Of a DNA stretch of 28,962 bases, positions 1-28,962 are shown one piece after another (positions within the stretch are counted from its first letter, which is position 1; each line of letters starts with the position of its first letter). A program made the position numbers and the translations under genes. The stretch is taken from positions 1-28,962 of the IMG/VR virus record IMGVR_UViG_3300027878_000013; one strand, given 5' to 3'. Origin of the DNA: a virus. Under the pieces are notes generated by a model that saw nothing but the letters and a program-made list of their open reading frames with translations, was not told the origin of the DNA and made no database searches.

Positions 1-183
1 CGTGTGGGCTACGCGGTGCTCAACGCGGTCTGGTACGGAGTCCCGCAGTTCCGGGAGCGCATCTTCTTCATCGGCATACGCGACGATATCGAGACGCGCC
101 CCTCGGCGCCCGTGCCGACGCACAAGGCTGTGCGAGATGTCTTGGCGCAGCGCTTGCAATTGAAGCGAGCCTTCAGGCGCTGA
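1..183 (+). pseudogene. C5-cytosine DNA methyltransferase, 3' remnant (cut by window edge)
   Basis: Frame 1 is open from the first base to a TGA at 181-183. The 60 visible residues include GVPQFRERIFFIG, a clear match to conserved motif VIII (the QxRxR block) of C5-cytosine DNA methyltransferases, followed by a PVPTH stretch also usual in that family. The family normally continues after this with a target-recognition domain and motifs IX and X. Here the frame stops about 35 residues after motif VIII, and the next gene starts 30 bases later. The upstream part lies outside the window, so I cannot tell whether motifs I-VI are intact. As it stands the product would lack target recognition, so it is probably a decayed or truncated gene. 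A frameshift or a split subunit are alternatives. Confidence 0.75.
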
Positions 184-212
184 TCCTGGCGCCTGCCCCG
201 GAGACTTCCCAG

Positions 213-950
213 ATGGCAAAGTTCGGTTCCCACATCAGCCTCACGCCGGATGAGGTCAAGTCTGGCCGCGTGCCTAGCGATCTGGGGCGGTGGTCTGAAG
301 AGCTGGACGCCCGGCTGGAAGTGGCAGCACGAAGGGCGACCCAGACGCCCAAGTCTCGGGACATGAAGATCGAACCAGGGACATCGACCATCAGCCCGTT
401 CTGCGCGACGGTGCTGATGCAACGGATGCGCGCGATCGAGACCGCGGCCACCAAGTTAGCCGCGACCGCCGCGCGCATCGGCACCAACGAAGCTAAGCTC
501 GACGATCTGGAGGGGCCCTGCGACGACATCGAGAAAGCGCTCGCGCCCGGGGCGACGCAGGCCCGGCGCGCGCAGTTCTCTCGCGAGCGCCTGATCCTCG
601 AAGCCGCGGAGAGCAGCCGCGACCGGCTATACGAGCTGGGCTGGGAGGCCATCGTCCAGCGCGATCGCAACCAGGAGTGGCTCGACAACTTCATGGGCGA
701 GGCGGCGGCGCAGCACCTCCGCGCCATCGGCATCGCCTGGAGCACGAAGAAGCTCCTGTACGCGGTCATGTCGGCCTCGTACGAGATCCCGCGCCACGAG
801 GGCGTCCGGGCGCGCAAGCGCCGCGCGAAGCTGGTCCGGCGGCGCCTCACCGAGGCCACGGTCGAGGCGAAGCACCTGCTCGCCTCCAACGGACTCGATG
901 CCAGCTCCAGCGAGGAGCTGGCAGCGACCTGCCGATCAAGCTCGACATGA
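213..950 (+). CDS. Hypothetical phage protein, 245 aa
   Basis: An ATG at 213 follows a GGAGA ribosome-binding site about ten bases upstream and opens a 245-codon frame with strong G/C third-position bias. I do not recognise the family. The product is soluble and mostly helical-looking (residues 75-125 and 165-245 are rich in Ala, Arg and Glu), with no signal peptide or membrane segment. The middle to C-terminal part (YELGWEAIVQRDRNQEWLDNF) is charged, as in many nucleic-acid-associated phage proteins, but no motif supports a function. The stop overlaps the next start (ATGA at 947-950), so it is probably cotranslated with the following gene. A long antisense frame covers the same DNA, but its Arg/Pro/Leu-rich composition marks it as a shadow. 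Confidence 0.6.
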   Translation: MAKFGSHISLTPDEVKSGRVPSDLGRWSEELDARLEVAARRATQTPKSRDMKIEPGTSTISPFCATVLMQRMRAIETAATKLAATAARIGTNEAKLDDLEGPCDDIEKALAPGATQARRAQFSRERLILEAAESSRDRLYELGWEAIVQRDRNQEWLDNFMGEAAAQHLRAIGIAWSTKKLLYAVMSASYEIPRHEGVRARKRRAKLVRRRLTEATVEAKHLLASNGLDASSSEELAATCRSSST

Positions 951-1768
951 TGGTGATCGACCGCGCGATGAAGTCGCTGGAGCGGCGGAAGTGCGCGCTC
1001 TACCGAGCCTCGGTCGATGCCCCCGACAGCGAGAAGATCTGCGACGACAGCCTCGCCGATATGCTCGGCGAGGAGCACTTCGGCGGGTTCATGGAGTTCC
1101 CCACCGAGATCACCGGGATCACGCACGGCAAGGGCGCCGAATACGTCTTCGCGCCGCGGTGGCGCTACAAACACCCGTGGGTCGCCGTTCAACCCTGCGC
1201 CGAGAAGTTCAAGAGGAAGACCTACCTCGGCGTCTACCTCGGCGACTTCGCGACCAGCGCCGGCGCCGCAAGGAACCCCAAGACCGGGGTGCTGGAGATC
1301 CGCATCGGGCACCACAACCCGGCGATCTGGATCCCCGATCTCGACGAGGTCGTCTGGGGCATGGGCTCGTGGTGGGGCACGCTGAAGGGGCCTGACGACC
1401 TGCGGAAGATCACCGGGCAGGGGATCCAGCCGTCCTGGTACATGCGCGCGATGCGCGGCATCGCCGGCATCGTTCCGCTGGTCTGGACGCACGACACCTT
1501 CAAGCTCATGAACGCCGAGCGCGAGATGATCGACGCGCCCTGCCTCAAGTCGAGCGCCGAAGGGCGCGACGCCGAGATGCTCTTCTTCCACATGTGGCAA
1601 CGGTGTGAGGCCTGGCACTGGCAAGCGCGGCACACCCGCGAGGTCATCGGCGAGCCCATCGACCAGGGCGTGTGGAACGTCGGTCCGCACGCGAAGGACG
1701 AGGCGATCGCCGCCTGCGAAGACTGGCTCGCCGCCCGGCGCGCCGAGACGCCAGAGGAGGGGAAGTGA
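947..1768 (+). CDS. Hypothetical phage protein, 273 aa
   Basis: The start ATG at 947 overlaps the previous stop in an ATGA junction. No separate ribosome-binding site is visible, so translation is probably coupled. The 273-aa product has balanced composition and ends with an acidic tail (AARRAETPEEGK). I do not recognise the family. The centre (about residues 70-200) alternates aromatic and glycine-rich stretches such as KTYLGVYLGDFATSAG and WGMGSWWGTL, suggesting a compact alpha/beta fold. There are no membrane segments and no catalytic motif I can name. A strong GGAGG lies inside its last codons and serves the next gene at 1765. ATG 950 and ATG 968 are alternative starts. Confidence 0.65.
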   Translation: MMVIDRAMKSLERRKCALYRASVDAPDSEKICDDSLADMLGEEHFGGFMEFPTEITGITHGKGAEYVFAPRWRYKHPWVAVQPCAEKFKRKTYLGVYLGDFATSAGAARNPKTGVLEIRIGHHNPAIWIPDLDEVVWGMGSWWGTLKGPDDLRKITGQGIQPSWYMRAMRGIAGIVPLVWTHDTFKLMNAEREMIDAPCLKSSAEGRDAEMLFFHMWQRCEAWHWQARHTREVIGEPIDQGVWNVGPHAKDEAIAACEDWLAARRAETPEEGK

Positions 1769-1862
1769 GGGGCGACGCGGCGCGAGGGATCGACCTCGAC
1801 AACGGGGAGGTGCTGGCCCTGATGACCGGCACCGCCACCGTCGCTTCTGTTGGGCTGGGCAG

Positions 1863-2351
1863 ATGCCCGACGGATCGAGCGTCGACGCCGAGAACGACGC
1901 GCTCCACCGCTTCAGCGATACCTGCCCGTTCGGCAAGCCCGGCGACGCGCTCTTCGGCCGCGAGTGCTGGACGTCGTTCGCGACCGGTACCGAGCCGCTC
2001 AACGCCGAGGTCCACTACCTGGCCGACTACGATCACGGAGACATCGCCGAGCGACTGCGTGCGCGGCACCTTCTCGCGGGGGACGTCTATCCCGGCGGCG
2101 GGCGACTCTGGCGGCCCGCCGCCGGGATGCCCGAGTGGGCATCCCGGATCGCAACCTCGGTCCTCCACGTCGAGGCGATCGACATGAAGAACCTCTCCCC
2201 CTTCACGCTCGCCAAGTGCGTCCCGCGGCTCGACCTCCCGAGGGAGCGCTGGTGCTGGCGGATCGGCCTGGGTGCCATCGTGATTCGCGAACCGCAGTCG
2301 GCGAGCGCGAAGACGATGGGCGAAGCGCGATTCGCACCACGCGCCGACTAG
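1863..2351 (+). CDS. ASCH-like phage protein, probably 5'-frameshifted
   Basis: The 162-aa frame resembles phage proteins with an ASCH-type fold often found among early genes. It contains CPFGKPGDALFGRECW (family form CPYGxPGDxLWVRExW), then YLADYDH, then LWRPAAGMPEWASRI (family WRPSIxMPRWASR). The family has an N-terminal segment ending in a GxxTxTRR-like turn. A segment of that kind, LDNGEVLALMTGTATVA, is encoded just upstream in another frame. It begins at GTG 1765, which has a textbook GGAGG site and overlaps the previous stop. ATG 1863 has no ribosome-binding site. The gene most likely starts at 1765 and suffers a one-base frameshift near 1840-1860, as a real mutation or a sequencing error. 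The product is proposed to bind RNA or modified nucleotides; this is inferred from the fold class only. Confidence 0.6.
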   Translation: MPDGSSVDAENDALHRFSDTCPFGKPGDALFGRECWTSFATGTEPLNAEVHYLADYDHGDIAERLRARHLLAGDVYPGGGRLWRPAAGMPEWASRIATSVLHVEAIDMKNLSPFTLAKCVPRLDLPRERWCWRIGLGAIVIREPQSASAKTMGEARFAPRAD

Positions 2352-2385
2352 ACCTCGGCCCGCCGTCGCGAGACGATAGCGGGCT

Positions 2386-2574
2386 ATGGCGAAATCGAAC
2401 TCCGGCGACATGCGCGAGTGGGATGCAACCTTCAACGGCGCATCCAACGTGGTACAAGCTCCATCCTGGTTTTTGGCCCGTCACCTCGGGGCCAAGGCTC
2501 ACGGAGCGGATCCGACCGACGTGGTCGTGGTTCCGCACGTCAAGGCTCTCCCTCCAAAGAAAGCTCGCGAATGA
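2386..2574 (+). CDS. Small hypothetical protein, 62 aa
   Basis: A short frame from ATG 2386 to a TGA at 2572-2574, which overlaps the start of the helicase gene (ATGA at 2571-2574). The 62-aa product is mixed in composition (WDATFNGASNVVQAPSWFLARHLG, then DPTDVVVVPHVKALPPKKARE) with a basic C terminus. Third-position G/C is lower than in its neighbours and no ribosome-binding site stands out, so the gene call rests mainly on the stop-start overlap and on filling the gap between two real genes. I see no domain. It may be a small accessory to the helicase or a translational lead-in for it. Confidence 0.5.
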   Translation: MAKSNSGDMREWDATFNGASNVVQAPSWFLARHLGAKAHGADPTDVVVVPHVKALPPKKARE

Positions 2575-4352
2575 AGACTCACGGGGAGCTGAAGCTCGTC
2601 GGGCGCAAATGGAAGATCGACCTGGCGAAGGCCCCCCACGTCGCGGTGCGGCTGCGACGTCTCTTCGAGCGGATCGACAAGGCCGAGCAGGGGATCCTGA
2701 CGCTGACCGCCACCCCCGAGACGACGCGCGAACTCGTCTGGTTCATGCAGCGGTACCCCCTCGTCGTCGACGAGGGGACGAAGGTGAAGATCGACGCCCT
2801 CGTGCTGGATCACAAGCGCCGCGAGGTCGTCGTCGACAAGATCATCACCGGCGCCTACGTGCCCCCGCTGGTCAAGGCAGCCATCCCGCTGCGGCCCTAT
2901 CAAGAGGTCGCGGTGGGGATGGTCCTGGCGACCGGGCAACTGCTGCTCGTCGACGACGTCGGGCTCGGAAAGACGGCCTGCGGCATCGGGGTGGCGCTCG
3001 ACCCGCGGGCCAGGCCGGCGATCATCGTCACGAAGACCGATCTGCCGCTTCAGTGGGCGAAGGAATTCGGACGCTTCGCCCCCGACCTGAAGGTTCACAT
3101 CATCAAACAGGGGCAACCCTACGATCTGACCAAGGGGCCCTATGACCGGCGCCTTCGCGACTACACGCGCGTGCCGTTCCCCGACATCGTCATCCTGAAC
3201 TACCACAAGCTCGACGGCTGGGCGCACACGATGAGCCAGTGGGCACGCAGCATCATCTTTGACGAGGTGCAGGATCTGCGCATTCCAACCAGCGCGAAGT
3301 ACAGATCCGCGCGGTCCATCTGCGAAGCTGTCGACTTTCGACTCGGCCTCTCGGCGACGCCCATCTACAACTTCGGCGGCGAGATGTTCCACGTCATCAA
3401 CATGATCGCGCCCGATTCGCTAGGCACCGTCGCCGAATTCGCGCGCGAGTGGTGCGGCGGGGAAGAGTCGCTGAACAGCAAGCCGAAGATCAGCGACCCC
3501 GACGCGTTCGGCGTCTACCTGCGTGACCAGGGGCTCGTGCTCCGCCGCCGGCGCGAAGACGTGGGGATCGACCTTCCGCCGCTGGAAAAGAGCGTGCAGT
3601 TCTGCGAGAGCACGACCGACGCGCTCGAAGCCGTGGGCGACCGCGCCGCCGAGCTGGCGCGCGTGATCCTCGCGCAGACCGGCTACTCGCCGCAGCAGAA
3701 GATGAAGGCCTCTGCCGAGCTGAGCTGGCGCCTCCGCCAGGCGACGGGCATCGGCAAAGCACCCTTCGTCGCTGCCTTCGTGCGCATGATCGTCGAATCC
3801 GGGGAGCGCGTGATGCTCTACGGCTGGCACAAGTCGGTCTACGCGATCTGGGCTGAGCTGTTCAAAGACCTTGAGTGGACAAAGCCAGGCGACGCCGAAC
3901 CGAGCAAGGTGCAGCCGTGCTGGTTCACCGGCGACGAGACCGGGCCGGAAAAGGAGAAGTCGAAGCAGGACTTCATCTCCGGCGAGAGCCCGCTCATCAT
4001 CATGTCGCTCCGCGCCGGCGCCGGCATCGACGGCCTCCAGAAGGTCTGTCGCGTCGTCGTCTTCGGAGAGCTTGACTGGTCCCCCGGCGTTCACGAGCAG
4101 TGCATCGGCCGCCTCTATCGACCTGGCCAGAAGGAACCGATCATCGCCTACTTCCTCGTCTCTGAAGAAGGGTCCGATCCCGTGGTGCTCGACACCATCG
4201 GGCTGAAGAAGGCGCAGAGCGACGCGGTGCGCGACCCCGGCGCCGACCTCATCGAAGGCCTCGACGTCGAGTCAGGGCACATCAAACGACTCGCCGAGGC
4301 ATACCTCTTGCAGCGGGGCATGCCACCGCAACGCACCCGAGAACACGCCTGA
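2571..4352 (+). CDS. SNF2-type DEAD-box-like helicase / translocase
   Basis: The 593-aa product has the motifs of a superfamily-2 SNF2-type ATPase in order: motif I VDDVGLGKTACG (about 128-138), Ia-like IIVTKTDLPLQW (151-162), motif II FDEVQD (230-235), motif III LSATP (260-264), motif V MSLRAGAGIDGL and motif VI CIGRLYRPGQKEP near the C terminus. The first ~105 residues are an unrecognised small N-terminal domain. Such proteins translocate on double-stranded DNA with ATP. Phage members occur among replication and recombination genes, and related ATPases also occur in defence systems; no partner here decides between these. I chose ATG 2571 because it overlaps the preceding stop; the frame is open further upstream only as a shadow. 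It is followed directly by a coupled small gene at 4352. Confidence 0.9.
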   Translation: MKTHGELKLVGRKWKIDLAKAPHVAVRLRRLFERIDKAEQGILTLTATPETTRELVWFMQRYPLVVDEGTKVKIDALVLDHKRREVVVDKIITGAYVPPLVKAAIPLRPYQEVAVGMVLATGQLLLVDDVGLGKTACGIGVALDPRARPAIIVTKTDLPLQWAKEFGRFAPDLKVHIIKQGQPYDLTKGPYDRRLRDYTRVPFPDIVILNYHKLDGWAHTMSQWARSIIFDEVQDLRIPTSAKYRSARSICEAVDFRLGLSATPIYNFGGEMFHVINMIAPDSLGTVAEFAREWCGGEESLNSKPKISDPDAFGVYLRDQGLVLRRRREDVGIDLPPLEKSVQFCESTTDALEAVGDRAAELARVILAQTGYSPQQKMKASAELSWRLRQATGIGKAPFVAAFVRMIVESGERVMLYGWHKSVYAIWAELFKDLEWTKPGDAEPSKVQPCWFTGDETGPEKEKSKQDFISGESPLIIMSLRAGAGIDGLQKVCRVVVFGELDWSPGVHEQCIGRLYRPGQKEPIIAYFLVSEEGSDPVVLDTIGLKKAQSDAVRDPGADLIEGLDVESGHIKRLAEAYLLQRGMPPQRTREHA

Positions 4353-4522
4353 TGAAAACGCTCTTTCCTGTCCCCCCCTATCCGCACCTTGCCGGCCCCG
4401 TCGCTCTGCTCGTCGCCGGCAAGGTGGTCGGATCGGTGATCCCTAGTTCTCCGCCCCTCATCGCCACCCCGGTGCAGCTCGCCGAGATTCAGCTCGCGTA
4501 CACCTCGGAGCCCCGTCCGTGA
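4352..4522 (+). CDS. Small hypothetical protein, 56 aa
   Basis: ATG 4352 lies within a TGATG junction with the helicase stop and opens a 56-codon frame ending in a TGA at 4520-4522. That stop overlaps the GTG start of the next gene (GTGA). Being coupled at both ends is the main evidence. The product begins MKTLFPVPPYPHLAGPVALL and contains one modestly hydrophobic stretch (PVALLVAGKVVGSVI, about residues 16-30), too short and interrupted by Lys for a confident membrane helix. It then continues PSSPPLIATPVQLAEIQL. A pattern of repeated prolines and a V-K-V-G-S-V strand suggests a small beta-rich protein. No family is recognised. Confidence 0.55.
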   Translation: MKTLFPVPPYPHLAGPVALLVAGKVVGSVIPSSPPLIATPVQLAEIQLAYTSEPRP

Positions 4523-5187
4523 GCCACCGCAAGATCAGCAAGGGCGCTCGCGCAGCGCTGCTCGCTCGCTTTCCGCCCGACGGCTACGTGCTGGTCACTG
4601 GGCTCGACCAGACGATCGGCTACCTCGTCGACGGGGACTGGGCGACCATCGTCCACCGCGAGGCGACGATCTACCCGACGCGCGAAGCCGCCGGCGCCGC
4701 GCGCGCGGCCTACATCGTTTCGTGGCGAGAAGGCCTCGTCGAGCACATCGACGAGCACATCGACGAGCACATCGACGAGCACATCGACGAGCACATCGAC
4801 GAGCACATCGACGAGCACATCGACGAGGAGACCTTCTCCGCCGATATGCGCGCCTACTGGCGGACCCGGATCCTGGCGATCGACGCCGACGATGGGACCG
4901 GTGACCCCTTCTCGAAGACGTCAGTCGACCCGTGGATCGAGCCCGTACAGGTGGCCGCCCACTTCTGCGACAGACCCGACACCCAGATCCGACCCTACGT
5001 GCTCTGGCAGGTTATCGACTGCCCACCGCCGACCCCGGCGACGCCGAACGAACGCTCCTCGCGCGCGCCGAGCTTCGTCATCGCTCTTCGAGCCATGCCC
5101 GGAGAAGAGGGCTATCGGGACCGCTCATGTCGAACGAGAACCCGTCGTTGTAGATGGTGTTGCCGAGGGACTCGGCGATGGTCTTGA
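4519..5187 (+). CDS. Hypothetical protein with seven EHID tetrapeptide repeats
   Basis: GTG 4519 has a GGAG site eight bases upstream and overlaps the previous stop. Residues 1-74 look like a small soluble domain (GYVLVTGLDQTIGYLVDGDWATIVHRE). Next come seven perfect EHID tetrapeptides from a 12-bp tandem repeat, then ETFSADMRAYWRTRILAIDADDG and a region to about residue 190 that still reads as protein. The last ~35 residues (RSCRTRTRRCRWCCRGTRRWS) are Arg/Cys-rich and lie antisense to the minus-strand gene at 5078, so the true end may be earlier or a frameshift may be present. The acidic/histidine repeat could bind metal or act as a flexible linker; that is a guess. Confidence 0.6.
   Translation: MSHRKISKGARAALLARFPPDGYVLVTGLDQTIGYLVDGDWATIVHREATIYPTREAAGAARAAYIVSWREGLVEHIDEHIDEHIDEHIDEHIDEHIDEHIDEETFSADMRAYWRTRILAIDADDGTGDPFSKTSVDPWIEPVQVAAHFCDRPDTQIRPYVLWQVIDCPPPTPATPNERSSRAPSFVIALRAMPGEEGYRDRSCRTRTRRCRWCCRGTRRWS
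4741..4824 (+). repeat. 12-bp tandem repeat, 7 perfect copies
   Basis: The unit gagcacatcgac is repeated seven times without a mismatch at 4741-4824, followed by a partial gag. Because 12 is a multiple of three, copy-number changes keep the frame and only add or remove EHID tetrapeptides. Perfect identity between copies implies recent expansion or active slippage. Confidence 0.97.
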
Positions 5188-5443
5188 GCGCGCGCCTGGC
5201 AATGCCGAGGTCGGCAAACCAGTCGATGGTGCTTTTGTTCGGGTCGACCCAGTCGATGTGCAGCAGCGCCCCGCCATCGGGGGTCGCGCGCCGCACCTCG
5301 TACGACACGATGTCGTCGACCGCGGCGCGGCGCGCGCCCTCAGCGTCGAGCGCGCTGCGCAACCAGCGGATCTGCTCGGTATCGAGGAGCTTCACATCAG
5401 GCAAGGGGATGTCGGGCATGGGCGCGGAATTTACGCCGGGCAT
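5078..5443 (-). CDS. Hypothetical protein, about 121 aa, minus strand
   Basis: This is a minus-strand frame with good protein composition: LLDTEQIRWLRSALDAEGARRAAVDDIVSYEVRR, then ALLHIDWVDPNKSTIDWFADLGIARRALKTIAESLGNTIYNDGF, ending MSGPDSPLLRAWLEER. It looks like a small alpha/beta protein with no membrane segment. I recognise no family. Start candidates are ATG 5443 and ATG 5419; a purine-rich GGTGGG about 13 bases before 5443 slightly favours it. The frame is open further upstream, but that part is Pro/Arg-rich and overlaps the divergent gene. Its 3' end overlaps the plus-strand gene at 4519 by 110 bp in antisense. It is the only minus-strand gene in the first 20 kb, so it may be an independently transferred cargo gene. 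Confidence 0.6.
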   Translation of the reverse strand: MPGVNSAPMPDIPLPDVKLLDTEQIRWLRSALDAEGARRAAVDDIVSYEVRRATPDGGALLHIDWVDPNKSTIDWFADLGIARRALKTIAESLGNTIYNDGFSFDMSGPDSPLLRAWLEER

Positions 5444-5469
5444 GGGCGCGTGTCCCACCGACCTCTCCC

Positions 5470-5808
5470 GTGGCTGGTCTTTCGGTTCGGGCCGTAAAAC
5501 GCCTCCCCCTGGAGCCCGGGGCGCCACGTGCTGCGAAACGTGTGCGGGCGAAGGCAGAGCACCCACTTGTACTGGTTCTTGCGACCCAGCCGGCGCTGGA
5601 TGCCGATCCGCTCGACGTGCTCGGGCTCATTTCCGAGGTGCGCAAGATGGTGAAGGCCGGCAAGAAGTCGGGCGAGGCGCAGTTCTGCGTGGGAGCGGAT
5701 CGTCGCTTCGACCTGCGTCGAAGCGACGATCCGCCTCCCTATCGGGTCTACCGGGTCGACGCCGACCAGCTCACGAAAGCCGCCGAGGTGCCGGCGCCGG
5801 CGGTCTAG
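5470..5808 (+). CDS. 5' part of a gene interrupted by an in-frame TAG
   Basis: The frame runs from a weak GTG start (5470; GTG 5542 is an alternative) to a TAG at 5806-5808. Its later part has high third-position G/C and plausible protein (DPLDVLGLISEVRKMVKAGKKSGEAQ, then DADQLTKAAEVPAPAV). The same frame stays open and equally coding-like after the TAG up to 6216, with no good new start nearby. The two pieces therefore look like one roughly 230-aa gene broken by a single amber codon. A perfect 18-bp hairpin sits inside at 5695-5734. The fold and function are unknown; the composition is charged and helical. The TAG could be a nonsense mutation, a base-call error or a recoded codon. Confidence 0.5.
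   Translation: MAGLSVRAVKRLPLEPGAPRAAKRVRAKAEHPLVLVLATQPALDADPLDVLGLISEVRKMVKAGKKSGEAQFCVGADRRFDLRRSDDPPPYRVYRVDADQLTKAAEVPAPAV
5695..5734. repeat. Perfect 18-bp inverted repeat with 4-nt loop
   Basis: The arms at 5695-5712 and 5717-5734 are exact reverse complements around the loop ctgc. In RNA this would be one of the most stable hairpins in the window. It has no U-tract, so it is not a standard terminator. It lies inside coding sequence about 70 bases before the in-frame TAG at 5806. Confidence 0.95.
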
Positions 5809-5931
5809 ACGACGCTGGGTGCGAAGCTCGACAACCTCGAACAGCTCCGCGAGGCCGCGGCGAAGGTCGAGTGCGGGACAGGCGGGAGCATCAAACCGAT
5901 CCTGGCTTACGAGCAGGCGCTGGATGACCTC

Positions 5932-6216
5932 GTGAAGTCGGTCCAGTTCACGTCGCCTCGGGCGCCGACCGACGCCGAAATCGACAGCCTCTCGGTGGTG
6001 ATGGTCAACGTGCTGCGCCACGTGGCCCCGGGATCCCATCCGCTGGAGGATCTCAGGTGGGGCGAACGGCTGGGGATTTGGCAGCAGCACGTGCGCTCGT
6101 TCCTGGACGGCTACCCCGTGAATCCACCCGAGGAGCCGCACATGGCGACCGCGCGGGTAGCGGTGCGCGAGGCCGCGCGCGCGATGGGGATCGTGGTCGC
6201 CGAGATGAAGCTCTAG
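5932..6216 (+). CDS. 3' part of the TAG-interrupted gene
   Basis: This segment is in the same frame as 5470-5808. The first available common start after the TAG is GTG 5932, which has no ribosome-binding site. The 41 codons between the TAG and 5932 (encoding LGAKLDNLEQLREAAAKVEC and what follows) have the same strong G/C third-position bias as real genes, so the true reading probably includes them. The product segment (DAEIDSLSVVMVNVLRHVAPG, then WQQHVRSFLDGYPVNPPEEPH, then AREAARAMGIVVAEMKL) is soluble and helical, and I cannot place it in a family. If the TAG is real and not suppressed, this part is either expressed separately from 5932 or dead. Confidence 0.5.
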   Translation: MKSVQFTSPRAPTDAEIDSLSVVMVNVLRHVAPGSHPLEDLRWGERLGIWQQHVRSFLDGYPVNPPEEPHMATARVAVREAARAMGIVVAEMKL

Positions 6217-6272
6217 TACCTTTCACCCTTCGCTCGCGAGAGCTGCTCCCCGCTGCCGGAAGCTATGCCCCT

Positions 6273-7652
6273 ATGACCGAGACCGAGACCGAACCGCTCG
6301 ACGTACGAGCCGCATCCTTTCCTCCCAGGTACAAGATCCACAAATACTGGGGGAAGAAGCCCGGCAACGTCATCGCCGCGCACATCGAGCGGTTCGCGCC
6401 GCCGGGCGCGCCGGTGCTCGACCCCTTCGCCGGATCCGGCGTGGTGCTGGCCGAGAGCCTCATCGCGGGCCGCCGTGGGATCTCCGTCGACCTGAACCCG
6501 ATCGCCGGGCTGATCACCCGCGTCACCGTCGAGGGAGCCTCCCCCGCCGCCGTGCGCGCCGCGGGGGAGGCTGTCCTCGCGGGCCTGGCACCGCTGCGGC
6601 GCGACCTCTTCGGCCTGGCCTGCCCGAGCTGCAAGACCGACGGCGAGGTCATCTGGACCTCGTTCCGCGGGAGCGAGCCCGTCGAGGTCGTCGTCGACTG
6701 CGTGACCTGCGGTCCGACGCGAGGCGCGCACGCCTGGCGCCTGCTTCCGGACGCAGGCGCGTTTCCCGACGGCGAGATCTACCGTGGCTGGCAGATGCGT
6801 AAGCTGGAGCGCGCCGGCATCACGCTGTGGCGCGAGCTGTTCACCGAGCGGAACATGATCGCCATCGCCCACATTCGCCGCGCGATCGACCTCAGTGTGG
6901 TCACCGACGATCCCCTCGTCCGCAGGGCGCTGCTCGTGTCGTTCACCGCGCACCTCGCGCAGGCCTCGCGGATGATCAGCGACGCCGGCGACCGCGGGGG
7001 CGGCCCGAGCTGGAAGCTCAACTCGTTCTGGCTGCCGAAGAACTCGCGCGAGCTGAACCCCTTTCGGTACTTCGCCAACAGGGTTCGGGCGACCGTGGCG
7101 GGGCTCTGGGACATGCAGGCGCATATCGGCCGGCGCGTCGTGGATGGCGTCGACTACGACATCTGGACGCAGTCGGCCGACACCCTCGGGGATCGCCTCG
7201 ATCGCGGGTCGATCGGCTACATCTTCACCGACCCTCCCTACGGCGGCGAAGGCATCCAGTACGGCGAGCTGTCGATGCTCTGGAACCTCTGGAGCGGCGA
7301 CGCGATGGCGCTGGAGCGCGAGGTGGTCTTCAACCCCCGCAGGAACAAAGACGCCGCCGACTACGAGCGCGGGCTCGGCGACTGCCTGGCTCCGAGCTTC
7401 GACGCCCTCACCGCTGGGGGGCACATGTCCGTGACCTTCGCAAACAAGGAGCCTCGCTTCGTCGACGCGCTCACGCGCGCGTGCGCGCGCGTCGGCTTCT
7501 CGCTCGTCAGCGAAGCTACGATGGCGCCCTCGGCGCCGAACATCACGCAGATGCTTTGCCCTGAAGCTCCGAAGTTCGACCAGATCCTGAACTTCAGGAA
7601 ACCGACCGCGCCGAAGCAGAGCATCCAGGCCTACTCGCGTTCGGATTTTTAG
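6273..7652 (+). CDS. DNA methyltransferase with Zn-ribbon insert (COG1743-like)
   Basis: The 459-aa product carries SAM-binding motif I as VLDPFAGSGVVLAE (48-61) with the acidic loop SVDLNP (71-76), and catalytic motif IV as DPPYGG (320-325), typical of amino-methyltransferases acting on N6 of adenine. Between them is a four-cysteine Zn-ribbon (C117, C120, C143, C146). This combination matches the adenine-specific DNA methylases with a Zn-ribbon (COG1743), although this protein is shorter than many. The early segment KIHKYWGKKPGNVIAAHIERF is also typical. ATG 6273 is chosen because upstream codons in frame look non-coding; no clear ribosome-binding site is visible. It ends three bases before the terminase gene, so the two are probably one operon. 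A likely role is protecting phage DNA from host restriction. Confidence 0.85.
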   Translation: MTETETEPLDVRAASFPPRYKIHKYWGKKPGNVIAAHIERFAPPGAPVLDPFAGSGVVLAESLIAGRRGISVDLNPIAGLITRVTVEGASPAAVRAAGEAVLAGLAPLRRDLFGLACPSCKTDGEVIWTSFRGSEPVEVVVDCVTCGPTRGAHAWRLLPDAGAFPDGEIYRGWQMRKLERAGITLWRELFTERNMIAIAHIRRAIDLSVVTDDPLVRRALLVSFTAHLAQASRMISDAGDRGGGPSWKLNSFWLPKNSRELNPFRYFANRVRATVAGLWDMQAHIGRRVVDGVDYDIWTQSADTLGDRLDRGSIGYIFTDPPYGGEGIQYGELSMLWNLWSGDAMALEREVVFNPRRNKDAADYERGLGDCLAPSFDALTAGGHMSVTFANKEPRFVDALTRACARVGFSLVSEATMAPSAPNITQMLCPEAPKFDQILNFRKPTAPKQSIQAYSRSDF

Positions 7653-7655
7653 CTG

Positions 7656-9254
7656 ATGTCGTTGCCGTTCGATCCCGACGAGAACAACGAAGAGCTGTTC
7701 GCCGACGCGAGACGCGCGCGAAAGGCCCGCGTCTCGCTCGCTCGCGTCGACGGCGCCATCTTCAATGAGCTGGTCCTCCGCGACGAAGAAACCGGCAATC
7801 CGGTCACGAACGCTCCGGTGCATGTCGAGATGCACCACGAGATCGACAAGGCACGTCGACTCGTTCTGTGGAGCCACATTGAGAGCGGGAAGACTCAAGC
7901 GATCACGGTTGGTCGCACGCTGTTCGAGCTGGGCAAGAATCCGAACCTCCGGATCTGCATCGTCAGCAACACCGGTGGGCAGTCGGTCAAGATCGTTCGG
8001 ACGATCGCGAAGTACATCGAGTCTTCCGAGGAGCTGCACCGCGTATTCCCGCATCTGCGACCGCGCACGCCGTGGACGCACAACTCGATCACCGTCGAGC
8101 GGCAGACGAAGGCGAAGGACGCGAGCGTCACGGCCACCGGCGTCCACGGCGCGGTGCTCGGCGCGCGCTTCGATCTCCTGATCCTCGACGACATCCTCGA
8201 CTACGAGATCACGCGCACCGAGATCCAGCGCGACGAGCTGCTGAAGTGGTACCTGTCGACGCTGTCGGGACGCGTCACCGCCAACGGCCGCATCATCGCG
8301 GTCGGCACGGCGTGGGACAAAGACGACCTGATGCACACGCTTTCTCGAAAGAAAGCGTTCAGCCATCGGCGCTTCGGCGTGCTCGATGCCGAAGGCAACC
8401 CGACATGGCCGGGCCGCTGGCCGCTCGCGCGCATCATCGAAAAGTTCGAGGAACTCGGGGAGATCGAGGGCACCAGGCAGCTCAAGTGCATCGCGCCCGA
8501 CGCCACCACCGAGCGCTTCAAGCTCGAATGGATCCAGCTCTGCCTCAACAACGGCGACGGCTACGACCTCGTGTCGAGCATCAACGTCAGGGATCTCCAC
8601 GAGGGCGCGTTCGTCGTCGTCGGCGTCGACCTCGGGTTCACGAAGACCCGCCATGGCGGCGCGAAGACCGTCTTCTTTGCGCTGCTCTTCTATCCCGACG
8701 GGATGCGCCAGGTGCTGTCGATCGAGGCCGGCAACTTCTCGGGCCCCGAGATCGTGATGAAGGCCCTCGACTACCACCGGCGCTTCAGCGCCAACGTCTA
8801 CGTCGAGAGCAACTCCGCGCAGCGCCTGATCCTCGATTTCGCGCTGGATCCCGACTACATCGATGTGATCAAGTCGCGCTTCGGCGCCGACTTCGACCCC
8901 GGGCTGATTCCGGTGCTGCCGTTCCAGACCGGCGTGAACAAATGGCACGCCACGTTCGGTCTGGAGTCGCTCGGCGTCGAGCTGAGCCACGGGAAGTGGA
9001 TCATCCCGAACGACAAGTACAACCTCAAGGAGATGACCGGGACCATCGATCCCGAGGTGCTCGCATGGATCAGCGAGATGCGCGGCTACGACCGCAACGC
9101 GCACACCGGCGACCGCCTCATGTCGGCCTGGTTCGCCCGCGAGGGTGGCCGCGGAACCTTCGGCCGCAAGACGAAGGTCACCGCCCGCGTCTTCGCCGCC
9201 CGCGACCCGAAGGCGGCGCCCGAGCTGCCCGAAGGCGAGGCTCCGGCGGGATGA
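7656..9254 (+). CDS. terL: Phage terminase large subunit
   Basis: The 532-aa product fits a large terminase, the motor and nuclease that packages phage DNA. The ATPase domain has a Walker A-like LWSHIESGKTQ (71-81), Walker B LLILDDI (174-180) and a coupling-type segment AVGTAWDKDDL (215-225). The nuclease domain of RNase H-like fold shows VVGVDLG with Asp325, VYVESN with Glu384 and HTGDRLMSAW with Asp486, the expected acidic metal ligands. The Walker A is a variant, as is common in terminases. No small terminase, portal or capsid gene lies nearby; the flanks are methyltransferase and replication genes. The C-terminal ~40 residues are a basic and proline-rich tail. The stop overlaps an ATGA that would start only a 12-codon frame. 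Confidence 0.9.
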   Translation: MSLPFDPDENNEELFADARRARKARVSLARVDGAIFNELVLRDEETGNPVTNAPVHVEMHHEIDKARRLVLWSHIESGKTQAITVGRTLFELGKNPNLRICIVSNTGGQSVKIVRTIAKYIESSEELHRVFPHLRPRTPWTHNSITVERQTKAKDASVTATGVHGAVLGARFDLLILDDILDYEITRTEIQRDELLKWYLSTLSGRVTANGRIIAVGTAWDKDDLMHTLSRKKAFSHRRFGVLDAEGNPTWPGRWPLARIIEKFEELGEIEGTRQLKCIAPDATTERFKLEWIQLCLNNGDGYDLVSSINVRDLHEGAFVVVGVDLGFTKTRHGGAKTVFFALLFYPDGMRQVLSIEAGNFSGPEIVMKALDYHRRFSANVYVESNSAQRLILDFALDPDYIDVIKSRFGADFDPGLIPVLPFQTGVNKWHATFGLESLGVELSHGKWIIPNDKYNLKEMTGTIDPEVLAWISEMRGYDRNAHTGDRLMSAWFAREGGRGTFGRKTKVTARVFAARDPKAAPELPEGEAPAG

Positions 9255-9288
9255 CCAGAGCGGCACCGAAGCTGCAATCGTCCTGGTG

Positions 9289-9519
9289 ATGGACGAAGCG
9301 ATGCAGTGGGCGGTGAAGATCTTCTCGGAGTCGTGGATGCCAGTCACGCCCGCCGCGCCGAGGTGGTTCGCCGATACGCCGGAAGAGCGCGAGCACGTGA
9401 AGTGGCTGCGTTGCGCCGGGTACATGCGCGAGATCAACGCGAGGGGCGTCGTGTGCTTCAACCAGGAAGGCATCGACGCTGTGCTCGCGGCGCTGAAGAT
9501 CCAAGCGGCGCCGACCTGA
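9289..9519 (+). CDS. Small hypothetical protein, 76 aa
   Basis: ATG 9289 (or the in-frame GTG 9286) opens a 76-codon frame between the terminase and dnaB genes: MDEAMQWAVKIFSESWMPV, then PRWFADTPEEREHVKWLRCAGYM, then REINARGVVCFNQEGIDAVLAAL. The order of helices followed by RGVVCFNQEGIDAVL looks like a small winged-helix or similar fold, but no DNA-binding motif is clear enough to name. The composition and third-position bias are those of a genuine gene. It probably belongs to the terminase operon; dnaB has its own candidate promoter 26 bases downstream. Confidence 0.6.
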   Translation: MDEAMQWAVKIFSESWMPVTPAAPRWFADTPEEREHVKWLRCAGYMREINARGVVCFNQEGIDAVLAALKIQAAPT

Positions 9520-9521
9520 CC

Positions 9522-9550
9522 TTCGCCTACAGCGGCGCCGCGTGTATACC
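9522..9550 (+). promoter_or_regulatory. Weak candidate promoter upstream of dnaB
   Basis: TTCGCC at 9522-9527 and TATACC at 9545-9550 are separated by 17 bases and lie 44 bases before the dnaB start. The spacing and a preceding CC match the two stronger promoters at 11115 and 20935, but agreement with the -35 consensus is poor (3 of 6). Confidence 0.3.
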
Positions 9551-9593
9551 GGCAGACGCCCGGCGCGGAACCTGCAACATCTGAATCCCCACA

Positions 9594-11096
9594 ATGAACG
9601 AACAGCGCGACCGCTGGCCCAAGAAGACCCCTCAGCAACTGCATCCGGCGATGATCGCCGGCCGCGTCCCTCCCCATGACCTCGACGCCGAGGCCGCCGT
9701 GCTCGCCGCCGTGCTGCTCAGCAAAGAGGCTCTCGATCGCGTGCTGGAGATCCTGAAGCCCGAGCACTTCTACAGCGACGCCAACGGCGCGATCTTCGAC
9801 GCCGCCATCCAGCTCTCGCTCGTCGGAACGCCGATCGACATCGTCTCGGTCGCCGGCTACCTGCGCGATCGCGAGAAGCTCGCCGGGATCGGCGGCGCCT
9901 CGTACCTCGCGCAGATCGCCGACGCGACGCCGGCCGTCGCGCACGTCGGCACGCACGCCGAGATGGTCTTCGAGAAGTGGCGGATCCGGCACCTCATCGC
10001 GGTGTGCCAGAAGATCTCGGCCGAGGGCTACGGCGACTACGGTGTCGCTCAAGAGTTCATCGATTCGGCGGCGATCGTGATGGCCGATCACGCGCGCTCG
10101 CGGAAGGCGAGCGCGATGATGCCCCTCAGCCTCGTCCTGCGCACGTCGATGGGGCAGCTCGCGGATGCCGCGCAGCGCGGCGACGGGATCACCGGGCGCT
10201 CGACGGGCTACCCGAAGTTCGACGAGAAGACCGCCGGGCTCCACGAGGGCGACCTCAGCATCATCGCCGCACGCCCGGGCATGGGGAAGACGTCGTTCGT
10301 TCTCAACCTCGGCGTCAACGTCGCGGCTCCCATCTCGACCCCCTCGGTCAACCCGGAGACCGGGCTCCCCGTCGACCTGCTCACCCCTGGCGCCGGCGTG
10401 ATCGTCTTCTCGCTGGAGATGCCGCGCGAGCAGCTCGCGACCCGCATGGTGTGCTCCGAGGGGCGCGTCGACCTCGGCAAGGTCCGCAAGGGGTTCTTGA
10501 CGCCCGAAAGCTGGTGCAGGCTCACAGAAGCCGCGAGCTTCCTCGGGAGCTTGCCGTTCTGGATCGACGATACCCCCGCCATCGGGCTGACCGAGGTGCG
10601 GTCGAAGGTTCGCCAGGTGCAGGCGGAGTACAACCGCGAGGCGACCGCGACCCAGCCCGAGCGAAAGATCGGGCTGGTGGTGATCGACTACCTCCAGCTC
10701 ATGAAGGGCCGTGACGGGGTCAACAGCCGCGAGCAAGAGATCAGCGAGATCTCCCGCGGGTTGAAGCAGCTCGCCAAGGAGCTAAAGATCCCGGTCATCG
10801 CCCTTTCGCAGCTCAATCGGGCCGTGGAGACCCGCAACACGAAGGACAAGCGGCCGCAGCTCTCCGACCTCCGCGAGTCGGGCGCCATCGAGCAGGACGC
10901 CGACATGATCGTCTTCATCTACCGCGACGAGTATTACAACCCCGAGACGTCGAACGCGAAGGGCCTCGCCGAGCTGCTCATCGCGAAGCAGCGCAACGGG
11001 CCGACCGGCAAGGTGATGGTGAAGTTCACCGCCGCGTACACGCGCTTCGACAACCTCGCGTTCGGCGATTACCCAGAGATGCTCGACGACGAGTAG
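9594..11096 (+). CDS. dnaB: Replicative DNA helicase, DnaB family
   Basis: The 500-aa product is a full-length DnaB-type hexameric helicase that unwinds the replication fork. The N-terminal domain begins VPPHDLDAEAAVLAAVLLSKEAL (26-48). The RecA-like ATPase domain shows Walker A ARPGMGKTS (226-234), FSLEMPREQLATRM (272-285), Walker B LVVIDYLQLM (361-370), ALSQLNRAVE (403-412), SDLRESGAIEQDADM (424-438) and IAKQRNGPTG. A roughly 20-residue insertion (about 246-266, Pro/Thr-rich) sits between the Walker A helix and the next strand, where most DnaB proteins have a short loop. The neighbour at 12958 resembles a replisome organiser and could load it. Host DnaB would not normally sit among such genes, so this is a phage copy. 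Confidence 0.95.
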   Translation: MNEQRDRWPKKTPQQLHPAMIAGRVPPHDLDAEAAVLAAVLLSKEALDRVLEILKPEHFYSDANGAIFDAAIQLSLVGTPIDIVSVAGYLRDREKLAGIGGASYLAQIADATPAVAHVGTHAEMVFEKWRIRHLIAVCQKISAEGYGDYGVAQEFIDSAAIVMADHARSRKASAMMPLSLVLRTSMGQLADAAQRGDGITGRSTGYPKFDEKTAGLHEGDLSIIAARPGMGKTSFVLNLGVNVAAPISTPSVNPETGLPVDLLTPGAGVIVFSLEMPREQLATRMVCSEGRVDLGKVRKGFLTPESWCRLTEAASFLGSLPFWIDDTPAIGLTEVRSKVRQVQAEYNREATATQPERKIGLVVIDYLQLMKGRDGVNSREQEISEISRGLKQLAKELKIPVIALSQLNRAVETRNTKDKRPQLSDLRESGAIEQDADMIVFIYRDEYYNPETSNAKGLAELLIAKQRNGPTGKVMVKFTAAYTRFDNLAFGDYPEMLDDE

Positions 11097-11114
11097 GGAC
11101 GATTTCGGGTGTCC

Positions 11115-11143
11115 TTGCTATCCGATATGCGGCAGCGTATAGT
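11115..11143 (+). promoter_or_regulatory. Sigma70-type promoter with dyad over the -10 box
   Basis: The -35 box TTGCTA (11115-11120) and the -10 box TATAGT (11138-11143) have an exact 17-base spacer, in the only gap between dnaB and the 11170 gene. A dyad TATGC-N6-GTATA (11126-11141) overlaps the -10. The element closely resembles the promoter and operator at 20935-20968, so both may answer to the same repressor. Confidence 0.65.
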
Positions 11144-11169
11144 CGGCGTCCACGACGAAAGGACACCGC

Positions 11170-11724
11170 ATGCGTAAGGGCTATTTCACCGAAAATTTGA
11201 TGTGCGCGCTGTCCGAGGAAGAAGTCGACCAGCGCGGGCGCGAGGCGGCGCTCCTCGGCGTCGAGATCGAGGAGTTCAAAGACTCCTCGAAGACGATCAA
11301 GTCGAAGCTCACCGCTGACGAAAAAGAGATGACTCAGCGTCTCTACCGCCTCGGTCACGCGTGCAAGAACGCTCAAGAGGAGCGCCCCGTCTCCTGCCAC
11401 GAGGTGGCGAACAACGCGCGGTTCACCGTCGAGACGGTCCGGAACGACACGGGCGAGGTCTCATCCACCCGCGCGATGACCGAAGAAGAGCGTGAGAAGG
11501 TCACCACGCAGGGGAACCTGTTCGTGGTCCCGACGGAGACGTCGGCGAACGTCGCGAGCCTCGATCGTCAGCGCGAGCTGAAGGCGCGGAAGAACACCGA
11601 GGCTGTCGAGCCTCCGGCCCCCAAGGTAGCGGCGGCGGCCGCGACGCCCGAGCCCGGGCCGTTCGCGCCGGACCCCGACGAGTTCATCGGGCCGGCCTTC
11701 GACGACGAGCTGCCGCCGCACTGA
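11170..11724 (+). CDS. Hypothetical acidic phage protein, 184 aa
   Basis: ATG 11170 has a GAAAGGA ribosome-binding site at 11157-11163 and a promoter just upstream, so this is probably the first gene of a transcript. The 184-aa product is strongly charged: EEEVDQRGREAALLGVEIEEF, then ADEKEMTQRLYRLGHACKNAQ. A middle section with HEVANNARFTVETV suggests a small beta domain. The last 50 residues are a low-complexity Pro/Ala tail ending in acidic residues (PDEFIGPAFDDELPPH). Such acidic C-terminal tips occur in SSB-like proteins as protein-docking sites, but I see no OB-fold signature and do not claim one. It has no recognised family. Confidence 0.7.
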   Translation: MRKGYFTENLMCALSEEEVDQRGREAALLGVEIEEFKDSSKTIKSKLTADEKEMTQRLYRLGHACKNAQEERPVSCHEVANNARFTVETVRNDTGEVSSTRAMTEEEREKVTTQGNLFVVPTETSANVASLDRQRELKARKNTEAVEPPAPKVAAAAATPEPGPFAPDPDEFIGPAFDDELPPH

Positions 11725-11791
11725 AGCGCGCTCAGCGTCGCGGTGAGCAAATTCAAAAGACTGCGACAGGCCCGGGAGAAGAGGCACGCTC

Positions 11792-12961
11792 ATGGCTGAA
11801 ACGGCGATCGAATGGGCGCGCAACGCTGATGGGTCGCGCGGGTGCACGTGGAACCCGACGCGCGGGTGTCGCCGCGTCGACCGCGGGTGCAAACACTGCT
11901 ACGCCGAGCGACTGGCCGGCTTTCGCCTCTCCGGCGAGGGCATGCCCTACGAGGGGCTGGTCACGCTGAAGCGCAAGGGCTCGACCGTCGAGCCGAGCTG
12001 GACGGGAGATGCGCGGCTGATCGAAGGGCTCCTCGACCAGCCGCTCCGCTGGCGGAAGCCGCGCACCATCTTCGTCGACTCGATGAGCGACCTCTTCTTC
12101 GAGCCGATCACCGACACCGAGATCGCGCGCGTGTTCGGCGTCATGGCGCAGGCCACCTGGCACACGTTTCAGGTGCTCACCCGGCGGATCGGGCGCGCGC
12201 GCACCCTGCTCGACACGTTCACGCACGACAGCGTGTTCTCCGCGCTCCATGCGGCGCCGGCGGGAGCGCCGCCTGTGGTCGCCGCCGACGTGAAGCGCCG
12301 TCAGGCCAGGCGCTGGCCGGCCGCCCAGACGGCCGGCTGGCCGTGGCTGTGGCCGTTGCCGAACGTCTGGCTCGGCACGAGCGTGATCGACCAGGAGACC
12401 GCCGACGAGCGCGTCGCGGAGCTGGTGCACACGAAGGCGGCTGTGCGCTTCGTCTCGTACGAGCCGGCTCTCGGGCCGGTGAGCATCCGAAAGTCGTTGG
12501 AGCGGGCGCTCGGGGCCGGGGGATGGGGCCCCAAGCCGCCGATCGACTGGATGATCGTGGGTGGCGAGAGCGGGCCGCGCGAGCTGGCCGAGCCCTTCGA
12601 CATCCGGTGGATGGCCGACATCACCGCCGAGTGCCGCGCGCTCGGGATCCTGGTCTTCACCAAGCAGCTCGGGACGAACCCCTACGACGGGTTCGCGCTC
12701 TGCAACGCGTGCGGGCACGCCAGGAACGAGCACGCCCCCCAGCTCCCCGCGCCGTGCTGGAATGGCGTGCCCGAGGAGGTCAGGATGCCCCGCGCGATCA
12801 CCCGCGGATGGGTCGAGGCGATGAACCAGCGCCCGGGGTGCAAATGCCTCGGGTTCGTGGGGACTCACGCTGATCTGAAGCTCAAGCACCACAAGGGCGC
12901 TGACCTGCTCGAATGGCCGAGTGGGCTTGCCGTCCGAGAAACACCGAGGTTGACCCCATGA
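11792..12961 (+). CDS. DUF5131 (phage Gp37/Gp68) radical-SAM-like protein
   Basis: The 389-aa product begins TAIEWARNADGSRGCTWNPTRGCRRVDRGCKHCYAERLAGF, the hallmark of the DUF5131 / phage Gp37-Gp68 family, with Cys26, Cys33 and Cys36 as probable iron-sulphur ligands. Later family blocks include TIFVDSMSDLFFE (69-81), FQVLTRR, NVWLGTSV, RFVSYEPALGPV and WMIVGGESGPRELAEPF. The family is common in phages and is thought to be a radical-SAM-like enzyme of unknown substrate. An extra cysteine pair, LCNACGHARNEH, sits near residue 305 and could be an added metal site. ATG 11792 has a GAAGAGG site eight bases upstream. The stop overlaps the next start (ATGA). Confidence 0.9.
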   Translation: MAETAIEWARNADGSRGCTWNPTRGCRRVDRGCKHCYAERLAGFRLSGEGMPYEGLVTLKRKGSTVEPSWTGDARLIEGLLDQPLRWRKPRTIFVDSMSDLFFEPITDTEIARVFGVMAQATWHTFQVLTRRIGRARTLLDTFTHDSVFSALHAAPAGAPPVVAADVKRRQARRWPAAQTAGWPWLWPLPNVWLGTSVIDQETADERVAELVHTKAAVRFVSYEPALGPVSIRKSLERALGAGGWGPKPPIDWMIVGGESGPRELAEPFDIRWMADITAECRALGILVFTKQLGTNPYDGFALCNACGHARNEHAPQLPAPCWNGVPEEVRMPRAITRGWVEAMNQRPGCKCLGFVGTHADLKLKHHKGADLLEWPSGLAVRETPRLTP

Positions 12962-13575
12962 CGCCGATGGCCCCCATGACGCCGATGGAGACTTCGCGGG
13001 AAGCTCGCCGTCGCCGCGACGTACGGGTGCGCGAGGGCGACGGCATCCGCACCGTGAAGCCGGAATGGTTGGAGGACGAGCGCATGGCGGCCGCGAGCGA
13101 CGCGGCGAGGGTCCTATCCATCGGTCTGATTTTGCTCGCCGACGACCACGGACGGGGCCGGGCCGCGCCCGCCTATATCGCGTCGAAAATCTGGGGGTAC
13201 GCGGACGATTCGCGAGAGTCTCGCGAGGGTCTCGGGAGGATCGCGAGGGCTCGCGATGCTCTCGCGGAGCTGGCCGCGATCGAATTTGTCCAGCTCTACT
13301 CGGTCGACGGGCAGAGCTACTACGCGATCCGGTCGTGGCGCCGTCACCAACGCGTGGACCACCCGGGCCAACCCAGGGTGCCGCTACCGCCCGTCGCCTC
13401 ATCCGTGGAACTGCCCGCGGTCGAGGTCGAGCTCCAGCCGGTCGTGCCGCCCGCCTCGTCGGCGGAGCTGCCGGTCGCCTCGCCCTCGTCGGCGGAGCTG
13501 CCCGCGCCGCCGGTCGCCGCGATTGTGGAGCCCGTCGCGCCCGCCGAGGCGGCGCTGAACTTGCATCTCGGCTGA
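12958..13575 (+). CDS. Replisome organiser / helicase-loader-like protein
   Basis: The 205-aa product starts at an ATGA overlap, with GAGG eight bases upstream, and opens with repeated MTPMAPMTPM. Residues 23-130 match the N-terminal domain of phage replisome-organiser proteins: GIRTVKPEWL, AARVLSIGLILLADDHGRGRAAPAYIASKIWGY, then AIEFVQLYSVDGQSYYAIRSWRRHQRVDHPGQPRVP. In this family that domain is a winged helix that binds origin DNA. The C-terminal 75 residues are low-complexity (SSAELP repeated twice, many Pro/Val/Ala) and lack the usual DnaD or loader domain, so partner recognition may differ. It lies two genes downstream of dnaB, which supports a replication role. A cluster of TCGCGAG-like repeats inside the gene could be the origin. 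Confidence 0.7.
   Translation: MTPMAPMTPMETSREARRRRDVRVREGDGIRTVKPEWLEDERMAAASDAARVLSIGLILLADDHGRGRAAPAYIASKIWGYADDSRESREGLGRIARARDALAELAAIEFVQLYSVDGQSYYAIRSWRRHQRVDHPGQPRVPLPPVASSVELPAVEVELQPVVPPASSAELPVASPSSAELPAPPVAAIVEPVAPAEAALNLHLG
13210..13267 (+). other. Cluster of TCGCGAG-like repeats inside the organiser gene; possible origin
   Basis: Five TCGCGA/CTCGCG-type units occur within 58 bases. TCGCGAGGG is repeated exactly 20 bases apart (13221 and 13241), and there is a short palindrome, CGCGAGA-g-TCTCGCG (13211-13225). Origins inside initiator genes are known for lambda O. Here this is only a suggestion, because the repeats also encode an Arg/Glu/Ser-rich helix. Confidence 0.3.
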
Positions 13576-13577
13576 GC

Positions 13578-14405
13578 ATGACAGGCAAATATCTGGTCGA
13601 GTGCATCGCGGGGCGCCTCCGCGGGCACGGGTTGGAGGTCAAGGTGGTCGAGGTGGCCGACCCGCCTCCGCCCCCTCCAACCCCCCAGTGGGACCTCTAT
13701 CCGGGATGCTTCGGCGCGTCGCCGCCCCACTACCGGCGGGGCCGCCCTTTCAAGCCGTGGTCGGGAAGGCCCGTGAACGCGAAGACCGGCGAGTTGGCGA
13801 GCTGCTGTGACGAGCCGCCGGCACCGCCGGCACCGCCGCCGACTCGCGTGCGCCTCACCGCGCGCGCCGGCGTCGCCGAGGCGCTCGCTGAAAGCGCAGA
13901 GATCCGCACCGCGCGCGAGCGCCTGATCCTGCTCGCTGTCGACCGCGGGTTTCCGGCGAAAAGCCTCGTCGAGGCGCGGGACCACCTGCGCGAGCGAAGC
14001 AAGGCGAACAAGGTTTATTCCGTGTCCCTAGACATCGATCTCGAAGCGCTCGAAGCGCTCAAACCCTGCCTGTTCACGGCGCACGTCTACGCCGTGACCG
14101 AGAAGATCTTGACCGCGCTCGGGCTGAGCTACGCGAAGCGCCGGCTCGTTCGTCCCGAGGAGGCTCCGCTCGCCGCGACCACCGCATTCTGCATTCACCC
14201 TGACGGAGCATCGCACCAGCTCCCGAATCAGGTCTGGCCGCTCAACATCAACATCAACATCGTGGCGAAGGAAGGTCGCGTCGGCGACGTGCTTTTCGAG
14301 GCGCACTGGATGCTCGACTCCGACACGCTCGAGGAGCGTCTCGTCTTCTTTCCTCGCCTCCCGCTCCCCTCGCCCTCCACAAGCGTCACCCCGTCGCCTC
14401 CATGA
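13578..14405 (+). CDS. Hypothetical phage protein, 275 aa
   Basis: ATG 13578 starts two bases after the previous stop. The 275-aa product has a small N-terminal part (MTGKYLVECIAGRLRGHGLEVKVVEVAD), two proline-rich linkers (PPPPPPTPQ and PPAPPAPPPT), then a folded-looking region: RERLILLAVDRGFPAKSLVEARDHLRERSKA, SLDIDLEALEALKPCLFTAHVYAVTEKILTALGLSY, and a final part with EGRVGDVLFEAHWMLDSDTLEERLVFF. The end is again Pro/Ser-rich. I recognise no family. The stop overlaps the start of the next gene (ATGA at 14402-14405), so it is part of the coupled run that begins at 11792. Confidence 0.65.
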   Translation: MTGKYLVECIAGRLRGHGLEVKVVEVADPPPPPPTPQWDLYPGCFGASPPHYRRGRPFKPWSGRPVNAKTGELASCCDEPPAPPAPPPTRVRLTARAGVAEALAESAEIRTARERLILLAVDRGFPAKSLVEARDHLRERSKANKVYSVSLDIDLEALEALKPCLFTAHVYAVTEKILTALGLSYAKRRLVRPEEAPLAATTAFCIHPDGASHQLPNQVWPLNININIVAKEGRVGDVLFEAHWMLDSDTLEERLVFFPRLPLPSPSTSVTPSPP

Positions 14406-14683
14406 GCGGCGATCTCGACGATGCCGCAGTACGGTTCGACGAGCCGGCGGACCGCCGAGAGTGCGTCGCCGCGCCGAAGCTCTGCTTCGTGGTCGAGTGC
14501 AAATTCAACCTCACGTGGGCGATGTCGCCGCGGGGCGTGTCGCCGACACGGTGCATGCTTCAGCATGCCGACGCGACGAGCACGCGCGACATCGGTGCTG
14601 TACTCGGAATCGAGCACAGCACCGTGCGCGTCACTATAGTAAAGGCCCTCGCAAAGTTGCGTCGCCGCCCGGAGCTACGATGA
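14402..14683 (+). CDS. Small helix-turn-helix protein, 93 aa
   Basis: Coupled to the previous gene by ATGA. Residues ~58-88 (TSTRDIGAVLGIEHSTVRVTIVKALAKLRRR) form a good helix-turn-helix of the sigma-factor region-4 / LuxR kind: a T-x-R-D-I-G-A-x-L-G-I start, then S-T-V-R as recognition helix, then a basic helix. The first half has several cysteines and no recognised fold. It could regulate early or late phage transcription. Within the coding DNA, 14596-14623 is a near-perfect inverted repeat (12-base arms, one mismatch), and a TATAGT box lies at 14635-14640, so a promoter for the next gene may be hidden here. The stop overlaps the next start. Confidence 0.6.
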   Translation: MSGDLDDAAVRFDEPADRRECVAAPKLCFVVECKFNLTWAMSPRGVSPTRCMLQHADATSTRDIGAVLGIEHSTVRVTIVKALAKLRRRPELR

Positions 14684-15177
14684 GCCATCAGATCGACTTT
14701 ATCTCCACCGTGGGTCGCCAGGCCGTGTTCGAGGGGCTTGCGCCAAACAGGTACCGGTACCGGCTCATCATCCCGTGGGGGGATCCGTGCAACCGCTGCA
14801 TGTTCGTGATGCTCAACCCCTCGACGGCGGACGCGACGCACGACGACGCGACCATCCGGCGCTGTCGCTCGTTCGCCGAGGCGATGGGGCACGAGGCGAT
14901 CGACGTGGTGAACCTCTTCGGGCTGTGCTCGACCGACCCGCGCGAGCTGAAGCGCGCGCTCGCCGAAGGGCGCGATCCCATCGGCCCGAAGAACGACGGG
15001 CACATCGTCGAGGCGATGGCGACGGCGCGGACCATCGTCTGCGCGTGGGGCACCCACGGCGGCCTTCTCGGGCGCGATCGCCAGGTGCGCGCGCTGCTCG
15101 AAACCGGACAGCGATTTGCAAAGGCTCCGCCGATCGTCCGCCTCCCCAAGGCGCTCACCCCCGTCCCCTGGATCTGA
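14680..15177 (+). CDS. DUF1643 family protein
   Basis: The 165-aa product matches the DUF1643 family along its length: RYRYRLIIPWGDPCNRCMFVMLNPSTADATHDDATIRRCRSFAEAMG, then VVNLFGLCSTDPRELKRALAEGRDPIGPKNDGHI, then IVCAWGTHGG near residue 125. The family occurs in phages, plasmids and bacterial chromosomes; its biochemical role is unknown, although the conserved NPSTAD and PxGPxND blocks look like an enzyme site. ATG 14680 has GGAG five bases upstream and overlaps the preceding stop, while the longer frame upstream is a shadow of the HTH gene. Confidence 0.88.
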   Translation: MSHQIDFISTVGRQAVFEGLAPNRYRYRLIIPWGDPCNRCMFVMLNPSTADATHDDATIRRCRSFAEAMGHEAIDVVNLFGLCSTDPRELKRALAEGRDPIGPKNDGHIVEAMATARTIVCAWGTHGGLLGRDRQVRALLETGQRFAKAPPIVRLPKALTPVPWI

Positions 15178-15224
15178 TCTCCTGCCCCCTCCCCTCTGAC
15201 GTATCTTCGAGAGAACACCCGACA

Positions 15225-16160
15225 ATGAGCACCCCCGCGCGCGTATTCATGTACCTCGTGCTCGACACGAGACCGAAGTGGCCTGTCGTACTCGGCACCT
15301 TCATCGACGAAGACCCCGACCACGCGACGAGGGTTGCGTCGAATTTCCCGGGGCTGTCGTGCAAGCTGCTCTACGAGGAGAGCGCCGAGACCTTCGAGGC
15401 TGCTATGGTTGCCATTCACGAGGGGCTGCCTCGGTGGGAGCAAGACCTGCTCATGCCGCTCGACGCGGTGCTCCGGCGCGCCGGGATCGGGTCTTGGCGA
15501 GCGGCACCGGACCCGCCGCCGCCGCCGACCGTCACGCTCCAGTACGACGATGCGGCGCGCCTGTTCTCAAGCATCGTGCAGGGGAACCAGCATGTGCGCG
15601 AGCTGCAAACCAGGCTGACCGAGGAGCTGTTCGCTCGCCGGCGCTGGGACCGACAGACGCAGGTCAGCGAGTTCTTCGTCATCGCCGGCCAGCACCGCGC
15701 CACCTTCCCGAAGGTACCGGACGATGCGATCGTGCGCTTTCGCCTGCGCCTGATCGCCGAGGAGTTCATCGAGCTGATCGAGGCCGCGCTCGGGAAGCCG
15801 TCCCCGACCGACCGCGACGCCTGGCATGGATGGAACCACCTCGGTGACCTCCTCGCGTACATCGAGACGGGGCCGATCTATCTGGAGCTGCCGGAGTTCA
15901 CGAAGGAACTCGCGGATCTCGACTACGTCGTCGAGGGGGCGCGCTGCGCCTTCGGGATCGATGGAAACCCGATCGCGGCGGCCGTGCACGCCTCGAACAT
16001 GGCGAAGGCCGGCGGCCCGCGGCGCGAGAGCGACGGCAAGATGATGAAGCCACCTGGCTGGGTGAAGCCGGACATCGCCGGCTTGCTGGTCGAGCAGGGG
16101 TGGAGCGAGCGGCGCGGGTTCACGCTGAGCGAGCACGTCCGCGCCGACTTCGACGAGTAG
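15225..16160 (+). CDS. MazG/HisE-like nucleotide pyrophosphohydrolase with extra N-terminal domain
   Basis: The C-terminal half of this 311-aa protein is an all-alpha NTP pyrophosphohydrolase domain of the MazG/phosphoribosyl-ATP type. EEFIE (179-183) and ELADLDYVV (228-236) give the EExxE and ExxD metal-binding pairs, followed by CAFGIDGNPIAAAVHASNMAKAGG and GKMMKPPGWVKPDI, which are typical of phage members. Such enzymes hydrolyse nucleoside triphosphates or ppGpp-like nucleotides. The N-terminal ~100 residues (VFMYLVLDTRPKWPVVLGTFIDED and on) form a separate unrecognised domain ending in a proline run. The start at ATG 15225 has a GAGAGAA site about ten bases upstream. The 47-base gap before it shows no clear promoter. 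Confidence 0.8.
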   Translation: MSTPARVFMYLVLDTRPKWPVVLGTFIDEDPDHATRVASNFPGLSCKLLYEESAETFEAAMVAIHEGLPRWEQDLLMPLDAVLRRAGIGSWRAAPDPPPPPTVTLQYDDAARLFSSIVQGNQHVRELQTRLTEELFARRRWDRQTQVSEFFVIAGQHRATFPKVPDDAIVRFRLRLIAEEFIELIEAALGKPSPTDRDAWHGWNHLGDLLAYIETGPIYLELPEFTKELADLDYVVEGARCAFGIDGNPIAAAVHASNMAKAGGPRRESDGKMMKPPGWVKPDIAGLLVEQGWSERRGFTLSEHVRADFDE

Positions 16161-16199
16161 GGCGATGGGCGACTACGGCAAGCCCAAGGAAGGCCCGTC

Positions 16200-16853
16200 G
16201 TGAAGCTCATCGGCTACGAGGGAGGTGGCCCACAAGGCGCCTTCGACCTCGACTGCGGCGCGGCCGCGATCACCGACGCGACCCGGCTAGTCAACGCGAG
16301 CACGCGAGGCGCCGGGCCGATCGAAGATGGAGCGCGTCTCGCCGAGGAGGGACACCTCACGCTCCTCGCCACGCCGCTCGAAATCCCCGACGAGGTCGCG
16401 GCCCGCGCGCTCTACGTCGCCGTGCTCAGCCAGGCGTGCCTGTTCCTGGTCGAGCAACCGTGGCAGGTCGAGGGGTGGTGTTGGAAGAGCGAGAACGATG
16501 GCTTTCTCGTTCTGCTCTTCGACGGGTTCGACGCTTTCAATCGCTGGGGGAAGGCCCTGATCAGGGAGTCGCTGATCCCCCTGATGACCGCGTGCACCAG
16601 CCTGGACCTGCTCGGGCGACTGAGCAGGATCGCAAACACACTGGACGCTAATCGACGACGGGCACCTCGCGGCGCTGCGTCTGGCTCTGCTGTACCGCAC
16701 GGACGTCTCCACATGGCCGCGCTTCGCGGCCATGTGCGAGCGCGCGCGCGCTCGGCTCACGGTCGACGAGCGCGCGCGCGCTTCGACAGCGTACTCGTCG
16801 AGACGACCGACAGGATCGCCCGGTTCGCAAAAAGTAGCGACACCACGACGTGA
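16200..16853 (+). CDS. Hypothetical protein with two compensating frameshifts
   Basis: GTG 16200 has an excellent AAGGAAGG site six bases upstream. Residues 1-147 (to LSRIANT) look genuine. From about 16640 to 16780 this frame turns into Arg/Gly/His-rich shadow sequence, while the next frame encodes WTLIDDGHLAALRLALLYRTD and RFAAMCERARARLTVDERARA, which look real. After 16780 the first frame again looks real (FDSVLVETTDRIARFAKS). The pattern fits a one-base shift near 16640 and a compensating dinucleotide slip in a CG run at 16771-16780. The function is unknown; the aromatic-rich N-terminal half (QPWQVEGWCWKSENDGFLVLLFDGF) suggests a compact globular domain. The gene is probably non-functional, or the sequence has errors here. 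Confidence 0.55.
   Translation: MKLIGYEGGGPQGAFDLDCGAAAITDATRLVNASTRGAGPIEDGARLAEEGHLTLLATPLEIPDEVAARALYVAVLSQACLFLVEQPWQVEGWCWKSENDGFLVLLFDGFDAFNRWGKALIRESLIPLMTACTSLDLLGRLSRIANTLDANRRRAPRGAASGSAVPHGRLHMAALRGHVRARARSAHGRRARARFDSVLVETTDRIARFAKSSDTTT
16711..16735. repeat. Perfect 11-bp inverted repeat with 3-nt loop
   Basis: The arms at 16711-16721 and 16725-16735 are exact complements around ctt. The hairpin lies in the disturbed middle of the 16200 gene. Confidence 0.9.
16737..16782 (+). repeat. Two copies of a 16-bp CG-rich direct repeat
   Basis: cgag plus (cg)5 plus ct occurs at 16737-16752 and again at 16767-16782, 30 bases apart. The runs of CG dinucleotides are slippage-prone and coincide with one of the apparent frameshifts. 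Confidence 0.9.
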
Positions 16854-16887
16854 ATGTCGCGGTCGATTTTGCCTCGTTTACAAGCAA

Positions 16888-16904
16888 TTCTGAGATTCTC
16901 AGAA
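16888..16904. promoter_or_regulatory. Operator-like palindrome before the Dam-type gene
   Basis: TTCTGAG-att-CTCAGAA is a perfect dyad in an unusually AT-rich 55-base stretch, ending seven bases before ATG 16912 and covering the place of the ribosome-binding site. A protein bound here, or the mRNA hairpin, could block translation or transcription of the methylase operon. A weak -35 (TTGCCT, about 16869) lies upstream. Confidence 0.5.
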
Positions 16905-16911
16905 AGTCAAT

Positions 16912-17862
16912 ATGACACGTCGATCATACCGTCACGACATCGAAGGTCTCGCGATCCCGAGCCCCGTCCTGAAGTGGGTCGGCGGGAAGTGGGTCGTCGC
17001 CGAGCAGATGGAGCGCCTGCTTCCGAAGGCGGAGACACTCTCCGAGTACCGCGAGCCCTACTTCGGGGGCGGGGGCATGTTCTTCCGCTTCTTCGCCGAC
17101 GTGCGGCCCGCGATTCTGAGCGACATCAACTGGCGGCTGATCGACGCGTACATCGCTCTGCGCGATCACGTGGAAGAGCTGATTGACGCCCTCGCCGAGG
17201 AGCAGACGAAGTACAGCCCCGCGCGCTACTACGAGATCCGCGCGCGCCTGAACCTGGAGCGGCAGGATCGCCCGCGCGTGCTGACGCTGATCGAGCGCGC
17301 CGTCGGGGTCTTCGTGATCTCGAAGTGGGGCTACAACGGCGTCTGGCGCGAGCGGCGCGACGGCGGGATCAACACCCCGGTCGGCAGCCCCGAAAAGGAT
17401 GGGAGCGGGCGCCGCCTCTTTGACCCGAGTCACCTGCGCGTGACCTCCGCCGCGCTGCAAGGCGCCGAGCTGTACGCCCGCCGCGCGGCGGAGACGATCG
17501 CCGGCGTCCGGCGCGGCGGGCTGGTGTACCTCGACCCGCCCTTCGCCGCGACGTTCACGGGCTACAGCGCCGAGGGCTTTTCCTATGGCCCTCCCACCAA
17601 GGCGAAGCCGGGCATCCTCTCCGATGGGAGCCAGCTCGCGGAGGATCTCCGCAAGATCCACGACGCCGGCGCCTTCTTCGCGGTGTCGAACAGCGACAGC
17701 GCGATCGCCCGCAAGACCTTCCGGGCCTGGCCCTCGCGCAAGGTGACCGCGGCGCGCTCGGTCACCTGCAAGGCCTCCGAGCGTACCGCCGTCACCGAGC
17801 TGGTCTTCAGAAATTATCGGCGCACCCGCGCCGGTGTGATGGAGATATACCCGGCCGTATGA
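16912..17862 (+). CDS. Dam-type N6-adenine DNA methyltransferase (D12 class)
   Basis: The 316-aa product shows the D12-class order: motif X LKWVGGK (20-26), motif I REPYFGGGGMFFRF (47-60), LSDINWRLIDAYIALRDH (69-86), KWGYNGVWR (138-146, compare YNGLxRYN in Dam) and catalytic motif IV VYLDPPF (205-211). The final Phe replaces Tyr, which is seen in active relatives. It would methylate adenine N6; GATC is the usual target in this class, but target specificity cannot be read here. Phages use such enzymes to escape restriction. The start at ATG 16912 has only a weak AGAAAG site, overlapped by the palindrome at 16888. Its stop overlaps the next start, in an operon with the 17859 and 18219 genes. 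A TATAC-N6-GTATG dyad covers its 3' end. Confidence 0.9.
   Translation: MTRRSYRHDIEGLAIPSPVLKWVGGKWVVAEQMERLLPKAETLSEYREPYFGGGGMFFRFFADVRPAILSDINWRLIDAYIALRDHVEELIDALAEEQTKYSPARYYEIRARLNLERQDRPRVLTLIERAVGVFVISKWGYNGVWRERRDGGINTPVGSPEKDGSGRRLFDPSHLRVTSAALQGAELYARRAAETIAGVRRGGLVYLDPPFAATFTGYSAEGFSYGPPTKAKPGILSDGSQLAEDLRKIHDAGAFFAVSNSDSAIARKTFRAWPSRKVTAARSVTCKASERTAVTELVFRNYRRTRAGVMEIYPAV
17846..17861. promoter_or_regulatory. TATAC-N6-GTATG dyad, possible additional operator
   Basis: This has the same spacing and nearly the same half-sites as the dyad in the promoter at 20935 (TATAC-N6-GTATA). It lies at the junction of the Dam-type gene and the 17859 gene, with no obvious promoter around it, so it could be a secondary site or chance. 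Confidence 0.3.
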
Positions 17863-18218
17863 CGCGCCGCGCTCGCCCCACCCATCGCGCGTCGCGCGCT
17901 CGCGCTGGAACAGATCCTGCGGACGGCGAGGGCATGTCCGAGGCTCTCATGGTCTCATCGTACGACGCTGGTGCGCCGACACCGATCCAGAAGCTGTCCA
18001 TGTACCGAGAAACCCTGTGCGCCGACGTCACGGCGCAGCAGACGTTGTTGGTCGACGGCGTCGGGCTCCTCTTTCTTCTCGATGCGATTCTCGCGCAGGG
18101 GAAAGCGCTCTCGGAGACCGAGGGGCAGAAGCAGTACGTGGCGACGGCGACCACCATCGGCGAGGGCGGTAAGTTTTTCCTGCGCGTTCCCACTGTCTTC
18201 GACATCACCAAGGCGTAA
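17859..18218 (+). CDS. Hypothetical protein, 119 aa, in the Dam/AAA+ operon
   Basis: ATG 17859 overlaps the methylase stop (ATGA). The first 25 residues are Arg/Ala-rich and unlike the rest, so ATG 17934 (MSEALMVSSYDAG) is a possible later start. The core reads TPIQKLSMYRETLCADVTAQQTLLVDGVGLLFLLDAILAQGKALSETEGQKQYVATATTIGEGGKFFLRVPTVFDITKA. It has one hydrophobic helix (LLVDGVGLLFLLDAIL) interrupted by Asp, so it is more likely buried or amphipathic than a membrane helix. I recognise no family. It ends directly at the ATG of the AAA+ gene, which suggests it is the partner or substrate adaptor of that ATPase. Confidence 0.65.
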   Translation: MTRRARPTHRASRARAGTDPADGEGMSEALMVSSYDAGAPTPIQKLSMYRETLCADVTAQQTLLVDGVGLLFLLDAILAQGKALSETEGQKQYVATATTIGEGGKFFLRVPTVFDITKA

Positions 18219-19445
18219 ATGAAGATCACGTACCGCTCTGTGCTCTCGGTCTTTCGACTCGCGAGCGACATCCTCAACAAAATTCCGAACAAGGAAGACG
18301 GGCCTCTCGACATCTTCTTCAAGCTGCTCGCGATCGGGGACAGCCTCGACAAGCAGTACGGCAGCAAGAAGTTCGACGTGCTCGATCGGTTCAGCCTCGA
18401 AGAGCGCACGAGTAGCACCTTCGTGAAGCTCTTCTTCGGCACGCAGATGAGCAGCCGATTCAAGATCACCAAGTTCAAGTGCAATGAGCACAGCGACTTC
18501 GTGCGCGCCGAGTCCCCCGACGGCGAATCGCTCTTCTTCCAGGAGCACACGTGGGGCGGGAAGCCCGAGATGTCGCCGACGTTCTACTACACCGAGAAGT
18601 TCAACTTTCCCGGGGCGATGAATCAGCTCTGGGAGAGCTACCCGAGCGGCCTTTACCTCGCGGTGATGCCGGCGCGCTACGGGGAGATGGAGACGACGTT
18701 CGACAGCGTGCCGAGGAACGAACCGGTCGTCATGAGCGCCAAGGGGCGCGCGCGCGCGGTCGAGTACGTCGAGATGCACCGCGCCGCGCGCGCGCGCGGG
18801 AAGCACCGCGCCTACCTCTTCGTCGGCCCACCGGGAACCGGCAAGAGCGACCTGGCGCAGCGCATGGCCCACGCTCACGGCGGGCGGATGCTCAACCTCG
18901 ACGCCAGCTCGGTCACGCAGATCGACCCGAAGGAATTCGGCTTCCTCCTCGACACGCTGCGCCCCAACTTCCTCGTGCTCGACGACTTCGACGAGGCGCC
19001 GGTGGATGGCGCGCGCTCCCGTCTGCGCACGCTCTTCGCGCACCTGAAGCAGGCGCACTCAAGCTGCTCGATCGTCATCACGGTCAACAACCCGATCAAG
19101 GTCGACTTCGCCCTTCTGCGAAGCGGCCGCATCGACGTGCCGGTCGACTTCGAGCTGCCCGATACCGAGGAGCGCCGCGACCTCATCGATCAGCTCCTCG
19201 CGCACCACGAGATCCGGCTTCTCCCCGCCATCGTCGACGATCTGGTCACCCGGTCGGACAAGTTCGACCACTCCGACATCGTCGAGCTGTGCGGTCGGAT
19301 GCTCGACGAGTCCCCCGAGGCAGCGCTGAAGTCGGTGGCGCGCCTCTGCGAGCTGGCCGAGGCCGCGGCAAAGGCGGGGCAAGGTCCGCCGGGCGCGCCG
19401 GGCGACTCGAAGAGCGCCTCGCCCGACCCGATCTGCGCGCGATGA
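18219..19445 (+). CDS. AAA+ ATPase, distantly BCS1/FtsH-like
   Basis: The 408-aa product has an unrecognised N-terminal domain (1-195) and then an AAA+ module: Walker A FVGPPGTGKSD (201-211), Walker B FLVLDDFDEA (251-260), sensor 1 IVITVNN (285-291) and LLRSGRIDVPVDFELPD (299-315), which includes the second-region-of-homology arginines R301/R304. The LLRSGRID form is seen in BCS1- and FtsH-type AAA+ proteins, which remodel or translocate proteins. The N-terminal part (FKITKFKC to PTFYYTEKFNF) has no known signature and no membrane anchor. The ATG follows the preceding stop immediately, with AAGG just upstream. Being in an operon with a methylase and an unknown small protein, it could belong to an anti-restriction, defence or replication-remodelling function; the sequence does not decide. 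Confidence 0.85.
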   Translation: MKITYRSVLSVFRLASDILNKIPNKEDGPLDIFFKLLAIGDSLDKQYGSKKFDVLDRFSLEERTSSTFVKLFFGTQMSSRFKITKFKCNEHSDFVRAESPDGESLFFQEHTWGGKPEMSPTFYYTEKFNFPGAMNQLWESYPSGLYLAVMPARYGEMETTFDSVPRNEPVVMSAKGRARAVEYVEMHRAARARGKHRAYLFVGPPGTGKSDLAQRMAHAHGGRMLNLDASSVTQIDPKEFGFLLDTLRPNFLVLDDFDEAPVDGARSRLRTLFAHLKQAHSSCSIVITVNNPIKVDFALLRSGRIDVPVDFELPDTEERRDLIDQLLAHHEIRLLPAIVDDLVTRSDKFDHSDIVELCGRMLDESPEAALKSVARLCELAEAAAKAGQGPPGAPGDSKSASPDPICAR

Positions 19446-19575
19446 TGAATGGTGGGCGCCCGCTCCCCCGTCGCTCGGGACTTTGAAGTGTGAATAGCCA
19501 TGCCGGCGCCCTCAGCGCGGCCGTATGGGCTCATACGCGCGAGAAGGCCTCGCGCAAGAAGAAGAGAAAGACCTG

Positions 19576-20352
19576 ATGCCCGAGATCGCGCTCGACGACC
19601 TTCGTACGATTCATGAGCTGCTCGCGCCGGCGGCGACCACGCCCCCGCAGCTCCTCGCGGTGATCGAGACCGCGATCACCCTGCACTCTCCTGGCGTCCA
19701 GGTGTTCCACCTGGAGCTGCCGACAGGCGCCGAAGAACGCGATCGCGTGAAGGCCCGCAAGAAGTCCGGGCTCGGCGCCAAGGTGGTTGCGTGGGCCCCG
19801 AGCATGAACGAGTACAGCGGCATGCTCGGATGGCAGAGGGCCAAGATCCGAACCGCCATCGACACCTTCATCAAAGACTCGATCCCCCACTGGCCGAACT
19901 GGTTCGCCGGCCACAAAACCGAGGCGAAGATCGTCGACAAAAAGAAGGGTCTCGCGACGGTGAAGGTGGTCGTGAAGACGCGAATCGGCGGCCGCAAGCG
20001 CATGGTCCGCGTGACCCGGTTCTCGCCGCGCAAGCTCGACGAGCTGAGCGTGGACATCATCGGCGGGAAGATCCCCCTCGACCGGCTGGTCGAGGCGGGG
20101 ATCCTGGTCGACGACGACCCGATCGCCCTGATCCGCGAGACGGCATGGTACCCGTGCGGGGATAGTCAGCCGCGGGTCGTCATCGAGGTCTTCGAGCTTC
20201 CGGGCCGGCCCATCGTCGAGCGAAAGAAGCACTCGAAGCGACTGGTGGCTGATGGTCTGATCGCCGGCGCCCCCGCGCGCCCCCGCGCGCCCCCGAAGAC
20301 GGCCACGAAGAGGCGGCGGCGACCGATTAAGACTTCTTCGCCTTCGGCGTGA
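19576..20352 (+). CDS. Candidate RusA-like Holliday junction resolvase
   Basis: The 258-aa product has features of a divergent RusA-type resolvase: an early PSMNEYSGMLGWQRAKIRTAIDTFI segment and, near residues 155-185, RKLDELSVDIIGGKIPLDRLVEAGILVDDDPIALI, compared with the RusA pattern DxDNLxKxxxDxLxxxxIxxDDxxI. It ends that domain with RVVIEVFEL. The DD pair of the metal site is present; the first conserved Asp of RusA is less clear. The C-terminal tail is Lys/Arg/Pro-rich and includes a 10-bp repeat. ATG 19576 is preceded by GAAGAGAAAG, so I prefer it to ATG 19525. RusA-type enzymes cut recombination intermediates during phage growth. The gene ends convergently inside the last 26 bases of the repressor gene. 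Confidence 0.5.
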   Translation: MPEIALDDLRTIHELLAPAATTPPQLLAVIETAITLHSPGVQVFHLELPTGAEERDRVKARKKSGLGAKVVAWAPSMNEYSGMLGWQRAKIRTAIDTFIKDSIPHWPNWFAGHKTEAKIVDKKKGLATVKVVVKTRIGGRKRMVRVTRFSPRKLDELSVDIIGGKIPLDRLVEAGILVDDDPIALIRETAWYPCGDSQPRVVIEVFELPGRPIVERKKHSKRLVADGLIAGAPARPRAPPKTATKRRRRPIKTSSPSA

Positions 20353-20878
20353 AAGCCTTCGACGTGCGCACGTATACGGCCGCGTAGCTGCGCTCCGTCT
20401 TCCTACGCTTGCCGTTCAACGCGATGCAGCCGGCCTTGGCCAGGTCGTGCATACGGGCGCGCGCCGTCTGGTGCGGGATGCTGAGCGTCTGCTCGACCTC
20501 GTAGCAGGTCAGCCCGTTTTTCTTCGCCGCGTCGAACGCTTCGAGAATGACCTCGACCACGTCGCGCGCGGGCGGGACATCACCTTCCGGGATCGTCTGA
20601 ATGCTCTTCCGAATGCGATCCAGCTCTGCACCCCCCTTGGGGGTGTCCCAAGCATCCTCGGGGATTCCGTGGGGAGCTTCCTCGATCGGGTTACGCGCGG
20701 TCAGCAGTCGCAGCCCGCGCCGCATGACGCTTTCCGGCTGCCAGGTTCCCGTCTCCCATCGCGACCACGTCGGCTGCTCGACATGGACGATCGCCGCCGC
20801 GGCCCCCTGTGACATAGGCCGACCGTTCTCCACGACCTGCTTCAACCTCCATTTTTTCAGTAGCTCGATCGACTTCAT
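20327..20878 (-). CDS. Phage repressor-like protein with XRE and winged-helix domains
   Basis: The 183-aa minus-strand product has a Cro/C1-type helix-turn-helix in residues 22-59 (MSQGAAAAIVHVEQPTWSRWETGTWQPESVMRRGLRLL) and a second DNA-binding-like winged helix at 121-170 (NGLTCYEVEQTLSIPHQTARARMHDLAKAGCI). There is no LexA-type self-cleavage site that I can see. ATG 20878 is chosen because a promoter (TTGACC-17-CATACT) places the transcript start at or next to this codon, giving a leaderless mRNA as known for lambda cI from PRM; no ribosome-binding site is present. It faces a rightward promoter with a dyad operator, so it is the likely lysogeny or early-gene switch. TTG 20914 would be a longer, less likely start. 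Confidence 0.75.
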   Translation of the reverse strand: MKSIELLKKWRLKQVVENGRPMSQGAAAAIVHVEQPTWSRWETGTWQPESVMRRGLRLLTARNPIEEAPHGIPEDAWDTPKGGAELDRIRKSIQTIPEGDVPPARDVVEVILEAFDAAKKNGLTCYEVEQTLSIPHQTARARMHDLAKAGCIALNGKRRKTERSYAAVYVRTSKAFTPKAKKS

Positions 20879-20885
20879 ACGGTCG

Positions 20886-20914
20886 AGTATGATCAGGAGC
20901 GACAACGGGGTCAA
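20886..20914 (-). promoter_or_regulatory. Promoter of the repressor gene, leaderless
   Basis: On the minus strand TTGACC (20914-20909) and CATACT (20891-20886) are separated by 17 bases. The -35 matches 5 of 6 and the -10 4 of 6. The expected start of transcription is at about 20879-20878, the A of the repressor ATG. Confidence 0.6.
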
Positions 20915-20934
20915 GACTTTCGCCGGGTTGCACC

Positions 20935-20963
20935 TTGCTCGACGCTATACCGTGCCGTATAAT
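20935..20963 (+). promoter_or_regulatory. Strong rightward promoter
   Basis: TTGCTC (20935-20940), a 17-base spacer and a perfect TATAAT (20958-20963) point toward the 21033 gene. With the leftward promoter it forms a divergent pair, as in a phage immunity switch. Confidence 0.75.
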
Positions 20964-20968
20964 GTCGA
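20939..20968. promoter_or_regulatory. Operator-like dyad in the divergent control region
   Basis: TCGAC-NN-TATAC-N6-GTATA-NN-GTCGA is a 30-base dyad with exact half-sites, covering the spacer and -10 box of the rightward promoter. It is the best candidate operator for the adjacent repressor. Confidence 0.65.
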
Positions 20969-21032
20969 ACGTAATAGACGCAAACAGCCATCAGAACGAC
21001 GCCGAGGTGGCTGTCGTTCGAGGAACATCACG

Positions 21033-22334
21033 ATGAACGATCAAGTACATCCCCGCCCCGCCGGCGGCATGGTCGCCATGCGGCTCGACTCTGCCAACAT
21101 CATGAGCTTGCAGGGCTCTTTCCGCGAGTCGCGCGACCTGAACGCGAAGCTCGTGTGGGCGTCTCAGAACCTGAACCTGATCACGCCCTCTCCGCAGGTC
21201 GGGGCGCTCCCGATGGGGTGCGAGGTGGTCATGGTCGCCATGATCATCGACCCCGACACCAAGCGCGGCGACGTCTATCAGGTGACGGGTGGGCTCGCGC
21301 TGAGCGCCGTCGCGATCTCCAAGATCGCGACGGCGCTCGGGATCTCCTGGAACCCCATCTTGAGTCGTCGGACGGACGACGGCTCGAACCCGCACTACTG
21401 CGCCTGGCGCGCGGTCGGCACGTACAGACACTTCGACGGGTCGCCGCAGACCATCGTCGGCAACAAAGAGATGGATCTGCGCGACGGGTCGCCGCAGATC
21501 GAGGCGATCAAGGCCAAGATCAGGGACGGGAAGGATCCGACGGCGCAGCTCCGCGAGATCCGCTCGTTCATCTCGGCGCATGCCGAGACGAAGGCGCGAC
21601 TTCGCGCGGTCGCGAGCATGGGCGTCAAGCGCTCATACCAGCCTTCGGATCTGGCGAAGCCGTTCGTGGTCGCCAAGCTCCAGCTCACGGGCCGCGTTCC
21701 TGGTCGCCCCGACATGGAGCGGTTCTTCGCGGGCGAGCTGTCGCGGTCGATGCTCGGCGGATCGTCGATGCTCTTCGGTGAGGCCCCCGTGGAGACCGAT
21801 CATGGGCAGGCGCCTCCGCCCATCGGCGCGATCGCGTACGACGACGACGACATGGCGGCGGCGGCAGAGACCTACGGCCAGAATGCCGAGCATGGCGCGC
21901 CGCCGCCGGCACAGCCGCCCGCGCGCTCGCAGGGCGGCTACGGGCCTTCGCAAGCGCAGCCGCCCGCGCGCTCGCAGGGCGGCTACGGGCCGCCTCCGGG
22001 GCAGGGCGACACGGCCGGCGGGGATCATGGGTATGCCGAGGCGCCCCCCGCGCCCGCGCCCACGTTTCGCTACGGGACCAAGAAGGGCTCCCCGCTGAAC
22101 TCGTCCGACATCACGGTTCGAGATCTCGACTGGTACGCCGGTTCGATCCGGAAGTCGGTCGACGAGCCCGACAAGGAGCGGTTCCGTGCTCAGAATATCG
22201 CTCACCTGGCCGAGGTCGACGCCGAGCTGCGGGCCCGCCAGGGCGGCTACCCCGACGACGGCCAGGCGCCGGGGCAGGGCAACTTCGACGACATCCCGAT
22301 CGGCGCGGGCGCCCGCCCGAGCGCATCGCGGTAG
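21033..22334 (+). CDS. Candidate single-strand annealing / recombination protein
   Basis: ATG 21033 has a GAGGA site eight bases upstream and follows the strong promoter. The N-terminal ~235 residues of the 433-aa product form a folded domain (AISKIATALGISWNPILSRRTDDGSNPHYCAWRAVGTYRHFDG, then ETKARLRAVASMGVKRSYQPSDLAKPFVVAKLQLTG). The ETKARLRAVxSxGVKxxYxxxxLxKPFVV pattern recalls phage recombination proteins of the RecT/Erf class, in which a similar block is conserved, and the neighbours (nuclease, resolvase-like gene) agree. This is an inference, not a firm family call. A Gln/Gly/Pro-rich linker (about 260-350) contains a 15-residue repeat (QPPARSQGGYGP). A second small domain (SSDITVRDLDWYAGSIRKSV) follows and may bind DNA. 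Confidence 0.6.
   Translation: MNDQVHPRPAGGMVAMRLDSANIMSLQGSFRESRDLNAKLVWASQNLNLITPSPQVGALPMGCEVVMVAMIIDPDTKRGDVYQVTGGLALSAVAISKIATALGISWNPILSRRTDDGSNPHYCAWRAVGTYRHFDGSPQTIVGNKEMDLRDGSPQIEAIKAKIRDGKDPTAQLREIRSFISAHAETKARLRAVASMGVKRSYQPSDLAKPFVVAKLQLTGRVPGRPDMERFFAGELSRSMLGGSSMLFGEAPVETDHGQAPPPIGAIAYDDDDMAAAAETYGQNAEHGAPPPAQPPARSQGGYGPSQAQPPARSQGGYGPPPGQGDTAGGDHGYAEAPPAPAPTFRYGTKKGSPLNSSDITVRDLDWYAGSIRKSVDEPDKERFRAQNIAHLAEVDAELRARQGGYPDDGQAPGQGNFDDIPIGAGARPSASR
21912..21991 (+). repeat. 45-bp period direct repeat encoding QPPARSQGGYGP
   Basis: A 35-base exact repeat begins at 21912 and 21957. The period of 45 bases keeps the frame and lengthens the flexible linker of the candidate annealing protein. 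Confidence 0.9.
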
Positions 22335-22340
22335 TCGCTG

Positions 22341-22367
22341 ACGGCCAGCGGAGGGCCCCTCCGCTGG
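22341..22367. terminator. Hairpin after the 21033 gene, no U-tract
   Basis: Perfect 12-bp arms (22341-22352 and 22356-22367) around the loop gcc begin six bases after the stop codon. It is probably a transcription or mRNA-stability boundary, but without a T-run it is not a canonical intrinsic terminator. The remainder of the 157-base gap to 22492 shows no clear promoter. Confidence 0.6.
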
Positions 22368-22491
22368 CCCCTGGCGCGCCTCGACGTGCGCCCCATCCCT
22401 CCCCCTCATCGCCGCCCCGATCACGCGTCCTGACGCGCGAATGGCACCTTTTCTGCAAGACGTACGCAGCGAAGGCACGCCGCAGGTACCC

Positions 22492-23796
22492 ATGAACGAC
22501 ATCTACACGGTAGCGATGCTCGGTGATTCCCACGTGAAGATGGGCAACAGGTGGGATGAGACGTGGCGACTTCACGACTGGTTCGCGGCCGATTGTCGTC
22601 GCCGCGGCGTCGATCTGGTGTGCCACACCGGCGATCTATTTCACACGGGCAGTACCCCCGACGAACGGAATCGGGTGATCCCTTGGCTCACGGGGATCGC
22701 CGAATCGTCACCCGTCGTCATGGTGCGAGGCAATCACGACTGCGAGGGTGATCTCGCGGTCTTCGGCAAGCTCCGCTCGAAGCACCCCATCATCGTCGAG
22801 GAGGGGTGCGGGGTGCACCGCGTGGTCCACGGCCGCGGCGAGGATGGGCAGCCGCTCCGCGCCGGCGTGCACGCTGGCGTGGCCGCGCTCGCCTGGCCGC
22901 GCAAGGCCGAGATGATCGCCAGGATCGACCGCCAGGCGGGATCCGTGGTGAGCATCGAGGACACCGGCGTGCTCGCGCGCGAGGGCCTCCAGAACGTGCT
23001 CCGCGGTCTCGGCGTCGGGCTCTCGCAGACCGACGGGCCCCGGATCCTGATCATGCACGCCATGGTGCGCGGCAGCGTCACCAGCACCGGGCAGCCGCTC
23101 GTCGGCTGCGACATGGAAATCTGCCTCGAAGATCTGAGCCTCTGCGACGCCGACTTCATCGGCCTCGGCCACATCCACAAGGCGCAGGAGTGGTCGATGA
23201 GCATCGAGGGGCGCGCGGTGCCGATCGTCTACACCGGCTCGCCGCGGCGCACCGCGTACGGCGAAGCGGAGGACAAGGGCTACGTGCTCGTGACGTTCGA
23301 GCGCGGCGACGCCTCGGCCTCCGGGCGCCGGTGGCGCATGGCAAAATGGGAGCGGGTGCTGATGCCGGCGCAGCGCATGATCCTGGTCGAGGATGAATGG
23401 GGCTTCGATCCCGACGCGCCGGCGGAGACGCCCGGGTGGCTGGTCGGCATGCACGGCCTCGGCTCGACCGCCGAGATGAGCGGGGCCGATGTCCGCCTGC
23501 GCTACACCGTCAACGCCGACCAGCGCGACGCCGCGCGCCGGGCGATCCCGGCCATGGAAGCCCACCTACGCGCCGAGGGGGTCGCGGTGCTGAAGGTCGA
23601 GGAGGTGCTGCGGCCGACGACGCGCGCGCGCGCGCCCGAGGTCGCCGCGGCGCTGACGCTGCCCGAGAAGCTGAAGCAGACGTGGAAGGCGCGCGGCATC
23701 ACGCACACGCCCGAACGCGAGCTGCGTCTGCTCGATCTCATCGTCGAGCTGGAGCGCGAGGTCGCGCAGAAGCCGGAGGTCGAGAGTGCGCTCTGA
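22492..23796 (+). CDS. SbcD/Mre11-like DNA exonuclease subunit
   Basis: The 434-aa product is a calcineurin-type metallophosphoesterase of the SbcD/Mre11 group: AMLGDSHV (8-15; the first motif is GDSH rather than the usual DxH), HTGDLFHTG (45-53), RGNHD (79-83), LIMHAMV (around 187) and IGLGHIHK (around 226), giving the metal ligands in order. Residues after about 280 form a capping region, including VRLRYTVNADQRDAARRAIPAME, comparable to Mre11 DNA-binding segments. SbcD normally works with the SMC-like ATPase SbcC, which is absent downstream; two small genes follow instead. ATG 22492 is preferred over ATG 22441, whose extra 17 residues look unconserved. The role is probably phage recombination or end processing. 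Confidence 0.85.
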   Translation: MNDIYTVAMLGDSHVKMGNRWDETWRLHDWFAADCRRRGVDLVCHTGDLFHTGSTPDERNRVIPWLTGIAESSPVVMVRGNHDCEGDLAVFGKLRSKHPIIVEEGCGVHRVVHGRGEDGQPLRAGVHAGVAALAWPRKAEMIARIDRQAGSVVSIEDTGVLAREGLQNVLRGLGVGLSQTDGPRILIMHAMVRGSVTSTGQPLVGCDMEICLEDLSLCDADFIGLGHIHKAQEWSMSIEGRAVPIVYTGSPRRTAYGEAEDKGYVLVTFERGDASASGRRWRMAKWERVLMPAQRMILVEDEWGFDPDAPAETPGWLVGMHGLGSTAEMSGADVRLRYTVNADQRDAARRAIPAMEAHLRAEGVAVLKVEEVLRPTTRARAPEVAAALTLPEKLKQTWKARGITHTPERELRLLDLIVELEREVAQKPEVESAL

Positions 23797-24070
23797 TGAG
23801 CAGATCGATCGCGTCCTGAAACAGGCCACCCCGGGTCGGATGTTCCGGCGCCGCTGGGGCGCTGGTCGAGCGTGCTACGGCGTGCTCGTCCAGGTCGACG
23901 TTCAGCTCGGCGTGGATAGCAGCCTCCGCGGGAAGCTGGTCACGCTCGCCGATCTGAACGACACGTCGAGGCGCCGCCAGAGGATCGACGTCGACCTCTT
24001 GAACCTGCCGGAGTCGAACTGGGCGCCCCTCTTCGTGTCGAAGATCCGCGCGCGGGCGAGGCGAGCGTGA
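23786..24070 (+). CDS. Small basic hypothetical protein, 94 aa
   Basis: GTG 23786 lies seven bases after a GGAGG site (23774-23778) and overlaps the nuclease gene by 11 bases, indicating coupled translation. The 94-aa product (EQIDRVLKQATPGRMFRRRWGAG, then YGVLVQVDVQLGVDSSLRGKLVTLADLNDTSRRRQRIDVDLLNLPE) is basic and beta-rich. I recognise no family. It occupies the place where sbcC often follows sbcD but is far too short to be it; it might be a small DNA-binding partner of the nuclease. Its stop overlaps the next GTG. Confidence 0.65.
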   Translation: MRSDEQIDRVLKQATPGRMFRRRWGAGRACYGVLVQVDVQLGVDSSLRGKLVTLADLNDTSRRRQRIDVDLLNLPESNWAPLFVSKIRARARRA

Positions 24071-24273
24071 CGAGCGAAGCGGTCTCACCCGCGCGACACG
24101 CGCTCGACGCGCAGATCATCTTGCGCCTCGGCCGCCGCGACGTGCGCGCGTGCGCCGCGAGCGGCGGGGTGCTCTACCACGCGCTCGCGATCGACCTGCT
24201 CCTCGACGCGCGGGTGGTGGGGTACGTGCCCCAGTCTGCCAGGACCGACCCCACTCTCACGGGGGACCATTGA
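24067..24273 (+). CDS. Small hypothetical protein, 68 aa
   Basis: GTG 24067 overlaps the previous stop (GTGA) and GGCGAGG lies just upstream. The product (ARHALDAQIILRLGRRDVRACAASGGVLYHALAIDLLLDARVVGYVP) reads as a compact helical protein of 68 residues. I see no domain. It is the last gene of the rightward run that starts at 22492 and ends nine bases before the stop of a minus-strand gene. Confidence 0.5.
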   Translation: MTSEAVSPARHALDAQIILRLGRRDVRACAASGGVLYHALAIDLLLDARVVGYVPQSARTDPTLTGDH

Positions 24274-24282
24274 CCCCACTAT

Positions 24283-24597
24283 TCACGGCACCGTGGTCGA
24301 TCTGGGATCGAGTTGGTTCGGGCACTCCGCCTTAACGCGGTACGTGGCGGTTCCCGGATACGGGGTGCCCGTGTCCCACACCAAGATGTGAGTGATGCGC
24401 TGGCCGTTTTCCGGCCAGCGCTTGTACCATCGACCGCACCAGCACTCCCACGCGCCTTGACCCGACTTGCCCATGGATCGGACCACGGCGACCTTGCCAC
24501 AGGGGCAGGCGACGGCTGCGTTGTTGCCGTAGACGCTGGTTGGGGTTGCGGTTGGTTCGCGCTCGGGCGGCTCGGGCGTGCTCTCGTTCTCGCTCAT
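24283..24597 (-). CDS. Small Zn-ribbon protein, 104 aa
   Basis: This minus-strand ATG (24597) lies nine bases after the transposase stop. Residues 1-20 are Pro/Glu/Thr-rich and disordered. CPCG (31-34) and CWCG (52-55) give four cysteines arranged as two C-x-C pairs 18 residues apart, a likely zinc ribbon, followed by a Trp/Tyr-rich part (RWYKRWPENGQRITHILVWDTG) that looks like a small beta domain. In IS1 the first gene (insA) encodes a small DNA-binding protein with a zinc finger upstream of the transposase; here a CxC protein is downstream. It may be a DNA-binding helper or an unrelated phage protein. Confidence 0.6.
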   Translation of the reverse strand: MSENESTPEPPEREPTATPTSVYGNNAAVACPCGKVAVVRSMGKSGQGAWECWCGRWYKRWPENGQRITHILVWDTGTPYPGTATYRVKAECPNQLDPRSTTVP

Positions 24598-24606
24598 CCG
24601 CGAAGC

Positions 24607-25728
24607 CTACGCCTTCGGCGGCTCGATCTGGATGCCGAAGAGATCGAGCTGCACGTAGCGGCGAGGCTTCGCCGGAGGCGCGACCCACGCGAGGAGATCG
24701 AGCTGCCCGGCCGGGCCTGACGCTACGGGCACAGTGACGTGGACGCGAGGCTGAGCGGGCGCGACGGGAGGGGGCATCGGTCCGGGCGACGTCGGCGCGG
24801 GGCCTGACGGGCTCGCCCCTCCGCCAACGACGCGAAGGAACCCCCGACCGCCGGGCAGCTCGCGCGAGGTCGTCGCGGGCGCGCGGTGCGCGAGCGGTTG
24901 CGCCACGGGCTTCTCGGTTACTCCAGCGGCCATTGCTGGGGTGACGCGGAGCGTGCGGACGACGTGCCCGAGGTTGTACCAGGCGTAGTTGAGCGCGACG
25001 GCGGCGCGGTGGTTCTCGATCTTCTTCGAGAAGGCGTAACAGAGGCGCCGGATGCGGCCGATGTGATGGCGCATCGTGCCGTTGTTCCGCTCCACGTAAG
25101 CGGTGCTCGCGCGGTCGAGATCGGGCGTGCCGAAGATCGCCTTCTTGGTGATGAAGGGGTCGCGCGGGGGCTCGTAGCGGTAGTCCTCGCGCCGCCCTCC
25201 GCTGCGGTAGTTCTTCACGGTCTGGGCGTAGTCGATGCTCGGCCCGAAGTTGGCGCCGATGGCCTTGATGTAGGGCGCGAAGCCGTCCGACGTCATCGCG
25301 GGCATGACCACCAAGCGGGCGCGCACGTCGGCCATGAACACGTTCATGCTCGCCTGGTCGCGCTTGCCCACGTGGAACGAGATCACCATGCGGCTCGACG
25401 CGTCCAGCGCGACGAACGTGTACGCCTCGCCGACGTCAGGACCGTCCTTCGCAGGGTCGACGCGCGCCTGCTTCTTCTGCACGTAGGACCAGATCTCGTC
25501 GACCTGGATCATGCTGCACGACAGGTCGCGCACGAGGCGATCGTGAAGGCGCTGAGCACCTGCGCCGAGGGCCAGTGCGAAGCGGCGGATCGTCTTCCGC
25601 TCGACGTCGGTCATGCGCTCGACGGCGCGCTCAGAGTTGCCGTCTACGAGAGCGGCGAGCACGCGAAGACGCTGCTCGGTCGACAGAAGGGACACGCGGG
25701 CCTTGCCTTCTCCGAAGGGCTGGCCCAC
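24607..25728 (-). CDS. IS1-family-like DDE transposase with proline-rich tail
   Basis: The 373-aa minus-strand product has a helix-turn-helix-like start (SERAVERMTDVERKTIRRFALALG, 32-55) and a DDE catalytic core: Asp77 in IQVDEIWSYV, Asp148 in MTSDGFAPY and Glu213 in YVERNNGTMRHHIGRIRRL, the pattern of IS1-type transposases. The rest of the IS1 core, up to LNYAWYNLGHVVRTL, is intact. The last ~90 residues are Pro/Ala/Gly-rich and disordered, with a folded-looking end (PRRYVQLDLFGIQIEPPKA); IS1 transposases end soon after the core. GTG 25728 or GTG 25695 may be the start. I found no convincing terminal inverted repeats or target duplication around it, so it may be a domesticated or decayed element. 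Confidence 0.85.
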   Translation of the reverse strand: MGQPFGEGKARVSLLSTEQRLRVLAALVDGNSERAVERMTDVERKTIRRFALALGAGAQRLHDRLVRDLSCSMIQVDEIWSYVQKKQARVDPAKDGPDVGEAYTFVALDASSRMVISFHVGKRDQASMNVFMADVRARLVVMPAMTSDGFAPYIKAIGANFGPSIDYAQTVKNYRSGGRREDYRYEPPRDPFITKKAIFGTPDLDRASTAYVERNNGTMRHHIGRIRRLCYAFSKKIENHRAAVALNYAWYNLGHVVRTLRVTPAMAAGVTEKPVAQPLAHRAPATTSRELPGGRGFLRVVGGGASPSGPAPTSPGPMPPPVAPAQPRVHVTVPVASGPAGQLDLLAWVAPPAKPRRYVQLDLFGIQIEPPKA

Positions 25729-25775
25729 GCTCCCGACTGCTAGGGCGCGAGGTGGGCAACCGCTTCGAGTTCAGG

Positions 25776-25808
25776 AACCCCGGGAGAGTTGATCGCTCTC
25801 TCGGGGTT
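25776..25808 (+). terminator. Intrinsic-terminator-like hairpin
   Basis: Arms of 13 bp (25776-25788 and 25796-25808, one G-U pair) around ttgatcg are followed by cgtttcgttta on the plus strand. The T-rich side lies to the right, so it would stop rightward transcription from the transposase region before the methyltransferase cluster. Confidence 0.6.
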
Positions 25809-25865
25809 CGTTTCGTTTACTGGCAACAACTATAGCAACGAAACGGCTTGTTCTGCAGGGCGAAT

Positions 25866-25904
25866 GCGCATCATGCGGGACACTATATGTCCCACACCAT
25901 GCGC
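25866..25904. promoter_or_regulatory. Nested, exactly symmetric dyad
   Basis: GCGCAT-N5-GGGACA-ctata-TGTCCC-N5-ATGCGC: two half-site pairs are both perfect and equally spaced about the same centre. This looks like a binding site for a dimer or tetramer regulator, about 120 bases before the C5 methyltransferase gene, as for controller boxes of restriction-modification systems, although no controller gene is visible. Confidence 0.6.
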
Positions 25905-25987
25905 AGCTTGGAGGGCGTGATGCGCGTTCGTTCACGCGGCGAGCCGACCAGTTCGGTTTTTTTCGCATGAAAAATCCGGAAGCCTCG

Positions 25988-26016
25988 TCGACGACGGCTC
26001 GCCCTTCCGCTAGAAT
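25988..26016 (+). promoter_or_regulatory. Candidate leaderless promoter of the C5 methyltransferase
   Basis: TCGACG (25988-25993) and TAGAAT (26011-26016) are separated by 17 bases. Transcription would start about two bases before ATG 26025, which has no ribosome-binding site. The -35 half overlaps the palindrome TCGTCGACGA (25985-25994). Confidence 0.45.
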
Positions 26017-26024
26017 GGCTCGCG

Positions 26025-27074
26025 ATGGCCACGAAGCACAAAACGCGCAAAATTGTAGGGATCGATCTCTTCTGTGGGGCTGGTGGCCTGACGCTCGGAC
26101 TCCGTCGTGCTGGCATTACAATTGTCGCAGGTGTCGACATAGACCCCGACTGTGAGTACCCATTCACCAAGAACAACGGCGCGGTGTTCCTATGTCGAAA
26201 CGTCTACGATCTCAAGGGACCTGAACTAGAAAAACTGTATCCCAAGGGTGCGGTGCGCCTGTTGGCCGGGTGCGCGCCGTGCAAGCCTTTCTCTCCGCTA
26301 AGGCGAGGCTCAGACAACTCGGCCGAAGATGAATGGGGGCTTCTTGGCGAGTTCGGGCGCCTTGTAAGCGAATTGAAGCCTGAGCTAGTGACCATGGAGA
26401 ATGTCGCACGCTTGGCAACCCAGGCCGTCTTCCTTCAGTTTGTGAAAAAGCTAAACGAGCTTGGTTACCATGTCGACTGGGATTCAGTGCATTGCCCCAA
26501 ATTCGGGGTCCCGCAAAATCGGCGACGATTGGTGCTCGTGGCATCGCTTATCGGGCCGGTGTCAGTGCCGCGCGGAAGCCTATCCCCCAAGAACTTCAAA
26601 ACCGTGCGCGACGCGATCGGATCACTCCCCCGGGTGAAGGCGGGCAAGAGCCATCCTTTGGATCCACTGCACGTGGCGCGCTCACTGTCTCCGACAAATC
26701 TCGGGCGCATTCAGGCCTCAAGGCCGGGGGGAACCTGGTTCGACTGGTCCCAGGAGTTGCGCGCGCCGTGCCATCGTGTAGAGACGGGCGAAACCTACGT
26801 GAATGTCTATGCGCGTATGGCCTGGGAGGAGCCTTCACCAACCATCACAACTCTCGCCCACAGCTTCGGCAGCGGTCGTTTCGGCCACCCTGAGCAGGAT
26901 CGCGCCCTCACACTGCGTGAGGCGTCGATCCTGCAAAGTTTTCCACCGAAGTACTGCTTTGTACCACCCGGCGAGCCGGTTTACCTTCGGACCATTGGGC
27001 GGCTCATTGGAAACGCGGTTCCGCCGAAACTTGCTGCTGCTGTCGGCAAGGCACTCATCCAAGCGACATTATAG
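26025..27074 (+). CDS. C5-cytosine DNA methyltransferase
   Basis: The 349-aa product has all main motifs of a complete C5 methyltransferase: motif I VGIDLFCGAGGLTLGL (11-26), motif IV GCAPCKPFSPL with catalytic Cys86 (82-92), motif VI MENVARL (124-130), motif VIII PQNRRRLVLVA (163-173), a target-recognition region, then motif IX REASILQSFPP and motif X IGNAVPPKLAAAVG. It transfers a methyl group to C5 of cytosine at an unknown site. Codon use is clearly less GC-biased than in the phage genes to the left, pointing to separate origin. It converges, six bases apart, on the 27081 gene. It may be a solitary methylase or the modification part of a restriction-modification set with its neighbours. 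Confidence 0.95.
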   Translation: MATKHKTRKIVGIDLFCGAGGLTLGLRRAGITIVAGVDIDPDCEYPFTKNNGAVFLCRNVYDLKGPELEKLYPKGAVRLLAGCAPCKPFSPLRRGSDNSAEDEWGLLGEFGRLVSELKPELVTMENVARLATQAVFLQFVKKLNELGYHVDWDSVHCPKFGVPQNRRRLVLVASLIGPVSVPRGSLSPKNFKTVRDAIGSLPRVKAGKSHPLDPLHVARSLSPTNLGRIQASRPGGTWFDWSQELRAPCHRVETGETYVNVYARMAWEEPSPTITTLAHSFGSGRFGHPEQDRALTLREASILQSFPPKYCFVPPGEPVYLRTIGRLIGNAVPPKLAAAVGKALIQATL

Positions 27075-27080
27075 TGGTCA

Positions 27081-27770
27081 TCAGAATGGATTGAATACGT
27101 GCGGCGGAAGATCAGCGGGAACGACGATGTGCGGGTACCACCCCGAAGGGGCGGACGCATCGCCCCAGTAAATGAGCACGAGAGTAAACCTCTTCGTGGC
27201 CTGTGCCCACCCCACCTCGTCGCCGCTCAACGCTCCACGAATGCGACGTCGCTGCACGTCGACCAGTTTGTTATTCTTGAATGGCCGGACATAGATGGTT
27301 CCTTTGTCGTTGTACTGACCAGCGGTTGCAGTCAGCAACGCCAACAACGCGGCAGTATCCCAGCGGCCAGAGTCGTCGTCACGAATGGGGACGAGTTGCA
27401 CGATGTCTTTGACTACTTGCAACGGAACCTCTTGGAACCGGTCTTCTCGCTCAATCCCGCTGATTACGATGTTGTTCTTTTGAAGGATTCCAAAGATACG
27501 CTCGGTCGAACCAGCCTGAGATGTATCAACAACGTAGTTGGGCAGGATCTGCTTGACGTCTGAGCTGTACACGCGCAGTCCAGCTTCAAGCGCGTTCGGG
27601 CGAGTCGGTCGCGCGCCGTCTGGCTTCAGGATCGCGACGTTGCCGATGTCGCCATTCGTGATCTTCAGGAGCCCCCGCTTCGCAGGCTGGCTCAGCTTCG
27701 CGGAGCTGCTCGCCTTCTTGAGCTTGCTCGGTTTCACGGCATTGCTCTTCGCGACAACCTTGCTCGTCAT
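27081..27770 (-). CDS. Unrecognised 229-aa protein coupled to an SPPY methyltransferase
   Basis: ATG 27770 (MTSKVVAKSN) lies two bases after the stop of the upstream methyltransferase, with a GGAGGGG site that overlaps that gene's end, so the two are translationally linked. The first 35 residues are Lys/Ser-rich. The rest (GDIGNVAILKPDGARPTRP, ILPNYVVDTSQAGSTERIFGILQKNNIVISGIEREDRFQEVPLQVV, TIYVRPFKNNKLVDVQRRRIRGAL, VLIYWGDASAPSGWYPHIVVP) is a mixed alpha/beta protein. I see no PD-(D/E)xK, HNH, GIY-YIG or PLD nuclease motif that would prove it to be a restriction enzyme. By position it is the natural candidate for a cognate endonuclease or regulator of the methylase. Codon use resembles that of the 26025 gene. 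Confidence 0.7.
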   Translation of the reverse strand: MTSKVVAKSNAVKPSKLKKASSSAKLSQPAKRGLLKITNGDIGNVAILKPDGARPTRPNALEAGLRVYSSDVKQILPNYVVDTSQAGSTERIFGILQKNNIVISGIEREDRFQEVPLQVVKDIVQLVPIRDDDSGRWDTAALLALLTATAGQYNDKGTIYVRPFKNNKLVDVQRRRIRGALSGDEVGWAQATKRFTLVLIYWGDASAPSGWYPHIVVPADLPPHVFNPF

Positions 27771-27772
27771 AG

Positions 27773-28897
27773 TCACCCCTCCAGTCGCACGTAAAAATCC
27801 CACTCTTCGATCGGTGCGCCGAGCGGGCGCTGGAATTGATCAGCTTGCCGCTTGCCCATCGATGACAGCCCCGCAGACCGCACCGTAAGCACTCGTAGAT
27901 TGCAACCGGCCCCGGCGAGCGCCTCCTGCATGATGTCCCTGGGCCGCGCCTTCCGGTCGTGAATGCCGCCGAACCGGATCATGAATCGGGCCCCCGGCAA
28001 ACACGCCCGAGCCACGTTGGTCCACACCCCGGCGAGCTGTTCGGCAAACTCGGACGCGGACCCGTGGGAAAGCTGATCGGGGTGCTGATAGGTGGGGGCC
28101 TGTGGGCCGCCCAAGAACCAGTAGCGAAGCCACTGGTCGGGGACATATGTCCTCATTCCATAATAAGGCGGGGAGGTCACCACCATCGAGAACCGGGGCC
28201 CCAGTGCCGTCAGATCAAGCTTGCGGCTATCGCCGCAGAGCACGCTGAACGAAACCTCTGGCGGTGTTGCGCCGAAGTAATGGCGGGCCTTCCGCTCAAC
28301 CAAGTCAGCCAGGCTAACTCGAACGGGTTCGAGTCCTCGTCGTGTCCAGAACCGGACAGCATAATCCGGCTTGGCTCCATAGGTACGCGGCATCTGGTTG
28401 GACAGGTAGGAGGGCGCGCCCTTGTTCCGCGGGCCGTGCAGGAGGCCGAGGATCAGCGCCCGGAGCGCCTTGCGAGCTGGCGACAGGTGATCAACGAGGA
28501 GCGCGGCGCGGACCCTGCACAACTCGTCGAGCGTGAGCGGGTGGTAGCAGTGCGCCCAGAACTCGCCCTCGGGCGGGCTCGCTTCCATCGGACCGGCGAG
28601 GATCTCGGCGCACGCTGCCGCAACGTCTCCGGCGGAGGTGGCGACCATCTTCCCCTCGGTGATCGCCGCGGCAACGGGGTTGCTGTCCACGCCAACGGAG
28701 CCGAGCCCGCGGAGGCGCGCGGCAAAATTGGTGCTGCCACGACCGCAGAACGGATCCAGGACCCAGTCACCAGCACCGAGGCGGCCGAGCTGCCTCGCCG
28801 GCACTGAAAGGGGAAACATGGTGAAATAAGGGCAGATGGCGTTCAGCCGCTCTTGATCACGCTCACCCGTCACCAGCTCGAGTCGACAAGGTTCCAA
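27773..28897 (-). CDS. SPPY-type DNA amino-methyltransferase (probably m4C)
   Basis: The 374-aa minus-strand product has SAM-binding motif I as WVLDPFCGRGSTNFAARLRG (45-64) with the acidic SVGVDSNP (67-74), and catalytic motif IV as VVTSPPYYGMRTY (239-251). TSPPY is typical of N4-cytosine methyltransferases, while DPPY is usual for N6-adenine, so m4C is likely but not proven. The motif I to IV order is that of the beta-class/Trm11-like proteins, with a helical insert (110-200) that may hold the target-recognition part. The only common start in the open frame is TTG 28897; coding-like sequence continues about 18 codons upstream to a TGA, so the true start could be an unusual codon there. It is followed two bases later by the 27081 gene. 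Confidence 0.85.
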   Translation of the reverse strand: MEPCRLELVTGERDQERLNAICPYFTMFPLSVPARQLGRLGAGDWVLDPFCGRGSTNFAARLRGLGSVGVDSNPVAAAITEGKMVATSAGDVAAACAEILAGPMEASPPEGEFWAHCYHPLTLDELCRVRAALLVDHLSPARKALRALILGLLHGPRNKGAPSYLSNQMPRTYGAKPDYAVRFWTRRGLEPVRVSLADLVERKARHYFGATPPEVSFSVLCGDSRKLDLTALGPRFSMVVTSPPYYGMRTYVPDQWLRYWFLGGPQAPTYQHPDQLSHGSASEFAEQLAGVWTNVARACLPGARFMIRFGGIHDRKARPRDIMQEALAGAGCNLRVLTVRSAGLSSMGKRQADQFQRPLGAPIEEWDFYVRLEG

Positions 28898-28962
28898 GTG
28901 GAGCCGACCGTACCGGATGCTCGGGGACCCGTCCAGCCGTGCGTGGGCAGATCAGCCGCGCG

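Follow-up and report, generated by a model that had tools for sequence, protein, structure and literature searches.

Among the systems described so far that come closest to the locus analysed here are the CglI/NgoAVII-type restriction-modification (R-M) systems, whose motor subunit (H or N) joins a DEAD-Z1 ATPase to a C-terminal domain, Z1C. A 2018 NAR paper on the H.CglI motor and its C-terminal domain reportedly describes a unique fold together with an interface between Z1 and the C domain that binds DNA. Z1C is termed a DNA-binding domain in PMC7159879. In CglI and NgoAVII the Z1 gene follows a PLD nuclease gene, and a C5 methyltransferase (MTase) gene is close by; the R protein binds the site but does not cut without the ATP-hydrolysing N protein, and cleavage requires both the PLD protein and an ATPase-active N protein (PMC4267653). 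The isolated C-domain of N.CglI is a monomer, N dimerisation takes place through Z1, the R protein contacts the DEAD domain of N, and in EMSA the N proteins did not bind short cognate DNA in a specific complex (PMC4267653). Z1 relatives found in Psychrobacter, Lactiplantibacillus, Mucilaginibacter and Neisseria share this order of PLD nuclease and Z1 genes and likewise have a C5 MTase in the vicinity, and the PADLOC Helicase_II model matches the Z1 proteins of Rhizobium gallicum and of the N. gonorrhoeae locus. In Nostoc (L003:5508-5987) and Calothrix (L004:5532-5993) a 153-159-aa protein of no known family, 76% identical between the two, is encoded directly upstream of the Z1 ATPase in the place of the PLD nuclease, and is a candidate alternative partner.

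The window studied here is the whole 28,962-bp IMG/VR virus record IMGVR_UViG_3300027878_000013, which carries phage-type genes for a terminase large subunit, DnaB and a DNA helicase. A sequence-only reading had pointed to a 229-aa protein set between two methyltransferases in this window, linked it to restriction-modification and suggested that it may be a new endonuclease family. The features of the region are as follows.

24607-25728, - strand: IS1-like transposase adjoining the low-GC methyltransferase island (Pfam DDE_Tnp_IS1 2.9e-6; NCBIfam IS1 5e-15)
25775-25809, + strand: terminator-like hairpin (15-bp stem) in the gap that separates the transposase gene from the C5 MTase gene, a consensus match only, such sites occurring in the region at chance level
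26025-27074, + strand: C5-cytosine DNA methyltransferase (P0002), 349 aa (Pfam PF00145 DNA_methylase 9.5e-51)
27081-27770, - strand: 229-aa protein (P0001), ATG start directly after the amino-MTase stop
27084-27668, - strand: Z1C part of the 229-aa protein (residues 35-229), a homologue of the domain at the C-terminus of DEAD-Z1 H (N) subunits
27669-27770, - strand: N-terminal tail, residues 1-34 of the 229-aa protein, without detectable DEAD-Z1 similarity
27773-28897, - strand: TSPPY amino-methyltransferase, 374 aa, TTG start (Pfam N6_N4_Mtase 1.9e-8)

The three-gene layout, a complete C5 MTase converging on an operon of the SPPY MTase and the 229-aa protein, had been read correctly in all ORFs and orientations. 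The two METHYLTRANSFERASES of this layout, the C5 MTase (26025-27074, +) and the amino-MTase (27773-28897, -), lie on either side of the 229-aa gene, whose stop is separated by 6 bp from that of the convergent C5 MTase gene. The overlapping ribosome-binding site was also confirmed, as a GGAGGGG Shine-Dalgarno precedes the ATG of the 229-aa gene (GGAGGGGTGACTATG) within the last codons of the amino-MTase gene. The latter ends in GGAGGGGTGA and the ATG follows 2 bases further on, making coupled translation plausible.

Codon-position GC is consistent with coding sequence in all three genes. The less GC-biased codon use taken earlier as a sign of recent acquisition is most evident in the C5 MTase and 229-aa genes (GC3 0.64 and 0.70), the SPPY MTase at 0.76 lying close to the other predicted genes (0.77-0.93); a local GC dip to 0.55-0.62 across ~25.75-28.0 kb, compared with ~0.70 before, covers the first two genes and the foreign composition is therefore strongest for them. 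Relatives of a neighbouring phage gene, sought in order to reveal an empty site, were not found. Two more DNA methyltransferase genes lie on the contig at 6057-7652 (+) and 16912-17862 (+), which together with the pair described above gives at least four methyltransferase genes in 29 kb of phage contig. A fragment at the contig edge (3-132, +) resembles the end of a C5 MTase, and the other contig end lies 65 bp upstream of the amino-MTase start.

As a lone query the 229-aa protein gave nothing significant in Pfam, NCBIfam, PADLOC, PHROGs or the PDB (phmmer). Scans of genome contigs and viral contigs with the protein, or with two- and three-sequence Z1C alignments, returned no relative, but these scans use strict peptide patterns and absence from them is weak evidence. 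In a tblastn search of plasmids a single match was obtained, to residues 516-707 of a 709-aa "Z1 domain-containing protein" of R. gallicum (33.5% identity, E 5e-22; pairwise E 2e-31), that is, to the last 192 residues, C-terminal to a DEAD-Z1 ATPase. When Z1 proteins are aligned, the 229-aa protein spans the C-terminal domain only, starting just past the Z1 domain and reaching the natural end. A Z1C profile made without P0001 and the R. gallicum protein was run on 14,084 ORF segments and picked up P0001 at E 0.0014, the nearest non-member lying at E 3.0, and comparison of the P0001 and R. gallicum pair with that profile by hhalign gave a probability of 95.3% (E 2.4e-8). The 229-aa protein keeps 18 of the 36 family-conserved positions and the full-length R. 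gallicum protein 17 of 36, so that no excess decay is seen in the former. Its leader, residues 1-34, is rich in Ser, Ala and Lys and carries a net charge of +9; no DEAD-Z1 similarity could be detected in these 34 residues.

The predicted structure agrees with this assignment. AF2 gave no usable model from the sequence alone (pLDDT 31); the model used here comes from a 23-sequence alignment (pLDDT 67, pTM 0.66), and its residues 1-34 are of low confidence. The sole clear match of this model is 6F1S, the C-terminal domain of H.CglI (Foldseek 5.3e-4; VIA Z 10.5 over 130 residues, the next at Z 3.0), a result that supports the sequence comparison and is not an independent proof of it, since 22 of the 23 aligned sequences are themselves Z1C homologues. 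The Z1C family profile also finds 6F1S in the PDB at E 7e-35. Structure prediction and remote-homology search of the product of the gene at 27081, as the sequence-only reading had proposed, have thus identified it: we are highly confident that the 229-aa protein is a Z1C, the C-terminal domain, described as DNA-binding, of a CglI/NgoAVII-type motor (H or N) subunit. A protein left blank by standard family searches is now assigned, and the supposed link to restriction-modification is upheld. The idea of a new endonuclease family fares otherwise, because a clear match to a structural family, named beforehand as speaking against it, is what 6F1S provides.

The protein is the only full-length free Z1C among the loci surveyed. 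Elsewhere, every one of ~40 full-length Z1C domains is fused to a DEAD-Z1 motor (44 viral-contig Z1 loci, plasmid loci and two phage records), the 44 viral-contig loci being biased to fused forms because they were fetched by motor motifs. A tblastn search of plasmids and phages with the Z1C domain alone, which is free of this bias, gave 17 records; the full-length matches among them, where annotated or examined, are all fused to the motor, and one partial match is a 75-codon fragment beside IS elements. A second broken free Z1C copy belongs to a Z1 gene that is broken up over several frames, not far from an intact Z1 system (L119:7249-8486). These two other free copies being broken fragments, decay of Z1 genes is observable elsewhere. 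In the window, DEAD-Z1 traces, frameshifted remains included, were absent from every frame, tblastn of three R proteins gave no match for a PLD-B3 nuclease (R subunit), and no HEPN, GmrSD or GHKL partner was found; nevertheless, only 65 bp of contig precede the operon, so that the absent motor may lie outside. The free protein offers a natural test of a little-studied domain on its own.

The C5 MTase P0002 matches PADLOC DrmMII (1.2e-85) and also MTase_II, and keeps 84 of 86 family-conserved positions. Its motif IV (about 26283, +) reads PCK and not PCQ, the Q being present in 57 of 57 compared relatives; its activity is therefore uncertain, and the enzyme may be altered or inactive. It shares 48% identity with the MTase that adjoins the Z1 gene in R. 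gallicum and 28% with M.NgoAVII, which stands on a separate tree branch and belongs to a different MTase subfamily. The usual 3' neighbour of its viral-contig relatives (46-59% identity) is a 660-670-aa HATPase_c_3 (GHKL) protein, sometimes with Vsr, and the alternative is HEPN MAE_28990 together with GmrSD_N, frequently in convergent orientation. The idea that the 217-245-aa product encoded towards other C5 MTases is the protein studied here was dropped, since it is HEPN MAE_28990. Across these loci (L024-L103) one C5 MTase subfamily is found with interchangeable 3' effector modules intermixed over the MTase tree, which implies that the effectors are often swapped. In this tree the window enzyme falls among GHKL-partnered enzymes at a weakly supported fork. 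As a test of co-inheritance the tree was negative, for the window and R. gallicum enzymes do not group; their shared layout may thus be independent, and descent from one Z1 system is unproven.

The amino-MTase contains the motifs DPFCGRG and TSPPYYGM, its catalytic motifs being intact. TSPPY is typical of m4C enzymes and does not by itself prove the base modified; from its sequence the protein is probably an m4C enzyme. Its homologues are 43-51% identical in viral contigs and up to 50% identical in plasmids. Members of the family elsewhere have as neighbours a ~1,415-aa SF1 helicase, or GmrSD plus HEPN. In L014-L018, L021 and L022 the amino-MTase is commonly convergent with the helicase (AAA_11/AAA_12), which is likely the R-M partner of this MTase family. 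A 231-aa protein after the Allochromatium amino-MTase was tried as a Z1C and dropped, having no profile match. A constant pairing of the 229-aa protein with a methyltransferase, a possibility raised by the sequence-only reading, is not borne out by the fetched flanks of either enzyme: Z1C lies beside none of the 15 amino-MTase relatives, and neither DEAD-Z1 nor Z1C occurs near any of the 80 viral-contig C5 MTase relatives. The only case of a C5 MTase relative beside a Z1C domain is R. gallicum, where the domain is fused to the motor.

We propose, with a probability of about one half, that the locus is a cassette for modification only, in which a DNA-binding remnant has been kept from a Z1 restriction system now dismantled. 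In most relatives Z1C follows a DEAD-Z1 ATPase whose partners are a PLD nuclease and a C5 methyltransferase. Here a Z1 restriction gene may have lost its motor, and the remaining Z1C may have been captured behind the amino-MTase, persisting as a non-catalytic DNA-binding remnant. A free Z1C lacking the motor and the DEAD contact to R, in a window with no R-type nuclease, should neither cut nor drive cutting, and the cassette as it stands would restrict nothing, while the two methyltransferases would mark DNA and so protect the phage or its host. Against a remnant speak the intact ORF, the natural C-terminus, the conserved residues kept and the good Shine-Dalgarno, which could mean continued selection and not decay. 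The same intactness, along with the translational coupling, the +9 basic tail, a start precisely at the domain, conserved residues retained as well as in the full-length relative and a phage context with further methyltransferases, suits a tentative alternative in which the free Z1C is a functional DNA-binding adaptor holding the amino-MTase on DNA, or an anti-restriction decoy coating phage DNA, perhaps in competition with the motor subunit of a Z1 restriction enzyme of the host. We consider these variants together as possible but clearly less probable than a remnant, given that no second genome so arranged was found, that the 15 amino-MTase relatives have no Z1C adjacent, and that a free C-domain cannot be counted on to bind strongly when N proteins form no specific EMSA complex on short cognate DNA (PMC4267653). 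The bolder proposal that the phage itself detached the DNA-binding domain of a restriction motor, and uses it with the basic tail and the two MTases as an anti-restriction protein or DNA-targeting adaptor, appears unlikely to us.

A working R-M system split in two, with the DEAD-Z1 motor and nuclease past the contig end, the C-domain now a separate subunit and the amino-MTase inserted between, would fit a contig that ends 65 bp upstream of the operon with the upstream genes unseen, and a C5 MTase and Z1C arranged as in R. gallicum; we nonetheless judge it rather improbable, as all the other full-length Z1C domains found are fused to a motor and the family of the amino-MTase has different partners. 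The location between methyltransferases and the lack of a Pfam match had favoured a new restriction endonuclease family. The 229-aa protein has no nuclease-family match, its sequence and fold fit the Z1C of a subunit that cannot cut without a separate PLD nuclease, and an endonuclease is unsupported since Z1C is described as a DNA-binding domain, which makes this explanation very improbable. Furthermore, in a C5 MTase subfamily with swappable modules (GHKL ATPase with or without Vsr, GmrSD plus HEPN, Z1), the adjacent gene need not be presumed a classical endonuclease.

Compared with known systems, the cassette preferred here, a modification unit with a Z1C remnant, shares features with several architectures. 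The loci of amino-MTase plus SF1 helicase in R. leguminosarum, Bradyrhizobium and viral contigs (L014-L018) have a homologous MTase (~40-45% identity), but their partner is a convergent helicase and that of the window a co-directional Z1C gene. The cassettes with HEPN (MAE_28990) and GmrSD_N (DUF262) share the C5 MTase subfamily and the order of a convergent 217-245-aa gene and, next to it in the same direction, a gene for 350-390 aa; there the convergent gene is HEPN and the next GmrSD_N, whereas in the window these places are taken by Z1C and an MTase. The CglI/NgoAVII R-M systems resemble the window in the adjacent C5 MTase gene, and differ in that neither a DEAD-Z1 ATPase nor a PLD-B3 nuclease was found up to the ends of the window contig. 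With their H (N) subunits and 6F1S the window Z1C shares sequence family, fold and the PTR-x-N-x-L and W-x-P...P signatures, at ~14-21% identity, but it stands as a gene of its own, has a basic tail and lacks DEAD-Z1. In the Z1 locus of R. gallicum pRgalR602b (L001) the domain ends a 709-aa DEAD-Z1 ATPase, there is no amino-MTase and a Vsr gene is adjacent; this locus nevertheless has the same convergent layout with a 48%-identical C5 MTase, and its domain is 34% identical to that of the window over the whole length, including an 11-residue identical block.
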